From Candidatus Nomurabacteria bacterium (GTDB lineage: Bacteria > Patescibacteriota > Minisyncoccia > Phycocordibacterales > UBA9973): 57,085 nucleotides of DNA. Within the stretch, counting starts at the first letter, position 1. The number at the start of each line of letters is the position of its first letter. Where the stretch lies: contig CALRAE010000005.1 in NCBI GenBank assembly GCA_943350445.1, positions 1 through 57,085 on the forward strand, written 5' to 3'. The position numbers were made by a program, and so were the translations under genes. Positions 1 through 57,085 of this stretch are shown in pieces. A model generated the notes under the pieces. That model was not told the DNA's origin. It worked only from the letters and a program-made list of their open reading frames with translations, and made no database searches.

Positions 1-17
1 AAAGAAATATATAGTAT

Positions 18-815
18 ATGAATTTTTTGAACGATCCAAAGTATAAATCAATAAGAGTTGTTTTGGTTATAATTGTTATTGCAAGTGCGGGATGGTTTGT
101 TGCTAGTAATATGAATCAGAGTGGTGTACAGACTGGAATGGTTCTGAACTACGGCAACGTCGGTATCGGGGATTATAATCATGACACAGACAATGATGGC
201 ATTGTTGATTCAAAGGATTCAGATGACGATAATGATAGCATTGTTGATTCAAAGGATTCAGATGACGATAATGATGGAATATTGGATGTAAATGAGTCAA
301 AGCCAGACGATACTATAATATACTACAACACAGAGCAAAAGTGGACAGGTTCTTGTAATGGCTCAAATGCACCAACTGGGGTTGATCTTAATGATTGGAT
401 GGGACCTACAGTAACTATTACTAACGCAGCCGGAACTTTTAGCTCCGATATGTCTGTTGAAAATGCTAATACTAATGCACAGAATGATGCAAAAATTAGA
501 GCACAAGACGCGGCTTCAGCTGGTTGTTATCAGGTATATAGGTGTAGAGAAGATCAGACAGCTGTTGCTTCTTGCCCTGCTGGAACGGCACCAAAGCTAG
601 GCGGCAATATATTTCAAGGCACTATTTTAGATATTACTTACGGTCGTGATGGTGATAATTATACAGTCAGTGTGCTTAAGTCAGGTTATAGTGCGCTTAA
701 CCCAAGTGGGGCGGCTACCTCTCGGGTATCAGTGGAAGCTGCCTGCGCTAAACTTATGGAGAGTGCTCAACAAAAAGCCGACGATTTAGCTACAACAAAT
801 TGTGAGCCTATATAA
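18..815 (+). CDS. Secreted/anchored protein with Asp-rich calcium-binding-like repeats
   Basis: A 265-residue protein. Residues about 13-30 form one hydrophobic helix (signal anchor). Residues about 55-92 are Asp/Asn-rich repeats of the DxDNDGIxD type, as in thrombospondin type 3 or bacterial Ca-binding repeats, so Ca2+ binding outside the cell is likely. The rest is a Cys-containing domain (six Cys) that I do not recognise. The repeat region contains a 39 bp exact-phase tandem duplication (201-239 and 240-278). The ATG at 18 is the first in the window; the upstream region is cut off, so an earlier start cannot be excluded. Function unknown; export and calcium binding are inferred. Confidence 0.75.
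   Translation: MNFLNDPKYKSIRVVLVIIVIASAGWFVASNMNQSGVQTGMVLNYGNVGIGDYNHDTDNDGIVDSKDSDDDNDSIVDSKDSDDDNDGILDVNESKPDDTIIYYNTEQKWTGSCNGSNAPTGVDLNDWMGPTVTITNAAGTFSSDMSVENANTNAQNDAKIRAQDAASAGCYQVYRCREDQTAVASCPAGTAPKLGGNIFQGTILDITYGRDGDNYTVSVLKSGYSALNPSGAATSRVSVEAACAKLMESAQQKADDLATTNCEPI
201..278 (+). repeat. 39 bp tandem repeat in the Asp-rich region
   Basis: Two adjacent 39 bp units (201-239, 240-278) differ only in their last few bases and each encodes 13 residues of the form IVDSKDSDDDNDx. They look like a recent in-frame slippage or duplication that lengthens the calcium-binding-like stretch. Confidence 0.85.
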
Positions 816-832
816 ACACAACTGCTCAGACT

Positions 833-851
833 AGCAAGAACCGTTCTTGCT
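833..851 (+). repeat. Dispersed hairpin AGCAAGAACCGTTCTTGCT, copy 1
   Basis: A perfect 8 bp stem with CCG loop, after the stop of the secreted-protein gene. The same 19 bases recur exactly at 1015-1033, and a variant with AAGGACCGTCCTT is found at 2031-2054. The sequence after copies 1 and 2 is also similar (GGGCTTYTAGTT, then a TTGTTA-type -10 box), so the repeated unit is about 60 bp: a hairpin followed by the promoter of the next gene. It probably acts as a terminator, but there is no strong T-tract directly after the stem. Confidence 0.6.
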
Positions 852-893
852 ATAGGGCTTCTAGTTTGGACCATTTCTTGTTATAGTCTAATT

Positions 894-1016
894 ATGAGAC
901 AATCATCTGGAATTTTACTTTTAGACGAAGATAAAAAATTTATCTTACAACACCGGGATAATAATACAAAAAGATTTCCTGATCATTGGGCATTTTTTGG
1001 AGGTAAAATTAGATAG
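894..1016 (+). pseudogene. Truncated Nudix hydrolase (N-terminal 40 residues)
   Basis: Reading from ATG 894 gives a 40-residue peptide with the typical start of a Nudix domain (SSGILLLDEDKKFILQHRD, then PDHWAFFGGKI). It stops (TAG 1014-1016) at the first residues of the Nudix box, so the catalytic REXXEE helix is missing. The stop codon is formed by the edge of the hairpin repeat 1015-1033, so the insertion or recombination of that repeat probably cut the gene. It still has a TGTTATAGT -10 box (879-887) 6 nt before the ATG. Enzyme activity is not expected. Confidence 0.75.
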
Positions 1017-1033
1017 CAAGAACCGTTCTTGCT
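1015..1033 (+). repeat. Dispersed hairpin AGCAAGAACCGTTCTTGCT, copy 2
   Basis: Identical to 833-851 over 19 bases and followed by a similar GGGCTTTTAGTT stretch. It cuts the Nudix gene and lies just before the -10 box (TGTTACAAT 1063-1071) of the next gene. Confidence 0.7.
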
Positions 1034-1077
1034 ACTGAGGGCTTTTAGTTCGGGCTATTTATTGTTACAATTCACCA

Positions 1078-1365
1078 ATGAACGATCAGGAAGAAAAAAG
1101 AATAAATGTGGATGTTTTGAAGCATGTAGAAGATTTGTCTAATAAGGTAAACAAGATGATGTCTTCTCGCACAAAGGCTGTATGGAGTAGATACCCTCTA
1201 ACTCTTGGACTCCTGATACTTGTGGGTGCGATGGCTTTACATGAGGGGTTAAAAGGACTAATGAAAGATTTTGGGTTGCTAGATATAAATCCTTTGTATT
1301 TGTTTATATTTGGATTATTGGTTCTCACCATTACCGGAACTCTTTATAAGAAATTAGAGAAATAG
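1078..1365 (+). CDS. Small two-helix membrane protein
   Basis: A 95-residue protein: a charged N-terminal helix (residues 1-38) followed by two hydrophobic segments (about 42-60 and 70-88). No family recognised. The ATG at 1078 lies 6 nt after a TGTTACAAT extended -10 box (1063-1071), so its mRNA is probably leaderless. Its own promoter and the hairpin before it suggest single-gene transcription. Confidence 0.7.
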   Translation: MNDQEEKRINVDVLKHVEDLSNKVNKMMSSRTKAVWSRYPLTLGLLILVGAMALHEGLKGLMKDFGLLDINPLYLFIFGLLVLTITGTLYKKLEK

Positions 1366-1393
1366 TATTACGTTTGCAGTGCGTTATGGGGGG

Positions 1394-1402
1394 TGTTATA
1401 AT
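1394..1402 (+). promoter_or_regulatory. Extended -10 promoter TGTTATAAT
   Basis: A perfect extended -10 (TG-T-TATAAT) 41 nt upstream of the ATG at 1444. The transcript would begin near 1409 and have a leader of about 35 nt, unlike the leaderless genes nearby. Confidence 0.55.
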
Positions 1403-1443
1403 GAAATAGCTAGGATTTTTATTATAAATTAAAAGAAAAAAAT

Positions 1444-2022
1444 ATGAATTTCGATAGATTACAACCAGAGAATGAAGAAGGGGGTGCACAAAAAAAGACC
1501 GAAAAGGGTGGTGTGGGAAAGTGGTTGGGAAAACAAGTTGCGATCGCGACAGCAGTAGGTGCCACCTATTTTGGGGCAATGGGTGGGGTTTCACAAGCTC
1601 AAGAACAAAAACCGTCACCAGAAGGTGGTAAAACCAACATTACTCATGTTGAACAAGCCATGGAATCGGTTAGTATTGTTGCTAGTTTAAACGGAACTTC
1701 TTCAGAAATCGTAAAAGAAATGTTGCAGGACGTACTAGCGAAAGAATTTCCTAATGGGATTCCAGCTTCCATAGGAGGAAAAAAAGTTCAATTAGTATTT
1801 AATTTAAGAATTGAAGACCGAGAAAAAAGCGAATATGGCACAGTTAATGCGGGTGCTACATTGCGATGGGAAGTAAAAGATAGTGAAGGATCTATATTAA
1901 AAAGGGGTGCTGCGGTTGATGTCACAGGTCCGGCTGCTTTTAATGTAAATTCTGCTCGTACTAAGGCGGTTACTAGTGCTCTTGAAAAAATTTCTCCTGA
2001 AATTAAAAAACTATTTCAATAA
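1444..2022 (+). CDS. Exported protein of unknown function
   Basis: A 192-residue protein. After a long polar N-terminus, residues about 27-52 are Ala/Gly-rich and hydrophobic, ending in SQAQEQ, which looks like an unusual signal peptide or signal anchor with a possible cleavage site after AQA-like residues. Residues about 75-192 form an alpha/beta domain rich in charged residues with a short helical tail. No family recognised. The upstream leader is A-rich with no Shine-Dalgarno sequence. It ends just before the hairpin terminator at 2021-2065. Confidence 0.65.
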   Translation: MNFDRLQPENEEGGAQKKTEKGGVGKWLGKQVAIATAVGATYFGAMGGVSQAQEQKPSPEGGKTNITHVEQAMESVSIVASLNGTSSEIVKEMLQDVLAKEFPNGIPASIGGKKVQLVFNLRIEDREKSEYGTVNAGATLRWEVKDSEGSILKRGAAVDVTGPAAFNVNSARTKAVTSALEKISPEIKKLFQ

Positions 2023-2065
2023 AACTCACCAGTAGCAAGGACCGTCCTTACTACAGGAGTTTTTA
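2021..2065 (+). terminator. Terminator containing a variant of the dispersed hairpin
   Basis: Outer AAACTC...GAGTTTTT arms enclose GTAGCAAGGA-CCG-TCCTTACTAC (one C-A mismatch), and the structure ends in T5. The inner hairpin is a relative of 833-851 and 1015-1033. A TGTTAGAAT -10 box (2066-2074) starts right after the T-run, so terminator and next promoter touch. Confidence 0.7.
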
Positions 2066-2080
2066 TGTTAGAATAGACAT

Positions 2081-2284
2081 ATGCCTTTCAACATAGCAAA
2101 ACATTTGTCGTCAAAGCATTGCAGTAAGTGCCATGGGGAAGGAGATGGGTTTAAATGTCCAAAATGCAAATACACTACGGCTTCATATGACCCCCTACAT
2201 TTTAACGAATGTGTTCAAAAATCAATGGTGCAAGTAAAATGCAAAAAATGCTCCGAAGCGGAAAGTAATTGTAAATGCGTGTAA
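2081..2284 (+). CDS. Small zinc-ribbon-type protein
   Basis: A 67-residue Lys/Cys-rich protein with CxxC pairs at about residues 14/17, 25/28 and 53/56 and a CxC at 64/66, enough to bind one or two Zn2+ ions in rubredoxin-like knuckles. It is probably cytoplasmic and may bind nucleic acid or protein; no family is recognised. ATG 2081 lies 6 nt after TGTTAGAAT (2066-2074), consistent with a leaderless transcript. A terminator follows directly. Confidence 0.7.
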   Translation: MPFNIAKHLSSKHCSKCHGEGDGFKCPKCKYTTASYDPLHFNECVQKSMVQVKCKKCSEAESNCKCV

Positions 2285-2310
2285 AAGTCCCCAACAGGGG
2301 GCTTTTAGTT
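2283..2310 (+). terminator. Rho-independent terminator
   Basis: AAAAGTCCCC (2283-2292), AACA loop, GGGGGCTTTT (2297-2306) followed by AGTTTT. It begins in the stop codon of the zinc-ribbon gene. Confidence 0.85.
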
Positions 2311-2339
2311 TTCTATATTTTATTGTAAAATAGTATTAT

Positions 2340-4490
2340 ATGGATCCTTTGGACATACCCATAAATAAAGACCTGACGTATCTCGGCATTACGACATATC
2401 GGGACAAGAATCAGCTTTTTGGTATCAGACGCAAAGACAGGCGTCAGCATGTTTATATTCTCGGAAAGTCTGGTACAGGTAAATCCGTTTTGATGTTCAA
2501 CATGATAATCCAGAATATCAAGAATGGTGATGGAGTTTGTGTGGTTGATCCGCACGGAGAGCTCGTGGAGGGAGTGCTCTCTTCTATTCCAGCACATCGT
2601 ATTAAAGATGTTATTTATTTTAATCCGGCAGATGCTGACCATCATATTGGTTTTAATGTTCTAGAGCTTATCGATCCGCAATACAAGCACTTGGTGGCTT
2701 CTGGACTCATGGGAATATTTACGAAGATCTGGGCGAATGCTTGGAGCGCTCGTATGGAATATATTTTGAACAATTGTATTTTAGCGTTGCTCGACACTCC
2801 GGGGACGACACTATTAGGTATTCCGAGAATGTTGGTGGATAAAGATTATCGCCAGAAAATAATTTCTAATTTGAAGGACCCTGTCATTAAAGCTTTTTGG
2901 ATTCATGAATACGAAGCGTGGCAAGATAAATTCCGAAATGAAGCAATCGCTCCGATTCAAAACAAAGTCGGGCAATTCCTCTCTACTTCCATCATACGCA
3001 ATGTAGTTGGTCAGTCAAAGAGTACGATAAATATTTTCGATACGATGAATGAGGGCAAGATCTTCTTGGTTAACGTTTCCAAGGGGCGCATTGGTGAAGA
3101 CAACTCTGCTCTTTTGGGAGGTATGATAATTACCAAGATTCAGCTGGCAGCTATGGAGCGTGTGCGTATTCCGGAAGAGAATCGTAAGGACTTTTATCTA
3201 TATGTCGACGAATTCCAAAACTTCGTGACAGATGCTTTTGCGGGTATATTGTCTGAAGCTCGTAAATATCGCTTGAATTTAACCGTGGCGCACCAATACA
3301 CGGCTCAGCTCGTGGTGGACAAGAGTTCGGCGGTGCGCGATGCAGTCTTCGGTAACGTCGGTACGATGATCGTGTTTCGAGTCGGTGCAGATGATGCAGA
3401 ATTCCTAGAAAGTGAGTTTGATCCAGAATTTACTCCGCAGGATATAGTGAACTTGCCCAACTATAAAATATATTTAAAGCTCATGATCGATGGTGTTACG
3501 TCTCGTCCTTTCTCCGCGAAAACTTTACCACCAATGGTGAAGTCTGGTAATAAACAAATCGAAGAAGAAGTGATCAAGTCTTCACGTGCACTTTATTGTA
3601 AAAGTAAAGAAGTTGTGGAGAGGGAAATAAATAATTGGAGTGGAATGTCACTCGGTGATGATTCCAATATTGGGGGTGGTAATTTGGAAAAGTTTCCCGT
3701 AATTTGTTCACTTTGTAAAAAAGAATCTACTGTACCATTTAAACCAGCGCCAGGCAGGGCAGTGTATTGCAAGGATTGTATCGCCAAGATAAAGTCTGGT
3801 GAAGTGAAAGTGGAAAAGGGTTCGGAGAATCAGATCAAGCATGATGAGGTGACATTTTTCAAACCCTTGGCTGACTTGGGTATCGAATTTGAGTCAAAAG
3901 AAAGGCGGGTCAATGAAGAAAAAGATAGATATCCACAGAGAGTAGATCATCACATGGACAAGCCTCATCCAGGCTTAAAAAAGCCTATCCCCGTAACAGT
4001 CAAGCCTGCATCTTTTTCATCCAAGCCGGGGATTATCGGGGCTATAAAAAAAGTATTTGTTAAAACCAATGCGCCAGTTATAACCAAACCGCCGATCCCA
4101 AAAAGACCAGCGAAAGATAACACTGCTTTGAAAGAATTTTTAAATAAAACACTCGCTGCGAATGCTCCCGCTCCTCTCGCTAAAAGTGTTAGCGCTCCTG
4201 TTGTAAAAAATACTGGACCATCGCCGATTTCTTTGGACACTCTTAAAAACCCAACAGTACAAACAGGTAAAATAAATATACCTTCAAGGGATCGCGCGGC
4301 TAGCAGTGAAGACATGAATAAGCTGAAAGATTTGATTGCTGCCAAGATTGAAAATGCAAAAAAAAATACTCCTTCGACAAGCTCAGGACTTTTGGTTACG
4401 CCTACAGCAACACCTTCTCCTACCCCCATGCCACAAGCTCCAAAGATTAAAGAAGTACCTGAAGATGTCCTCAGGAAGATTTTAGAATAA
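2340..4490 (+). CDS. TraG/HerA-like P-loop ATPase with zinc ribbon (paralog 1)
   Basis: A 716-residue cytoplasmic ATPase of the TraG/VirD4/DUF87 superfamily. Walker A is GKSGTGKS (42-49), with VVDPHGE about 30 residues later and Walker B FYLYVDEFQNF near 284-294. Residues about 455-480 hold a four-Cys zinc ribbon (CxxC...YCxxC), and residues about 510-716 form a Pro/Ala/Lys-rich low-complexity tail. No transmembrane helices, so it is not a classical coupling protein; pumping DNA or powering an envelope machine is possible but not shown. ATG 2340 follows a TAAAAT box (2326-2331) by 8 nt. A similar ATPase lies at 5233-6726. The tail contains the in-frame repeat at 4371-4389. Confidence 0.85.
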   Translation: MDPLDIPINKDLTYLGITTYRDKNQLFGIRRKDRRQHVYILGKSGTGKSVLMFNMIIQNIKNGDGVCVVDPHGELVEGVLSSIPAHRIKDVIYFNPADADHHIGFNVLELIDPQYKHLVASGLMGIFTKIWANAWSARMEYILNNCILALLDTPGTTLLGIPRMLVDKDYRQKIISNLKDPVIKAFWIHEYEAWQDKFRNEAIAPIQNKVGQFLSTSIIRNVVGQSKSTINIFDTMNEGKIFLVNVSKGRIGEDNSALLGGMIITKIQLAAMERVRIPEENRKDFYLYVDEFQNFVTDAFAGILSEARKYRLNLTVAHQYTAQLVVDKSSAVRDAVFGNVGTMIVFRVGADDAEFLESEFDPEFTPQDIVNLPNYKIYLKLMIDGVTSRPFSAKTLPPMVKSGNKQIEEEVIKSSRALYCKSKEVVEREINNWSGMSLGDDSNIGGGNLEKFPVICSLCKKESTVPFKPAPGRAVYCKDCIAKIKSGEVKVEKGSENQIKHDEVTFFKPLADLGIEFESKERRVNEEKDRYPQRVDHHMDKPHPGLKKPIPVTVKPASFSSKPGIIGAIKKVFVKTNAPVITKPPIPKRPAKDNTALKEFLNKTLAANAPAPLAKSVSAPVVKNTGPSPISLDTLKNPTVQTGKINIPSRDRAASSEDMNKLKDLIAAKIENAKKNTPSTSSGLLVTPTATPSPTPMPQAPKIKEVPEDVLRKILE
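4371..4389 (+). repeat. In-frame TTCGAC..CTCAG palindromic repeat in ATPase tail
   Basis: CCTTCGACAAGCTCAGGAC, translated as PSTSSG (residues about 678-683) in the disordered tail of the ATPase. It belongs to the same family as the repeats in gatB (29152) and the M24 peptidase (53259). Confidence 0.75.
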
Positions 4491-4492
4491 AG

Positions 4493-4542
4493 GCACCGCG
4501 TTTATTGGACGATTGCGCGGCACGATTTCGCTAAATCGCATG
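4493..4542 (+). repeat. Hairpin-ATG repeat family, copy a
   Basis: About 50 bp sharing GACGATTGC, GATTTCG and AAATC..ATG blocks with 30215-30263 and 45344-45394. Two hairpins are possible: CCGCG...CGCGG and CGATTT-CGCT-AAATCG. In this copy the terminal ATG does not open a gene; instead the element lies between converging genes and its 3' part supplies the last four codons and the stop of rsmE on the other strand. Confidence 0.75.
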
Positions 4543-5196
4543 CACTGCTCGATATGTGCCCACTATGGCTGCTGTTTCACCGCGGAGGGTGAGTGCGCCA
4601 AGAGATGCAGGAGTGTAGCCACGTTCTTTTGCTAGACTGATTTCTTTCTCTGTGAATCCGCCTTCTGGTCCAACAAAAATATTTACTGAAGTTGCCTCCT
4701 TGTTTGGTGCGTAGTCTTTAGTGTTTTCATCTGTATGAAAAATAATCTTTTCTTCGGCATGTGAATCTATCGCTTCGGAAAAATAAAAAATTTCAAATAT
4801 CTCCGGCAAGGTGGCGCGGCCGCACTGCTCGCTCGCTTCTAAAATTATTTTTTCCAAGCGGGGGATATTCAAACCCGTTTTTATTGTATGTTCCGTGATG
4901 ATGGGTGTAATCGTTGACACTCCACATTCGACAGCTTTCTGCACAGCTAGTTCAAAATTTTCTTTTTTCAATATTGCTAAATATAAATGGACCTCTCTCT
5001 TTGGTTTTGCTGTCTCTAATATTTCAATTAGCTTATACTTTATTTCTTTATCTATATGCGCAATCTCAAGCAGGCTGTCATGACCTTTGCCGTCTCCTAA
5101 AATTATCCTCTCTCCAGCCTTTAATTTCAACACATTTCGGATTTGTCGTGTTATTTCCTGGTCTTCAATATGTCCTATAAACCTATGAATTTTCAT
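4531..5196 (-). CDS. rsmE: 16S rRNA (uracil-1498-N3)-methyltransferase
   Basis: A 221-residue SPOUT methyltransferase that methylates U1498 of 16S rRNA using SAM. Typical motifs: EASEQCGRATLPEI in the middle, FVGPEGGFTEKE near 172-183, and LGALTLRGETAAIV near the C-terminus (trefoil knot). An N-terminal PUA-like domain covers about residues 1-70. Its C-terminus (AVHAI) is encoded in the repeat element 4493-4542. A TATCAT box (5204-5209, minus strand) 7 nt before the start overlaps the -10 box of the divergent ATPase gene, so the two promoters should compete. Confidence 0.93.
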   Translation of the reverse strand: MKIHRFIGHIEDQEITRQIRNVLKLKAGERIILGDGKGHDSLLEIAHIDKEIKYKLIEILETAKPKREVHLYLAILKKENFELAVQKAVECGVSTITPIITEHTIKTGLNIPRLEKIILEASEQCGRATLPEIFEIFYFSEAIDSHAEEKIIFHTDENTKDYAPNKEATSVNIFVGPEGGFTEKEISLAKERGYTPASLGALTLRGETAAIVGTYRAVHAI

Positions 5197-5203
5197 TATT
5201 TCT

Positions 5204-5213
5204 ATGATATAAT
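5204..5213. promoter_or_regulatory. Overlapping divergent -10 elements (rsmE / ATPase 2)
   Basis: Plus strand: TGATATAAT (5205-5213), 19 nt before ATG 5233. Minus strand: TATCAT (5204-5209), 7 nt before the rsmE ATG. The two -10 boxes share bases, so RNA polymerase cannot occupy both at once. Confidence 0.65.
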
Positions 5214-5232
5214 TAAATCACAAATATTTCAA

Positions 5233-6726
5233 ATGCCTAAACCAAATCGAGTACAAATAATCAAATATGGACCTCCACCACCAGAATTACCCGTTTTCGG
5301 TAAGGTAAAGCCTGAAGAGGTTTCTTTTATTGGACGTACGAATTATGTGGCAGCTCTGGAAGAAAAGAAGTTTATCTTTGGCATCAAGCGTGTGGATCGC
5401 AGGCGCCACCTTTACATCATAGGAAAGTCTGGAGTTGGAAAAACTAAACTCCTGGAATTGATGCTTAGGCAAGACATCACCTATGGACATGGACTTTGCT
5501 TGATCGATCCGCACGGAGACGTGATCGATGCGATGCTCGACTATGTGCCCAAGGAAAGAATTGAAGATGTGTGTATTATTGATCCTGCTGATATTGATTT
5601 CCCAGCGTCTTTCAACCCACTCGCAAACGTGGACCCCATGTTTAAGTTTCAATTGACTCAGGGACTCATCGAAGTTTTCCAGAAACAGTTCGGAGCAAAC
5701 TGGACACCTCGTTTGGAGCACGTCTTTCGTTTTACTTGTCTTGCCCTTCTAGACTATCCACATGCGACGATGCGCGGAATGATCTCGATGTTGACTGACA
5801 GAAATTATAGACAGAAGGTGGTGGAATATATCACCGACGACATGGTCAAAAGATTCTTCGCTATCGAATTCGCCGATTGGTCTGAAAAATTCGACACAGA
5901 CGCTATTATTCCGCTCGTAAATAAACTCGGGCAATTCCTGTCTGATCCTTTGCTTCGCAACATTTTCGGTCAGAAAAAAAACAAAATAGATATCAGTAAA
6001 TTGATGAATGAACAAAAAATAATTTTCATCAACCTGTCTAAGGGTCGCCTCGGAGAAGAAAATTCATCTTTCCTTGGTTCTATCTTTTTGACGAAAATAA
6101 AACAAGCTGGAATGGAGCGTGCAAGTATGCCAGAAAAAGATCGTACGGATTTTTATCTATATGTAGACGAATTTCAGAACGTAGTTACTCAGACTTTTGA
6201 AAATATTTTATCCGAAGCTCGCAAATATGGACTCAACTTAACGATTGCACACCAATATGTCGGGCAGATTATCACCAAAGTCTATCAAGCGGTGCTCGGA
6301 AATGTGGGTAATGTTATAACTTTCCGTGTGGGTGGAGAGGATGCCGTAAAACTTAAACCTGAATTTGCTCCTCTTTTCGATGTGAAAGATATGATCAACC
6401 TCGCTGTGGGTGAGATATATGTGAAAATGACGATCGATGGTGAATCTTATGATCCATTTTCCGCAGAAACTTTACGTGTGTTACCCGCAACTCATCCTTC
6501 TTATAGAAAAGAAATTATTGATGCATCTCGTAGAAAATATTCAATACCAAAGGACGATGCGGCTAAATTGATTGCCCAGGAGGAAGCAACTATCATTCGA
6601 AGTGCGGAAGAGAAATCAATAATCGAGAGTAAGGGAAGGAGAGCCGACGATACGCAAGAGAATGAAGAAGGGAAGGAAGAAACGCCAAAAGCAAAAACTT
6701 CACAAGAAGCCGAGCCTATGATATAA
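5233..6726 (+). CDS. TraG/HerA-like P-loop ATPase (paralog 2)
   Basis: A 497-residue relative of the 2340-4490 protein: FGIKRVDRRRHLYIIGKSGVGKT with Walker A at about 64-71, LIDPHGD, and Walker B FYLYVDEFQNV near 306. It ends in a Lys/Glu-rich tail and lacks the zinc ribbon of paralog 1. The frame is open further upstream (to 5143), but the first 30 codons overlap rsmE and the promoter; MPKPNRVQ at 5233 fits the -10 box at 5205-5213. dnaJ follows after 7 nt, so they are probably co-transcribed. The two ATPases flank rsmE and may form a hetero-oligomer; that is inference. Confidence 0.85.
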   Translation: MPKPNRVQIIKYGPPPPELPVFGKVKPEEVSFIGRTNYVAALEEKKFIFGIKRVDRRRHLYIIGKSGVGKTKLLELMLRQDITYGHGLCLIDPHGDVIDAMLDYVPKERIEDVCIIDPADIDFPASFNPLANVDPMFKFQLTQGLIEVFQKQFGANWTPRLEHVFRFTCLALLDYPHATMRGMISMLTDRNYRQKVVEYITDDMVKRFFAIEFADWSEKFDTDAIIPLVNKLGQFLSDPLLRNIFGQKKNKIDISKLMNEQKIIFINLSKGRLGEENSSFLGSIFLTKIKQAGMERASMPEKDRTDFYLYVDEFQNVVTQTFENILSEARKYGLNLTIAHQYVGQIITKVYQAVLGNVGNVITFRVGGEDAVKLKPEFAPLFDVKDMINLAVGEIYVKMTIDGESYDPFSAETLRVLPATHPSYRKEIIDASRRKYSIPKDDAAKLIAQEEATIIRSAEEKSIIESKGRRADDTQENEEGKEETPKAKTSQEAEPMI

Positions 6727-6733
6727 ATAAATT

Positions 6734-7825
6734 ATGGCAAAAAATTACTATGAAACCTTGGGTGTGCCGAAGGGCGCATCGAAAGAAGAAATAAAAAAAG
6801 CTTTTTATAAGTTGGCGCATAAATATCATCCTGATAAAAAAGAGGGTGATGAGAAAAAATTTAAGCAGGTAAATGAGGCTTATCAGGTGCTTTCTGATGA
6901 CTCTAAGCGTTCAAAATACGACCAATATGGCTCAGGATTTGAGAATATGGGGGCTGGGGGCTTCAACGGCTCACAGCAAGGATTTGAAGGATTCGACTTC
7001 TCTGGCGCTGGAGGTTTTGCAAATGGCAATGCTAACTTTGATTTTGGTAATTTGAACGACATCTTTAGTGATTTCTTTGGTGGTGGGGGTGGACAACAGG
7101 CTAGACGCGGACGAGATATTTCTACAGAAATTCAGATTTCTTTCCAAGATTCTATTTTTGGTATTAATAGAAAAATTTTAATTACGAAGACTTCAAATTG
7201 TTTGACTTGTCATGGGTCTGGGGCAAAAACTGGTTCTGGAGTGATGACTTGTAAGACTTGTAATGGCCAAGGTCAAATTCGAGAATCCAAGAGAACAATT
7301 TTTGGCAATATAGCGAGCAATAAAGTTTGTGATGTGTGTCATGGCGCTGGTGAAGTGCCGAAAGAGCCTTGTGAGACGTGTAAGGGCAAGGGCGTGCTCC
7401 GTCGTGAGGAGGAGGTGTCTATCGCTATTCCTGCTGGTATAAGAGATGGAGAGATGGTGCGCATGACGGGCTATGGAGAGGCAGTGTCCAAGGGCACGAC
7501 AGGCGACTTGTATATAAAAATAAACGTGGCTCCGCATGCGGTGTTCAAGCGCGATGGTTATGACTTGGTGATGAATTTGAATTTAAAACTTTCTGATGCT
7601 CTCCTTGGTATGGAATACCCGATTGAAACGCTTGATGGAGAAATTAAAGTCACTATTCCGGAAGGCGTAGGTATAAACGAAGTCTTGCGTGTGCGAGGCA
7701 AGGGTGTACCAGTGTCTAAAACTAAACGTGGTGATTTGTTAATTAAACTCAACATTAAACTTCCGACAAAAATTTCTCGCAAATCCCGCGAACTCATCGA
7801 AGAACTCAAAAAAGAGGGGATATAG
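6734..7825 (+). CDS. dnaJ: Chaperone DnaJ (Hsp40)
   Basis: A 363-residue type I DnaJ, co-chaperone that delivers substrates to DnaK and stimulates its ATPase. J domain 1-65 with HPD at 32-34, Gly/Phe-rich linker about 68-118, zinc region about 150-222 with four CxxCxGxG repeats ([32 protein letters not shown]), then the substrate-binding C-terminal domains. It starts 7 nt after the ATPase gene with an AT-rich spacer and no Shine-Dalgarno sequence. No dnaK or grpE is seen nearby. Confidence 0.95.
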
Positions 7826-7829
7826 ATAA

Positions 7830-8414
7830 ATGTCTACAGTTGAAATAATTTATCTGGTCATTGTATTTTCTACCAGTATTTTTGGGCTGTATTTTATAAT
7901 TCGAGACATTATTAGAGGGACCACTAAGCCGAATCTTGTAACTTGGTTTTTCTGGGGTCTTGCTCCACTGGTTGGATCTTATTTACAATTAAAAGCTGGA
8001 GCTGGACTTTCTGCGTTGCCAGTATTTATGGCTGGATTTTTCCCAGTGATAATTTTTATCTTAGCTTTAGTTAGAAAAAATGCACACTGGAAAATTACCA
8101 TTTTTGATATTTTCTGCGGAGTCTTTTCCTTAGTTGCTCTAATTCTGTGGGTTGTAACTAAAAGAGCTGATATCTCGATTTTGTTTGCAATTTTATCAGA
8201 TGGTTTGGCAGCTATTCCAACCCTCATTAAGTCTTGGAAATTTCCAGAGACAGAAACAGCTCTTGGTTATACGCCAGGATTAATCAATAACACCCTGGCC
8301 TTGTTTATGGTACGTAGTTGGACTTTCTCGCAGTATTCTTTCGGTATTTATTTTATTGTTCTAAACCTCACACTGATATTGTTTATAACACGCAAGAAGA
8401 TTTTTAAATCTTAG
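7830..8414 (+). CDS. Multi-pass membrane protein, PQ-loop/SWEET-like
   Basis: A 194-residue protein with about six transmembrane helices. Two similar halves carry short motifs resembling PQ-loop/SemiSWEET repeats: KPNLVTWFFWGLAPLVGSY near residues 32-50 and LSDGLAAIPTLIKSWKFPE near 120-138. A small-solute transporter is plausible but not certain. It follows dnaJ by 4 nt and overlaps the 3' end of cysS (opposite strand) by 11 nt. Confidence 0.65.
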   Translation: MSTVEIIYLVIVFSTSIFGLYFIIRDIIRGTTKPNLVTWFFWGLAPLVGSYLQLKAGAGLSALPVFMAGFFPVIIFILALVRKNAHWKITIFDIFCGVFSLVALILWVVTKRADISILFAILSDGLAAIPTLIKSWKFPETETALGYTPGLINNTLALFMVRSWTFSQYSFGIYFIVLNLTLILFITRKKIFKS

Positions 8415-9768
8415 AAATCTTTTGTCCCCCAGCAGTATCTTTCACTTCATAGCCCAAAGAATTTATTTCTTTACGGAGTTCGTCGGATTTTTGGAAATCT
8501 TTATCTACTCGGGCTTTTTCGCGTTCCAAGATGAGGAGCTTTATTTTTTCTGGAATTTTTTCTTCTTTAATATTGTCAAACCCAAGACCTAGGACTTTAT
8601 CAAAATCCAAGACAGTTGCTTTTTTGTCAGCATTCGAGATATTTTCATCTTTAAAAACGTCCCACAGGACCACCAAGGCTCTCGGGGTATCTAGGTCATC
8701 ATTTATAAATGCTTTAAACTTTTTTTTGTATTCTTCGTTCACTTTGCCGACATTCGTGCCAAGCTCGTTATAGAGATTATAAACGCGTTTTAGGGCAGTT
8801 TCTGCGCCTTCTAGGGCTTCCCAGACGAAGTTTACTCGGGTGCGATAGTTTGCCATCAAAAGCCAAAATCTATAAGCCAAAGGATCTATATCAGCATCTA
8901 TGAGGTCTCGCAAAGTGTAAAAATTCTTGGCCGATTTCGCCATTTTCTTCTGGTCGACTAGGACCCATTCATTATGCATCCAATATTTTACAAAAGGTAC
9001 TCCGGTTGCACCTTCGGACTGGGCTATCTCGTTGTCGTGGTGAGGAAATATATTATCGACTCCACCTGTATGGATGTCGATCTGTTCTCCGAGGGTTGCC
9101 ATAGACATGGCGGAACATTCGATGTGCCAACCCGGGCGGCCTTTGCCTAGCTCTGTCTCCCAAAACACGTCGCCGTCTTTTTCATCCCAAGCTTTCCAGA
9201 GAGCAAAGTCGTGCACATCGTCCTTGCCATATTCATCCTTGGTTATCCTGCCGGAAGCATTTTCTTTTTGGTTTTCAATGACTAGATGTGACAATTTGCC
9301 GTAATTTGGGAACTTTTTGATATTAAAGTAAACAGAACCGTCTTCACTTTTATACGCTAAGCCATTTTTTATTAATTTTTGAATGACATCTACCATCTCA
9401 TCTATATAGTCGGTGGCCTTGGTGAATTTCTTTGGCTTAATTATATTAAGCGATTCAATGTCTTTGTAAAATTCCTCAGTGTAGAATTCAGTAAATTCTT
9501 TTAAACTTTTACTTTCTTTTTGTGCATCACGAATCGTTTTATCATCAATATCAGTGATGTTCATGACGTGCTTCACTTTATAACCTCCATAGAGCAAGAC
9601 ACGCTTCAATGTGTCAGCGAAAATGTATGCTCGATAGTTTCCAATGTGCGGATAATTGTAGACTGTCGGTCCGCAACTGTAAAATAAAACTTCTTTTTTA
9701 TTGAGAGGGGAGAAGGATTCTTTTTGACGAGTGAGCGTGTTATAAAATTGCATTTTGTCTGAATTCAT
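8404..9768 (-). CDS. cysS: Cysteinyl-tRNA synthetase
   Basis: A 454-residue class I aminoacyl-tRNA synthetase that charges tRNA-Cys. HIGH-type motif HIGN at 41-44, KMSKS-type motif KMAKS near 274, zinc ligands including Cys32 (SCGPTVYNYPHIGN) and the ECSAM Cys; C-terminal anticodon-binding helices. The start could also be the ATG five codons later. Its 5' end overlaps the end of the transporter gene upstream by about 29 nt, so both are probably one minus-strand transcript. Confidence 0.95.
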   Translation of the reverse strand: MNSDKMQFYNTLTRQKESFSPLNKKEVLFYSCGPTVYNYPHIGNYRAYIFADTLKRVLLYGGYKVKHVMNITDIDDKTIRDAQKESKSLKEFTEFYTEEFYKDIESLNIIKPKKFTKATDYIDEMVDVIQKLIKNGLAYKSEDGSVYFNIKKFPNYGKLSHLVIENQKENASGRITKDEYGKDDVHDFALWKAWDEKDGDVFWETELGKGRPGWHIECSAMSMATLGEQIDIHTGGVDNIFPHHDNEIAQSEGATGVPFVKYWMHNEWVLVDQKKMAKSAKNFYTLRDLIDADIDPLAYRFWLLMANYRTRVNFVWEALEGAETALKRVYNLYNELGTNVGKVNEEYKKKFKAFINDDLDTPRALVVLWDVFKDENISNADKKATVLDFDKVLGLGFDNIKEEKIPEKIKLLILEREKARVDKDFQKSDELRKEINSLGYEVKDTAGGQKISKI

Positions 9769-10762
9769 TTCTGTATATTGAGATGAGAGTATAGAGCAAG
9801 CTGATAGTAAGAGGCCCTACGAGGACACCCACAGGGCCCAAGAGCGAAATTCCTCCAAGTACTGAAAAAAGAATAAAGAGCGAAGATATCTGCATCTTTT
9901 TGCCGACAACAAGCGGGCCCAAAAAGTTATCAATCATTCCCACCATAATAAATGCCCAAACTAAAAGACCGATACCAGCGGTAGTGTGTCCCGTAGCAAA
10001 AAGGAAAGCTATTGAAGGAATGGAAACTAGGGAAGTCCCCAGGGTTGGGATGAGAGAGGTAATAGCAGCTACCACACCCCATAGGGCGGCATTTGGAATG
10101 CCAAACATCCAAAGTCCAATTCCCATTAATACGCCTTGCACGATAGCTATAAACAAAGATCCCTTGATTACTCCATTTACGGCTTGGGCGAGTCTGTGAA
10201 TTATCTTTTCATCATCTTTGTCACCAAGTGGGCTGAGTACAATAAGAGCTTTTTTCCATTGATTTCCATCTTTTAAGCAGTAAAAGATAATAAGGAGCAT
10301 CAAGATAAAGGAGAAGAAAGCCGAGACGGTGGTGGTAAATATGTTTGCTATATTGCCCGATACATATGACACGAAGTCTGTGGTTTTTTTATGAATATCT
10401 AAAACAACACCTTCAGGTAGTATTGTGTTCACTTGTGATTCTATTGAGTCCAAAAAGGGCTTTGCGTTTCCATTATCTGTAACCATGTGGTAAACGTCCT
10501 GACTTTGTTTGAAAACAATAGTGCCGATGCTTAAAATTGGTCCACAAAGTACGATGATAAAAATAATTAAAGTGACAATAGCAGAGAACCAGCTCGGTAG
10601 ACGCTTTTTTAGCAGCCATTCATGTATAGGATAAATAACGATAGAAAAAGAAATGCCTAGTACTAGCACTATCCAGAAAGGGCGGAAAATCATGAAAGTG
10701 AAAAGTAGGGTTGATAGCAAGAGTCCAAAGAAGAAGTATTTCTCTATAATTTTTGTTTGCAT
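9740..10762 (-). CDS. AI-2E (PerM/TqsA) family exporter
   Basis: A 340-residue membrane protein with about eight transmembrane helices of the AI-2E/PerM family; known relatives export autoinducer-2 or act as Na+/H+ antiporters, so the substrate here is open. The frame is open upstream to 11062, across rplU on the other strand, but MQTKIIEKYFF at 10762 is the start: it has a TGATATACT box (10771-10779, minus strand) 8 nt upstream and begins directly before the first membrane helix. cysS follows with overlap. Confidence 0.85.
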   Translation of the reverse strand: MQTKIIEKYFFFGLLLSTLLFTFMIFRPFWIVLVLGISFSIVIYPIHEWLLKKRLPSWFSAIVTLIIFIIVLCGPILSIGTIVFKQSQDVYHMVTDNGNAKPFLDSIESQVNTILPEGVVLDIHKKTTDFVSYVSGNIANIFTTTVSAFFSFILMLLIIFYCLKDGNQWKKALIVLSPLGDKDDEKIIHRLAQAVNGVIKGSLFIAIVQGVLMGIGLWMFGIPNAALWGVVAAITSLIPTLGTSLVSIPSIAFLFATGHTTAGIGLLVWAFIMVGMIDNFLGPLVVGKKMQISSLFILFSVLGGISLLGPVGVLVGPLTISLLYTLISIYRNEFRQNAIL

Positions 10763-10820
10763 ATTGGAATAGTATATCAAAGACTTGCTTTTTTGGGAAA
10801 TTTCATATAATATAAGCCCT

Positions 10821-11138
10821 ATGGAATTTGCAGTTATACAAACAGGCGGAAAGCAGTACAAGGTCTCCAAGGGGACCGTTGTTTCTATTGAGAAAATCAC
10901 CGGCGAATACAAGGAGGGAGACAAGCTTGTCTTTGACAAGGTTTTACTCGTCGATGATGGTAAAAACACCACTATCGGCACTCCGTATATTACAGGTGCA
11001 AAAGTAGATGCTGAAATTACTGAAATCGGCCGTGCAAGGAAGATTCTAGTTGTAAAATACAAACAAAAGTCTCGTTACCTGCGTCGCAACGGCCACCGCC
11101 AGCCTTTCTTTAAAGTAAAGATTACTTCAATAAAATAA
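10821..11138 (+). CDS. rplU: Ribosomal protein bL21
   Basis: A 105-residue 50S protein, MEFAVIQTGGKQYKV... with the usual C-terminal RRNGHRQPF patch that contacts 23S rRNA. The frame extends 12 codons upstream, but ATG 10821 gives the normal N-terminus and lies 9 nt after TATAAT (10806-10811). It is followed directly by a terminator. rpmA, its usual partner, is not next to it. Confidence 0.96.
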   Translation: MEFAVIQTGGKQYKVSKGTVVSIEKITGEYKEGDKLVFDKVLLVDDGKNTTIGTPYITGAKVDAEITEIGRARKILVVKYKQKSRYLRRNGHRQPFFKVKITSIK

Positions 11139-11170
11139 AATCCACTTAATAGTGGATTTTATTGTTTTTA
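11137..11170 (+). terminator. Terminator of rplU
   Basis: AAAATCCACT (11137-11146), TAAT loop, AGTGGATTTT (11151-11160), then ATTGTTTTT. It begins within the stop codon. Confidence 0.85.
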
Positions 11171-11192
11171 GACAAAGTGGTATAATAAAATT

Positions 11193-11576
11193 ATGGAAAA
11201 TAAAAAATATTGGTTAAGAGGCCTAGTTGCCGGAATTTTTGCTTACATGTTGTTTTTAATAGTTTTTGTTGGATATGCAAAAGAAGCTGCAGCCTATGTT
11301 CTTCCAAATGTTGCGCTCTATATTTCACCTACTATTCCCATAGGTTTATTTCTTGGTTGGATGTACGGTAAAATACCCAAAACAGTAATTTTTCTTTCTG
11401 TTGTTGTGGTTGTATTATTGATTGGTTTAGAAATATGGATTTTTAGAAACACATTTTATCCTAAGCCTTATAATCCACAAATAGAAATTGAAAAAGCGCT
11501 GCAAGGAATGCATGAAGTGCCTTGTCTCGGTGCAGAAAAAGACGATCCTTCCTCAAAATGCTACGGGCCCAATTAA
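11193..11576 (+). CDS. Small membrane protein of unknown function
   Basis: A 127-residue protein with three hydrophobic segments (about 8-28, 42-62, 65-86) and a polar C-terminal tail with two Cys (about 110 and 122). No family recognised. ATG 11193 lies 6 nt after a perfect TGGTATAAT (11178-11186): a model leaderless promoter. Confidence 0.7.
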   Translation: MENKKYWLRGLVAGIFAYMLFLIVFVGYAKEAAAYVLPNVALYISPTIPIGLFLGWMYGKIPKTVIFLSVVVVVLLIGLEIWIFRNTFYPKPYNPQIEIEKALQGMHEVPCLGAEKDDPSSKCYGPN

Positions 11577-11599
11577 TCCGTTATTGTCTATTTTTTAGT

Positions 11600-11620
11600 T
11601 ACATAGGAGTTTCCTATGTA
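11600..11620. terminator. Hairpin between converging genes
   Basis: TACATAGGAGTTTCCTATGTA, 9 bp stem with GTT loop, overlapping the last codons of the RAYT gene on the minus strand. It can end transcription from both sides. It shares the core AGGAGTTTCCT (in inverted orientation) with the hairpin on the other side of the RAYT gene (12267-12295). Confidence 0.6.
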
Positions 11621-12249
11621 TTGTCAAAATCGAGCCACTCAAAGAGCTCGTTTTTATGGTCATCTAATTTTTCAAAATAAACAGGAAATACCGAAGGATT
11701 TATAATTTGTAGCTTTCCAGTTTGGTATTCTTGAAGACTTGAATGTGGATAAGAAAAAACATATTTTAATAAGTTATTCGTATTCCTATTTTTATTCTCT
11801 TTCCAATTTTTATCTATGAGTTTGGCTGGATTTAAGTGTATATATGAATAAAGATATTTTAAATATGTGTCTTTATTTACATGAATTGATTTAAAAACAC
11901 CCTCATATAATTTTCCAGTTCTTTTATATTTTTTATTAAAGTACATGGAATATCCAGTCATTAATTTACGCATGTAAGTAGAAATACCATTTTCTATTTT
12001 TTCCCGCACTAGTATGTGAAAATGATTAGGCATTAAACAAAATACCCCTATGTCAACGATTGTTTCTCCGCGATCAAAAAATTCTCCGATCTTTCTTAAT
12101 TCTATACTTTTTGTTGTGTTGCAAATATACATCAAAAACATAAAGTGACGATAATCTTTTTCTTCTAAAAATATTATTCTTTTTTCTGTTCCACGATTAT
12201 ATAAGTGATAGTATTCACCCGGGGCAAAAACTTGTTTTCTTAAGGCCAT
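11614..12249 (-). CDS. REP-associated tyrosine transposase (Y1 family, RAYT)
   Basis: A 211-residue single-domain HUH nuclease of the IS200/IS605 Y1 type: HUH motif PNHFHILV near residues 75-81 and the helix YLYSYIHLNPAK near 130-140, which carries the candidate catalytic Tyr. Such proteins cut and join single-stranded DNA at REP hairpins and are usually domesticated single-copy genes. TGTTATACT (12256-12264, minus strand) lies 6 nt before the ATG. Hairpins with a shared core lie on both sides. There is no accessory gene such as tnpB. Confidence 0.85.
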   Translation of the reverse strand: MALRKQVFAPGEYYHLYNRGTEKRIIFLEEKDYRHFMFLMYICNTTKSIELRKIGEFFDRGETIVDIGVFCLMPNHFHILVREKIENGISTYMRKLMTGYSMYFNKKYKRTGKLYEGVFKSIHVNKDTYLKYLYSYIHLNPAKLIDKNWKENKNRNTNNLLKYVFSYPHSSLQEYQTGKLQIINPSVFPVYFEKLDDHKNELFEWLDFDNT

Positions 12250-12266
12250 AATATGAGTATAACATA

Positions 12267-12295
12267 AACTAGCGGAGGAAACTCCTCCGCTAGTT
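12267..12295 (-). terminator. Strong terminator hairpin downstream of recR
   Basis: A perfect 13 bp stem (12267-12279 / 12283-12295) with a 3 nt loop. On the minus strand it is followed by TTTATGTTAT, so it ends the dnaB-recR transcript just before the RAYT promoter. It may also be a REP-like target. Confidence 0.75.
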
Positions 12296-12297
12296 GT

Positions 12298-12909
12298 TTA
12301 TTGCCTATTTTTCAATGCATTTTTGAGGGTGTCGTTGTCTGAGTATTCTAACTCGGTGCCTGTCGAGAGGCCTCTACCAAGGGAGGAGATTTTTATGCTC
12401 AATTTTTGGGCTATGTCCTTGATTTGGTCACGGACATAAGAGTCTGTATGGTCGCCCTGAGGGTTTAAAGAAAAAGCTAATATTACTTCTTTTAGATTTT
12501 TATTAGCTGATAGTGCTTGCTTGAGTTCCTCGATTCGGACTCTGCTTTTAGTTGTTTTTTCTACGATAGGTACGAGTCCACCTAATATGAAATATTTACC
12601 ATTGTAGACCCGACTTTTTTTGATAGATTCTAGATCAGAGTCTTTTTCGACGACCATGAGCGTTGAAGTGTCTGTATTTGTGTTTGCACAAATATCGCAC
12701 AATTTTTCTTTTTTCTGGTTTAGAATAAAAAATCTAAAACATTCTTTGCATTGCGCTACTTCTTTTTTGAGATCTGTGATTAAGCTAGACAAATTTTCAT
12801 TATAGGCCCCACTTCGTGACATCAAAAAATAAACAAAACGTTTAGCTTGCCTTTCTCCGATACCAGGGAATTCTTTAAAGATTTCTGCCAATTTTTCTAT
12901 TGCATCCAT
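12298..12909 (-). CDS. recR: Recombination protein RecR
   Basis: A 203-residue RecR of the RecFOR gap-repair pathway that helps load RecA. N-terminal helix-hairpin-helix (FPGIGERQAKRFVYFL), four-Cys zinc finger (CKECFRF...CDIC, about 55-78), Toprim domain beginning LMVVEKDSDLESI. It starts 5 nt after dnaB and shares its transcript. Confidence 0.95.
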   Translation of the reverse strand: MDAIEKLAEIFKEFPGIGERQAKRFVYFLMSRSGAYNENLSSLITDLKKEVAQCKECFRFFILNQKKEKLCDICANTNTDTSTLMVVEKDSDLESIKKSRVYNGKYFILGGLVPIVEKTTKSRVRIEELKQALSANKNLKEVILAFSLNPQGDHTDSYVRDQIKDIAQKLSIKISSLGRGLSTGTELEYSDNDTLKNALKNRQ

Positions 12910-12914
12910 ATAAT

Positions 12915-14342
12915 TTAAAAGGCATCTAAGTTTCCTTTGTTTTTGGCTGGAGCGAATTCGCTGATACTACTCTTTTCTAGGTTTTGAAAGTTGGTGGTTT
13001 TCTCATCGAAATAGAGGTCAACTTTTCCAGTTGGCCCGTTTCGGTGTTTTTCGATCAAGATTTCAGCGATATTTGTTCTTTCGGATTCATCTTTACCTTT
13101 GTCTTCTCTATGAATGAACATGACGACGTCCGCATCCTGTTCGATGGATCCAGAGTCACGGAGGTCAGAAAGTCTTGGTTTACCACCACGAGATTCGACA
13201 GCACGAGAAAGCTGGGAAAGTGCCAACACTGGCACGTCGAGTTCTTTCGCTAAACTTTTCAGTGATCTACTTATTTCTGTCACTTGGTTGACCATTGAGT
13301 CATAATTTTTAGAAGTTGTCATGAGCTGCAAGTAGTCGACGACGATCAGGTCTAGACCTTTTTCAGCTTTTAGTCTTCGAGAGAGGGCTTTCATTCTGAC
13401 TATTGAATTTCCTGGCTGATCATCAATATATATTTTCGCTTTAGCTAGCTTGTCTAGCGAATCACGAAGTTGAGAGAATTCTCTATCGGAAGACAAACGT
13501 CCAGTACGCAGATTCCAAGCATTTACGCGACTTTCAGCAGATAGCATCCTGTCTACTAGTTGCTGAGAGGACATTTCCAGAGAAAATATAACTACAGATT
13601 TTCCATGGGTGGTTGAACTCATGCGGGCAATATCGAGTGCGAGGGTGGTCTTACCCATACTTGGGCGTGCAGCTAGGATTATCAAGTCAGACTTTTGTAG
13701 TCCAGAGAGCATATTGTCTAAATCTTTAAATCCAGTTGGTATTCCACGGAGCATGCCCTTGTGTTCATGCAGCTTTTCCATGCGTTCATATGCTTCCGGT
13801 AAGGCATCTTTCATATTTACATATTTTTGATTTTTTGGGGAAGAGACAACACTGAAAATTTTCTTTTCGGCCATGTCCAAGATGTCATCCATGTGGTCAT
13901 CACCTTCTTCGAAAGCGAGTTCGGATACATAGTCCGCAGCTTCAATTAAACTTCTTAGAACATATTTTTTCTGCACGATGTCTGCATAATGTTTAATGTT
14001 TGTAGAAGAGGGGACGACGTTCACTATTTCTGCTAAATATGTATTACCTCCAACTGCATCAAGTATTTTTTGTTCACCAAGTTTGGTGGAGAGTGAGAGC
14101 ATATCTATCGGTTCGTTCTTGTTTGACAAGTCGAGCATTGCTTGGAAAATCATGCGATGTTTTTCAACATAAAAGGAATCCGGAATAACCATATCTTCTA
14201 CTTCATGCATTGCGTCCTTGCGGAGCATAATGGAACCCAAAACTGCTTGTTCGGATTCGATGCTTTGCGGGGGGATGCGCACGCTCTTTTTTGAAATAAT
14301 AGTATTTACTTTTCTTTTTATTTTTTCTGTCATTTTAACCAT
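12915..14342 (-). CDS. dnaB: Replicative DNA helicase DnaB
   Basis: A 475-residue hexameric helicase of the replication fork. N-terminal DnaB domain (PPQSIESEQAVLGSIML, about 22-125), RecA-like core with Walker A AARPSMGKTTLA near 222-233, Walker B LIVVDYLQLM near 330, and the SDLRDSGSIEQDADVV motif. No intein. ATG 14342 lies 6 nt after TGCTAGAAT (14349-14357, minus strand). First gene of the dnaB-recR unit. Confidence 0.96.
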   Translation of the reverse strand: MVKMTEKIKRKVNTIISKKSVRIPPQSIESEQAVLGSIMLRKDAMHEVEDMVIPDSFYVEKHRMIFQAMLDLSNKNEPIDMLSLSTKLGEQKILDAVGGNTYLAEIVNVVPSSTNIKHYADIVQKKYVLRSLIEAADYVSELAFEEGDDHMDDILDMAEKKIFSVVSSPKNQKYVNMKDALPEAYERMEKLHEHKGMLRGIPTGFKDLDNMLSGLQKSDLIILAARPSMGKTTLALDIARMSSTTHGKSVVIFSLEMSSQQLVDRMLSAESRVNAWNLRTGRLSSDREFSQLRDSLDKLAKAKIYIDDQPGNSIVRMKALSRRLKAEKGLDLIVVDYLQLMTTSKNYDSMVNQVTEISRSLKSLAKELDVPVLALSQLSRAVESRGGKPRLSDLRDSGSIEQDADVVMFIHREDKGKDESERTNIAEILIEKHRNGPTGKVDLYFDEKTTNFQNLEKSSISEFAPAKNKGNLDAF

Positions 14343-14439
14343 GAAACCATTCTAGCATAGTCAAAAAATTGTCAAAATCATAAAGTTGGTAAAACTGTTA
14401 TTAAAATGTGGACAAAAAATCGCAAATTCAGCACTCATG

Positions 14440-14448
14440 TGTTAAAAT
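14440..14448 (+). promoter_or_regulatory. Extended -10 of trpS (leaderless)
   Basis: TGTTAAAAT, 7 nt upstream of ATG 14456. The start codon choice for trpS rests on this box: the frame is open for 16 further codons upstream, but those would lie before the promoter. Confidence 0.65.
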
Positions 14449-14455
14449 CTATCTT

Positions 14456-15406
14456 ATGGGTAAAAAGATACTTTTGTCAGGTATAAAACCGACTGGCCGC
14501 CCACACATAGGCAACTATTTTGGCGCCATGAGGCAGTTTGTGGAACTAGCTAAGGATTATAAAAGTTATATTTTTATCGCAGACTATCACGCGCTTAATT
14601 TTATACAGAATAAGGCAGAAATGAAGGAAAATATAATTGGAGTGCTTCTTGATTATCTTGCTATTGGCCTAGATCCAAAAGAAGTCACACTATATAAGCA
14701 AAGTGATGTGTCTGATCATACAGAACTCACTTGGGTTTTTGACACTATTACTACCATGCCGTACCTTATGCGTGCGCATGCGTACAAGGATGCCGAGGCA
14801 AAAAGTAAAGAAATAGTGGTGGGCACCTTCAATTATCCAATGTTGATGGCTACCGACATCTTGCTCTACAGTCCAGATGTAGTGCCGGTAGGTCAGGATC
14901 AAAAGCAGCATGTCGAGATAGCGCGAGACACTGCGGAGAAATTCAATCATATATTTGGTGAGACTTTCAAATTACCAGAAGTGATGATTATGAAGGATGT
15001 AGCAGTCGTGCCGGGGACTGATGGCAGAAAAATGTCGAAGAGCTATGGCAACACCATTCCGCTTTTTGCCGAATATGTGGAAATAAAAAAGGCTGTTATG
15101 AGCATTGTCACTGATTCTGGCGAGGGAATTCCAAAAAATGTCTATGCGATACATAGCCTTTTGCGTCCTGCGTCCGAACTTCTACCTATATATGAGAACA
15201 AGACTGGTAAATATAAAGAACTAAAAGAATTACTGATAGAAGATTTAGAGAAATTTATCGCACCACTACGAGAAAAAAGGAAAGAATTTGAAAAAGATAT
15301 TCCAAAAGCTCTAGCGATACTCAAAGCGGGCGGAGAAAAGGCGAAAGAGGTTGCATCCAAGAAAATGGATGAAGTGCGAGAAAAGATAGGTGTAAATGTC
15401 TACTAA
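14456..15406 (+). CDS. trpS: Tryptophanyl-tRNA synthetase
   Basis: A 316-residue class I synthetase: GRPHIGNYFGAM (HIGH-type motif at 17-20) and KMSKSYGN near 192-196. It charges tRNA-Trp and so reports tryptophan supply. Start MGKKILLSG at 14456 follows a -10 box by 7 nt. A TrpR-like gene follows after 14 nt and is probably in the same transcript; the next region looks like a tryptophan-controlled leader. Confidence 0.95.
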   Translation: MGKKILLSGIKPTGRPHIGNYFGAMRQFVELAKDYKSYIFIADYHALNFIQNKAEMKENIIGVLLDYLAIGLDPKEVTLYKQSDVSDHTELTWVFDTITTMPYLMRAHAYKDAEAKSKEIVVGTFNYPMLMATDILLYSPDVVPVGQDQKQHVEIARDTAEKFNHIFGETFKLPEVMIMKDVAVVPGTDGRKMSKSYGNTIPLFAEYVEIKKAVMSIVTDSGEGIPKNVYAIHSLLRPASELLPIYENKTGKYKELKELLIEDLEKFIAPLREKRKEFEKDIPKALAILKAGGEKAKEVASKKMDEVREKIGVNVY

Positions 15407-15420
15407 GATTTTTAAAAAAT

Positions 15421-15717
15421 ATGAAACACAAAAATAAAAAAATTCCAGAATATAAAAAAGAGCTGGTAGAGGTTTTCTCATTGATACATGGCGACAAGGC
15501 ATTAATGGGTGAATTTTTGATGGATATTCTCACTCCGGCTGAATTTGAAGCTATGGCGATACGTTGGCAAGTTGTCAAAAGGCTAAACAAAGGAGATACG
15601 CATAGATCCATAGCAGGGGATTTAGGGCTTGGTATAAGTACTGTTACTCGCGGGTCTCGTGAATTTCGCAACAAAGACGGTGGCTTCCATCTCATGTTAA
15701 AAAAGCTTGGTAAATAA
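15421..15717 (+). CDS. TrpR/YerC-family DNA-binding regulator
   Basis: A 98-residue all-helical protein of the Trp-repressor superfamily: LTPAEFEAMAIRWQVVKRL, then the helix-turn-helix HRSIAGDLGLGISTVTRGSR (about 61-80), closely resembling the TrpR reader region. TrpR uses tryptophan as co-repressor; YerC-type relatives may not. Position right after trpS and about 60 nt before a CTAG-containing palindrome on a promoter supports a Trp-responsive repressor. Effector binding cannot be judged from sequence alone. Confidence 0.8.
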   Translation: MKHKNKKIPEYKKELVEVFSLIHGDKALMGEFLMDILTPAEFEAMAIRWQVVKRLNKGDTHRSIAGDLGLGISTVTRGSREFRNKDGGFHLMLKKLGK

Positions 15718-15730
15718 GGGCTCAAGAGAG

Positions 15731-15739
15731 TTATCCACA
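15731..15739 (+). promoter_or_regulatory. DnaA-box-like TTATCCACA
   Basis: A perfect match to the DnaA box consensus, alone between the TrpR-like gene and the following promoter. A second perfect copy is at 56824-56832. Single boxes do not make an origin; regulation by DnaA is possible. Confidence 0.4.
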
Positions 15740-15746
15740 AAGGTTC

Positions 15747-15787
15747 TTGACCCCTCACTTTTTCTTTGTTATCATGTACTAGTACAT
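15747..15787 (+). promoter_or_regulatory. Promoter overlapped by TrpR-type operator palindrome
   Basis: -35 TTGACC (15747-15752), 17 bp spacer, extended -10 TGTTATCAT (15767-15775). A perfect 14 bp palindrome ATGTACTAGTACAT (15774-15787) covers the end of the -10 box and the predicted start site. ACTAGT is the core of known trp operators, so this is a good candidate site for the adjacent TrpR-like protein. Confidence 0.65.
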
Positions 15788-15823
15788 AGATACATAAGTG
15801 CTGGGGAGGGTAAAAGTAAAACT

Positions 15824-15913
15824 ATGAAAAATAAAGTAACAATAAATAAATTAACGAAATCTTGGTGGGGCGCAAAAGGCTCAAGTTTTTTAGCTTTTGC
15901 GCTATTTTGTTGA
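15824..15913 (+). CDS. Candidate Trp leader peptide (29 aa, tandem Trp codons)
   Basis: ATG 15824 to TGA 15913 encodes 29 residues, MKNKVTINKLTKSWW followed by GAKGSSFLAFALFC. Two Trp codons in a row (15863-15868) lie just before the first arm of a hairpin (GCGCAAAAGGCT 15870-15881 with AGCTTTTGCGC 15892-15902). This is the layout of trp attenuator leader peptides, in which ribosomes stall at Trp codons when charged tRNA-Trp is scarce. A GGGGAGGG stretch lies 13 nt upstream, a rare Shine-Dalgarno-like site for this window. A real small membrane peptide is the alternative. Confidence 0.55.
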   Translation: MKNKVTINKLTKSWWGAKGSSFLAFALFC

Positions 15914-16012
15914 TTTCTTTTTAGATATACAAACAAGGAATCAATTAAGTGGCGTATGAGCTTCCAGGTTTTTCTTTTTATGGGGGAGGCTTGCATTCCT
16001 ATATGAATACGT

Positions 16013-16018
16013 TATACT
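16013..16018 (+). promoter_or_regulatory. Candidate internal promoter TTGCAT-16-TATACT
   Basis: -35 TTGCAT (15991-15996) and -10 TATACT (16013-16018) with 16 bp between them. The same pair and spacing occurs at 23075-23102. It would start a short RNA near 16025 that runs to the terminator at 16134-16167. Confidence 0.4.
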
Positions 16019-16079
16019 TTTAACGTGAATAAAAACATACAAGCAAATAGTTATTTTTTATTTTTTTCCTCCCATAACC

Positions 16080-16167
16080 TTAGAAGGCTGATATTTGCGC
16101 TGTAAAAATAAACTAAAACAAAATTACAACTCAAACACCAGCCTTCTAAAACAGAGGCTGGTGTTTT
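16080..16167 (+). promoter_or_regulatory. Alternative hairpins: antiterminator versus terminator
   Basis: Terminator: AACACCAGCCT (16134-16144) pairs with AGGCTGGTGTT (16155-16165), followed by TTCGTTT. The same left arm can instead pair upstream: TTAGAAGGCTG (16080-16090) is perfectly complementary to CAGCCTTCTAA (16139-16149). The two structures exclude each other, the hallmark of an attenuator. Upstream CCTCCCATA (16068-16076) can pair with the GGGGGAGG stretch at 15982-15989, which could link the leader peptide region to this switch. No T-box consensus is visible. Confidence 0.55.
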
Positions 16168-16214
16168 CGTTTCACTACGAGAGCACAACTGGAAACGTTC
16201 TTAGATAACTTCAT

Positions 16215-16466
16215 ATGAAACTACGTAGATCTTTATGGGGCTCGCCCTTTAGTGCATTCGATACTCTAAAGTTGAATGCAATGATGAGCGGAGCCGAGAT
16301 GGTTAATTGTCCCATCATGGAATGTCCGGAGATATTTTTTAACGACCCCAACTTGTTTAAATGTTGGTTGGGTGCACGTTATGAAACTTTTCTATTACAG
16401 GCTATGAAGGAGAATAATCGAAAGCAAACGCGTTCGGCGTTCACCGGACACCAGGCGGAGCCCTGA
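16215..16466 (+). CDS. Small hypothetical protein after the attenuator
   Basis: An 83-residue frame with two Trp (8, 51) and three Cys, no recognised family, G+C richer than neighbours. It is the only gene between the attenuator-like terminator (ends 16167) and a strong terminator (16489-16524), so it would be the regulated gene if the switch works in cis. No Shine-Dalgarno sequence; codon use is not clearly coding, so it may be spurious. Confidence 0.4.
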   Translation: MKLRRSLWGSPFSAFDTLKLNAMMSGAEMVNCPIMECPEIFFNDPNLFKCWLGARYETFLLQAMKENNRKQTRSAFTGHQAEP

Positions 16467-16488
16467 TCACCTCCAAGTAAATAATAAG

Positions 16489-16524
16489 AGCCGGCCATGT
16501 TTTGAATGACTATGCCGGCTTTTG
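16489..16524 (+). terminator. Rho-independent terminator
   Basis: AGCCGGCCAT (16489-16498) and ATGCCGGCT (16512-16520) form a stem with one bulged C, followed by TTTTG. It separates the Trp region from aspS. Confidence 0.85.
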
Positions 16525-16573
16525 TAATTTTCAGGCTGTTTTTCTTTTATAATTATGTTAGAATAATTTTACT

Positions 16574-17914
16574 ATGCGAGACAGAATTTATATCAAAGAT
16601 TTGAAGGATAATGTTGGCAAAGAGATAATTATTGCTGGATGGGTAGATGTCAGGCGCGATCAGGGTAAAATGGTCTTTTTTGATATGCGAGATATGACTG
16701 GTAGGGTGCAATGCGTAGCTTTGCCCAGCCGAGCGGAAGTAATAGAAAAAGCTAAAAAAATTCGCCCAGAATGGGTTTTAAAAATAACAGGCCTAGTCAA
16801 CAAGCGTCCGCCAAAAAATGTAAAGGCGGGGGTCTTGAATGGCGAAGTGGAGCTCGAAGTCACAGGTGTCGAAGTTTTAGCTGAGGCTGAACCACTTCCT
16901 TTTGATATGTCTGAGGCGGGATATAATTTGGAATTGACGACTGAACTCGACAATCGTGCTTTGGTCTTACGTCATCCGAAAGTGCAAGCAGTTTTTAAGG
17001 TTCAAGAAACAATTATTGACTCTTTTAGACAGTTCATGAAGCAAAATATGTTTTTTGAATTTCAATCTCCAAGCATTACTCCTGCAGTGGCAGAGGGTGG
17101 TAGTGAGGTTTTCAAGATTGATTATTTTGATAAAAAAGCGTTCTTGACCCAATCTCCTCAACTTTACAAGCAAATAGTTATGACTGCCTTTGAGAGAGTT
17201 TTCTCTGTAAACAAAATTTTCCGTGCAGAACCGAGCGCGACGACAAGACATTTGACCGAGGTTGTGTCTCTTGATGCCGAGATGGCATTTATTGATGGTT
17301 GGGAAGATGTACGTGATATGGCTGAGGGTACAGTGAAATTTATTTTAGAAAAAATAAAAGAAAAAAATGCTGGAGAGTTAGTGCTTTTAAAAGCTGAACT
17401 TCCGGTAATGATAGAAAAAACTCCTACTTTTTCTCTACAAGAAGCTCAGCAGAAAATATTTGATAATTTCGCACGTGATGTCCGAGGTGAAAAAGATTTA
17501 AATCCTCAAGATGAGAGAGAATTGTGCGAAATAGTGAAAAAGGAAACTGGTTCAGACTTCGTATTCGTTTATGGTTATCCGACCATAAAAAAGCCTTTTT
17601 ATGTATACCCAAACCCAAAAAATCCGGAATTCAACGAAGGTATGGATTTGCTTTGTCGTGGCCTCGAGTGGCTCTCTGGTGGACGTCGAATAAATAAGTA
17701 TGATCAGCTGATGGAGCATGTAAAGCTTTGGAAGATGGATCCTCAAAAAATAAAAATGTTTCTAGAAGCTTTCAAGTATGGTGTGCCACCTGAAGGAGGA
17801 TTTGCTTTCGGTGCAGAGCGTATCACCATGCAGCTTCTTGGACTTAAAAATATTCGTGAGGCGTGTATGTTCCCGAGAGATATGGAGAGAATAGATGAAA
17901 GGCTTTCTGAATAA
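16574..17914 (+). CDS. aspS: Aspartyl-tRNA synthetase, archaeal type
   Basis: A 446-residue class II synthetase. N-terminal OB fold (GWVDVRRDQGKMVFFDMRD), then TQSPQLYKQ, motif 2 FRAEPSATTRHLTEV near 215-230 and motif 3 GAERITMQLLGL near 413. It lacks the large insertion domain of bacterial AspRS (about 590 aa) and matches the short archaeal/eukaryotic class; QSPQLYKQ and SGGRRI-type residues favour aspartate over asparagine. With gatB at 28760, a non-discriminating enzyme that also makes Asp-tRNA-Asn is likely. ATG 16574 lies 9 nt after TGTTAGAAT (16556-16564). AsnRS is the alternative call. Confidence 0.85.
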   Translation: MRDRIYIKDLKDNVGKEIIIAGWVDVRRDQGKMVFFDMRDMTGRVQCVALPSRAEVIEKAKKIRPEWVLKITGLVNKRPPKNVKAGVLNGEVELEVTGVEVLAEAEPLPFDMSEAGYNLELTTELDNRALVLRHPKVQAVFKVQETIIDSFRQFMKQNMFFEFQSPSITPAVAEGGSEVFKIDYFDKKAFLTQSPQLYKQIVMTAFERVFSVNKIFRAEPSATTRHLTEVVSLDAEMAFIDGWEDVRDMAEGTVKFILEKIKEKNAGELVLLKAELPVMIEKTPTFSLQEAQQKIFDNFARDVRGEKDLNPQDERELCEIVKKETGSDFVFVYGYPTIKKPFYVYPNPKNPEFNEGMDLLCRGLEWLSGGRRINKYDQLMEHVKLWKMDPQKIKMFLEAFKYGVPPEGGFAFGAERITMQLLGLKNIREACMFPRDMERIDERLSE

Positions 17915-17920
17915 ATCTAA

Positions 17921-18259
17921 ATGCAATATAAAATTTCTGGCAAGGTGATACGAGGTGATGGTTATGGTAGAAAAATCGGTTTTCCTACGGTAAATTTGGA
18001 GACGAGCGCAAGAGAACTTCCACCAAGGGGTGTTTACTCTGGGACGGCCATACTTGATAATAAAACATATAAAGCTGGGATAGTAATAGGGCCAAATAAT
18101 AAAATTGAAGCATACCTGTTGGATTATGACGGTGATGCTTATGGTAGACCAGTTACTTTAGATTTAAATCTATTTCTAAGAGAATATAAAAAATTTGGCA
18201 GTGAAAAAGAATTAATCATCCAGATAAAGAAAGATATCGAAATATGTTCACTGGCATAA
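17921..18259 (+). CDS. Stand-alone riboflavin kinase
   Basis: A 112-residue flavokinase domain that phosphorylates riboflavin to FMN. GRKIGFPTVNLE carries the PTxN nucleotide-binding motif, followed by AYLLDYDGDAYGRPVTL and FLREYKKFGSEKEL. Bacterial RibF normally fuses this to an N-terminal FAD synthetase; that domain is absent here. It starts 7 nt after aspS and overlaps riboflavin synthase by 16 nt: a translationally coupled flavin unit. Confidence 0.87.
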   Translation: MQYKISGKVIRGDGYGRKIGFPTVNLETSARELPPRGVYSGTAILDNKTYKAGIVIGPNNKIEAYLLDYDGDAYGRPVTLDLNLFLREYKKFGSEKELIIQIKKDIEICSLA

Positions 18260-18816
18260 CACAAAGAACATCAACGGTTGAAAATACAAAAAAGACTGAT
18301 GGCGGTCTAGTTGTCGTCGTGTTTAATAATCTGGGAAAATTAAAACTTGGTGAAAGTGTTAGTGTGAATGGGGTGTGTTCTACAATTAAAAAGATTGGTA
18401 AACATATTACCTTTGAGTATATGCCAGAAACTTTAAGAATTACTAATTTATCCATATTGAAAAGTGGAAATATTGTAAACCTTGAACAATCAATGCTTTT
18501 TGGTGACAAAATTGATGGCCACATTGTTTCTGGCCATGTGGATACGACTGGTCAAATCATGGGTATAAAAAAAGAAGGAAATTCTCAGGTGTTACATATC
18601 AAGGTCTCGAATAAAAAATTTATGAAACTTTTGGTCTACAAGGGGTCAGTGGCTGTCGAGGGTATAAGCTTAACTGTGGCCAAAGTTTTAAAAGGTTCTT
18701 TTGTGATTAAAATAATCCCTTACACTCTTGCCAACACAAACTTAAGGTATAAAAAAGTACATGATGCAGTTAATATAGAATTTGATATACTGGCCAAGTA
18801 TGCAAATAAAAAGTAA
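18244..18816 (+). CDS. ribE: Riboflavin synthase alpha subunit
   Basis: A 190-residue enzyme with two lumazine-binding repeats, converting two 6,7-dimethyl-8-ribityllumazine to riboflavin plus the pyrimidine by-product. It begins with the diagnostic MFTGIT; second repeat has GSVAVEGISLTVAKV near 135-150. It overlaps both neighbours, so the three flavin genes form one translation-coupled cluster. ribA/B/D are not in the window. Confidence 0.93.
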   Translation: MFTGITQRTSTVENTKKTDGGLVVVVFNNLGKLKLGESVSVNGVCSTIKKIGKHITFEYMPETLRITNLSILKSGNIVNLEQSMLFGDKIDGHIVSGHVDTTGQIMGIKKEGNSQVLHIKVSNKKFMKLLVYKGSVAVEGISLTVAKVLKGSFVIKIIPYTLANTNLRYKKVHDAVNIEFDILAKYANKK

Positions 18817-19252
18817 GGAAAATAAGCCGAAGTATCTAGATGGTAGAAAAATAAAAGTGGCCATAGTTGTTGCTAGATGGAATGGAGAAATAACTGAAGC
18901 TTTGCTCCAAGAGTCACTTGCGACTTTAGAAAAGTGTAAGTTTGATACAAAGAATATAAAAGTTATTTCGGTGGCTGGTTCAGTCGAGATCCCTTTTGCT
19001 CTACATAAATTAGCTCAGTCGAAAAAGTATGATTTCTTGGTGGCCCTTGGTTGTGTCATAAGGGGTGATACTCCACATTTTGATTATGTTTGCAAGATGG
19101 CACAAGAGGGTGTCCTGAAAGTTATGATTGAAGATAATATGCCAGTTGGCTTTGGTATACTTACTGTAAATAATTTAGAACAAGCGAAACAGAGGATTCA
19201 TGTAGGAGGTGAAGCGACACTCGCAGGACTTGAGCTTTGTTTCTTGGATTAA
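18800..19252 (+). CDS. ribH: 6,7-dimethyl-8-ribityllumazine synthase
   Basis: A 150-residue lumazine synthase joining the pyrimidine and dihydroxybutanone phosphate. Motifs: VVARWNGEITEALL, AGSVEIPFAL, GCVIRGDTPHFDYV (catalytic His in TPH), MPVGFGILTVNN. ATG 18800 is preferred over a TTG six codons upstream; it overlaps ribE by 17 nt. Confidence 0.93.
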   Translation: MQIKSKENKPKYLDGRKIKVAIVVARWNGEITEALLQESLATLEKCKFDTKNIKVISVAGSVEIPFALHKLAQSKKYDFLVALGCVIRGDTPHFDYVCKMAQEGVLKVMIEDNMPVGFGILTVNNLEQAKQRIHVGGEATLAGLELCFLD

Positions 19253-19271
19253 TAAGAAATAGAATATATAA

Positions 19272-20183
19272 ATGCCGACAGAACAACAATCATACACAGG
19301 GCCTATATTTATTATTATTGCGGCACTTCTTTGGGCCTTTGATGGCCTTATTCGTCAACATCTATATTCTCTTCCGCCGATCACGATTATTTTTTTTGAG
19401 CATTTGATCGGTCTTTTAATTTTATCTCCTTTTGTTTACAAATATGTTTTAGCCACAAAATTAACGAAGCGAGAATGGTGGCTGGTTGTTTTAGTCGCTA
19501 TTTTGAGCGGACTTTTTGGAACTTTATGGTTTACAACTGCACTCGGTAAGGTACACTTTATTTCTATTTCTATAGTTTTTCTTTTACAAAAGCTTCAGCC
19601 TTTATTTGCCATTGCTACGGCCATAATTTTCTTGAAAGAGAAGCTGGATGCACGATATATCAAGTGGGCCTTGCTTGTTATTATTGCGGCATATTTTGTT
19701 ACTTTTAAAAATGGTTATGTAAATTTTGCGACAGGCGAGGGAACCATAGTGGCAGCTTTATATGCCATTGGTGCAGCCTTTGCTTGGGGAACATCTACTA
19801 CATTTTCTAAAATGCTTTTAGGTAAGGTGGATTTTAAAGTCAGCACCTTTTATCGATTCCTCGTCACTATCCTGGTGGCACTTCCAGTGCTTCTATTGTT
19901 TGGCTACGGAGCGAGCTTGTCTACCCCGACTACCACTCAGTTTGGTTGGTTGGTCCTTATCGCTCTGTCTACTGGTATGGTCGCCCTTCTCATCTACTAT
20001 AGAGGTTTGGCAAAGACCCCAGTACACATTTCTACTATTCTAGAACTCACATTTCCATTTATTGCTATTTTCTTGGATATGGTAGTTAATGGCACAATAT
20101 TGTCTTTATCGCAATGGATCGCAGCTATTATACTAGTATTTAGTATTTACCAGATTGTAAAATTACGAGAAGAAATTCCTTAA
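19272..20183 (+). CDS. EamA/DMT-family transporter
   Basis: A 303-residue membrane protein with about ten transmembrane helices in two EamA repeats (about 10-145 and 157-298). The family exports or imports metabolites; substrate unknown. It follows ribH by 19 nt, so a flavin-related substrate is tempting but unproven. It ends against the minus-strand prs remnant with a 4 nt overlap. Confidence 0.85.
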   Translation: MPTEQQSYTGPIFIIIAALLWAFDGLIRQHLYSLPPITIIFFEHLIGLLILSPFVYKYVLATKLTKREWWLVVLVAILSGLFGTLWFTTALGKVHFISISIVFLLQKLQPLFAIATAIIFLKEKLDARYIKWALLVIIAAYFVTFKNGYVNFATGEGTIVAALYAIGAAFAWGTSTTFSKMLLGKVDFKVSTFYRFLVTILVALPVLLLFGYGASLSTPTTTQFGWLVLIALSTGMVALLIYYRGLAKTPVHISTILELTFPFIAIFLDMVVNGTILSLSQWIAAIILVFSIYQIVKLREEIP

Positions 20184-21062
20184 AGATTTTTTGGAAGTTT
20201 AAGTATTTCTACTTTGTCTGTATTTTCTTTGCTAACAATTGCATTTATGATGAAAAGTTTGCTGCAAGAATTATTCAATATTTTTTCAGCTATTTTTTCG
20301 CCTGCAAAAACGCCATGTGTCGCTTCGACGATTACTTTTTTCGCTCCACAAGATTTTAGGTGTTCTATCGCTCGCACTATGGTGCCTCCAGTAGAGATTA
20401 TGTCATCTAGTATACAAACGTTTTGGCCATCTACATCTATTTCTCCTTCCATGGTGTGAATGTCTGCATGTATACCAGTATTTATATCTATTGATTTATT
20501 TTCATGGCGTACTTTCTTTAGTGAGTGTCCTTTGTGTCCTTGTGCGTTTTCGATAAAGTATGAAGATCCTTCATCTAGAGATATAACAATTAAAATTTAT
20601 TTGTCGAAGTATTTTTTTTGCATACGAAAATAGATGTTTCCCAGCGGATTTGTTTTCTATATTTAGTCTACTTCTTGTAAAATTACCTGGTTTAGGTAAG
20701 AAATGACAATCATAAGTGATTAATTTTTTAACGCCCAAACTTTTTAAAAGCCCACAGAGTACGTTGGCACTTATGGCTTCACCTTTTTTATTCTACCTGT
20801 CTTGCCGAGCATACGGGAGATATGGGACAAAAAGTTCTATGTTCCTAGTCTCCTTGCTTACCCGGGATAAAAGAATAAGTAGTTCAAAAATTATTTTATC
20901 TGGATCAGAGTACAATCTATGGTATATGGTTACACTTTTATTTTTTAGGGTTTCGACTTTTCGAATAAATATATATGATTCAGAATCTGGAAAATGTTTG
21001 ATGACCACATTTGGCTTACCGAAGTCGGCGCAATAAGGGGTGATTAACTTTTGCATAGACAT
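20180..21062 (-). pseudogene. prs: Ribose-phosphate pyrophosphokinase (PRPP synthetase), inactivated
   Basis: Reading the minus strand from ATG 21062 gives MQKLITPYCADFGKPN...FPDSESY...PYLPYARQDR, the normal N-terminal half, then TAG (20793-20795). The same frame goes on with GEAISANVLCGLLKSLGVKK, shifts frame in an A8 run near 20630-20640, meets TAA (20597-20599), and continues as ILIVISLDEGSS...VCILDDIISTGGT (the PRPP-binding loop) to 20180. Three independent lesions make a sequencing error unlikely. PRPP would have to come from another gene or from outside. Confidence 0.85.
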
Positions 21063-21078
21063 GATTTTATCATAAGTC

Positions 21079-21327
21079 TTATATCTCTCCAATAATTTTT
21101 ATGATCCAGCGTTCTAATTTGTCTATGATGGGCGATAAGTGTGGTTGTCTCTCAGTATAATGCTTTATAAATGAGCGTACTTTTGGGAAACATAGAGATA
21201 TGAGGATGAGGCCAATCAATAAGAAAAGGACTCCTTGAAGCACGGGCAAGACTAGACCTATTAATCCCAATATTAAGAACATAACTCCGATAGTTAAAAC
21301 TGCTGTCTTTTTTATCTTATTCCTCAT
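21079..21327 (-). CDS. Small membrane protein, PGPGW-like
   Basis: An 82-residue protein with a long hydrophobic stretch (about 8-45) containing LGLIGLVLPVLQGVLFLLIG, similar to the PGPGW/DUF454-type small membrane proteins, then an amphipathic tail. ATG 21327 is preferred to the TTG three codons upstream because TGATATGAT (21336-21344, minus strand) lies 8 nt before it. It ends 16 nt before the prs remnant. Confidence 0.65.
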   Translation of the reverse strand: MRNKIKKTAVLTIGVMFLILGLIGLVLPVLQGVLFLLIGLILISLCFPKVRSFIKHYTERQPHLSPIIDKLERWIIKIIGEI

Positions 21328-21357
21328 GATAAACAATCATATCACTTTTCTAAGATC

Positions 21358-22611
21358 TTACGCATTGCTGCCAGCGATGTGGCCTGTGGTCCAACATATC
21401 TGCAGAGAGTATCCACCACTTGGACGGTTGATGTGGAGTAGATCTCCGGTAATAAAAAGATTTTCAAATTTCTTTGAACGCATTGTTTTTGTGTCTATTT
21501 CTGATAGATCTACACCTCCATCGGCCACTACAGCTCTATCGAAACCCATCAGACTAGTTATCGTCACAGGTAGAGCTTTAAACGTGGTGATAATGTTCTT
21601 GCGAGTATCTCGAGAGACACTATGTACTTTTACTTCACCATCTTCAGGATTTTTCAGTAGAGATAAGAGTACTTTTGTGGTACCATTTGGCAAAAGTTCG
21701 CTAATTACATTTTTTAACATTTTATTCTTATTATCATCGAAAAGTTTGAGTATTCTTTTCTCTAGGTGTAGTTCATTGTGTTCGGGGAAAATATCTATTT
21801 TAGCGGTCACTAATCCTTCTTGGAGTAAGTCGTCCACTTTCCATGCAGAATTCAATATGAGTGGCCCAGAAAGTCCAAAATGTGTAAAAAGCAATTTACC
21901 AGTTTTTACAAATTTCTTTTTACCATCTACATAGAAAGTTATTTTCATTGGGGAGATGGATATGCCTGACAGAGACTTTATCCATTCATCATGAACCCGT
22001 AGTGGGACGATCGTCGGGGTGGGGGCTTTTACTTGATGACCGAGGCCTTTCATCCAATTAAAACCATCTCCAGTTGAACCCGTCTCTGGGTGTGAAGCAC
22101 CACCCGTGGCTAGGATGTATGAATTTGCTGTATAAACTTCTCGCCCTACTTGTATGCCAGTGATTTTATTTTTTTCTTTTAATATTTTAGAAACAGGGGA
22201 GTTTGTTTTGATTATGACCTCATGATTTTTTAAATACTTCTCTAGAGCCTTAAAAACATCAAAAGCTTTCTCTGTGTGAGGGAAAGCTCTTTTCCTCGCT
22301 TGTACAACTAGGGGCAGACCACGCTTTTCAAAATATTCAAAAGTTTCTTTTACTCCAAATTGTGCAAAAGCAGAATATAAAAATTGTTCTGCTTCACCAT
22401 AATTTTTCAATAGCATTCGTGCATCATATTCTGCGTTTGTGATGTTGCATCTACCCCCTCCAGTGATCTTCAGTTTCTTGCCAAGCTCTCTATTTTTCTC
22501 TAGGAGTAGCACCTTACGGCCTAGCTCAGCAGACCTGCCCGCTGCCATCATGCCGGAAGCTCCGCCGCCGATGACTATTACATCAAAATTGTGCTCAGTT
22601 TGGGTTGACAT
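21358..22611 (-). CDS. HI0933-family FAD-dependent oxidoreductase
   Basis: A 417-residue flavoprotein of the HI0933/YhiN family. N-terminal Rossmann motif VIVIGGGASGMMAAGRSAEL (about 11-30), GKKLKITGGGRCNITN, mid-protein ILATGGASHPETGSTGDGF, and C-terminal FITGDLLHINRPSGGYSLQ typical of the family. Relatives reduce or dehydrogenate unsaturated substrates, but the physiological role is unclear. TATAAT (22618-22623, minus strand) lies 6 nt before the ATG. Confidence 0.9.
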   Translation of the reverse strand: MSTQTEHNFDVIVIGGGASGMMAAGRSAELGRKVLLLEKNRELGKKLKITGGGRCNITNAEYDARMLLKNYGEAEQFLYSAFAQFGVKETFEYFEKRGLPLVVQARKRAFPHTEKAFDVFKALEKYLKNHEVIIKTNSPVSKILKEKNKITGIQVGREVYTANSYILATGGASHPETGSTGDGFNWMKGLGHQVKAPTPTIVPLRVHDEWIKSLSGISISPMKITFYVDGKKKFVKTGKLLFTHFGLSGPLILNSAWKVDDLLQEGLVTAKIDIFPEHNELHLEKRILKLFDDNKNKMLKNVISELLPNGTTKVLLSLLKNPEDGEVKVHSVSRDTRKNIITTFKALPVTITSLMGFDRAVVADGGVDLSEIDTKTMRSKKFENLFITGDLLHINRPSGGYSLQICWTTGHIAGSNA

Positions 22612-22800
22612 TTGGTTATTATATTATACATATTTTAAGGATTTTTTCAAGTATATTAGATTTAGTTCAATTTCTTGAATATAGACTTTATTTCTAGTTT
22701 GTTGTATATTATTTGACGGTATGCTCTTAATGGGCATGCTTTACTTGTCTCGGATGAGGCAGGTAAGTAGTTAACATAAAAGCGGTAAAAAACAACGCAT

Positions 22801-23007
22801 ATGTCGAGACAGTATAATGTGGAACTAAGGGCAGCACGAGAGCTGCAAGAAGCACTAACCCCAATCGTTGGGGCAGGCATAAGAAAGCAATTTGTTCATG
22901 GTGTCAAGGTCACCAAAAACAGCCTTCCCAGTGGTAAGTCCCCAAAGGCTCCTTTCCGCCACTCAGGCGGGCGGAGTAATGCCAGCCAACGGGTTGGCGC
23001 GCGGTAA
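22801..23007 (+). CDS. Small basic hypothetical protein
   Basis: A 68-residue frame, basic, G+C richer than neighbours, ending 19 nt before a strong terminator (23027-23058). No family recognised and no Shine-Dalgarno sequence. The region 22612-22800 upstream holds only AT-rich sequence with a possible TTGACG -35 and no clear gene. It may be a small protein or a transcribed non-coding stretch. Confidence 0.35.
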   Translation: MSRQYNVELRAARELQEALTPIVGAGIRKQFVHGVKVTKNSLPSGKSPKAPFRHSGGRSNASQRVGAR

Positions 23008-23026
23008 GCAAGAAGTTCATCTTTCG

Positions 23027-23058
23027 AATGCCCGGTCCTCCCAGAGGACCGGGCATTT
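23027..23058 (+). terminator. Very strong terminator
   Basis: AATGCCCGGTCCTC (23027-23040), CCA loop, GAGGACCGGGCATT (23044-23057): 14 bp perfect stem, followed by TACAATTTT. Confidence 0.8.
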
Positions 23059-23074
23059 ACAATTTTCACACCAC

Positions 23075-23102
23075 TTGCATTTTTTATGACTGGTGGTATA
23101 CT
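23075..23102 (+). promoter_or_regulatory. Promoter TTGCAT-16-TGGTATACT
   Basis: -35 TTGCAT (23075-23080) and extended -10 TGGTATACT (23094-23102), 16 bp between the hexamers. No convincing protein gene follows before the terminator at 23269-23297. Confidence 0.55.
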
Positions 23103-23108
23103 ATTTGG

Positions 23109-23297
23109 GTTGGTGGCTGGGCCGTCGCTCGTCGTCCTGGGCAATAAAAATTCCTCTTGCGCCAGAAGACGGTGCAACGGGTTGACGGTCCAGCTCGTTC
23201 AAAAATTGATCCTTCTGATTTTATGGTAATAGCAATTCAGCTATTCCAAAAATCTATCATCGTCATAAGCTCGATCTTTCGGATCGGGCTTTTACAT
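23109..23297 (+). ncRNA. Candidate structured small RNA (~190 nt)
   Basis: Between the promoter above and a terminator (AGCTCGATC 23269-23277 pairing to 23281-23290, then TTTT). Inside, GCTGGGCCGTC (23116-23126) pairs with GACGGTCCAGC (23184-23194), 11 bp with one G-U, enclosing TTGCGCC/GGTGCAA (23157-23163/23171-23177); AATAGC/GCTATT forms another hairpin near 23228-23245. It does not match tmRNA, SRP RNA or RNase P motifs I know. A 47-residue frame starts at 23086, upstream of the predicted start site, so I do not call it. Confidence 0.4.
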
Positions 23298-23332
23298 TTT
23301 TAGGAGGAGAGTAATTCGAACGTTTCTTTAGG

Positions 23333-23404
23333 TGACTCTACGCGGAATCGAACCGCGATTTAATCCTTGAGAAGGATTCGTCCTAACCGTTAGACGATAG
23401 AGCC
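23333..23404 (-). tRNA. tRNA-Glu (CUC)
   Basis: A 72 nt cloverleaf on the minus strand: acceptor GGCTCTA/TAGAGTC (one G-U), anticodon loop TTCTCAA in stem AATCC/GGATT, T arm CGCGG-TTCGATT-CCGCG. Anticodon CTC reads GAG. CCA is not encoded. Confidence 0.93.
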
Positions 23405-23455
23405 ATTGAAAAAATATAGCATCTTTATTAAAAAATTAAAAATTGAAATTTAAAA

Positions 23456-23474
23456 AGCCAGTGGGGTGCTGGCT
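23456..23474 (-). terminator. Terminator of the 54-residue gene
   Basis: On the minus strand AGCCAG-CACCCCA-CTGGCT followed by TTTTTAAATTT. A second hairpin, GAGAGT-GCAT-ACTCTC, lies just upstream (about 23479-23496). Confidence 0.75.
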
Positions 23475-23506
23475 AGTGAGAGTATGCACTCTCGGGCTTG
23501 ATCGAA

Positions 23507-23671
23507 TCATGGGCGTTGGGAAATGACTGTTTTCCTTTCCGCTTGTTGGGGTTGAGTCGAACCCTTTCCTTTTTGAAGCGCTTTTTCTGCAGCTTCTTTT
23601 TTTTGCTCCGCTTCGTGTTGCAGCACATGTTGCTTGATCAGAAACTCTGTGTGTTCTTCTGCTTTGTGCAT
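23507..23671 (-). CDS. Small hydrophilic helical protein (54 aa) with strong RBS
   Basis: ATG 23671 to TGA 23507 encodes 54 residues rich in His, Lys, Glu, Ala and Gln, a predicted single amphipathic helix (MHKAEEHTEFLIKQHVLQHE at the start) with a polar tail. A GGAGG Shine-Dalgarno lies 7 nt upstream, exceptional in this window where most genes have none. A terminator follows. No family recognised. High expression and independent regulation are likely. Confidence 0.6.
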   Translation of the reverse strand: MHKAEEHTEFLIKQHVLQHEAEQKKEAAEKALQKGKGSTQPQQAERKTVISQRP

Positions 23672-23797
23672 AATGGCCTCCAATGTGTTTGGTTGTGTGC
23701 CTATCTCCCGCTAGAGATTAGGGGTAAATTAAAGAACATTTACCGATAGAAACTATATAATTATTTAGAAAAAAAATCAATAAATATGTAAATTTCA

Positions 23798-24841
23798 CTA
23801 TTCTTCCATCTTTGGTTTCTCAACTTCTAGTAGAGCGAGTTCAGGTGAAGTGCCGGCTATGCGGAGCACGTCTTTATCTATTTTTTTGAGTTCTTTGTTT
23901 GATGCGTTGTAATGGTTCACCACAGTGCCGAGTGCGTTACCGAGTTTTTGATGGTATTCATCATAGGACTTCAAATGTTTCCCGAGGTCTTCCACTTTTT
24001 TAATTATTTCTTTAGCAGACTCTTCTATTTTTAACGCTTTGAGGCCTTGGAGGACGGTTTGCAAATATGCGAGGAAAGAAGTAGGGGAAGTGATGATGAC
24101 TTTATATTTTCCCGCGGCGCGCTGGATCAGATTTTCATTTTCATCTCCCGCTCCGACTTTGTTGGTGAGGAGGTCATAATAAATGGCTTCATGAGGGATG
24201 AACATAAAGGCGAAGTCTGTCGTGCCCTTGGTCGGCTGGATGTATTTGGCAGTTTCGGTAATTCTATTTTTTAGGTCGTTTACAAACACGGTTTCTAGTC
24301 TCTTTTTTTCTGCTCCATCTCTTTCCTCCACCATCTTATTATAATTCTCCAGTGAGAATTTAGAATCTATTGGAATTATTTTATCTTTCACAAAGACTAC
24401 AGCGTCCACAATCGTTTTATCAGGGAACTCATATTGCATTTGGTAGCTTCCAGGCGGTAAAACATTTTTCAAAACGGTTTCTAAATAATATTCGCCCAAG
24501 ATTCCACGTTGTTTTGGATTCCTTAAAATATTTTCTAGGCTTTGTAGTTGGTCGGCAAAAGAAATAACTTGTTTGTTGGTCTCGTCCAGCCTCGTGAGCC
24601 TCTCGGTCACATCACGGATTATTTTATTTGATTCAGAAGAGTGGAATTTTAAACTCTCATTGACTTGCTTGTGCGATTCGCCAATTTTACTATCTACGGT
24701 TCGTGAGAGTTCGTTGATTTGGGTGAGTATAAGGTTAAGTCCCAGGTCATTTTTTTTTGTTTCTCCTTTTTTATTCAATAAGAAGTAGGCAACAGTACCC
24801 CCAGCAACTACTCCCAATATTATCCAAGAAATATTTTCCAT
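23798..24841 (-). CDS. rmuC: DNA recombination protein RmuC
   Basis: A 347-residue protein: N-terminal membrane helix (5-21), coiled coil to about 95, then the RmuC nuclease-like domain (NPKQRGILGEYYLETVLKN, VDAVVFVKDKIIPIDSKFSLENY, FMFIPHEAIYYDLL). RmuC limits DNA inversions and may cut DNA structures. TGTTAAAAT (24848-24856, minus strand) lies 6 nt before the ATG, so it has its own promoter after the exonuclease gene. Confidence 0.92.
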   Translation of the reverse strand: MENISWIILGVVAGGTVAYFLLNKKGETKKNDLGLNLILTQINELSRTVDSKIGESHKQVNESLKFHSSESNKIIRDVTERLTRLDETNKQVISFADQLQSLENILRNPKQRGILGEYYLETVLKNVLPPGSYQMQYEFPDKTIVDAVVFVKDKIIPIDSKFSLENYNKMVEERDGAEKKRLETVFVNDLKNRITETAKYIQPTKGTTDFAFMFIPHEAIYYDLLTNKVGAGDENENLIQRAAGKYKVIITSPTSFLAYLQTVLQGLKALKIEESAKEIIKKVEDLGKHLKSYDEYHQKLGNALGTVVNHYNASNKELKKIDKDVLRIAGTSPELALLEVEKPKMEE

Positions 24842-24867
24842 ATCTTTATTTTAACACTATTCTAAAA

Positions 24868-25587
24868 TTATACTCTATTTAAATAATGCTTTAGGGTATA
24901 GATCCAATCTTCATCCAAGACATCACCCTTTTCTTTTTCACGTAGGAGCCATTCGAGCCAGCCGCGGTCTATGTTTACGACCTCTTCTACCTTTTTGCCT
25001 TTGTATTTACCAAAGTTTAGAGTTTTTATTATGGAAGGGTGAGAGGAGATTTCTATCATTTTCTCTATCGCTATATTTTTGTCTACATTTTCTTCAGACA
25101 TTATTTTATTTTTTAGTCTCTCAAAAAGCTTTTCTAGCACTAACACATCTCCCATCGCATCATGGGCAGTAGCTTCTACTTCTATTTCTAGCAAGTAGCG
25201 CAAATATTGGAGGTTGTACCTATCTATTTTAGCTTCTTTATCTAAATCTCTAGCGACTCTGAGGGTGCAAATGAAATTCTTTGGTTTTATACCTTCCTTT
25301 TCTATTATCATTAAGTCAAATGGGGCATTGTGGGCTACTACCACCGTGTCGGCATCTTCAAACAGTTTTTTTATTTTTTTTGCGTCAGTGGTTTCTTGAA
25401 AAGCTGGCTTGTCAGCCACCATTTTGTTTGTGATGTGGTGCACAGCGGAAGCTTCGGGTGGGATTTTGGTCGGAGGTTTGTATAAAGCGCTGAAAGTTTC
25501 CTCGCCTGTCTTATAAGCAATCTGACACAAAAAATCTTTTTGCTCATTACCAGTGGTCTCTGTATCAAAAAATATTATCTTAGACAT
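24868..25587 (-). CDS. DnaQ-like 3'-5' exonuclease
   Basis: A 239-residue DEDDh exonuclease: FFDTETTG (Asp8, Glu10), VVAHNAPFDLMI, and TAHDAMGD (His, Asp) near 150-157. Residues about 185-239 form a small domain with FGKYKGKKVEEV and GWLEWLLREKEKGD, seen in other bacterial exonucleases. It could proofread or trim DNA/RNA ends; a separate dnaQ-type subunit is possible. TGATAAAAT (25594-25602, minus strand) lies 6 nt before the ATG, back to back with the yqeY promoter. Confidence 0.88.
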   Translation of the reverse strand: MSKIIFFDTETTGNEQKDFLCQIAYKTGEETFSALYKPPTKIPPEASAVHHITNKMVADKPAFQETTDAKKIKKLFEDADTVVVAHNAPFDLMIIEKEGIKPKNFICTLRVARDLDKEAKIDRYNLQYLRYLLEIEVEATAHDAMGDVLVLEKLFERLKNKIMSEENVDKNIAIEKMIEISSHPSIIKTLNFGKYKGKKVEEVVNIDRGWLEWLLREKEKGDVLDEDWIYTLKHYLNRV

Positions 25588-25607
25588 TTCATTATTTTAT
25601 CATAATT

Positions 25608-25616
25608 TGCTACAAT
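25608..25616 (+). promoter_or_regulatory. Extended -10 TGCTACAAT of yqeY
   Basis: It lies 6 nt before ATG 25623. An in-frame GTG at 25617 would start before the predicted mRNA end, so the ATG is preferred. The divergent exonuclease -10 is at 25594-25602, only 5 bp away. Confidence 0.65.
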
Positions 25617-25622
25617 GTGTGC

Positions 25623-26072
25623 ATGTTGCATGAACAAATAAAAAATAATATTAAAGAAGCGATGATGGCAAAGGATGCACTCCGCCTTCAGGCGTTTCGT
25701 GCTATGTCTGCGGCTTTTACTAATGAGCTTGTATCTAAAAACAGAAAACCTCAAGAGATGTTGACTGACGAGGAGGCAATTGTCGTCATCACCAAGTTGG
25801 CAAAACAAAGGAAAGACTCTATTGACCAATTTAAGAAAGGTGGCAGGGAAGACTTGGTCAAAGCCGAAGAAGCTGAGCTCGCAATTCTAGAGACTTATTT
25901 GCCAAAAATGATGAGTAAGGTTGATGTGGAAAAGATAGCAAAAGCTAAAAAGGCTGAACTTAATATAACTGATGGCGCCAAGAAGGGGATGCTTATGTCG
26001 GCTTTAATGAAAGATCTAAAGGGCAAAGCAGATGGTGGGGTGGTCAAAGAAGTCGTCGATTCCCTTTTCTAA
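25623..26072 (+). CDS. GatB/YqeY domain protein
   Basis: A 149-residue YqeY-like protein: MLHEQIKNNIKEAMMAKDAL, KQRKDSIDQFKKGGREDLV, AELAILETYLPKMMS. The domain is shared with the tail of GatB and is thought to contact tRNA, though stand-alone YqeY has no settled role. dedA starts 10 nt after it. Confidence 0.92.
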   Translation: MLHEQIKNNIKEAMMAKDALRLQAFRAMSAAFTNELVSKNRKPQEMLTDEEAIVVITKLAKQRKDSIDQFKKGGREDLVKAEEAELAILETYLPKMMSKVDVEKIAKAKKAELNITDGAKKGMLMSALMKDLKGKADGGVVKEVVDSLF

Positions 26073-26082
26073 ATTTTTTTGT

Positions 26083-26694
26083 ATGCACACTGTAAATATT
26101 TTAAAGCACTTAGTAGAAGATTATCAATTGTTGGCGTATGTCATCATTTTTCTTGGGCTTATTATTGAAGGAGAATTTATTTTGCTATCTACGGGGGTGC
26201 TTCTTCATCTAGGGGCGTTTTCTTTTTTCCCTGTGCTTCTATTTATATTTATGGGATTAATGGCTAAAACATTTTTCGGCTATTATCTAGGTCAGACTCT
26301 CCACACCAAATGGAATCATACTAGATTCCTACAATACATAGATAGGCGTGTATCAAGTGTAATGCCACATTTTAAAGCAAGTCCCTTTTGGTCTATTTTC
26401 ATTTCGAAATTCATCATGGGGGTCAACAATCTAGTAATTATCTTTTCTGGGTATCATAAGATAAACTTTAGAAAATATATGGAGGCCGAAATTTCTTCTA
26501 CTATCATCTGGGCTCCAGTCTTGATTTCTCTTGGGTATTTCTTTTCCTATACTGCTATTAGTGTCAGCCGTGAAATCTGGAGATTTTCCTTTATCGTTCT
26601 AGTTTTAACTATATTATTCATAGCTATCGACAAGTTGATCAGTGCTGGCTATAAACTTTTTGAAGAGTTCCATGATCACTCTAAAAATATATGA
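26083..26694 (+). CDS. DedA-family membrane protein
   Basis: A 203-residue protein with about five membrane helices and the DedA/SNARE-associated pattern (LLAYVIIFLGLIIEGEF, GYYLGQTL, SPFWSIFISKFIMGVNN). The family flips or exchanges undecaprenyl phosphate and phospholipids. ATG 26083 is chosen; the frame runs further upstream into yqeY. It overlaps the next gene by ATGA. Confidence 0.87.
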   Translation: MHTVNILKHLVEDYQLLAYVIIFLGLIIEGEFILLSTGVLLHLGAFSFFPVLLFIFMGLMAKTFFGYYLGQTLHTKWNHTRFLQYIDRRVSSVMPHFKASPFWSIFISKFIMGVNNLVIIFSGYHKINFRKYMEAEISSTIIWAPVLISLGYFFSYTAISVSREIWRFSFIVLVLTILFIAIDKLISAGYKLFEEFHDHSKNI

Positions 26695-27629
26695 TAAACA
26701 TTTTTAAAAAATCACACAAAAAACTTGTCACGCACAACAGTTCTTTCCATACAGATGATATTTTCGCAGCTGCTACGCTCTCGATTCTTCTTGAGAATAA
26801 GGGTGAAAAATTTGAAATTATTCGTACTCGCGATCCTAAAATAATATCTAGTGGAGATTATGTCTTTGATGTTGGTGGAGTTTGTGACTCGGATACTAAC
26901 CGTTTTGATCATCATCAAAAGGGTGGAGCGGGCCGTCGTGAAGGTGAGCCATTGATAGAATACGCCTCTTTTGGTTTGGTCTGGAAGAAATTTGGAGTAG
27001 AGGTCTGTGGATCAAAAAAAGCTGCCGAAGTAATAGATGGTAAATTGGTTGCTCCGATCGATGCTGGAGACAACGGGTTCGACTTGGCTGCAAATAAATA
27101 CGATATTTCTCCATATGTAATTCAAAATCTTTTTTCTTCAATGAGTCCAACATGGCAAGAGGGTGGCTCAAAGAGAGATAAAATATTTTTAGATTGTGTG
27201 GAGATAGCTAAAGTTGTTTTATTGCGTGAGGTGGCTCAAGCTAGAGATGGTGTTTTGGCGGAAGAAAAAGTTCTTTCTATTTACAACAATACTAAAGATA
27301 AAAGAATAATAGTTTTAGATAAAAATTATCCGTTTGAATATGCGTTGCATGATTTCCTGGAGCCTCTTTTTGTGGTTTATCCAAGAGAGAACAGTGAAGA
27401 AGATGGCAAAATTGAAGAAAGGTGGAGTGCGAAGGCTGTCCGTCAAGATCTTGGTGTTTTTAAAAACAGGAAAGATTTTCCTAGCAGTTGGGCTGGACTT
27501 CGAGATGCAGAGATACAGAATATTACTGGGGTAGCTGACGCAATATTCTGTCATCGAGGACTTTTCATGGCAGTAGCGAAATCAAAGGAAGGTGCGATTA
27601 GATTAGCAGAATTGGCATTAATAGGTTAA
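26691..27629 (+). CDS. MYG1 family exonuclease (UPF0160)
   Basis: A 312-residue DHH-like protein: VTHNSSFHTDDIFAAATLSI near 14-33, DVGGVCDSDTNRFDHHQKG (DHH-like) near 66-85, VAPIDAGDNG. Eukaryotic MYG1 is a 3'-5' RNA exonuclease in nucleus and mitochondria; bacterial copies are rarely studied. Coupled to dedA by a 4 nt overlap. Confidence 0.87.
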   Translation: MINIFKKSHKKLVTHNSSFHTDDIFAAATLSILLENKGEKFEIIRTRDPKIISSGDYVFDVGGVCDSDTNRFDHHQKGGAGRREGEPLIEYASFGLVWKKFGVEVCGSKKAAEVIDGKLVAPIDAGDNGFDLAANKYDISPYVIQNLFSSMSPTWQEGGSKRDKIFLDCVEIAKVVLLREVAQARDGVLAEEKVLSIYNNTKDKRIIVLDKNYPFEYALHDFLEPLFVVYPRENSEEDGKIEERWSAKAVRQDLGVFKNRKDFPSSWAGLRDAEIQNITGVADAIFCHRGLFMAVAKSKEGAIRLAELALIG

Positions 27630-27719
27630 ATTATAAAGATAGAAAATTATTGCGCCTTCGCCCTCGGAAACATAAGGACAGGGGACATACGAAGCTTAAA
27701 TTTCCTATCTTTATAATTT
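27628..27719 (+). repeat. Intergenic element with 15 bp arms and conserved core (copy A)
   Basis: Perfect 15 bp inverted repeat, AAATTATAAAGATAG (27628-27642) and CTATCTTTATAATTT (27705-27719), around a G+C-richer core whose 30 bases 27661-27690 match 25/30 with the reverse complement of 47457-47486. The right arm contains a TATAAT (27712-27717) 14 nt before the obg start; the left arm has the mirror -10 facing outwards. Confidence 0.75.
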
Positions 27720-27731
27720 ACCTAAATACGT

Positions 27732-28745
27732 ATGGCATTCATTGATGAAATAAAAATATACGCAGAGGCTGGACGAGGGGGCAACGGTGTTGTTCGTTTT
27801 CGCCGTGAGAAGTTTGTGCCAAAGGGTGGGCCTTCGGGTGGTGATGCGGGTAGGGGTGGAGACTTTTTTATACAGGCTGTTCGTGATGTTCATATACTTT
27901 TAAAATATAAAACCAAAAAAAGCTTTATTTCAGGGAGAGGTGCAGATGGTGGAAGCAAAAGTCTACATGGTGCAAACGGTGAAGATTTTATATTAGAACT
28001 TCCCATCGGTTCTATCGTTACCCACGAAGAGACCGGCGAGAAATGGCAATTAACTGAGGAGGGGCAAAAGATAAAACTTCTAAAAGGCGGTTTCGGCGGT
28101 TTCGGTAATGAACATTTCAAAAGTTCGACGAACACAACTCCAACAGAATCAAACGAGGGAGGAGAAGGCGAACATGGAAATTTTAAAATAGAACTCGAGC
28201 TTTTTGCGGACGTTGGTTTTGTTGGGTTACCAAATGCAGGTAAGTCTTCTCTTTTGAACGCGCTTACAAATGCGGAAGCAAAAGTGGGCGACTATCCTTT
28301 TACCACACTTGATCCAAACCTGGGTGACTTCCATGGCTACATTTTGGCTGATATTCCAGGGCTTATAGAAGGTGCGTCTGAAGGAAAGGGCCTTGGGGTT
28401 AAATTCTTACGTCATGTGAAGCGTACAAAAATGTTGGCACACCTTGTGTCTTTTGAAAATCTATCCAAAGGTTCAACCGGAATGATGAAAAGTTATAAAG
28501 AAATTCGTAAAGAATTGGAAAAATATGACGAGAATTTGGGTTTGAGCGAAGAAGATGGACTATCAAGCAAAGAAGAAATAATCATTCTGACTAAGACTGA
28601 TGTGGTGGAAGATAAAAAAATAATCACTAAAAAGATCGCAGATTTCAAAAAGGTGAGTAAAAATGTTTTCACCTTATCCCTATATGATGACAAAATGGTT
28701 AAGAAGTTTCAAGATACGCTAGTGAAGATTTTAAAGAAAAAATAA
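27732..28745 (+). CDS. obg: GTPase Obg/CgtA
   Basis: A 337-residue ribosome-assembly GTPase. Gly-rich Obg fold 1-157 (MAFIDEIKIYAEAGRGGNGV), G1 GLPNAGKSSLL near 164-174, G3 DIPG near 210, G4 as TKTD (usual NKxD) near 283. It lacks the C-terminal OCT domain. A TATAAT in the right arm of the repeat element probably drives it. Confidence 0.95.
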   Translation: MAFIDEIKIYAEAGRGGNGVVRFRREKFVPKGGPSGGDAGRGGDFFIQAVRDVHILLKYKTKKSFISGRGADGGSKSLHGANGEDFILELPIGSIVTHEETGEKWQLTEEGQKIKLLKGGFGGFGNEHFKSSTNTTPTESNEGGEGEHGNFKIELELFADVGFVGLPNAGKSSLLNALTNAEAKVGDYPFTTLDPNLGDFHGYILADIPGLIEGASEGKGLGVKFLRHVKRTKMLAHLVSFENLSKGSTGMMKSYKEIRKELEKYDENLGLSEEDGLSSKEEIIILTKTDVVEDKKIITKKIADFKKVSKNVFTLSLYDDKMVKKFQDTLVKILKKK

Positions 28746-28759
28746 AGTATACTTAACCT

Positions 28760-30226
28760 ATGGCTGGAAAGTATTATCCCACAATTGGATTGGAAATTCA
28801 TGCAGAGCTAAAAACACAAACAAAGATGTTTTGTGGCTGCAAGAATGACCCAGATGAGGAAAAACCGAACGTGAATATTTGCCCAGTTTGTATGGCGCAC
28901 CCGGGGACTTTACCTGTTGCCAACAAAAAGGCTATAGAAAATGTGATAAAAGTGGGGCTCGCTGTTAATGCTGACATTGCCGACTTTAGTGAATTTGATC
29001 GCAAGAATTATTTTTATCCAGATATTCCAAAGGGATACCAGATCTCACAATATAAATATCCAATAGTTTCTGGGGGTCACTTAGCTGATTTTTATATTAC
29101 TCGAGTGCATCTAGAGGAAGATACAGCGAATAACAAGCATATTGATGGCGACACTTCGACTTCGCTCAGTGCAGGTTTTTCTTTGATTGATTTTAATCGT
29201 GCTGGAGTGCCGCTCATGGAGCTGGTGACCGAAACGCATACATTTAATAGTGCTGAGGAAACCGCAAAGGGTGCGGTGAAATTTGCAAAAGAACTACAAC
29301 TCATCTTGTGGTACTTGGGTGTATCAGAGGCAAACATGGAAAAAGGAGAGATGCGTATGGAACCCAATATTTCTATTTCAACTGATCCAAAAAAGCTGGG
29401 CACCAAAGTAGAAGTAAAAAACCTGAATTCATTCAAAAATTCAGAACGGGCCATCAAATACGAGATAGAGAGGATGATCACACTTATGGAAGAGGGCAAA
29501 GGGGTAGAAATAGTGCAAGAGACGCGCGGATGGGATGAGGCCAAGCAAAAGACTTTTTCTCAAAGAAAAAAAGAGGGCAGTGCTGACTATCGATATTTCC
29601 CAGAGCCGGATTTGCCAAAAATGAAGCTTCACGAGGCTTTTGACTTAGATAAAATAAAGAAAGAATTACCAGAATTGCCACAGGCAAAGCGCGCAAGGTA
29701 TAAAAAAGATTTTGGTATAAAAGATGAAGATATTGAAGTTTATATAAATGATCCAGCGCTCAGTGCTTGGTTTGAACAAGTGGCAAAAATTTTAAAAGAC
29801 GTTGATAAAATAAAAACTGCTTCAAATTATATAACAACTGATTATATGGGTATTAAGAAATCCAAAAAAGATGCTAAATTACCTAGTGTAAATAATTTTT
29901 CTGAATTGATAAATTTAATTTCAGAAAACAAAGTTTCTTCGCGTGCTGCAAAAGATATTCTTGCTATGGTGGTAGTAAAAGATGAATCACCCCTTAAAAT
30001 AGCTACAGAGCAAAACTTACTCCAGAGTAATGATACGGGTGCATTAAAAGTGGTGGCGCAGAAAATAATTGATGCCAATCCTAAAGTTGTGGCTGATTAT
30101 AAGGGCGGTAAGGAGCAAGCCTTGATGTCCCTAGTTGGTCAGATAATGAAAGAGACGAAAGGTTCAGCGAATCCGGCAGTGACGAAGCAAGTATTAATAG
30201 ATTTATTAACCAAAGCCGCCCTTTAA
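28760..30226 (+). CDS. gatB: Asp/Glu-tRNA amidotransferase subunit B
   Basis: A 488-residue GatB, kinase and tRNA-binding subunit of GatCAB, which converts Asp-tRNA-Asn and Glu-tRNA-Gln to the amide forms. YYPTIGLEIHAEL at the start, FDRKNYFYPDIPKGYQISQY, EPNISIS, and a C-terminal YqeY domain. GatA and GatC are not in the window. TATACT (28748-28753) lies 6 nt before the ATG. Residues about 132-138 (STSLSAG) come from an in-frame repeat, and the last codons lie in the hairpin-ATG repeat 30215-30263. Confidence 0.95.
   Translation: MAGKYYPTIGLEIHAELKTQTKMFCGCKNDPDEEKPNVNICPVCMAHPGTLPVANKKAIENVIKVGLAVNADIADFSEFDRKNYFYPDIPKGYQISQYKYPIVSGGHLADFYITRVHLEEDTANNKHIDGDTSTSLSAGFSLIDFNRAGVPLMELVTETHTFNSAEETAKGAVKFAKELQLILWYLGVSEANMEKGEMRMEPNISISTDPKKLGTKVEVKNLNSFKNSERAIKYEIERMITLMEEGKGVEIVQETRGWDEAKQKTFSQRKKEGSADYRYFPEPDLPKMKLHEAFDLDKIKKELPELPQAKRARYKKDFGIKDEDIEVYINDPALSAWFEQVAKILKDVDKIKTASNYITTDYMGIKKSKKDAKLPSVNNFSELINLISENKVSSRAAKDILAMVVVKDESPLKIATEQNLLQSNDTGALKVVAQKIIDANPKVVADYKGGKEQALMSLVGQIMKETKGSANPAVTKQVLIDLLTKAAL
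29152..29171 (+). repeat. In-frame TTCGAC..CTCAG repeat in gatB
   Basis: CACTTCGACTTCGCTCAGTG, read as TSTSLS, in the loop after the metal/kinase site region. It is related to 4371-4389 and 53259-53278 (reverse orientation). Confidence 0.75.
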
Positions 30227-30263
30227 AGGACGATTGCGAGGCATGATTTCGTAAAATCACATG
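30215..30263 (+). repeat. Hairpin-ATG repeat family, copy b
   Basis: It holds the last codons and stop of gatB and the ATG (30261) of the aldolase. Shared blocks GACGATTGC and GATTTCG; hairpin TGATTT-CGTA-AAATCA ends 2 nt before the ATG. Compared with copy a the closing pair changes from C-G to T-A, a compensating change. Confidence 0.8.
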
Positions 30264-31259
30264 AATCAAGATATTTTAATTAAAACAGTAGCTAGGCTTG
30301 TAATGCAACCAAAAGGAATTCTGGCGATAGATGAGAGTCTTTCTACTTGCAATAAGCGTTTTGAAAAGCTTGGTGTGCCAACAACAGAAGAAAAAAGAAG
30401 AGAATATCGAGAGCTCTTAGTCACTGCTCCCAATATTGAGAAATATATTTCTGGGTATATTTTTTTTGATGAGACATTAAGACAATCAACAAAGGATGGT
30501 AGAAGTTTTATTTCTGTCTTGGAATCTAAAGGTATAGAAGTAGGTATAAAAGTAGATGAAGGAACGACTGAGTTTGCTGGACATCAAGGCGAAAAGATAA
30601 CAAAAGGGCTCGAAGGTTTAGGGGAAAGATTGAAAGAATATAGAAAGCTCGGTGCGACTTTTGCCAAGTGGCGTGCAGTTTATACTGTTGGAAATAATCT
30701 TCCTTCAGAGGATTGTATGAAAAAAAATGCTGAGGATTTTGCAAAATATGCCAAACTTTGCCAAGAAAATGATATCGTACCGATCGTCGAGCCGGAAGTT
30801 TTGATTGATGGAGAATACACCTTAGAACAATCTTATAAAGCCACAGCGAGAAATCTGGAAGTGGTTTTTAATGAACTCAAGAGAGCCAACATATTTTTTC
30901 TAGGAATGATTTTGAAGACAAGCATGGTGATACCAGGTAAAGATGCTAAGGTCTCTGTGTCTAATATCGAAATCGCCCAGACCACCGTAAAATGTCTCAA
31001 AGAAAAAGTATTAAAAGAAATCGGCGGTATAGTTTTCCTCTCTGGTGGGCAAAGTGATGAAGATGCGATTAAAAATCTGAATGCTATGCATCAACTTGGG
31101 CCGCTTCCCTGGCCTCTCACATTCTCTTATGGTCGTGCAATTCAGAATCCTGCATTAGAATCTTGGGCCAAAAATCCAGCAGATGTAGCTCTGGCTCAGA
31201 AACTTCTTGTCCAAGCTGCTCAAAGTAATAGTCTCGCATCTATCGGTCAATACAAATGA
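30261..31259 (+). CDS. Fructose-bisphosphate aldolase, class I
   Basis: A 332-residue class I (Schiff-base) aldolase of glycolysis. GILAIDESLSTCNKRF near 18-33, IVPIVEPEVLIDGE, and FFLGMILKTSMVIPG with the candidate Schiff-base Lys near 219. Class I enzymes need no metal and are less common in bacteria than class II. Its ATG is the end of the hairpin-ATG repeat; it overlaps the next gene by ATGA. Confidence 0.9.
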   Translation: MNQDILIKTVARLVMQPKGILAIDESLSTCNKRFEKLGVPTTEEKRREYRELLVTAPNIEKYISGYIFFDETLRQSTKDGRSFISVLESKGIEVGIKVDEGTTEFAGHQGEKITKGLEGLGERLKEYRKLGATFAKWRAVYTVGNNLPSEDCMKKNAEDFAKYAKLCQENDIVPIVEPEVLIDGEYTLEQSYKATARNLEVVFNELKRANIFFLGMILKTSMVIPGKDAKVSVSNIEIAQTTVKCLKEKVLKEIGGIVFLSGGQSDEDAIKNLNAMHQLGPLPWPLTFSYGRAIQNPALESWAKNPADVALAQKLLVQAAQSNSLASIGQYK

Positions 31260-32983
31260 AAGAAGAAATACAGAAAATTTTTAAGGGGTATGTAGAAGAT
31301 GGGGAGGAGACGCTCTCTAAGTATTCACATGATGCGAGTATTTTTAATATTCGTCCGAAGGTTGTTGTATTTCCAAAAGATTCAGAGGATGTTAAAAATT
31401 TAGTGAAATGGGTAAGTGAAAACAACGAGAATAAAGAAAAATATCCGAATCTTTCCATCACGGCTCGCTGTGCAGGGACAGATATGTCTGGTGGAGCTGT
31501 GGGTGAGTCTATTATTTTAGATTTTACTCGGTATATGAATAAATTGGTGAGTTTCAATGAAAAGGAATTAAATATCACTGTTCAGCCGGGGATGTTCTAT
31601 CGAGATTTTGAGAAGCTTACCCTAGAAAAAGGTCTCATTTTGCCTTGTTTTACTGCATCCAAAGCCATCAATGCAGTCGGTGGAATGTTCGGTAATAATT
31701 CTGCAGGGGAGAGAACTTTAAAATACGGCAAGACAGAAGATTATATTTTAGAAACAAAAGTTGTATTTTCTGATGGAGTGGAAAAAATAGTTAAGCCGAT
31801 TCCTTTGAGTGAGGTTTCAAAACAAGGGGAGCCTTACACCAAAATTTACGATTTGATCAAAAACAATGAAGAAGAAATAAAAAAATCGAAGCCTGATGTG
31901 CACAAAAATTCTGCTGGGTATTATATATGGAATATAATAAGAAGCCAGAATCTAAAAAATTCCTCCGGCTTGACCCTTCCCGGAATACCGGGTGGGACCC
32001 ACACCGTTGATAATTCTTCAGATTCCAGCTTCTTTGACTTAAACAGACTTCTATGTGGCTCACAGGGCACTTTGGGCATAGCTACAGAGATTACTTTCAA
32101 ACTTGTGCCTGAGCCAAAACACACGAGGCTCCTAGTAGTATTTTTACGCGACATGAGTTTACTGCCAAATCTTGTGAATAGAATTTTAAAATACAATCCG
32201 CAGTCTCTCGAGTCATATGACGACAGGACATTTCTCTTGGTGGTTAAATACATAAGAGGTTTCGCTAAACTTCTCGGCCTTAGTAATTTTGTTAAATTAA
32301 TTTTTAGCTTTTGGCCGGAGGCTTTGATGACTTTACGTAATGGATTCCCAAAACTTGTCTTATTGGTGGAGTTCACAGGGGAGTCTCGAGAAGAAGCTGA
32401 TGGGGAAGCAGAAAAAGCTTTGAAAGATTTACAGATAATTAAAAAAATAGGCATTCGTCTGACTAAAAATGCCCTTGAAGCTAAAAAATATTGGACCATA
32501 CGTCATGAGGCTTTTAATTTGATTCGCTATCATTTAAAAAAGGTGAAGTCCATGACTTTTATAGATGATGTGATAGTTAAGCCAGAGAGGTTGCCAGAAT
32601 TTTTCCCCGCACTCTACAAAATTTTAAATAAATATAAAAAGAGGATAACTTTTGCGGTGGGTGGGCATTCGGGCGATGGAAATATGCATATTTATACCCT
32701 GGTGAATCCAAAGGATCCAAATCTAAAAGAAATGATTATGGAAGTTTCTGATCAAGTGTATGATCTAGTTACCAAACTTGGGGGCTCTATTACCGCTGAA
32801 CATAATGATGGGTTAATCCGTACGCCGTATTTAAATAAAATGTATAGTGAAAAGATGATAAATATTTTTGCAGAAATTAAACATATTTTTGACCCAAAAA
32901 ATATTTTTAATCCTGGTAAGAAGGTGCCAACTCTTGATTTAGGTGGGACTAAAGAATACATAAAGGGGCATGTTGCATTTTAA
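31256..32983 (+). CDS. FAD-linked oxidase (GlcD/D-lactate dehydrogenase type) with in-frame palindromic element
   Basis: A 575-residue FAD_binding_4 plus FAD-oxidase C protein: SITARCAGTDMSGGAVG near 63-79, GGMFGNNSAGERTLKYGKTED, LLCGSQGTLGIATEITFKLVP, C-terminal GGHSGDGNMHIYTLVNP. It oxidises D-lactate, glycolate or a similar 2-hydroxy acid; the acceptor is unknown as no Fe-S partner is adjacent. Residues about 231-257 are encoded by a repeat element (31948-32025) not found in normal members at this point. Translation is coupled to the aldolase. Confidence 0.88.
   Translation: MKEEIQKIFKGYVEDGEETLSKYSHDASIFNIRPKVVVFPKDSEDVKNLVKWVSENNENKEKYPNLSITARCAGTDMSGGAVGESIILDFTRYMNKLVSFNEKELNITVQPGMFYRDFEKLTLEKGLILPCFTASKAINAVGGMFGNNSAGERTLKYGKTEDYILETKVVFSDGVEKIVKPIPLSEVSKQGEPYTKIYDLIKNNEEEIKKSKPDVHKNSAGYYIWNIIRSQNLKNSSGLTLPGIPGGTHTVDNSSDSSFFDLNRLLCGSQGTLGIATEITFKLVPEPKHTRLLVVFLRDMSLLPNLVNRILKYNPQSLESYDDRTFLLVVKYIRGFAKLLGLSNFVKLIFSFWPEALMTLRNGFPKLVLLVEFTGESREEADGEAEKALKDLQIIKKIGIRLTKNALEAKKYWTIRHEAFNLIRYHLKKVKSMTFIDDVIVKPERLPEFFPALYKILNKYKKRITFAVGGHSGDGNMHIYTLVNPKDPNLKEMIMEVSDQVYDLVTKLGGSITAEHNDGLIRTPYLNKMYSEKMINIFAEIKHIFDPKNIFNPGKKVPTLDLGGTKEYIKGHVAF
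31948..32025 (+). repeat. RPE-like in-frame palindromic element, copy 1
   Basis: The 48-base core 31958-32005 differs from 50882-50929 at one base. Arms GAATCTAAAAAATTC (31948-31962) and AATTCTTCAGATTC (32012-32025) are imperfect inverted repeats; the core holds CCCGG-(AATA)-CCGGG. It is read as NSSGLTLPGIPGGTHT, the same frame as in holB. Confidence 0.88.
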
Positions 32984-33007
32984 TTTTTTTTCTGTATACT
33001 TGGGTCT

Positions 33008-33688
33008 ATGTTTGTAATTAAAGCTTTAAAGAGAGACGCAGGTGCGAAATTGGACGCGCTAAGGAAATCTGGCAAAATACCGGCTGTTTTTTATGGTGCT
33101 GGTAAGGATACGACTTCTATAACTATTCCGAATATTGAATTCAAGAAAGTTTGGCGAGATGCCGGAGAATCTTCTGCTGTAAAGGTGGCTATGGAGGGCG
33201 GAGATATCGACGTGCTTATTCATGAAGTCCAAGTGGACCCTGTCACCGATGAGCCGATACATGTAGACTTCCTCGTTATCGACATGAAGAAGAAGATCAA
33301 AGTTAAAGTTCCTCTTACTTTCGAAGGTATATCAAATGCAGTCAAGAGTGGAATCGGTAACCTTGTTAAAGTTCTCCATGAAATCGAAATCGAAGCTCTA
33401 CCTGCTGACTTACCACAAACCCTATTTGTTGATATTTCTAAACTAGAAGGTCTTGATAAAAATGTCGTTGTTTCTGATATAAAATTACCTGCGGGAGTGG
33501 TGGCTATTACGCATAGTACTGATGTTGTGGCTTCTATCGTTGCTCAGGTTGAAGAAAAGGAAGAAGTGGCTGCTCCAGTTGACCTAACTGCTATTGAAGT
33601 AGAGAAGAAGGGCAAGAAAGAAGAGGAAGGTGCTCCATCTGAGGGCGCTGCTCCAACCAAGGAAGAAAAGAAGGCGGAAAAGAAGTAA
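33008..33688 (+). CDS. rplY: Ribosomal protein bL25 (Ctc/TL5 type)
   Basis: A 226-residue 5S rRNA-binding protein: N-terminal L25 domain (1-90; GKIPAVFYGAGKDT, HEVQVDPVTDEPIHVDFLVID), C-terminal TL5 beta domain (about 92-185), and a Lys/Glu/Ala tail. TATACT (32995-33000) lies 7 nt before the ATG. Confidence 0.94.
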   Translation: MFVIKALKRDAGAKLDALRKSGKIPAVFYGAGKDTTSITIPNIEFKKVWRDAGESSAVKVAMEGGDIDVLIHEVQVDPVTDEPIHVDFLVIDMKKKIKVKVPLTFEGISNAVKSGIGNLVKVLHEIEIEALPADLPQTLFVDISKLEGLDKNVVVSDIKLPAGVVAITHSTDVVASIVAQVEEKEEVAAPVDLTAIEVEKKGKKEEEGAPSEGAAPTKEEKKAEKK

Positions 33689-33719
33689 AAATTTACTTAA
33701 ATATGTTAGAATAGGAGCT

Positions 33720-35072
33720 ATGACCTTTAAGAAAGTCATGGCTTTTGTTTTTATAATATTCATATTCTTTACCTTTGTAAATTATAAAACAAGTGTGGCT
33801 TTTGACTGTCTGACACTGACCACATCTTCTGCTCAATCTGATAAAAATTATTGTCAGAATGAACTAAATCAAATAGAGGCACAACTTGCAGATTTATTGA
33901 ATCAGCAAAAAGAACAGCAAAAGACAACTGGTACCCTAAAAGGTGACGTCGATTATTTAACTAGTCAAATTAATAGCTTAAAAGCAAAAATAAAGTCTCG
34001 AGGTCTTATCATCGCTCAATTAAAAATAAATATCGCTGAAAAAGTAGACACCATTAAATCTCTCTCTGATAAAATAGGTCGCGAGCATGAATCTCTAGCG
34101 CAACTTTTACGTAATACCAATGAATTTGATGAGGAGACGCTTGTGCATCTAATACTTTCTGATGATTCCATTTCTGATTTTTATAGTAATTTAGAATCTT
34201 TCACTATGATCAAGCAGGCGGTGAAGTCATCTATTAATGTTATAAATGGGGTAAAATTACAAACCGAGGTTGCCAAGAATGATCTTGAGAAAAAGCAGGA
34301 TGCTGAGACGGATGCAAAAGCAGAACTAGAAAGTGCGCAAAAAAAAATAGTTAAATCAGAAGCTGATAAAAAACAACTTCTCGCTATTTCTAAAAATAAA
34401 GAAGCAGAATATCAGAAACTTGCGGCGCAGAAGAAAATTCAAGCTGATAAGATACGTAGCGCACTCTTTAGTCTCGCTGGAATATCTCAAAAAATAGAAT
34501 TCGGTACAGCACTGGAGTATGCAAATATGGTTAAAGATAAATTGAACGTTGATCCAGCATTCCTCTTGGCTATATTAACTCAAGAGTCTAGTTTGGGAGC
34601 GAATGTAGGTCAATGTTACCTGACCAATACTGATACTGGTGCGGGGGTGGGTAAAAATACTGGAGCTGTGTTTGCAAATGTTATGAAGCCCACGCGTGAT
34701 GTAGCGCCTTTTCTTGAAATTGCCAACACTCTCGGCATAAATGCATTTCAGACTGCCGTGTCTTGCCCTATTACTGGTATAGCTGGGTATGGTGGAGCGA
34801 TGGGGCCTGCTCAATTTATTCCTTCAACTTGGAAAATATTTACTAATCGTTTAAAGAATGTTTTGGGATACGTCGCTAACCCATGGTCTCCCAAAGATGC
34901 TTTTATGGCTTCCGGAATGTATTTATCTGATCTAGGAGCTACGGGTAATAGTGCGAGCTCTCAGAATAGAGCTGCTTGTAGATACTATGGTACTGGGGGG
35001 TCTTCGTGTTCGTATAGCCGAAGTGTTCAAAAATTGAAATCTACAATACAAGCCAATATAGATTTGCTCTAA
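33720..35072 (+). CDS. Exported coiled-coil lytic transglycosylase
   Basis: A 450-residue cell-wall hydrolase. Signal peptide about 1-27, coiled coil about 45-260, then an SLT/MltB-like domain: PAFLLAILTQESSLGANVG with catalytic Glu near 288, GYGGAMGPAQFIPSTWKIF, FMASGMYLSDLGA. It likely cleaves peptidoglycan during growth or division; the coiled coil resembles EnvC/PcsB-type activators. The frame is open upstream into rplY, but ATG 33720 starts the signal peptide and lies 7 nt after TGTTAGAAT (33704-33712). Confidence 0.88.
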   Translation: MTFKKVMAFVFIIFIFFTFVNYKTSVAFDCLTLTTSSAQSDKNYCQNELNQIEAQLADLLNQQKEQQKTTGTLKGDVDYLTSQINSLKAKIKSRGLIIAQLKINIAEKVDTIKSLSDKIGREHESLAQLLRNTNEFDEETLVHLILSDDSISDFYSNLESFTMIKQAVKSSINVINGVKLQTEVAKNDLEKKQDAETDAKAELESAQKKIVKSEADKKQLLAISKNKEAEYQKLAAQKKIQADKIRSALFSLAGISQKIEFGTALEYANMVKDKLNVDPAFLLAILTQESSLGANVGQCYLTNTDTGAGVGKNTGAVFANVMKPTRDVAPFLEIANTLGINAFQTAVSCPITGIAGYGGAMGPAQFIPSTWKIFTNRLKNVLGYVANPWSPKDAFMASGMYLSDLGATGNSASSQNRAACRYYGTGGSSCSYSRSVQKLKSTIQANIDLL

Positions 35073-35101
35073 AACTTAAATTATGTTAGCATCTTTGAAT
35101 A

Positions 35102-35323
35102 ATGAAAAAAGATATACACCCAAAATACGATATAAAAACAAAGGCGACCTGTGCATGTGGAGCTGTTTTCGAAGTTGGTTCTACTATGCCTCTGATCGCG
35201 ATGGAAATCTGCAGTCAATGTCACCCTTTCTATACTGGTAATGAAAAGATCATGGACACTGCTGGACGCGTAGATCGATTCAACAAGCGCAAAATCGCAT
35301 CTGCTTCTAAAGCAAAGAAATAA
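35102..35323 (+). CDS. rpmE: Ribosomal protein bL31, zinc-binding form
   Basis: A 73-residue 50S protein with MKKDIHPKY, Cys pair CACG (17, 19) and [10 protein letters not shown], so the Zn2+-binding C+ type. TGTTAGCAT (35084-35092) lies 9 nt before the ATG. Its stop codon is directly followed by the 155 bp repeat element. Confidence 0.95.
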
Positions 35324-35326
35324 ACT

Positions 35327-35480
35327 AAAACGTTCTTGGCACGACTTTTTATAAAGCAATCTATCTACGCAAGCTTGCGTAGCGAACTGCTCGTCGCTCA
35401 AAAAAATAATAGTAGGATTACCTACTTTATTTTCTAAGATCCTGCGCAAGGCTTTCTAAAAAGTGCACCAAGAACGTTTT
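35327..35480 (+). repeat. ~155 bp structured intergenic element, copy E1
   Basis: Outer arms AAAACGTTCTTGG (35327-35339) and CCAAGAACGTTTT (35468-35480). Inside: 18 bp palindrome CTACGCAAGCTTGCGTAG (35365-35382), GCGAACTGCTCGTCGC, hairpin AGTAGG-ATTA-CCTACT (35411-35426), and CCTGCGCAAGG. Related copies at 41771 and 46805. Between rpmE and prfA; the prfA -10 box lies just after it. Confidence 0.85.
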
Positions 35481-35497
35481 TATGATATTTTAACTAT

Positions 35498-36469
35498 ATG
35501 AGTCTAGACCTAGAAGAACTTAAGAATAATCACAGTACGAACTATTTGGCAGAAATGCTCGAGAAGCTTTTACGTGAGGAGGCAGAAGTGCGAGAAATGC
35601 TCGCGAGTGATGATACTTTGCATGAAATGGCAGCCAAGGAGTTAAAATTTATACAAGAAGAACGAGAAAGGATAGAAAAGCAAGCTCAGGATATTTTAGA
35701 TAAAGATAAAGTAGAAGCGGAGATTACGAATGAGATCGTGATTGAAGTGCGCGCTGGGGCAGGCGGAGACGAAGCCTCTCTTTTTGCGTGGGAGCTCGCC
35801 CACATGTATGAGAAATATGCTGAAGCACAAGGTTGGCAGTGGAGAGTAAACTATGAATCAAAGAGTGATTTAAATGGCTACAAGGAAGCCTCTTTCGAGG
35901 TGAAAGGAAAAGGTGTGTATGGCAAGATGCGTTATGAGACGGGTGTGCATCGAGTGCAGAGAATGCCTGCGACGGAAAAGAATGGAAGAATACATACCTC
36001 TACTGCATCTGTGGCTGTGTTGCCTATTAGGAAAAAAGTTTCTTTCAAAATAGATCCTTCAGAATTCGATATGGAATATTCTCGTTCTGGTGGTAAGGGC
36101 GGGCAGAATGTGAACAAAGTGGAGACGGCGGTGCGTATTATCCATAAGCCGACAGGCCTCGATGTACGTTCTACTAATGAACGCAGCCAGCTTGCGAACC
36201 GTGAAAAAGCAATGGCAATTTTGACCGCTAAACTTCAACAACTTGAAGAAGAAAAGGAGGCAAAAAAATATGCGGGTGATAGAAAAGAACAGATAGGTAC
36301 GGCTGATAGGTCAGAAAAGATCCGTACATACAATTTCCCACAAGATCGAGTTACAGATCATAGAATTAAGAAATCTTGGCACAATTTGCCTAAAATAATG
36401 GAGGGATACATTGGGGATATTATTGCCGATATCGAATCTGGCGCGGTGGGAGATGAAAAAGAAGAGTAA
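35498..36469 (+). CDS. prfA: Peptide chain release factor 1
   Basis: A 323-residue RF1 that reads UAA and UAG: PAT anticodon tripeptide near 157-159 (HRVQRMPATEKNGRIHTS) and GGQ near 201-203 (SGGKGGQNVNKVETAVR). Shorter than usual (about 360) through a reduced N-terminal domain. TGATATTTT (35483-35491) lies 6 nt before the ATG. RF1 plus TGA stops in the window argues for the standard code. Confidence 0.95.
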   Translation: MSLDLEELKNNHSTNYLAEMLEKLLREEAEVREMLASDDTLHEMAAKELKFIQEERERIEKQAQDILDKDKVEAEITNEIVIEVRAGAGGDEASLFAWELAHMYEKYAEAQGWQWRVNYESKSDLNGYKEASFEVKGKGVYGKMRYETGVHRVQRMPATEKNGRIHTSTASVAVLPIRKKVSFKIDPSEFDMEYSRSGGKGGQNVNKVETAVRIIHKPTGLDVRSTNERSQLANREKAMAILTAKLQQLEEEKEAKKYAGDRKEQIGTADRSEKIRTYNFPQDRVTDHRIKKSWHNLPKIMEGYIGDIIADIESGAVGDEKEE

Positions 36470-36487
36470 ATATTATATAATTAAAAA

Positions 36488-39097
36488 ATGAGAGAAAATT
36501 CACTCAAAATTGGCAATAGTGAAGTTGAATTGATTGTATCTAATATAGAAAAGTCTGATAGTATAGGTAGATCACATTTGATCGACCAACTAAAGGAAAC
36601 AGGTAAAATTAGTTTGGTCTTAGATAATCTAGATAAATTCAAAGACATTGCTCATAAAGAAATATTTTTGAAAATAGCTCTTAATGGGGGCTTGTCTCAT
36701 CTGGCAGACTATATCACCAAATTTAAAGGGTTAGATAAAGAAGCAGCTTGGGCGGTTGTAGGAAACGATCATAATTACGATCAAAGAGATCCTTACTTGA
36801 TCTTTAGGAACCCTGAAGTGTTTGAAGGATTTGAATTTGATAAGAAAATCTATGATGCAGTTTTTTCCAATGAATATTATGAGAGACTGGCTGAATATCT
36901 TGACCAGTTTAATTTTGAAGGTTTAAATTATAATGATTTAGTAAATAAGTTGATAGAGAAGAAAAAAGTCCCTACACTTCTTGGCAATTTGAAAAAATTT
37001 AAAAACATAGATCAAAAAAAATTAGTTTCAAGATTAATAGAGAAAGGTCACGCAGCTCTCGTGGCAAATTATGTAATTAATTTTAACAAAGAATTACACC
37101 AAATGATAGCTGATAAGGTGGTCGAAGTTGGACAAGGAGAATCTGTGGCGCAGTATTTGCATTATTTTGAAGATGTAGACCAGAAAGCATTAGTGTTAAA
37201 AATGATTGAAAAAGGAGATAGAGACGCCATATGCGCTATTCTAGAAAATTTATTTATAAAAAAATTAGACAAGGAGATTGCATTTAAGATGTTCGAGAAG
37301 GGTATTTTTTTTGGTGAGGATAATTTAAAAAGCTTTGATATTGATAAAAGCTTTTTTGAAGATAAGAAAATATTAGAATATGCAAAAGCCGGTTTACTTA
37401 TAGCAATAAGAGACAATAATAAAGTTCAGTATTTTTTACATCATTTTAATTTTCAGGATTTAACAATGGATGATGTGAGGTCGACGGGGGTTTGTATTGA
37501 TTTGTATTTAAATGCTTTTAGAGCTGTAAATCCTGATGTGGTAAAGTCTTTCGAGACTACTTCGGGAATAATATCTTTTATTAATTTGATTACTAATGTA
37601 AGTTTGGAGGATATAGAAAAGACTATAAAAGAGAATCCAGAAATCATCGACGCTTTACTTTTGAATCCTGGCGAAGGGCATAGATTGATGAATAAATTTC
37701 CAAGCTTCGATGAATTATCGAAAGATAATATTAAGACTCTTATAGCTATACATAAAGAAGCAAAGGAGGCTGGTCTTATAGATGACGAGAGTCCAGAATA
37801 TTTAAAGTTTGTAAATGATAAACTAGCAAGTTATAAAAATAATGCTGAGACTTTAATATCCATGGAAGAAGCAGGCGTAAATAAAGAGGTTTGGCTGAAC
37901 TATTCAAAGAGAGAAGACTTGTTGCTTAATAGAGAGGGGGATAAGCAAAGTTTTGAAGCTCTACTTTCACCCATAGATCGAACATTGGATTACTTTACTA
38001 AATTTACAAATAATTTATCAAAAGTTCTCGGCTCTAAAAAGGCAGTTTTGAAAGATATTTTGATCAACAAGAACACAGAGGGCTATGAAGAAAAGCAAGC
38101 TAAGATTTCCAAAATGAAAGAAGTTTATGAAAAGCTGAAAGTAGATAATCCTAAAAAGGCCGAGGGTATGCTAAAAGCGATAAATGCTCTTGAAAACTCC
38201 AATAAAGAAGAAAGTAAGGTAGGTTTATATTTAAAATATACTTCAGAGATAGCTAAATTAAAAGCTGATATTGAAAACTTTAAGAGAGATGATAAAAAGC
38301 TTAAAGAAGCACTTGAGAGATTAAGGAATGGTAAAGCTGAAAATAAAGATTATGTGATTATTAAAACATTGCCCGAAAGCCTCAAGCGAGATGTTTTGAA
38401 ATTTAAAGGAACATTAGATAAATTTAGCGATAATTTTAAGTTAGATTTAACTACACAAAAAGAAGGTATCTATCTGTATAGTGAAATTTATATAGAAGCA
38501 AATGAAGATTTAGGTGAAGAGTTTGTTCACCTTACTTCTGACCTAGAAATGATGGCTGATCTAAATAAAAACAGGGGTAGATATGATAATGAACATTTAT
38601 CTATTTATATAGCAAAGAGAAATGTGAGCCACGATCTGTACTTAGGTAATGATACAAATTGTTGCATTTCTATCGACAATGACTATCACCAAAATGGTAG
38701 GTCGCCAATATCAGACTATCTCACTGACCCAGCTATGAGTATGGTCAAAGTGGTGGATGATAAGGGCCGAGCGGTCTATGTCGCCTGGTGTTATATTTCC
38801 AAAAATAAAGATGGTGAGCCTATTCTTGTAGCAGACAATATCGAGGCAGACACAAGCTACTCTGGATATTACGACCAACTCTATTCTCAAATGACTTCGT
38901 ATCTGAAAGAGTATGCAGAAAAAGCAGGACTAAAAGAGGTCTATTTAGGTATATCAAATAATGACATTGAGACCTCAACTCTACGATCTTTAATCCAAGT
39001 TACACATAAAAGCGATCTAGGAAAGATGGGTGAATATAATAGATCCTCTGGATATTATCTAGAAGCCAATAGTGCTGGAGCATTTATTATCCCTTAA
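36488..39097 (+). CDS. Large helical-repeat protein with unknown C-terminal domain
   Basis: An 869-residue protein of unknown function. Residues about 50-345 hold about seven degenerate repeats of 33-34 residues (pattern LAxYLxxFxxLDxxxLxxKLIEKG), an alpha-solenoid-like array. About 510-640 is Lys/Glu-rich and coiled. The last 190 residues form a mixed alpha/beta domain (LYLGNDTNCCISIDNDYHQN, VYVAWCYISKNKDGEPILVA) that could have an acetyltransferase-like fold, but this is a guess. No signal peptide. TATAAT (36476-36481) lies 6 nt before the ATG. Confidence 0.75.
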   Translation: MRENSLKIGNSEVELIVSNIEKSDSIGRSHLIDQLKETGKISLVLDNLDKFKDIAHKEIFLKIALNGGLSHLADYITKFKGLDKEAAWAVVGNDHNYDQRDPYLIFRNPEVFEGFEFDKKIYDAVFSNEYYERLAEYLDQFNFEGLNYNDLVNKLIEKKKVPTLLGNLKKFKNIDQKKLVSRLIEKGHAALVANYVINFNKELHQMIADKVVEVGQGESVAQYLHYFEDVDQKALVLKMIEKGDRDAICAILENLFIKKLDKEIAFKMFEKGIFFGEDNLKSFDIDKSFFEDKKILEYAKAGLLIAIRDNNKVQYFLHHFNFQDLTMDDVRSTGVCIDLYLNAFRAVNPDVVKSFETTSGIISFINLITNVSLEDIEKTIKENPEIIDALLLNPGEGHRLMNKFPSFDELSKDNIKTLIAIHKEAKEAGLIDDESPEYLKFVNDKLASYKNNAETLISMEEAGVNKEVWLNYSKREDLLLNREGDKQSFEALLSPIDRTLDYFTKFTNNLSKVLGSKKAVLKDILINKNTEGYEEKQAKISKMKEVYEKLKVDNPKKAEGMLKAINALENSNKEESKVGLYLKYTSEIAKLKADIENFKRDDKKLKEALERLRNGKAENKDYVIIKTLPESLKRDVLKFKGTLDKFSDNFKLDLTTQKEGIYLYSEIYIEANEDLGEEFVHLTSDLEMMADLNKNRGRYDNEHLSIYIAKRNVSHDLYLGNDTNCCISIDNDYHQNGRSPISDYLTDPAMSMVKVVDDKGRAVYVAWCYISKNKDGEPILVADNIEADTSYSGYYDQLYSQMTSYLKEYAEKAGLKEVYLGISNNDIETSTLRSLIQVTHKSDLGKMGEYNRSSGYYLEANSAGAFIIP

Positions 39098-39149
39098 TGA
39101 TGGCTGTGGACATTAAGAAGGGGAATAAAATTGCTTTTCATTTTATATA

Positions 39150-39248
39150 TGTTATGATTATTTTCGTAGTTTCTCACTTAGCGAAAAGAGTTTCTACGTT
39201 TATTAAGTAGTTTTTTGTCTCTTTTATTAAAAAGGGAAGAAATAAGTT
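39150..39248 (+). promoter_or_regulatory. Promoter and long structured 5' leader of the RRM gene
   Basis: TGTTATGAT (39150-39158) places the start near 39165, giving a leader of about 85 nt. The leader holds CGTAG-TTT-CTC...GAG-TTT-CTACG (about 39165-39198) and an AAGGGAAG Shine-Dalgarno-like site about 10 nt before the ATG. Most other genes here have no leader, so translational control (as in cold-shock mRNAs) is likely. Confidence 0.5.
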
Positions 39249-39572
39249 ATGGCTACAAAGCTATATGTAGGGGGATTACCTTACAGTACTCAAGAAGGTG
39301 CTCTAAAAGAGCTCTTCGCACAAGCTGGATCTGTTACATCCGCTGTGATTATTATGGACAAAATGTCTGGTCGTTCTAAAGGTTTTGGATTCGTAGAAAT
39401 GTCATCTCAGGATGAGGCTGCAAAAGCTATCTCTATGTTCAACGATCAAGAATTTGAAGGACGTAAACTTACTGTCAACGAAGCTCGCCCTATGGAAGCT
39501 CGCCCACCACGAAGTGGAGGCAATGACCGAGGTGGTTACGGGGGTGGAGGAGGTGGACGCCGAGAATACTAA
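39249..39572 (+). CDS. RRM-type RNA-binding protein with Gly/Arg-rich tail
   Basis: A 107-residue protein: one RRM (1-82) with RNP2 LYVGGL (5-10) and RNP1 KGFGFVEM (44-51), then a GGYGGGGGGRREY tail. It resembles cyanobacterial and plant glycine-rich cold-induced RNA chaperones. Probable single-strand RNA binding; own promoter and terminator. Confidence 0.93.
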   Translation: MATKLYVGGLPYSTQEGALKELFAQAGSVTSAVIIMDKMSGRSKGFGFVEMSSQDEAAKAISMFNDQEFEGRKLTVNEARPMEARPPRSGGNDRGGYGGGGGGRREY

Positions 39573-39594
39573 TCTAAATTTAGATCAGAGAATT

Positions 39595-39626
39595 AACAAA
39601 AAACCGCCGTGGGCGGTTTTTTGTTT
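39595..39626 (+). terminator. Terminator of the RRM gene
   Basis: ACAAAAAACCGCC, GTG loop, GGCGGTTTTTTGT: 13 bp stem with the T-run in the right arm. Confidence 0.9.
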
Positions 39627-39665
39627 GCGTATAAAGGTTATTTTTGATATAGTTTTTCTGATTGT

Positions 39666-39727
39666 GTGTGTAGTTCAGCTTGCCCCGCCTAGGTCAGGCG
39701 GGGTGAAGTAGAACGCTGTTCTGATAA
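39666..39727 (+). pseudogene. Partial tRNA-Ile copy split by a palindromic insert
   Basis: GTGTGTAGTTCAG (39666-39678) and TAGAACGCTGTTCTGATAA (39709-39727) match the 5' half of the tRNA-Ile gene just downstream, up to the anticodon loop. Where the D loop should be, 30 bases (39679-39708) are inserted with the hairpin CCCCGCCT-AGGTC-AGGCGGGG (39683-39703) and CTT/AAG ends. No T arm or acceptor 3' half follows, so it is not a working tRNA. Confidence 0.8.
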
Positions 39728-39738
39728 AATTTAATTAT

Positions 39739-39810
39739 GAGCGTGTAGTTCAGTGGTAGAACGCTGTCCTGATAAGACAGAGGCCGATGGTCCGATTCCA
39801 TCCACGCTCA
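39739..39810 (+). tRNA. tRNA-Ile (GAU)
   Basis: A 72 nt cloverleaf: acceptor GAGCGTG/CACGCTC, D stem GTTC/GAAC, anticodon stem CTGTC/GACAG with loop CTGATAA (GAU), T stem GATGG/CCATC. The T loop is TCCGATT, so the normally invariant U55 is C. CCA is not encoded. Confidence 0.93.
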
Positions 39811-39812
39811 CT

Positions 39813-40124
39813 ATGATATTTGATTTTTTTTCAAACAAAAGAAGTGAAGAGCCTTCTCTTGTAATAAATCAAAAAGAAATCATAAAAATTCAAATGGAGA
39901 AATTTGGAGCTGATGAAACATGTCGAAAATTAATGGAAGAATTAGAGGCATCTTTGGTGATGATGAGAAAAGAACCAGAAAATGTTGTAGAGCTAGGCCA
40001 ACTACGCAGAATTGTCAACGAGTGTTTAAAGTTTGAAGATATTGAATTTAATAGATTAGCTACGAAAAAAGGTGAACTTAGGACAAGGGCTTTAGAACTA
40101 AAGGAAGAATTCCACTTTATTTAA
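39813..40124 (+). CDS. Small helical hypothetical protein
   Basis: A 103-residue charged helical protein, MIFDFFSNKRSEEPS at the start, no recognised family. It begins 2 nt after tRNA-Ile, so it probably shares the tRNA transcript and is released by tRNA 3' processing, which would leave a leaderless mRNA. The frame is open upstream across the tRNA, which cannot be coding. Confidence 0.55.
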   Translation: MIFDFFSNKRSEEPSLVINQKEIIKIQMEKFGADETCRKLMEELEASLVMMRKEPENVVELGQLRRIVNECLKFEDIEFNRLATKKGELRTRALELKEEFHFI

Positions 40125-40157
40125 GTGGAACATGATATTCTAATATTAAAAGATCTT

Positions 40158-40241
40158 ATGCAAGCAAAGAATCGAATTCTCTATGCTATCATTACATTAG
40201 GTATTGTGGTTTCATATATTGAGGCTACAAAACAAAAGTAA
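40158..40241 (+). CDS. Micro-ORF: 27-residue membrane peptide
   Basis: ATG 40158 to TAA 40241 encodes MQAKNRILYAIITLGIVVSY and a polar tail: one membrane helix with a basic N-terminus. No Shine-Dalgarno sequence. It lies just upstream of the atp operon. It could be a small membrane peptide or chance. Confidence 0.3.
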   Translation: MQAKNRILYAIITLGIVVSYIEATKQK

Positions 40242-40273
40242 CCTTTTTATTTGCATCCATTTTATCTTTATTC

Positions 40274-40307
40274 TATAATATATTAAAGCCGTAAAGGCTT
40301 TGTTTTT
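40274..40307 (+). promoter_or_regulatory. atp operon promoter and 5' hairpin
   Basis: TATAAT (40274-40279), then a terminator-like hairpin AAAGCC-GTAA-AGGCTTT (about 40285-40302) followed by GTTTTT and the GTG start at 40308. The hairpin would be the first thing in the mRNA; it could stabilise the 5' end or attenuate. Confidence 0.5.
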
Positions 40308-40613
40308 GTGATTAACGAACCTAAGAAAAAAATAGATTGGAAGCCGGCTTTTGAGATATTCACTCGAGTTTCGAGTTGGGTGGTGGTGCCTATTATTTTA
40401 GCGCTTGTTGTTGGTGAGGAATTGGATACGCATTTCGGGACAAAACCATGGGTATTCTTGAGCCTTACCATTTTTGGTTTTTTCATTTCATCCTACGGTA
40501 TCGTACGAGTTGTCACTAAGTATATAAAAGAAATTACTCCAAATATTTGTGAACCAAAGATAGAAAATACAGAACCAAAAGAAGAAATTAAACAAGATTC
40601 ATCATGGCAATAG
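40308..40613 (+). CDS. AtpZ/AtpI-like ATP synthase accessory protein
   Basis: A 101-residue protein with two membrane helices (about 21-41 and 50-72) and a charged tail, first gene of the ATP synthase operon. Position and size fit the AtpI/AtpZ (ATPase gene 1) family that helps c-ring assembly. It starts with GTG, one of few non-ATG starts here. It overlaps atpB by 10 nt. Confidence 0.7.
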   Translation: MINEPKKKIDWKPAFEIFTRVSSWVVVPIILALVVGEELDTHFGTKPWVFLSLTIFGFFISSYGIVRVVTKYIKEITPNICEPKIENTEPKEEIKQDSSWQ

Positions 40614-41500
40614 AACAAACACACACAACAGGAGAGGTAGTTGAAGAAGTCTCTCACGAGATCACTCTTTTTGCCGAGTCCATTTTTCATTTTGGAAATT
40701 TTAACATCACTAACGCTCTGCTTTCGAGCTGGTTTGCTGTTTTGGTCATTATCATGCTTGTAATAATATTGAGAAAAAAGCTAAAAGAAGTTCCAGGGGT
40801 TTTGCAGAATATTTTTGAAATTATTTTAGAGGGTGCACTTGATCTGTGTGATCAAGTGACAAATAGTAGGAAGCTTTCGATGAAAGTTTTCCCTATCGCT
40901 ATCTCTGTTTTCTTTTTTGTGCTTATAAACAACTGGCTCGGGCTCTTGCCTATTGGTGGACTTGGAATCATAGAGAAAGGGGAGCATGGGCTTGCTTTTA
41001 TCCCATTTCTACGTGGTGGCACAGCTGATGTGAACACTACTATTGCACTCGCTGTGATGGCTGTCATCGGCGCAAACCTGTTCGGTATATTTTCTATCGG
41101 GATATGGAAAATTTTTAATAAATATGTTAATGTCAAAGCACTGGGGCAGATATTCACCAAGATAAAGAAGGACAAAACGGTGATTATTGTGGCCCCTATT
41201 ACGTTCTTTGTTGGCTTACTTGAACTTGTTGGCGAATTTGCTAAAATTGCATCGTTGTCATTCCGACTATTCGGTAATGTTTTCGCCGGAGAAGTCCTTT
41301 TAGCCTCGATGGCAGCCTTGTTTGCTTATATTTTACCAGTGCCTTTTCTTTTCTTAGAAATACTGGTTGGAGTCATTCAAGCCCTCATCTTCTCAATGCT
41401 TCTGATTGTTTACTTTACGATTTCAGCCACGGATCATGAGGAACATGGAGAGCATGAGGAAGAACACGGTCACCATAAAGAAAATATCGCAGTCAGTTAA
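40604..41500 (+). CDS. atpB: ATP synthase Fo subunit a
   Basis: A 298-residue membrane subunit of the ion channel. SLSFRLFGNVFAGE carries the essential Arg near 222; about six helices. The C-terminus is a His/Glu-rich tail (DHEEHGEHEEEHGHH), unusual and possibly metal-binding. It overlaps the upstream accessory gene. Confidence 0.94.
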   Translation: MAIEQTHTTGEVVEEVSHEITLFAESIFHFGNFNITNALLSSWFAVLVIIMLVIILRKKLKEVPGVLQNIFEIILEGALDLCDQVTNSRKLSMKVFPIAISVFFFVLINNWLGLLPIGGLGIIEKGEHGLAFIPFLRGGTADVNTTIALAVMAVIGANLFGIFSIGIWKIFNKYVNVKALGQIFTKIKKDKTVIIVAPITFFVGLLELVGEFAKIASLSFRLFGNVFAGEVLLASMAALFAYILPVPFLFLEILVGVIQALIFSMLLIVYFTISATDHEEHGEHEEEHGHHKENIAVS

Positions 41501-41535
41501 ATTATTAAAAATTATTAGTCGAAATTATTAAATAA

Positions 41536-41769
<234 letters not shown>

Positions 41770-41770
41770 G

Positions 41771-41922
41771 AGAAATTTAAAATAGCTTCTCTCGAAATGC
41801 AATCTGTCTAGCAAAGCTTTGCTAGCGAACTGCGCGTCGATCAAGAAAATAATAATCAGAGTACTGCTTTTATTTTCTAATCTCCTGCGCAAGGCATTTC
41901 TTAAGAACTATTTAAAATTTCT
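41771..41922 (+). repeat. ~155 bp structured intergenic element, copy E2 (atpE-atpF)
   Basis: Arms AGAAATTTAAAATAG (41771-41785) and CTATTTAAAATTTCT (41908-41922), one mismatch. 18 bp palindrome CTAGCAAAGCTTTGCTAG (41808-41825), small hairpin CAG-AGTA-CTG (41857-41866), CCTGCGCAAGG. It lies between the c-subunit gene, needed in many copies per enzyme, and the b-subunit gene. Confidence 0.85.
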
Positions 41923-41933
41923 TATCACAAACC

Positions 41934-42392
41934 ATGGAATCAATCATTTCCACATTTCACATAGACTGGAAAATTATAGTCGCTCAGGCGGTTAATTTCG
42001 GCATTGTTTTTGTTGTTTTGTATCTTTTCGCTCTAAAGCCTTTGACTAAGTTGATGGCTGAGCGTGCCGAAAAGATAGGTAAAGGGGTAGACGATGCTAA
42101 GAAGAATGAGGCAATGTTAAAAGCGACTAAAGCAGAGTATGACGAGATGCTTGCTAAAGCTCGCGTGGAAGCGAACAAGATTTTTCAGGAAGGTAAAAAA
42201 GAAGGGGAAATTAAAAAGTCTGAAATGATAGAAAAAGGAAAAGTTGAGCTTGCAAGCATGATTGAAAATGGCAAGAAGGCTATGCAAGCTGACAAGGTGA
42301 AAGCAGTTGAAGATGCAAGGAAGGAAATAGCATCTCTGGCCATATTGGCGGCAGAAAAAATTATGACTGATAAGAATAAGCAAAACAAATAA
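41934..42392 (+). CDS. atpF: ATP synthase Fo subunit b
   Basis: A 152-residue stator subunit: one membrane helix (about 15-33) and a long coiled coil rich in Lys/Glu/Ala. It links the membrane part to F1. No Shine-Dalgarno sequence; repeat E2 lies 11 nt upstream. Confidence 0.92.
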   Translation: MESIISTFHIDWKIIVAQAVNFGIVFVVLYLFALKPLTKLMAERAEKIGKGVDDAKKNEAMLKATKAEYDEMLAKARVEANKIFQEGKKEGEIKKSEMIEKGKVELASMIENGKKAMQADKVKAVEDARKEIASLAILAAEKIMTDKNKQNK

Positions 42393-42394
42393 AT

Positions 42395-42805
42395 ATGGCT
42401 AAAATTTCCCCAAAAAATGTAGGAGAGGCTATATATAGAGCGACTGAAGGCAAGTCTGGGGCTGGCTTGGAGACTGCGCTCAAGCATTCGGCGCAAGTTT
42501 TACGGGATAAACGCATGTTGGGAAAGTCCGAAGAGGTGCTCAGTGTCCTCCGAGATATTATTGATAAAAATACTGGGACGGTTAGAGCTAAGATCACCAC
42601 TGCGAAAGTAATGCCCTTGGGAGAGAGAAAGAAACTGGAGGGTGAAATAAAAGAAAAGTATAAAGCGCAAAAAGTGATAAGTGAATTTTTTGAAAAAGCG
42701 GAGTTGTTGGGTGGGATACGGGTCGAGGTCGGAGATGAAGTAATGGATGCTACATACAAAAATAAACTTCATCAGCTAGAGAAATTTTTAATACAAGAAA
42801 AATAA
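42395..42805 (+). CDS. atpH: ATP synthase F1 subunit delta (short)
   Basis: A 136-residue protein (family about 175-180). The C-terminal signature ELLGGIRVEVGDEVMDATYKNKL is clear near 103-125, while the N-terminal helical domain is reduced. Part of the peripheral stalk. Two nt after atpF, 6 nt before atpA. Confidence 0.87.
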   Translation: MAKISPKNVGEAIYRATEGKSGAGLETALKHSAQVLRDKRMLGKSEEVLSVLRDIIDKNTGTVRAKITTAKVMPLGERKKLEGEIKEKYKAQKVISEFFEKAELLGGIRVEVGDEVMDATYKNKLHQLEKFLIQEK

Positions 42806-42811
42806 AAAAAG

Positions 42812-44317
42812 ATGTCAAACTATATAGTAGAAAATTTAAGAAAAGAAATAGAAGCCTTCAAGGCAGATGTGAAGACGGAAAAAATCGGCCATGTCATGGA
42901 GGTATTCGACGGTATCGCGAAGGTTTCCGGACTTTCAGATATAAAATCTTCCGAAATGGTCACTTTTCCTGCAGGGCAGACAGGTGTGGCTTTAAACCTC
43001 GAAGAAGACGCAGTGGGTGTCATCATTCTCGGTGACTTTTCTAAAATCAAAGAAGGAGATGAGGTGAAGGCAACTGGTAAGATTCTTGAAATCCCAGTGT
43101 CTGATAGTATCCTCGGCCGAGTAGTAAACGCTATGGGTGCTCCGATTGATGGCAAGGGAGCTATTAAGGCGGGCAAAACTTATCCTATTGAAAAAGTGGC
43201 TCCGGGTGTCGTGACTCGTCAGAGTGTCGACCAGCCTGTGGCGACTGGTATCAAGGCTATCGATGCGATTATCCCAGTTGGCCGTGGTCAGCGTGAGCTC
43301 ATCATTGGTGACAGACAGACGGGTAAAACTGCTCTCGCTATTGATGCTATTTTAAATCAAAAAGGACAGAATATGATCTGTGTTTACGTTTCTATTGGCC
43401 AGAAAGATTCTAAACTTCGTAAATTAGGCGCTCGTCTAGAAGCGGGTGGAGCCATGGCTTACACTGTGATAGTTTCTGCTGGAGCATCTGAGGCAGCTGC
43501 TATGTCATATATTGCTCCATATACAGGAGTTTCTATTGCGGAATATTTTATGGATCAAGGTAAAGATGTTTTGATCATTTATGATGATCTTTCTAAACAC
43601 GCTGTCGCGTATCGTGAGATTTCTCTTCTCCTTCGTCGGCCTCCAGGTCGTGAAGCATATCCGGGAGACGTTTTCTATTTGCACTCTCGTCTGCTCGAAC
43701 GCGCATGTCGACGAAACGCAAAATATGGTGGTGGATCTATTACTGCATTCCCAATCATTGAAACTCAGGCTGGAGACATTTCTGCTTACATTCCGACCAA
43801 CGTCATTTCCATCACTGACGGACAGATTTTCCTCGAGACAGATCTTTTCTACAAAGGTATTCGTCCAGCGGTCAACGTGGGGTCTTCTGTGTCCCGCGTC
43901 GGTTCTTCTGCGCAAATAAAAGCGATGAAAAAAGTTGCAGGTACTTTGAAGCTCGACTTGGCACAGTTCCGTGAACTCGAAGCTTTCTCTCAATTTGGCT
44001 CTGATCTCGATGAATCCACCAAGAAGCAGCTCGAACGTGGCAAGAGGTCAGTGGAAGTCTTGAAACAGCTCCAATACGCTCCGGTCAAGACTGAACACCA
44101 AGTGGTGACTTTCTATGCTCTGACAAAGGGCTATATGGATGATGTGCCGGTAGATAAAATAAAGGCTTTCGAGTCTGGACTGATCGAATACACCGAAAGA
44201 AATGCTAAAGTTTTCTACAAAGAGGTTTTGGAATCCAAAATGTGGACTGAAAAAGGCGAAGAGCAATTAAAGAAAGCGATTGCGGATTTTAAAAGTAGTT
44301 TTACTTCTAAAAGCTAG
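42812..44317 (+). CDS. atpA: ATP synthase F1 subunit alpha
   Basis: A 501-residue non-catalytic nucleotide-binding subunit: [13 protein letters not shown] (Walker A) near 167-179, [35 protein letters not shown]-type region, and the signature [17 protein letters not shown]. Full length. Confidence 0.97.
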
Positions 44318-44343
44318 AACCTAGAAGCTATAACCTAATTAAC

Positions 44344-45264
44344 ATGGCAGGTACAAAAGAAATTAAAAGAAGAATAAAGAGTGTGAAGAACACGAAGAAG
44401 ATCACCAAGGCTATGGAGCTGGTGGCAGCCAGCAAGATGAAGCGCGCGGTGGCTTCCACTTTGGCTTCTCGACTCTATGCCGAATATTCTTGGGATATTT
44501 TGGCTTCTATTGCAAAAAATGTTGAGGATTTAGACCACCCACTTTTTAATGAAAGAGAAAAGAAAGATATAAAGGGGAAAGTTCTGTTTGTCTTGATCAC
44601 TTCTAATCGCGGTCTCTGTGGCGCTTACAACGCGCAAGTCATCAAGAAAGCTATTTCTTTATTAAAAAACAAAAACGTTACTATTGATGTCGTTTCAATC
44701 GGTAAAAAAGGCGATGTGGCGATGCACCGAGTGGGTGTGAACGTCGTCGCTTCTTTTTCCGACTTAAGCGATAAAATTTCTTTGTCTGAAATAATACCTA
44801 TTTCAAAATTTGCCATAGATGAATACGGCGCTCTAAAATATGATAAAGTTTTAGTAGCCTATACTGATTTCATCTCTGCTATTGCCCAGAAGGCAAACAT
44901 CAAGCAGATTTTACCGGTCAGCAGGACAGATCTAAAAGAATTAATTCAATCGTTAGAACATATTGAAAATCACGAAGGGGTTGATTTAAATAATAAGAAT
45001 AAAAAAATAGATTATTTGTTTGAAGGGGATAAGGTGAAGTTGATCGGGGCGCTCGCGGAGAAGTTAACGAGGATGCAAATATATCAGATGATCCTCGAGT
45101 CCAATGCTTCCGAACAATCGAGTAGAATGATAGCCATGAAGAATGCCTCCGACGCTTCGGGGGAGATGATCGATGACCTTACGCTGATGTTCAACAAAGC
45201 CAGACAAGCAAACATTACCAGAGAAATATCAGAGATAAGTGCGGGGATGGCGAGTGTAAGTTGA
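44344..45264 (+). CDS. atpG: ATP synthase F1 subunit gamma
   Basis: A 306-residue central rotor shaft: N-terminal IKRRIKSVKNTKKITKAMEL, TSNRGLCGAYNAQV, and C-terminal ASEQSSRMIAMKNASDASGEMI. The stretch 45265-45343 after it shows no gene. Confidence 0.96.
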   Translation: MAGTKEIKRRIKSVKNTKKITKAMELVAASKMKRAVASTLASRLYAEYSWDILASIAKNVEDLDHPLFNEREKKDIKGKVLFVLITSNRGLCGAYNAQVIKKAISLLKNKNVTIDVVSIGKKGDVAMHRVGVNVVASFSDLSDKISLSEIIPISKFAIDEYGALKYDKVLVAYTDFISAIAQKANIKQILPVSRTDLKELIQSLEHIENHEGVDLNNKNKKIDYLFEGDKVKLIGALAEKLTRMQIYQMILESNASEQSSRMIAMKNASDASGEMIDDLTLMFNKARQANITREISEISAGMASVS

Positions 45265-45343
45265 GGAGCTTTGGCGACGAAATACTGAGGTCAGTAGACC
45301 GAATGTGCTGAAAATGTTATAAAGAATTTATTAATTAAAAATA

Positions 45344-46747
<1,404 letters not shown>

Positions 46748-46804
46748 CATCGAAGTCCTGATGAACGTAGCGAAGAATGGGAAAGGGGTGTTGTAGTTCG
46801 CGAT

Positions 46805-46963
46805 CTTTGAAAAGATAAATAGCTTCTCAATAAAAGCAATCTGTCTGGCAAAGCTTTGCCAGCGAACTGCTCGTCGCAGAAGAAATATAATAAATGGAAT
46901 ACCATTTTTATTTTCTAAGCTCCTGCGCAAGGCTTTTCTTAAGAACTATTTATCTTTTCAAAG
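46805..46963 (+). repeat. ~155 bp structured intergenic element, copy E3 (atpD-atpC)
   Basis: Perfect 18 bp arms CTTTGAAAAGATAAATAG (46805-46822) and CTATTTATCTTTTCAAAG (46946-46963); 18 bp palindrome CTGGCAAAGCTTTGCCAG (46845-46862); hairpin AAATGG-AATA-CCATTT (46892-46907); CCTGCGCAAGG. The 57 nt between atpD and the element show no gene. Confidence 0.88.
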
Positions 46964-46972
46964 CAAAAACAT

Positions 46973-47419
46973 ATGTCAAAACAATTAAAATTAAAAATAG
47001 TCACCCCAGAACGTCTCATCTTGGAAGAGATGGTGGATAAGGTTACATTACCCACAACAGAAGGTGAGATAACTGTCTTGCCTGAACATGTGCCCCTTAT
47101 TTCAGGTCTGGCTTCTGGAGATGTAGTGGCGATAGTAAACAATGAGCCTGTGCCTATGGCAGTCGTTGGTGGGTTCGTGGAAGTTAAAAAGGGTGAGAAT
47201 GGGATGACAGAAGTGGCTGTCTTGGCTGACTTTGCTGAGCATGTGGCAGAACTTTCTGATACCGCTATAGAAAAGGCAAAGGCTCGTTCAGAGGAATTAA
47301 AGAAGCAAATGGAAAATAAAGACCATGTGGACTTTGAACACTTTGAAGCTGAACTCGAACGATCACTTACTCGAGTCAAAATTGCCGACAAGTGGAGGAC
47401 AAAGAAGTATAGGAAGTAA
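46973..47419 (+). CDS. atpC: ATP synthase F1 subunit epsilon
   Basis: A 148-residue rotor subunit: N-terminal beta domain (LKIVTPERLILEEMVDKVTLPTTEGEI..) and C-terminal helical hairpin (about 95-140), the part that can inhibit ATP hydrolysis. It starts 9 nt after element E3. Confidence 0.93.
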   Translation: MSKQLKLKIVTPERLILEEMVDKVTLPTTEGEITVLPEHVPLISGLASGDVVAIVNNEPVPMAVVGGFVEVKKGENGMTEVAVLADFAEHVAELSDTAIEKAKARSEELKKQMENKDHVDFEHFEAELERSLTRVKIADKWRTKKYRK

Positions 47420-47440
47420 GAACAGAAAGTTTCCTTGAAA

Positions 47441-47504
47441 GATTTTTAAAAAACGTGTGGGTTCCCTGTCCTTATGACTCCGAGGGCGCAGTTTTAAGAA
47501 AATC
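47441..47504 (-). repeat. Intergenic element with conserved core (copy B)
   Basis: The reverse complement of 47457-47486 matches 27661-27690 at 25/30 positions, including the uninterrupted CATAAGGACAGGG. Imperfect AT-rich arms GATTTTTAAAAAAC (47441-47454) and GTTTTAAGAAAATC (47491-47504). It ends the atp operon before rsmI, in the opposite orientation to copy A. Confidence 0.7.
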
Positions 47505-47527
47505 GTTTTAACAAATTTTAATAAATT

Positions 47528-48226
47528 ATGTCAAAATTTTACGTTGTAGCTACGCCGATAGGGAATATGGGAGACATTACACTCCGAGCTTTGGAGACAT
47601 TGAAAAATGTTGATTTGATACTGTGTGAAGACACACGAGAAACGAAAAAGATTTTAGATAAATATGGCATAAGTAAAGAAACAATGAGTTACCCATCCGA
47701 CGATATCGTCGGGAAAGATTCTAGACAGAGTAATAAATTTGCTAAGATTTTCGAATTATTATCTGAGGGGAAAAATTTAGCCTTAGTCTCTGACGCTGGC
47801 ACGCCTACGATATCTGACCCAGGGGCGATGCTTGTATCTAAAATAAAAGAGAAGTTCAACGCAGAAGAAGTGCAAGTTGTGCCCATCCCTGGGCCTTCAG
47901 CCGTTATTGCTGCTCTTTCGGCTTCAGGACTTCCGACTCATGAATTTACATTTTTAGGATTTCTGCCACATAAGAAGGGTAGGGAGACTTTGTTTAAAGA
48001 AATAGCGGGGGCAGAGCGAACTTTTGTATTTTACGAATCTCCGCACAGAATTTTAAAAACACTTGAATCACTTATCAAATTTTGTCCAGATAAAAAAGTT
48101 TGTATTGCTCGAGAGCTGACAAAAATATATGAAGAATTTAAAACTGGAACACCCGCTGAAGTTTTGGAATATCTGACTAAGAATCCTGTAAAACAGAAGG
48201 GTGAGTTTACTGTGATAGTTTCCTAA
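47528..48226 (+). CDS. rsmI: 16S rRNA (cytidine-1402-2'-O)-methyltransferase
   Basis: A 232-residue SAM-dependent methyltransferase of the tetrapyrrole methylase fold: FYVVATPIGNMGDITLRALE, CEDTRETKKILDKYGI, LVSDAGTPTISDPG, PGPSAVIAALSASGLPTHEFTFLGFLP. It modifies C1402 in the decoding centre. It ends the plus-strand run before a bidirectional hairpin. Confidence 0.95.
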   Translation: MSKFYVVATPIGNMGDITLRALETLKNVDLILCEDTRETKKILDKYGISKETMSYPSDDIVGKDSRQSNKFAKIFELLSEGKNLALVSDAGTPTISDPGAMLVSKIKEKFNAEEVQVVPIPGPSAVIAALSASGLPTHEFTFLGFLPHKKGRETLFKEIAGAERTFVFYESPHRILKTLESLIKFCPDKKVCIARELTKIYEEFKTGTPAEVLEYLTKNPVKQKGEFTVIVS

Positions 48227-48235
48227 AAAAGAAAT

Positions 48236-48268
48236 CGCCTTGGGGGAGATTTCTCTCCACCCAAGGCG
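48236..48268. terminator. Bidirectional terminator
   Basis: CGCCTTGGG (48236-48244) with CCCAAGGCG (48260-48268). On the minus strand it is followed by ATTTCTTTTTT, ending the 61-residue gene; it also closes rsmI. Confidence 0.8.
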
Positions 48269-48274
48269 GATGTT

Positions 48275-48460
48275 TCACTTTGACCACGGACTAGGTCCGG
48301 AGCGTGGGATGACCTGGGTCAAATCGGCTAACCCTTTCGGATCAATCCTCAATGCTTTTTCTCTGGCCTCGACGTGGCTACACGCCTCAAACCTGTTGAT
48401 GACTGACTGATTTTGTTCCCCCAATCCCTCTTCTTCTTTTTGAACTAAGATGTAACGCAT
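48275..48460 (-). CDS. Small hypothetical protein (61 aa)
   Basis: A 61-residue acidic/basic mixed protein, MRYILVQKEEEGLGEQNQ at the start, no known family. It has its own terminator; a possible promoter on the minus strand is TTGACA (near 48519) with TAGAGT 16 bp on. No Shine-Dalgarno sequence. 48461-48572 holds this leader and no gene. Confidence 0.5.
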   Translation of the reverse strand: MRYILVQKEEEGLGEQNQSVINRFEACSHVEAREKALRIDPKGLADLTQVIPRSGPSPWSK

Positions 48461-48579
48461 AGTTTTGTTTTGTTTGAACTTTCTATTTCATTTCAAACTC
48501 TAAACTATATTTCTGATATGTCAAATTATATTGTATTTTAGACAAGTAGTCATGATTATATAAATTTTATAAAAAAGTA

Positions 48580-48602
48580 GGGGCGGCTCGATGAGTCGCC
48601 CC
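48580..48602 (-). terminator. Terminator of the 64-residue gene
   Basis: On the minus strand GGGGCGACTC-ATC-GAGCCGCCCC, then TACTTTTTT. Confidence 0.85.
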
Positions 48603-48625
48603 CTGTGCATCCCTCTTGAGATGTG

Positions 48626-48820
48626 CTAATCAAACGTCTCAGGGTCGGGAGGTATTAAGTCCCTTACATTCACTACCCCTGGGAACAGTTTTCCGCCTGG
48701 ACCGAACTTTTCTTCAGCTTGCTGTTGAGCCAGGGCTCTGTCAGCAGGACCGTCGAATTGGTATGACGGTGTTTTTTCCGTTACCAATCCACCAAGACTT
48801 AGGACATAGGTGAGTATCAT
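48626..48820 (-). CDS. Small hypothetical protein (64 aa) with RBS
   Basis: A 64-residue protein: MILTYVLSLGGLVTEKTPSY at the start, then a Gln/Glu-rich helix and a Pro-rich tail. No family recognised. Upstream on the minus strand are TATAAT (48844-48849) and an AAGGA site about 11 nt before the ATG; a strong terminator follows. With the two other G+C-rich small genes (23507, 48275) it forms a class of short stand-alone transcripts. Confidence 0.55.
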   Translation of the reverse strand: MILTYVLSLGGLVTEKTPSYQFDGPADRALAQQQAEEKFGPGGKLFPGVVNVRDLIPPDPETFD

Positions 48821-48876
48821 GGTGCTTGTTTCCTTTCATTAAAATTATAAACCACATCCAAAAAATTTACAACAAA

Positions 48877-49224
48877 CTATTTCAATTTATGTTTCAAGCA
48901 AGTAACTATAGACCAATCAAAGCCTCCTTTTCCTGCCAGGTATTTCATCTTATCAAGTGCCCAAATAGAGTCGTCTAGTTCTTCATTGCATGCTTGATAT
49001 AATTTTTTGGCTTCACTCGCGAGCTTGTTGTAGGCGTATCTGCCAGTATAAAAATCTTTCGGCATTTTTTCGAAGCCGTTCATCTTGTAATAGCAGTTCA
49101 CTATTTCATGAACTGGGTTTACCGCTTGTTTATGCTTTTGCAGGTTCGCCAAGTAGCCCTTGAATGGGTTCACTATTTCTTTGTTCGGGTCATCTTTCAC
49201 CTTTTCTTCGTCTATTTCGTTCAT
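48877..49224 (-). CDS. Hypothetical helical protein (115 aa)
   Basis: A 115-residue, mainly helical soluble protein with several Lys/Tyr-rich stretches (YYKMNGFEKMPKDFYTGRYA) and three Cys. Not recognised. TGCTAAAAT (49231-49239, minus strand) lies 6 nt before the ATG, back to back with the mreB promoter. Confidence 0.65.
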   Translation of the reverse strand: MNEIDEEKVKDDPNKEIVNPFKGYLANLQKHKQAVNPVHEIVNCYYKMNGFEKMPKDFYTGRYAYNKLASEAKKLYQACNEELDDSIWALDKMKYLAGKGGFDWSIVTCLKHKLK

Positions 49225-49230
49225 GCTTTT

Positions 49231-49254
49231 ATTTTAGCATGAATATGATATATT
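49231..49254. promoter_or_regulatory. Compact divergent promoters (115-aa gene / mreB)
   Basis: Minus: TGCTAAAAT (49231-49239), gap 6 nt to its ATG. Plus: TGATATATT (49246-49254), gap 7 nt to mreB. Only 6 bp separate the two -10 boxes and 37 bp the two start codons. Confidence 0.7.
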
Positions 49255-49261
49255 AAGCCTT

Positions 49262-50275
49262 ATGGGTATTTTTACGAAAAAATTAGGCATAGATTTGGGA
49301 ACGGCGAATACTCTGGTATTTTTACCTGGAAAGGGAATTATTTTAAACGAACCCTCTGTCGTAGCAGTCTCTGAACAAGACAATAAAATTCTGGCTATTG
49401 GTTTTGAAGCAAAGGATATGATCGGTAAGACTCCAGAATCCATCATTACATATTGTCCAATGAAAGATGGAGTGATTGCAGACTATCGTGTCACAGAAGC
49501 CATGCTTCGATATTTCATAAACAAGGCGATGGGAAAATTTAATTTCTTCAAGCCGGACGTGATGGTCTCTGTGCCAGCTGGCGTCACAAGTACAGAGAGG
49601 CGAGCAGTCATCGAAGCAGCTATAAAAGCAGGTGCAAAAAATGCGTACGTGGTTAAAGAGCCCATCTTGGCTGCGATAGGTGCTGGGATTCCGATTTACG
49701 AACCTCGAGGTCACATGGTGGTAGACATCGGCGGAGGTACAACGGACGTGGCAGTTATTTCTCTCGGTGGAATCGTGTCTTCGACATCCGTTAAATGCGC
49801 CGGAAATAAAATAGATCAAGCAATTGCAGACTATATCAAGAAAACTTTCAACTTGGCGATAGGTGATAGGACAGCCGAAGAAGTAAAAATAAAAATTGGC
49901 GCTGCGGTACTACTCGAAGAAGAGCTGACGGTGACGATCAAGGGCCGGGATTATATTCAAGGACTACCTCGTTCTGCAAAAGTGGGTACAAATGAAATAG
50001 TGAAAGCCATCGATGGAGAACTTAAGCATATAATTAAGGCAATCAAGGATGTCTTGCAAGAAACTCCGCCAGAGCTTGCGTCCGACATCATAGACCAAGG
50101 AATTATCATGACTGGAGGTTCTTCTCAGCTTCGTAATCTGACTGATTTGGTGTATCGCAAGACTGGTGTAAAGGCGACTTTGGCTGAGGATCCACTTTTT
50201 TGTGTCGTAAAAGGCACAGGCATAGCGCTCGAGCATTTGGATGTGTACAAAAAGACGGTTTTAAGCAAGAAATAA
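49262..50275 (+). CDS. mreB: Rod-shape actin homolog MreB
   Basis: A 337-residue bacterial actin: KKLGIDLGTANTLVFLPGKG (phosphate 1), VMVSVPAGVTSTERRAV, MVVDIGGGTTDVAVISLGG (phosphate 2), IIMTGGSSQLRNL. It guides lateral peptidoglycan synthesis, fitting the cell-wall genes at 53.6-56.8 kb. No mreC/D follows; the next gene begins at the base after its stop. Confidence 0.96.
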   Translation: MGIFTKKLGIDLGTANTLVFLPGKGIILNEPSVVAVSEQDNKILAIGFEAKDMIGKTPESIITYCPMKDGVIADYRVTEAMLRYFINKAMGKFNFFKPDVMVSVPAGVTSTERRAVIEAAIKAGAKNAYVVKEPILAAIGAGIPIYEPRGHMVVDIGGGTTDVAVISLGGIVSSTSVKCAGNKIDQAIADYIKKTFNLAIGDRTAEEVKIKIGAAVLLEEELTVTIKGRDYIQGLPRSAKVGTNEIVKAIDGELKHIIKAIKDVLQETPPELASDIIDQGIIMTGGSSQLRNLTDLVYRKTGVKATLAEDPLFCVVKGTGIALEHLDVYKKTVLSKK

Positions 50276-51052
50276 ATGAACATTGCGAAACATCTCAATA
50301 AAGATAACCTACATCACGCTTATTTAATAGAGGGTAAGCGAGAAGAAGTTCTGCCCGAAATATTCAAATTTCTAAAAAGTTTAGGGATAGAGACCAATAG
50401 CAATTCTGATTTTACGCAAATAGCCCTAGATTCTTTCAAGATAGAAGATGCGCGCAATTTAAAATCTTTCGGGAGTGAAAAAGGTTTTTCTCAGGAGAAG
50501 AATGCTAAGAAAATATTTTTAATTTCTGCGAACAATTTTTTATTAGAAGCTCAGCACAGTCTACTCAAAATGTTCGAAGAGCCAATACACAACACGCACT
50601 TTTTCCTTGTAGTTCCAGATGTGAGCTCTTTGCTTAAAACCTTAGTTTCTAGATTTTATTTTGTTTCTACGAGTTCAGATTTATCTCTTGAAGTAAAAGA
50701 TGCTGAGCTATTTATAGCCATGCCATTACAGAAAAGAATTGATTATATAAAGAATTTACTTATTGAGCCAGAGGAGGAGGACGAAGATGGTAACGAAATA
50801 ATTGTCTTAGATTCGACTCGCGCAAAAGCTCTGAAATTTTTAAATGCACTTGAGAGTGTGATGCACAGCAAGATACTGAAGAATTCCTCCGGCTTGACCC
50901 TTCCCGGAGTACCGGGTGGGACCCACACCTTTCAGAATTCTTCAGTCTCTTGCTTTAGCCATATTTTCAAAGTTCGTGAATTTCTCCGCCAGCCAGGAAG
51001 TTCAGCCAAAAGTTTAATGGAATCCGTTGCTCTAATTGTTCCAGAAAAATAA
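50276..51052 (+). CDS. holB: DNA polymerase III delta'-like subunit with in-frame palindromic element
   Basis: A 258-residue clamp-loader-like protein. LHHAYLIEGKREEVLPEIFK at the start, IFLISANNFLLEAQHSLLKMFEEP, NTHFFLVVPDVSSLLKTLVSRF match delta'. No Walker A, as in E. coli delta'. Residues about 200-223 (NSSGLTLPGVPGGTHT) come from the repeat 50875-50946. The ATG touches the mreB stop, so translation is coupled. holA is an alternative but less fitting call. Confidence 0.78.
   Translation: MNIAKHLNKDNLHHAYLIEGKREEVLPEIFKFLKSLGIETNSNSDFTQIALDSFKIEDARNLKSFGSEKGFSQEKNAKKIFLISANNFLLEAQHSLLKMFEEPIHNTHFFLVVPDVSSLLKTLVSRFYFVSTSSDLSLEVKDAELFIAMPLQKRIDYIKNLLIEPEEEDEDGNEIIVLDSTRAKALKFLNALESVMHSKILKNSSGLTLPGVPGGTHTFQNSSVSCFSHIFKVREFLRQPGSSAKSLMESVALIVPEK
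50875..50946 (+). repeat. RPE-like in-frame palindromic element, copy 2
   Basis: Perfect 12 bp arms ACTGAAGAATTC (50875-50886) and GAATTCTTCAGT (50935-50946). Core 50882-50929 is 47/48 identical to 31958-32005 in the FAD oxidase gene and is read in the same frame. Confidence 0.9.
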
Positions 51053-51097
51053 TTTTACTGACGAGCTGTTAATTTTTAACTATGATACAATAAATAT

Positions 51098-51649
51098 ATG
51101 CAATACAATTTTACAGTTTTTAAAACAGAATTAAAGAAGGTGGGGGATTTCTTGGGTAAGGAATACAGTCAATTAAACATTGGGCGTGCTTCGCCTATGG
51201 TTTTAGATGGAGTGTTTGTTGAATCATACGGCTCACGTGTTCCGCTTAAGAATATAGCTTCTGTTTCTATCGAAGATCCAAAGACCCTGCGTGTGGCACC
51301 TTGGGACAAAGGGCAGATCAAAGACATAGAGAAAGCTATAAATGTTGCAAACTTAGGATTATCATTGGCGACTGACGATGCGGGTATTCGAGTTATCTTT
51401 CCGCAACTAACGACAGAGTCTAGACAGTCCCTCGTCAAAGTTCTAAAAGAAAAACTAGAAGAGCAAAAGGTGGCAGTCCGTCGCGAGCGTGAGCGAGTGT
51501 GGGAAGATGTACAGAATAAAGAAAAAGAAGGGAAAATGACAGAAGATGAGAGATTCAAAGCAAAGGAGGAATTGCAAAAGTTTACTGATGAAGCAAATAG
51601 GGGTTTGGAAGCTACTTTTGATAAAAAACAGAAAGAGATAATGGGGTAG
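51098..51649 (+). CDS. frr: Ribosome recycling factor
   Basis: A 183-residue RRF that, with EF-G, splits post-termination ribosomes. LNIGRASPMVLDGVFVESYG, IASVSIEDPKTLRVAPWD, LTTESRQSLVKVLKEKLEEQK, RRERERVWEDVQNKEKEGK. TGATACAAT (51083-51091) lies 6 nt before the ATG. First gene of frr-rseP-peptidase. Confidence 0.95.
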   Translation: MQYNFTVFKTELKKVGDFLGKEYSQLNIGRASPMVLDGVFVESYGSRVPLKNIASVSIEDPKTLRVAPWDKGQIKDIEKAINVANLGLSLATDDAGIRVIFPQLTTESRQSLVKVLKEKLEEQKVAVRRERERVWEDVQNKEKEGKMTEDERFKAKEELQKFTDEANRGLEATFDKKQKEIMG

Positions 51650-51655
51650 AGTCGC

Positions 51656-52750
51656 ATGAATATAATAATTTTCCTAATAATTCTTTTAGTTTTGGTAGTC
51701 GTCCATGAGTTTGGACATTTTTATAGCGCCAAAAAGTTTGGTATTCGAGTAGATGAATTTGGCTTCGGCTTTCCACCAAAGTTGTTTGGCTATAAAAAGG
51801 GGGAGACAGAATATACTTTTAATCTTTTACCGCTTGGAGGATTTGTAAAAATCTTTGGAGAGAATCCGGATGATGAGAATACAAATGGTCCAGATAAAGA
51901 TAGGAGTTTCGTCCATAAAGCAAAATGGAAACAAGCCATTGTGCTTTTTGCGGGTGTATTTGCCAATTTCTTACTAGCATGGGTTTTGTTTTCTATTGGT
52001 TTCATGTCTGGTCTACCCACATCTGTCGGCAGTGAGCCGTTAGGCTATAAACTTTCAAATGTAAATTTGGTTGTTGTCTCAGTGTTGCCCAAGTCTCCAG
52101 CTGAAATGGCAGGGCTTAAGTCTGGTGATAAAATATTATCTCTTACAAGCGGCGATGATTTGATTTTTGGTCCAAGTCCAGAGATTTTGAAATCTTTTAT
52201 ACTCTCTCATGGCACCAAAGAAATTGATATTACATATAGACGTGCTAAGGAATTCAATTCAACTAGCATTATTCCAACTGTAAATAAAGAAGGTGGCGAA
52301 CCGAAAATAGGCATATCTATGGACATGATCGGTACAGCCAAATTGCCATTTTTTATAGCATTAAAAGAGGGAATGGCTCTAACGTGGTTTGTGACTAAAG
52401 GCACGGCTGTGGGGCTTTATACGCTTATAGCTGAAGGATTACAGGGGAAGGGTAGCTTCGCATCAGTTACTGGTCCTGTCGGCATGGTGGGTATTGTGGG
52501 GGATGCTTACCAATTCGGCTTTGCTTACCTTCTTTCCTTCACCGCTCTCATCTCTGTGAATCTTGCGATTATCAATTTGCTTCCATTCCCAGCGCTTGAT
52601 GGTGGCAGACTTTTCTTCTTACTTATAGAAAAAATAAAAGGTTCTCGTATTAATCCAAAAATTGCCAACAATGCAAATATGGTTGGTTTTGCTATTTTGA
52701 TAATTCTTATGCTTATCGTTACTTATCATGATGTTGTGAAGCTTTTCTAA
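51656..52750 (+). CDS. rseP: RIP site-2 metalloprotease (RseP family)
   Basis: A 364-residue intramembrane zinc protease: VVHEFGHFYSAKKFG with HEFGH at 17-21, LPLGGFVKIFGE, one PDZ domain (about 130-225) with GLKSGDKILSL, and LLPFPALDGGRLFF near 307-320. It cleaves membrane anti-sigma factors or signal peptides; the substrate is unknown. Confidence 0.93.
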   Translation: MNIIIFLIILLVLVVVHEFGHFYSAKKFGIRVDEFGFGFPPKLFGYKKGETEYTFNLLPLGGFVKIFGENPDDENTNGPDKDRSFVHKAKWKQAIVLFAGVFANFLLAWVLFSIGFMSGLPTSVGSEPLGYKLSNVNLVVVSVLPKSPAEMAGLKSGDKILSLTSGDDLIFGPSPEILKSFILSHGTKEIDITYRRAKEFNSTSIIPTVNKEGGEPKIGISMDMIGTAKLPFFIALKEGMALTWFVTKGTAVGLYTLIAEGLQGKGSFASVTGPVGMVGIVGDAYQFGFAYLLSFTALISVNLAIINLLPFPALDGGRLFFLLIEKIKGSRINPKIANNANMVGFAILIILMLIVTYHDVVKLF

Positions 52751-52753
52751 GCT

Positions 52754-53515
52754 ATGACGCATATTAAATTAATTCACGAAATTCGGGCGGTAAAAAGCAA
52801 AAAAGAACTTGCGAACATCATCAAAGCACAGAGAATAAGCGAAGGGGTGCTTTTGGATGTTTTAAATACTTTAAAAACTAATATTACAGAAATTGAAGTT
52901 GCTAATTTTATTAAAAAATCTTTTATAAAATATGGTGCGCCAATTTTATCTTTTCCTCCGATCGTCGCTTTTGGTAAAAATACTGCAAATATCCATCACG
53001 AACCGGGTAAAAGTAAATTAAAAGTGGGGGACAACATCATGTTCGACTTTGGGGGCACTGTGAATCACTATTGTTCAGATATGACTCGGACATATTTCTG
53101 GGGTAATCCAAGCAAGAAACAAAAAAAAGTTTACAGTGATGTGTTGCATGCCATGGAGCTTGCCCTGACGAAGATCGGAAGGGGTGAAAAGAGGGCAAAA
53201 GTTATAGATGCTTCTGCTCGACAATTTTTAAATAAAAAATATGATAAGAAAAAACTTGCCCTGAGTGAAGTCGAAGGGTTTCCTCATGGCCTCGGGCATG
53301 GCGTGGGCACTGTCATACATGAGTGGCCGAACTTCAAGCCAAAGAGCGAAGACACACTACCTGTCGGATGTGTGATGACCATCGAGCCGGGGATATACCT
53401 AAAAGGCAAGGGCGGTGTCCGAATAGAGGATATGGTTCTAATAACTAAAAATGGGTATAAAAATTTAACAGATGTCCCTAAAAACTTAAATAGTATAATT
53501 TTGCAAGAAAATTAA
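52754..53515 (+). CDS. M24B aminopeptidase (Xaa-Pro type)
   Basis: A 253-residue pita-bread metallopeptidase: metal ligands in MFDFGGTVNHYCSDMTRTYF (two Asp), FPHGLGHGVGTVIHEWP (His), MTIEPGIYLKGKGGVRIEDM (two Glu). It lacks the N-terminal creatinase domain. Residues about 168-175 (LALSEVEG) come from an in-frame repeat just before the HGLGHG loop. Either methionine or X-Pro aminopeptidase; the sequence favours X-Pro. Confidence 0.88.
   Translation: MTHIKLIHEIRAVKSKKELANIIKAQRISEGVLLDVLNTLKTNITEIEVANFIKKSFIKYGAPILSFPPIVAFGKNTANIHHEPGKSKLKVGDNIMFDFGGTVNHYCSDMTRTYFWGNPSKKQKKVYSDVLHAMELALTKIGRGEKRAKVIDASARQFLNKKYDKKKLALSEVEGFPHGLGHGVGTVIHEWPNFKPKSEDTLPVGCVMTIEPGIYLKGKGGVRIEDMVLITKNGYKNLTDVPKNLNSIILQEN
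53259..53278 (-). repeat. In-frame TTCGAC..CTCAG repeat in the M24 gene
   Basis: CCCTGAGTGAAGTCGAAGGG, the reverse of the orientation in gatB and the ATPase; it encodes LSEVEG. TTCGACTTC is shared with the gatB copy. Confidence 0.75.
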
Positions 53516-53532
53516 ATATAAACATCTTTTAA

Positions 53533-53566
53533 TTGACTTATTTATTTATATCCTATATTATATAGG
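53533..53566 (+). promoter_or_regulatory. ddl promoter with overlapping palindrome
   Basis: -35 TTGACT (53533-53538), 17 bp spacer, -10 TATTAT (53556-53561). A perfect palindrome CCTATAT-T-ATATAGG (53552-53566) covers the -10, a typical repressor position. Flanks: TTGCAAGAAAAT (53501-53512) is complementary to ATTTTCTTGCAA (53579-53590), and AACATCTTT (53521-53529) to AAAGATGTT (53589-53597), the latter containing the ddl start codon. Confidence 0.5.
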
Positions 53567-53592
53567 TGTTTTAGAAATATTTTCTTGCAAAG

Positions 53593-55992
53593 ATGTTAGA
53601 TAAAAATAAAAAAATAAGTGTAGCAATACTTTGTGGGGGGCCATCTTTGGAGAGAGGTATCTCTTTGAATTCGGCTCGTAGTGCTATGGATCATCTAGGA
53701 AGTTTGGGTGTCGATATTATCCCAATATATTTCAACGAAAAAAAGAAACCTTTCCGTATATCCACTGGTCAGCTCTATTCAAATACTCCTAGTGATTTTG
53801 ATTTTAAATTAAAAGCTTCAGGTAAAGAACTCACAAAATCAAATCTTATCCGTATTTTAAAAAATGTCAGTATTGTTTTTCCATGTATTCATGGCACATT
53901 TGGTGAAGATGGTGAAATACAAAGTTTTTTAGAAAAGAATAAAATACCATTTATTAGTTCAGGGTCAAAATCTTGTAAAATGGCTTTCGATAAGCATAAA
54001 GCTAATGAATACATTAGAAGCCTTGGTTTTTATGCCCCAAACTCTATTGTAATAAAAATTAATGATAATAAAAAAAATATAAAAGAGAAGATATCTAAAT
54101 TTTGGAAAGAGGAGAACATAACTCGTGCGATAGTAAAGCCGGCTTCTGGTGGATCTAGTATCGGCGTTTTTTCTGTTGAAAGTACAGAAGATGCGATAAA
54201 AAGTGTAGAGAGCTTGTTTAGTAAGAGGATGGACACACGAATAGTGGTGGAGCGTTTTGCAGAGGGTAAAGAGTTTACGGTTATTATTTTGCAAAATAAA
54301 TTAAACATGCCGGTCGCTATAATACCAACGGAGATTGATGTCGAATATGGCAAGAATCAATTTTTTGATTTTAGAAAAAAATATCTGCCGACCCGACAAG
54401 TGTCTTATCATTGTCCACCCAGATTTACAAATGAAACAATTGAAAAAATACAAATACAAGCAGAACAGCTGTTTTCAATATTTGGGATGAGAGACCTTGC
54501 TCGCTTTGATGGATTTCTAATGCCAGACGGGAATATTTGGTTTTCAGATTTTAATCCTATTTCTGGAATGGAACAAAATAGCTTTTTGTTCCAGCAGTCT
54601 TCAAGAATAGGATTTTCTCATCAAGACTTCTTTCGTTATGTCACAAATAACGCTTTTGCACGACGTGGTATCAATATATATATCGAAAATATTTCGACTA
54701 CAGAAAAATGTAAACCACTTGCAGTGCTTTTTGGTGGAGATACGGCTGAAAAACAGACCTCTCTAATGAGTGGTACAAATGTGTGGCTGAAATTAAGGGG
54801 TTCAGAGTTGTATAAGCCTTATCCATATTTACTTGGAAAGGGTAATGATGTTTGGGAATTACCTTATTCTTATATTTTAAATCACACAGTAGAAGAAATA
54901 ATCGAGAACGCGAAAAATGGAGCACAAGATGCTTCTCGATTCTCATTTTTGGTTGAAAAAGTTAGATTGAAACTTGGTTTAAGGGTTGGGGATACCACTG
55001 AAGAATTTTTTATACCACGAAAAATTTATTTAGATGATCTAATTAAAAAATATCCCTTTATGTTTCTTGGTTTACATGGAGGTATTGGCGAAGATGGTAC
55101 TCTGCAAAAAATTCTAGCTGATAAAAAAATAAAATATAACGGATCAGATAGTAAAACCTCAAATTTGTGTATGGATAAATGGGAGACTAACGAGATGATA
55201 AAAAATGCGGGGATAAAAGGTATTAGCGTGGCTCCTCATGTTTTGTTGGAGGTAAAAGATTTTCCAAAAAGCTCTGGAGAGATTGAGAGATATTGGGATA
55301 TGCTTTCTTTAAAATTAAACACGAAAACAATCATTGCCAAGCCAAGGAATGATGGTTGTTCTGCGGGAGTAATCAGACTTTTTAATCAAAAAGATTTAGC
55401 CACCTATATTTCTCTAGTCAAAGATAGGGTGTTGCTTGCCAAATCGAATACATTTACAAATCAATTAAATGATATACATATGCCAGAAGTTCTCTCGGAT
55501 ATTGTTTTCGAGTCATTTATTAAGACTGATAAATTAAAGACTTCAGGTGGAAAAATTACATATACTCGTAAAAGTGGTTACGTAGAGATGACAGTTGGTG
55601 TTTTAGATATTAAAGAAAATGGCAAGTCAAAAATAAAAGCTTTATCACCATCTATAACAGTGGCTGAGCAGTCGATCTTGAGTGTAGAGGAAAAATTCCA
55701 AGGGGGAACTGGGGTAAATATAACTCCGCCACCAAAAGAAATAATTTCTGCGAAGAATTTAGAAAAAGTAAAAGGGTTAATAGAGAAAGTTGCTGAACTT
55801 GTCGGCATACGAGGATATTCTAGAATTGATATTTTCGTTGAAGTAAATACTGGCAATATTATTGTTATAGAAATAAATACTTTACCAGGGTTGACACCAT
55901 CAACTGTAATATATCATCAGGCATTAGCAGAGAACCCATCAATCTTCCCCACACAATTATTAGAAAAAATAATTCAAAATGGTGGATACTAA
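53593..55992 (+). CDS. ddl: Tandem D-alanine--D-alanine ligase (two fused ATP-grasp halves)
   Basis: A 799-residue protein, more than twice a normal Ddl (about 310-350). Half 1 (about 1-360): ILCGGPSLERGISL, PCIHGTFGEDGEIQSFL, KPASGGSSIGVF, then a metal site written SDFNPISGMEQNS instead of the usual EINTLPGMT. Half 2 (about 373-799): LFGGDTAEKQTSLMS, GLHGGIGEDGTLQ, KPRNDGCSAGVIRLF, and a canonical EINTLPGLTPST. Makes the D-Ala-D-Ala (or a related) dipeptide for peptidoglycan. Each half deviates at a different site, so division of labour is possible. murI overlaps its end by 14 nt. Confidence 0.88.
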   Translation: MLDKNKKISVAILCGGPSLERGISLNSARSAMDHLGSLGVDIIPIYFNEKKKPFRISTGQLYSNTPSDFDFKLKASGKELTKSNLIRILKNVSIVFPCIHGTFGEDGEIQSFLEKNKIPFISSGSKSCKMAFDKHKANEYIRSLGFYAPNSIVIKINDNKKNIKEKISKFWKEENITRAIVKPASGGSSIGVFSVESTEDAIKSVESLFSKRMDTRIVVERFAEGKEFTVIILQNKLNMPVAIIPTEIDVEYGKNQFFDFRKKYLPTRQVSYHCPPRFTNETIEKIQIQAEQLFSIFGMRDLARFDGFLMPDGNIWFSDFNPISGMEQNSFLFQQSSRIGFSHQDFFRYVTNNAFARRGINIYIENISTTEKCKPLAVLFGGDTAEKQTSLMSGTNVWLKLRGSELYKPYPYLLGKGNDVWELPYSYILNHTVEEIIENAKNGAQDASRFSFLVEKVRLKLGLRVGDTTEEFFIPRKIYLDDLIKKYPFMFLGLHGGIGEDGTLQKILADKKIKYNGSDSKTSNLCMDKWETNEMIKNAGIKGISVAPHVLLEVKDFPKSSGEIERYWDMLSLKLNTKTIIAKPRNDGCSAGVIRLFNQKDLATYISLVKDRVLLAKSNTFTNQLNDIHMPEVLSDIVFESFIKTDKLKTSGGKITYTRKSGYVEMTVGVLDIKENGKSKIKALSPSITVAEQSILSVEEKFQGGTGVNITPPPKEIISAKNLEKVKGLIEKVAELVGIRGYSRIDIFVEVNTGNIIVIEINTLPGLTPSTVIYHQALAENPSIFPTQLLEKIIQNGGY

Positions 55993-56809
55993 AAAAGTAA
56001 AAAATAATAATCAAACAAACAAGAGGCCGATCGGAGTCTTTGACTCTGGGGTGGGCGGACTTTCTGTGTTGAAAGAATTACACAAAATGTTACCAAATGA
56101 AGACTTTGTTTTCTTGGCTGATCAGAAATATGTGCCATATGGTGAGAAAACCAAACAAGAGCTTATTAAACTTGTTTACAAAATAACAGATTATTTTATT
56201 AAAAATCATGATATAAAAATGATGGTTGTGGCTTGTAATACTGCCACTTGTAACGCTATCGCAGAACTAAGAAGTAAATATTTATTTCCAATTGTGGGAA
56301 CCGTGCCGGCTGTAAAATTAGCATCCAAGAAAACAAGATCTGGAACTGTGGCAGTCATCTGCACCCCCTCAACTTCAAAAAGTGTGGTTCTGAAGACACT
56401 CATCAGAGAATACTGCGCGGACGTGGAAGTCTTAAACATTGGTTGTAAAAATCTTGAGAATGCTGTAGAGACGGGTGAATTAGAAGGCCTAGAAGTTAAC
56501 AAACTACTTAAAAAGTATCTCAAGGGAGTTGTAAATTCAAATACAGATCACCTGGTGTTGGGTTGCACTCACTATCCATTCCTTAAAGAAACCATTCAAA
56601 AGATCGTTGGTCCCAATGTGAAGCTTTTAGATGGGGGAAAAGCTATCGCCAGACGTAGTAAATCGCTTATAAAAAGTAATTTTTTAGTAAATAAACAGAG
56701 AAAAGTAGGAGAAACTTTATATTTTACTACTTCAGATCATTCGAAATTTTCAAAGGTTGCCACATTGCTAATGAAAACTATCATTAAGGCTAAAAAGATA
56801 AAGTTGTAA
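55979..56809 (+). CDS. murI: Glutamate racemase
   Basis: A 276-residue cofactor-free racemase making D-Glu for peptidoglycan. IGVFDSGVGGLSVLKEL, catalytic Cys in VVACNTATCNA near 84, second Cys in LVLGCTHYPFLK near 194, plus YVPYGEKT. Start ATG 55979 lies inside the end of ddl; translation is coupled, linking two D-amino-acid steps. Confidence 0.94.
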   Translation: MVDTKKVKNNNQTNKRPIGVFDSGVGGLSVLKELHKMLPNEDFVFLADQKYVPYGEKTKQELIKLVYKITDYFIKNHDIKMMVVACNTATCNAIAELRSKYLFPIVGTVPAVKLASKKTRSGTVAVICTPSTSKSVVLKTLIREYCADVEVLNIGCKNLENAVETGELEGLEVNKLLKKYLKGVVNSNTDHLVLGCTHYPFLKETIQKIVGPNVKLLDGGKAIARRSKSLIKSNFLVNKQRKVGETLYFTTSDHSKFSKVATLLMKTIIKAKKIKL

Positions 56810-56823
56810 TGCTGGTGTGTGGG

Positions 56824-56869
56824 TTATCCACAGTTGGGATAATTTCATTCACAAAAATAATGTTATTAT
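56824..56869 (+). promoter_or_regulatory. DnaA-box-like site and extended -10
   Basis: TTATCCACA (56824-56832) in the inverted repeat TTATCC...GGATAA, then TGTTATTAT (56861-56869), the probable -10 for the next gene with a leader of about 60 nt. Confidence 0.4.
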
Positions 56870-56937
56870 TATCCTAATATGAATTTAGGATTTCATTAGA
56901 AATTTATTATTAACTTAAATTAAAAAGCAATAAAAAA

Positions 56938-57085
56938 ATGAAATCAAAAACCCTTCAAAACATAAAATCAATCCTCTTCGCTCTAGCCATAGTACTAGGT
57001 ACTAGCTATGTATCTGCAGCATGGACTGCGCCCACACTTCCTCCACCAGGAGGCAATGTTTCTGCTCCCTTAAATGTGGGAGGTA
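56938..57085 (+). CDS. Secreted protein, N-terminal part (cut by window end)
   Basis: ATG 56938 opens a frame to the window edge. Residues 1-28 are a signal peptide (SILFALAIVLGTSYVSAA with cleavage after AA-type site), followed by WTAPTLPPPGGNVSAPLNVG, a mature start I know from many Parcubacteria surface proteins. The function of the rest is not visible. Confidence 0.7.
   Translation, partial: MKSKTLQNIKSILFALAIVLGTSYVSAAWTAPTLPPPGGNVSAPLNVGG

Follow-up and report, generated by a model that had tools for sequence, protein, structure and literature searches.

The trpL leader and TrpR operator of E. coli combine tandem Trp codons, mutually exclusive hairpins and a CTAG operator, with trpEDCBA downstream. 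The element described here, from a Nomurabacteria genome, resembles that arrangement in that its tandem Trp codons (WW) abut segment 1 and its stop lies near segment 2, the 1:2, 2:3 and 3:4 pairings exclude one another, a U-run follows, the CTAG operator overlaps the promoter and, in relatives of this genome, trp genes lie downstream. Unlike the E. coli system, it is found behind trpS-trpR, in a variable slot before aspS; several of its copies are probably leaderless, its cargo is often not trp, and it has no Rfam match. For actinobacterial trp attenuators, gGCC-rGCy-GGCC triples have been reported (Seliverstov et al. 2005, PMC1262725). These share with the present element the repeated UGG codons and the complementary triples common to terminator and antiterminator; the Nomurabacteria segments, however, read GGCGC, TGCGC and GGCGC, the lineage is a different one, and the actinobacterial description includes no TrpR operator. 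Searches of Rfam at gathering and relaxed thresholds returned only tRNAs and a sub-threshold match to Phe_leader at a second element (block B); neither Trp_leader nor other Rfam leaders reached the gathering threshold.

The stretch analysed, hereafter called the window, comprises 57,085 nt of forward-strand DNA from contig 5 of a Ca. Nomurabacteria-related MAG, whose genome of 617 kb is 99.6% complete. The initial annotation had proposed a ribosome-stalling Trp attenuator 3' of trpS, and this reading largely holds, on account of the conservation of WW, the covarying helices and the trp cargo in about ten relatives. We consider it highly probable that positions 15747-15979 belong to a two-layer Trp switch of the E. 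coli kind that occurs throughout the genus, and that in this copy segment 4 has decayed, the leader most likely does not terminate, and only TrpR would modulate transcription (Table 1). As far as sequence can show, the family has the properties of a classical trp attenuator combined with a TrpR operator; that it is transcribed, depends on the ribosome and responds to Trp is inferred. The open-licence literature, part of which was covered by title or abstract only, yielded no paper on attenuation and leader peptides in this phylum; within that scope, this is the first trp attenuator case in the phylum that we could find.

Table 1. Features of the trpS-aspS interval in window coordinates.
Feature	Position	Strand	Basis or remark
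trpS, tryptophan--tRNA ligase	14459-15406	+	TIGR00233 280 bits vs cut-off 176.75
TrpR-like repressor, 98 aa	15421-15717	+	PF01371 Trp_repressor 59 bits vs gathering 27
Promoter TTGACC-17-TATCAT; predicted +1 near 15782	15747-15775	+	10/12 match; same layout in relatives
TrpR operator candidate, CTAG palindrome GTACTAGTAC just 3' of -10	15776-15785	+	Predicted; conserved palindrome
Trp leader peptide ORF MKNKVTINKLTKSWWGAKGSSFLAFALFC*, 29 codons + TGA (15911-15913), WW 15863-15868	15824-15913	+	
Segment 1 GGCGCAAA, abutting WW	15869-15876	+	8/8 pairs with segment 2
Segment 2 TTTGCGCT, partner of 1 or 3	15896-15903	+	Pairing and conserved helices
Apical 2:3 antiterminator, GATTTC 15912-15917 with GGAATC 15937-15942	15912-15942	+	90.4% of cells paired
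Segment 3 GTGGCGT	15949-15955	+	6/6 pairs with segment 2
Degenerate segment 4 and surviving T-run TTTTTCTTTTT (15969-15979)	15961-15979	+	4/7 terminator pairs
Promoter of second attenuator, TTGCAT-16-TATACT	15991-16018	+	Read from sequence
Leader MNKNIQANSYFLFFSSHNLRRLIFAL* with GTG start and Phe codon run, predicted to be leaderless	16025-16105	+	Covariance model 157.5 bits
Segment A AGAAGGCTG, within leader C-terminus	16082-16090	+	A:B antiterminator 93.3% of cells paired
Segments B (16136-16147) and C (16155-16163) and T-run, intact terminator	16136-16172	+	
Orphan 83-aa ORF in cargo slot	16215-16466	+	Without Pfam or NCBIfam match
Inverted repeat, likely terminator before aspS	16479-16530	+	
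Aspartate--tRNA(Asn) ligase (aspS)	16574-17914	+	NF003483 462 bits; right border of cargo slot

The Trp leader and its alternative RNA structures

The 29-codon ORF with TGGTGG was present as initially described, downstream of a trpS and a TrpR-like gene that were confirmed by their matches to TIGR00233 and PF01371. The region is indeed free of genes, save for the orphan 83-aa ORF. The hexamers of what had been called a strong promoter are there, but shuffled sequences yield about four promoter-like sites per region of this size. The rarity of Trp-Trp, also offered in support, is weak evidence when taken alone: among Markov regions of the same length, 3.7% contained a WW ORF by chance, and the window contains 11 other small WW ORFs. 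Since 3.7% is not negligible for one genome, this argument was dropped. The ORF stands out from chance because it is conserved in relatives.

A DNA search of 60 relatives revealed two conserved blocks, A (≈15758-15961) and B (≈16005-16172). R1, a covariance model built on the core of the attenuator, matched 35 of the 80 genomes of the genus, the window copy scoring 88 bits. The first Trp codon and an in-frame start are kept in all 36 copies and WW in 29, the other seven having W-Arg, W-Phe or W-Tyr in its place. In 27 of the 36 copies, WW and the stop are 39 nt apart; indels among the copies preserve the frame, and the N-termini drift among relatives (e.g., MKNNFQTNKIEKLSNKAWWGASFAFASIC, MNNIYKNNLNKSWWNANTYFFASIC and MKQNYKIHTLTKSWWGAKPSAFALFC). 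A conserved WW ORF of drifting sequence in sister genomes, as had been anticipated, was thus found; absence of the WW ORF from close relatives, which had been named as refuting the proposal, was checked for, and the claim survived. Beyond the genus, R1 matches were all below 35 bits, and the seven inspected were coding sequence or ordinary hairpins, so that the Trp model appears confined to the genus, within the reach of a sequence-based model. Shine-Dalgarno spacing is poor in the window copy (GGAGGG ≈14 nt 5' of the ATG), and several Trp leader copies are predicted to be leaderless, with translation probably beginning at +1.

We considered the possibility that the conserved small peptide is the active product, perhaps a small protein working in trans, and that its translation is not what is sensed. 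Some residues following WW do recur (FALFC), and trans action has been reported for the trpL peptide of Sinorhizobium (PMC7298713). However, the N-terminus is not conserved, and the C-terminus recurs because it is encoded in RNA segment 2 (TTTTGCGC). A function of the peptide in its own right is, in our estimation, highly unlikely.

In the family layout, segment 1 (GGCGC...) comes right after WW and segment 2 before the stop, and the terminator consists of segment 3 (..GGCGC), segment 4 (GCGCC..) and a U-run. The 1:2, 2:3 and 3:4 hairpins are mutually exclusive and supported by covariation at the family level. In the terminated structure (26 sequences, 21 pairs), 85.8% of cells were paired, with 30 double-change cells compared to 12.1 in shuffles (0/500), and sliding the partners roughly halved the pairing. 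The terminator alone contained 21 double-change cells (8.5 shuffled), and the antiterminator, 92.2% paired, contained 11 (1.9 shuffled). From one relative to another, the outer terminator pairs change among C-G, U-A and A-U, and no other single observation speaks as strongly for selection on the RNA. In the window, hairpins 3' of the WW ORF are present, as had been noted; the fold of 15780-16214 has z = -5.0, and GGGAGGG (≈15804) pairs with CCTCCC (≈16069) in this long fold.

These data also bear on the alternative that the WW ORF arose by chance and that the hairpins are the ordinary intrinsic terminator of a trpS-trpR operon. A terminator is expected after an operon, and the chance frequency given above, with the 11 other WW ORFs, leaves room for an accidental leader. 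Chance does not account, however, for WW in 29 of 36 copies with drifting N-termini and frame-preserving indels, for three mutually exclusive covarying helices, or for trp genes downstream in relatives; moreover, the terminator is the very part that has been lost here, whereas WW, 1:2 and 2:3 are kept. This explanation is barely credible.

Of the two layers proposed for the Trp switch, the second would be attenuation, for which the alternative pairings and the codon placement were read from the sequence and the role of the ribosome is inferred. Scarcity of charged tRNA-Trp would stall the ribosome at WW, where it masks segment 1 and allows 2:3 to form and RNA polymerase to continue. With ample Trp, it would reach the TGA past segment 2 and mask that segment, upon which 3:4 and the U-run would terminate transcription. 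In footprint folding of the kind suggested by the initial annotation, a simulated ribosome on the Trp codons left many relatives with 2:3 and no 3:4, whereas a ribosome placed at the stop let 3:4 form in most. Of 26 relatives, 8 retain the terminator with the ribosome at WW. Their minimum-energy fold has 3:4 in both ribosome states, so that switching would need co-transcriptional folding kinetics or timing. Four rows of this analysis (G014, G064, G065 and G061) were misaligned, although their hairpins fold.

Tiny Trp-rich ORFs with a strong Shine-Dalgarno sequence were seen 3' of the Trp attenuator or operator at L030, L042, L025, L046 and L050 (products MWPAADEVWS, MWW, MLWDPEWR, MLWDIEEWFI and MGWSSLDDWWCLGL). 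They might serve as an additional stage of sensing or as a sink for Trp.

The TrpR-like protein and its candidate operator

The window protein exceeds the gathering score of the TrpR superfamily, PF01371, but reaches only 40.1 bits with the NCBIfam TrpR model TIGR01321, under the equivalog cut-off of 67.25, and is therefore called TrpR-like. YerC/YecD belongs to the same Pfam family; the window protein is nearer to TrpR than to YerC (TIGR02531, 27.2 bits). Thr38, Arg48, Thr74, Arg77 and Gly78 are invariant in the TrpR-like proteins of 27 relatives, and the conserved residues align to E. coli TrpR at its LTP, TR and ATITRG stretches, in which Thr44, Arg54, Thr81, Arg84 and Gly85 are the Trp contacts. 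Of 100 relatives, 39 yielded a TrpR-like protein; for the closer matches, the gene order is mostly trpS-trpR.

The CTAG palindrome is present in 31 of 31 copies adjoining trpR, including that of G080, in which it lies ≈300 nt upstream, before an inserted ORF. It is missing from all four copies whose genomes gave no TrpR match (G075, G018, G016 and G074). The probability of this co-occurrence was 1 in 52360, without correction for phylogeny or shared ancestry. Other palindromes at or after the -10 in relatives include GCACTAGTGC, ATACTAGTAT and ATACTAGCATGCTAGTAT. That the TrpR-like protein is a functional Trp-dependent repressor is inferred from the contact residues and the operator only, in the absence of binding data. 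In the first layer of the switch, likewise inferred, the Trp-bound protein would cover the palindrome after the -10 and block initiation.

Could TrpR alone regulate the region, relatives included, with the leader a mere by-product? Three trpR loci do have the operator without a WW leader (L023, with trpD, L031 and L050). The four trpR-less genomes, on the other hand, keep leader and hairpins while lacking the operator, indicating that the attenuator is maintained independently, and regulation by TrpR alone thus seems very unlikely.

In trpR-less genomes, W-F or W-Y-Y was observed in the WW position (YWFSTK, FWYYTK; L112, L168 and L170), possibly making these leaders a broader aromatic sensor.

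Cargo genes and the state of the window copy

The contents of the slot between attenuator and aspS vary among relatives, with aspS kept as its right border in most of those in which that border was reached. In about ten relatives, the slot holds trp biosynthesis genes, either trpC-E-G, trpE, trpB or trpB-A, and for eight of these relatives they were checked by profile: IGPS-TrpE-TrpG in G080, TrpB-TrpA in G061, TrpB-like proteins in G060, G101, G119 and G111, and TrpE in G102 and G008, followed in the latter by shikimate-pathway genes. That the score exceeds the NCBIfam trpB cut-off was verified in just two genomes, G061 and G101, and the trpE-trpG of G066 and the trpB of G116 were identified by eye. 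In G013, trpD follows the operator with no leader. Further relatives have a PRPP synthetase, a PEP-synthase-like protein or small orphan ORFs, and many have non-Trp or orphan cargo. The genes controlled in relatives would often be trpE, trpG, trpC, trpB, trpA or aromatic-pathway genes. It is only at the family level that the element lies upstream of trp genes, and not in this window. Ultra-small Patescibacteria are usually described as dependent on partners for amino acids, and a conserved two-layer Trp switch with changing trp cargo indicates an ability to detect amino-acid starvation and respond to it.

Segment 4 of the window copy has the sequence CTTCCAG; 4 of 7 pairs remain, and the terminator hairpin has -2.7 kcal/mol, compared to -3.6 to -17.7 kcal/mol in relatives, most of which are below -7. 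This does not amount to a working intrinsic terminator. Queries with the TrpE and TrpB of relatives gave no match in this genome, in single-protein searches lacking a positive control. Because of the decayed segment 4 and the missing TrpE and TrpB matches, the window leader most likely no longer terminates. The lesion could also be a consensus error in the MAG.

The loss of segment 4, the failure to find TrpE and TrpB and the orphan cargo would also fit a decaying relic without any regulatory effect whatever. On the other hand, promoter, operator, leader frame, WW, segments 1-3 and the T-run are all intact, as is the Phe attenuator downstream, and we regard the relic as possible, though unlikely. 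Instead, the window attenuator is probably, to judge from its sequence, a partly decayed copy under TrpR alone that reads into the orphan ORF; control by TrpR may remain, and termination has probably been lost. In this genome, only TrpR would then modulate transcription, into the Phe attenuator and the orphan ORF. The 83-aa ORF had no relative in the genus and no match in Pfam or NCBIfam; inferring a function from it was abandoned for lack of relatives.

A second attenuator and its modular family

Block B corresponds to a second, intact attenuator (16013-16172) with a Phe codon run, ≈150 nt 3' of the Trp element, which the initial annotation had overlooked. Its GTG start lies exactly 6 nt 3' of the -10, and a -10-like hexamer is found at the same spot in most members of the family. 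The 16105-16172 region folds with -21.7 kcal/mol (z -7.2), and the A:B antiterminator contains 15 double-change cells compared to 5.5 expected. It resembles the proteobacterial Phe leader RF01859 in having a Phe codon run, an antiterminator and a terminator, but it scores 26.4 bits, where the gathering score is 55, and is not a member. It differs further in being predicted leaderless and in that Leu, Pro, Ile and Met runs are found on the same scaffold as well.

A model of the block-B family (R2) matched 35 of the 80 genomes of the genus, with at most four copies each. The codon run changes between members (FFF, LLLL, V/I, CC and MMM) while the RRLIFAL-coding segment A stays constant; leaders with PVPP form a weaker-scoring group. 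A Phe run precedes an aminotransferase/PDT/TyrA operon and an F-rich leader precedes prephenate dehydratase; PVPP or similar Pro leaders stand directly before proB-proC-proA or proC (L166 475-3441, L185, L164 and L163); citramalate synthase and IlvA are each preceded by an Ile run, and a homocysteine methyltransferase-like gene has an MMMAMMM leader ahead of it. The cases with Ile, Phe or Met runs include order-level relatives (L191, L194, L192 and L195). Several of these pairings are weak model matches (34-46 bits), and the agreement of run and cargo was noticed post hoc; where a Leu or Cys run stands upstream of a gyrB- or proS-like gene, there is no obvious match between codon and cargo. 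We think it fairly likely that the order uses a modular set of attenuators, mostly predicted to be leaderless, in which a single scaffold (segments A, B and C) carries swapped codon runs that often match the cargo, and to which the trp switch is the TrpR-linked counterpart. The Cys run is perhaps a member of this family as well. Such runs make the amino acids monitored by uncultured species readable from sequence, and pairing runs with cargo offers a route to function assignment and to maps of amino-acid dependence across the group.

Leu, Val/Ile or Cys leaders of the block-B type were also seen before a GyrB-like gene, with small ORFs between, at L085, L086, L087, L089, L141, L146, L155 and L157. 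Block-B elements precede a prolyl-tRNA-synthetase-like gene at L090, L154 and L158, the L090 leader having a Cys-Cys pair. Finally, small cargo-slot proteins encoded after the Phe attenuator in G018:C8, G104:C21 and G117:C11 have a VPxRxTxLPCG(C/H) motif in common.
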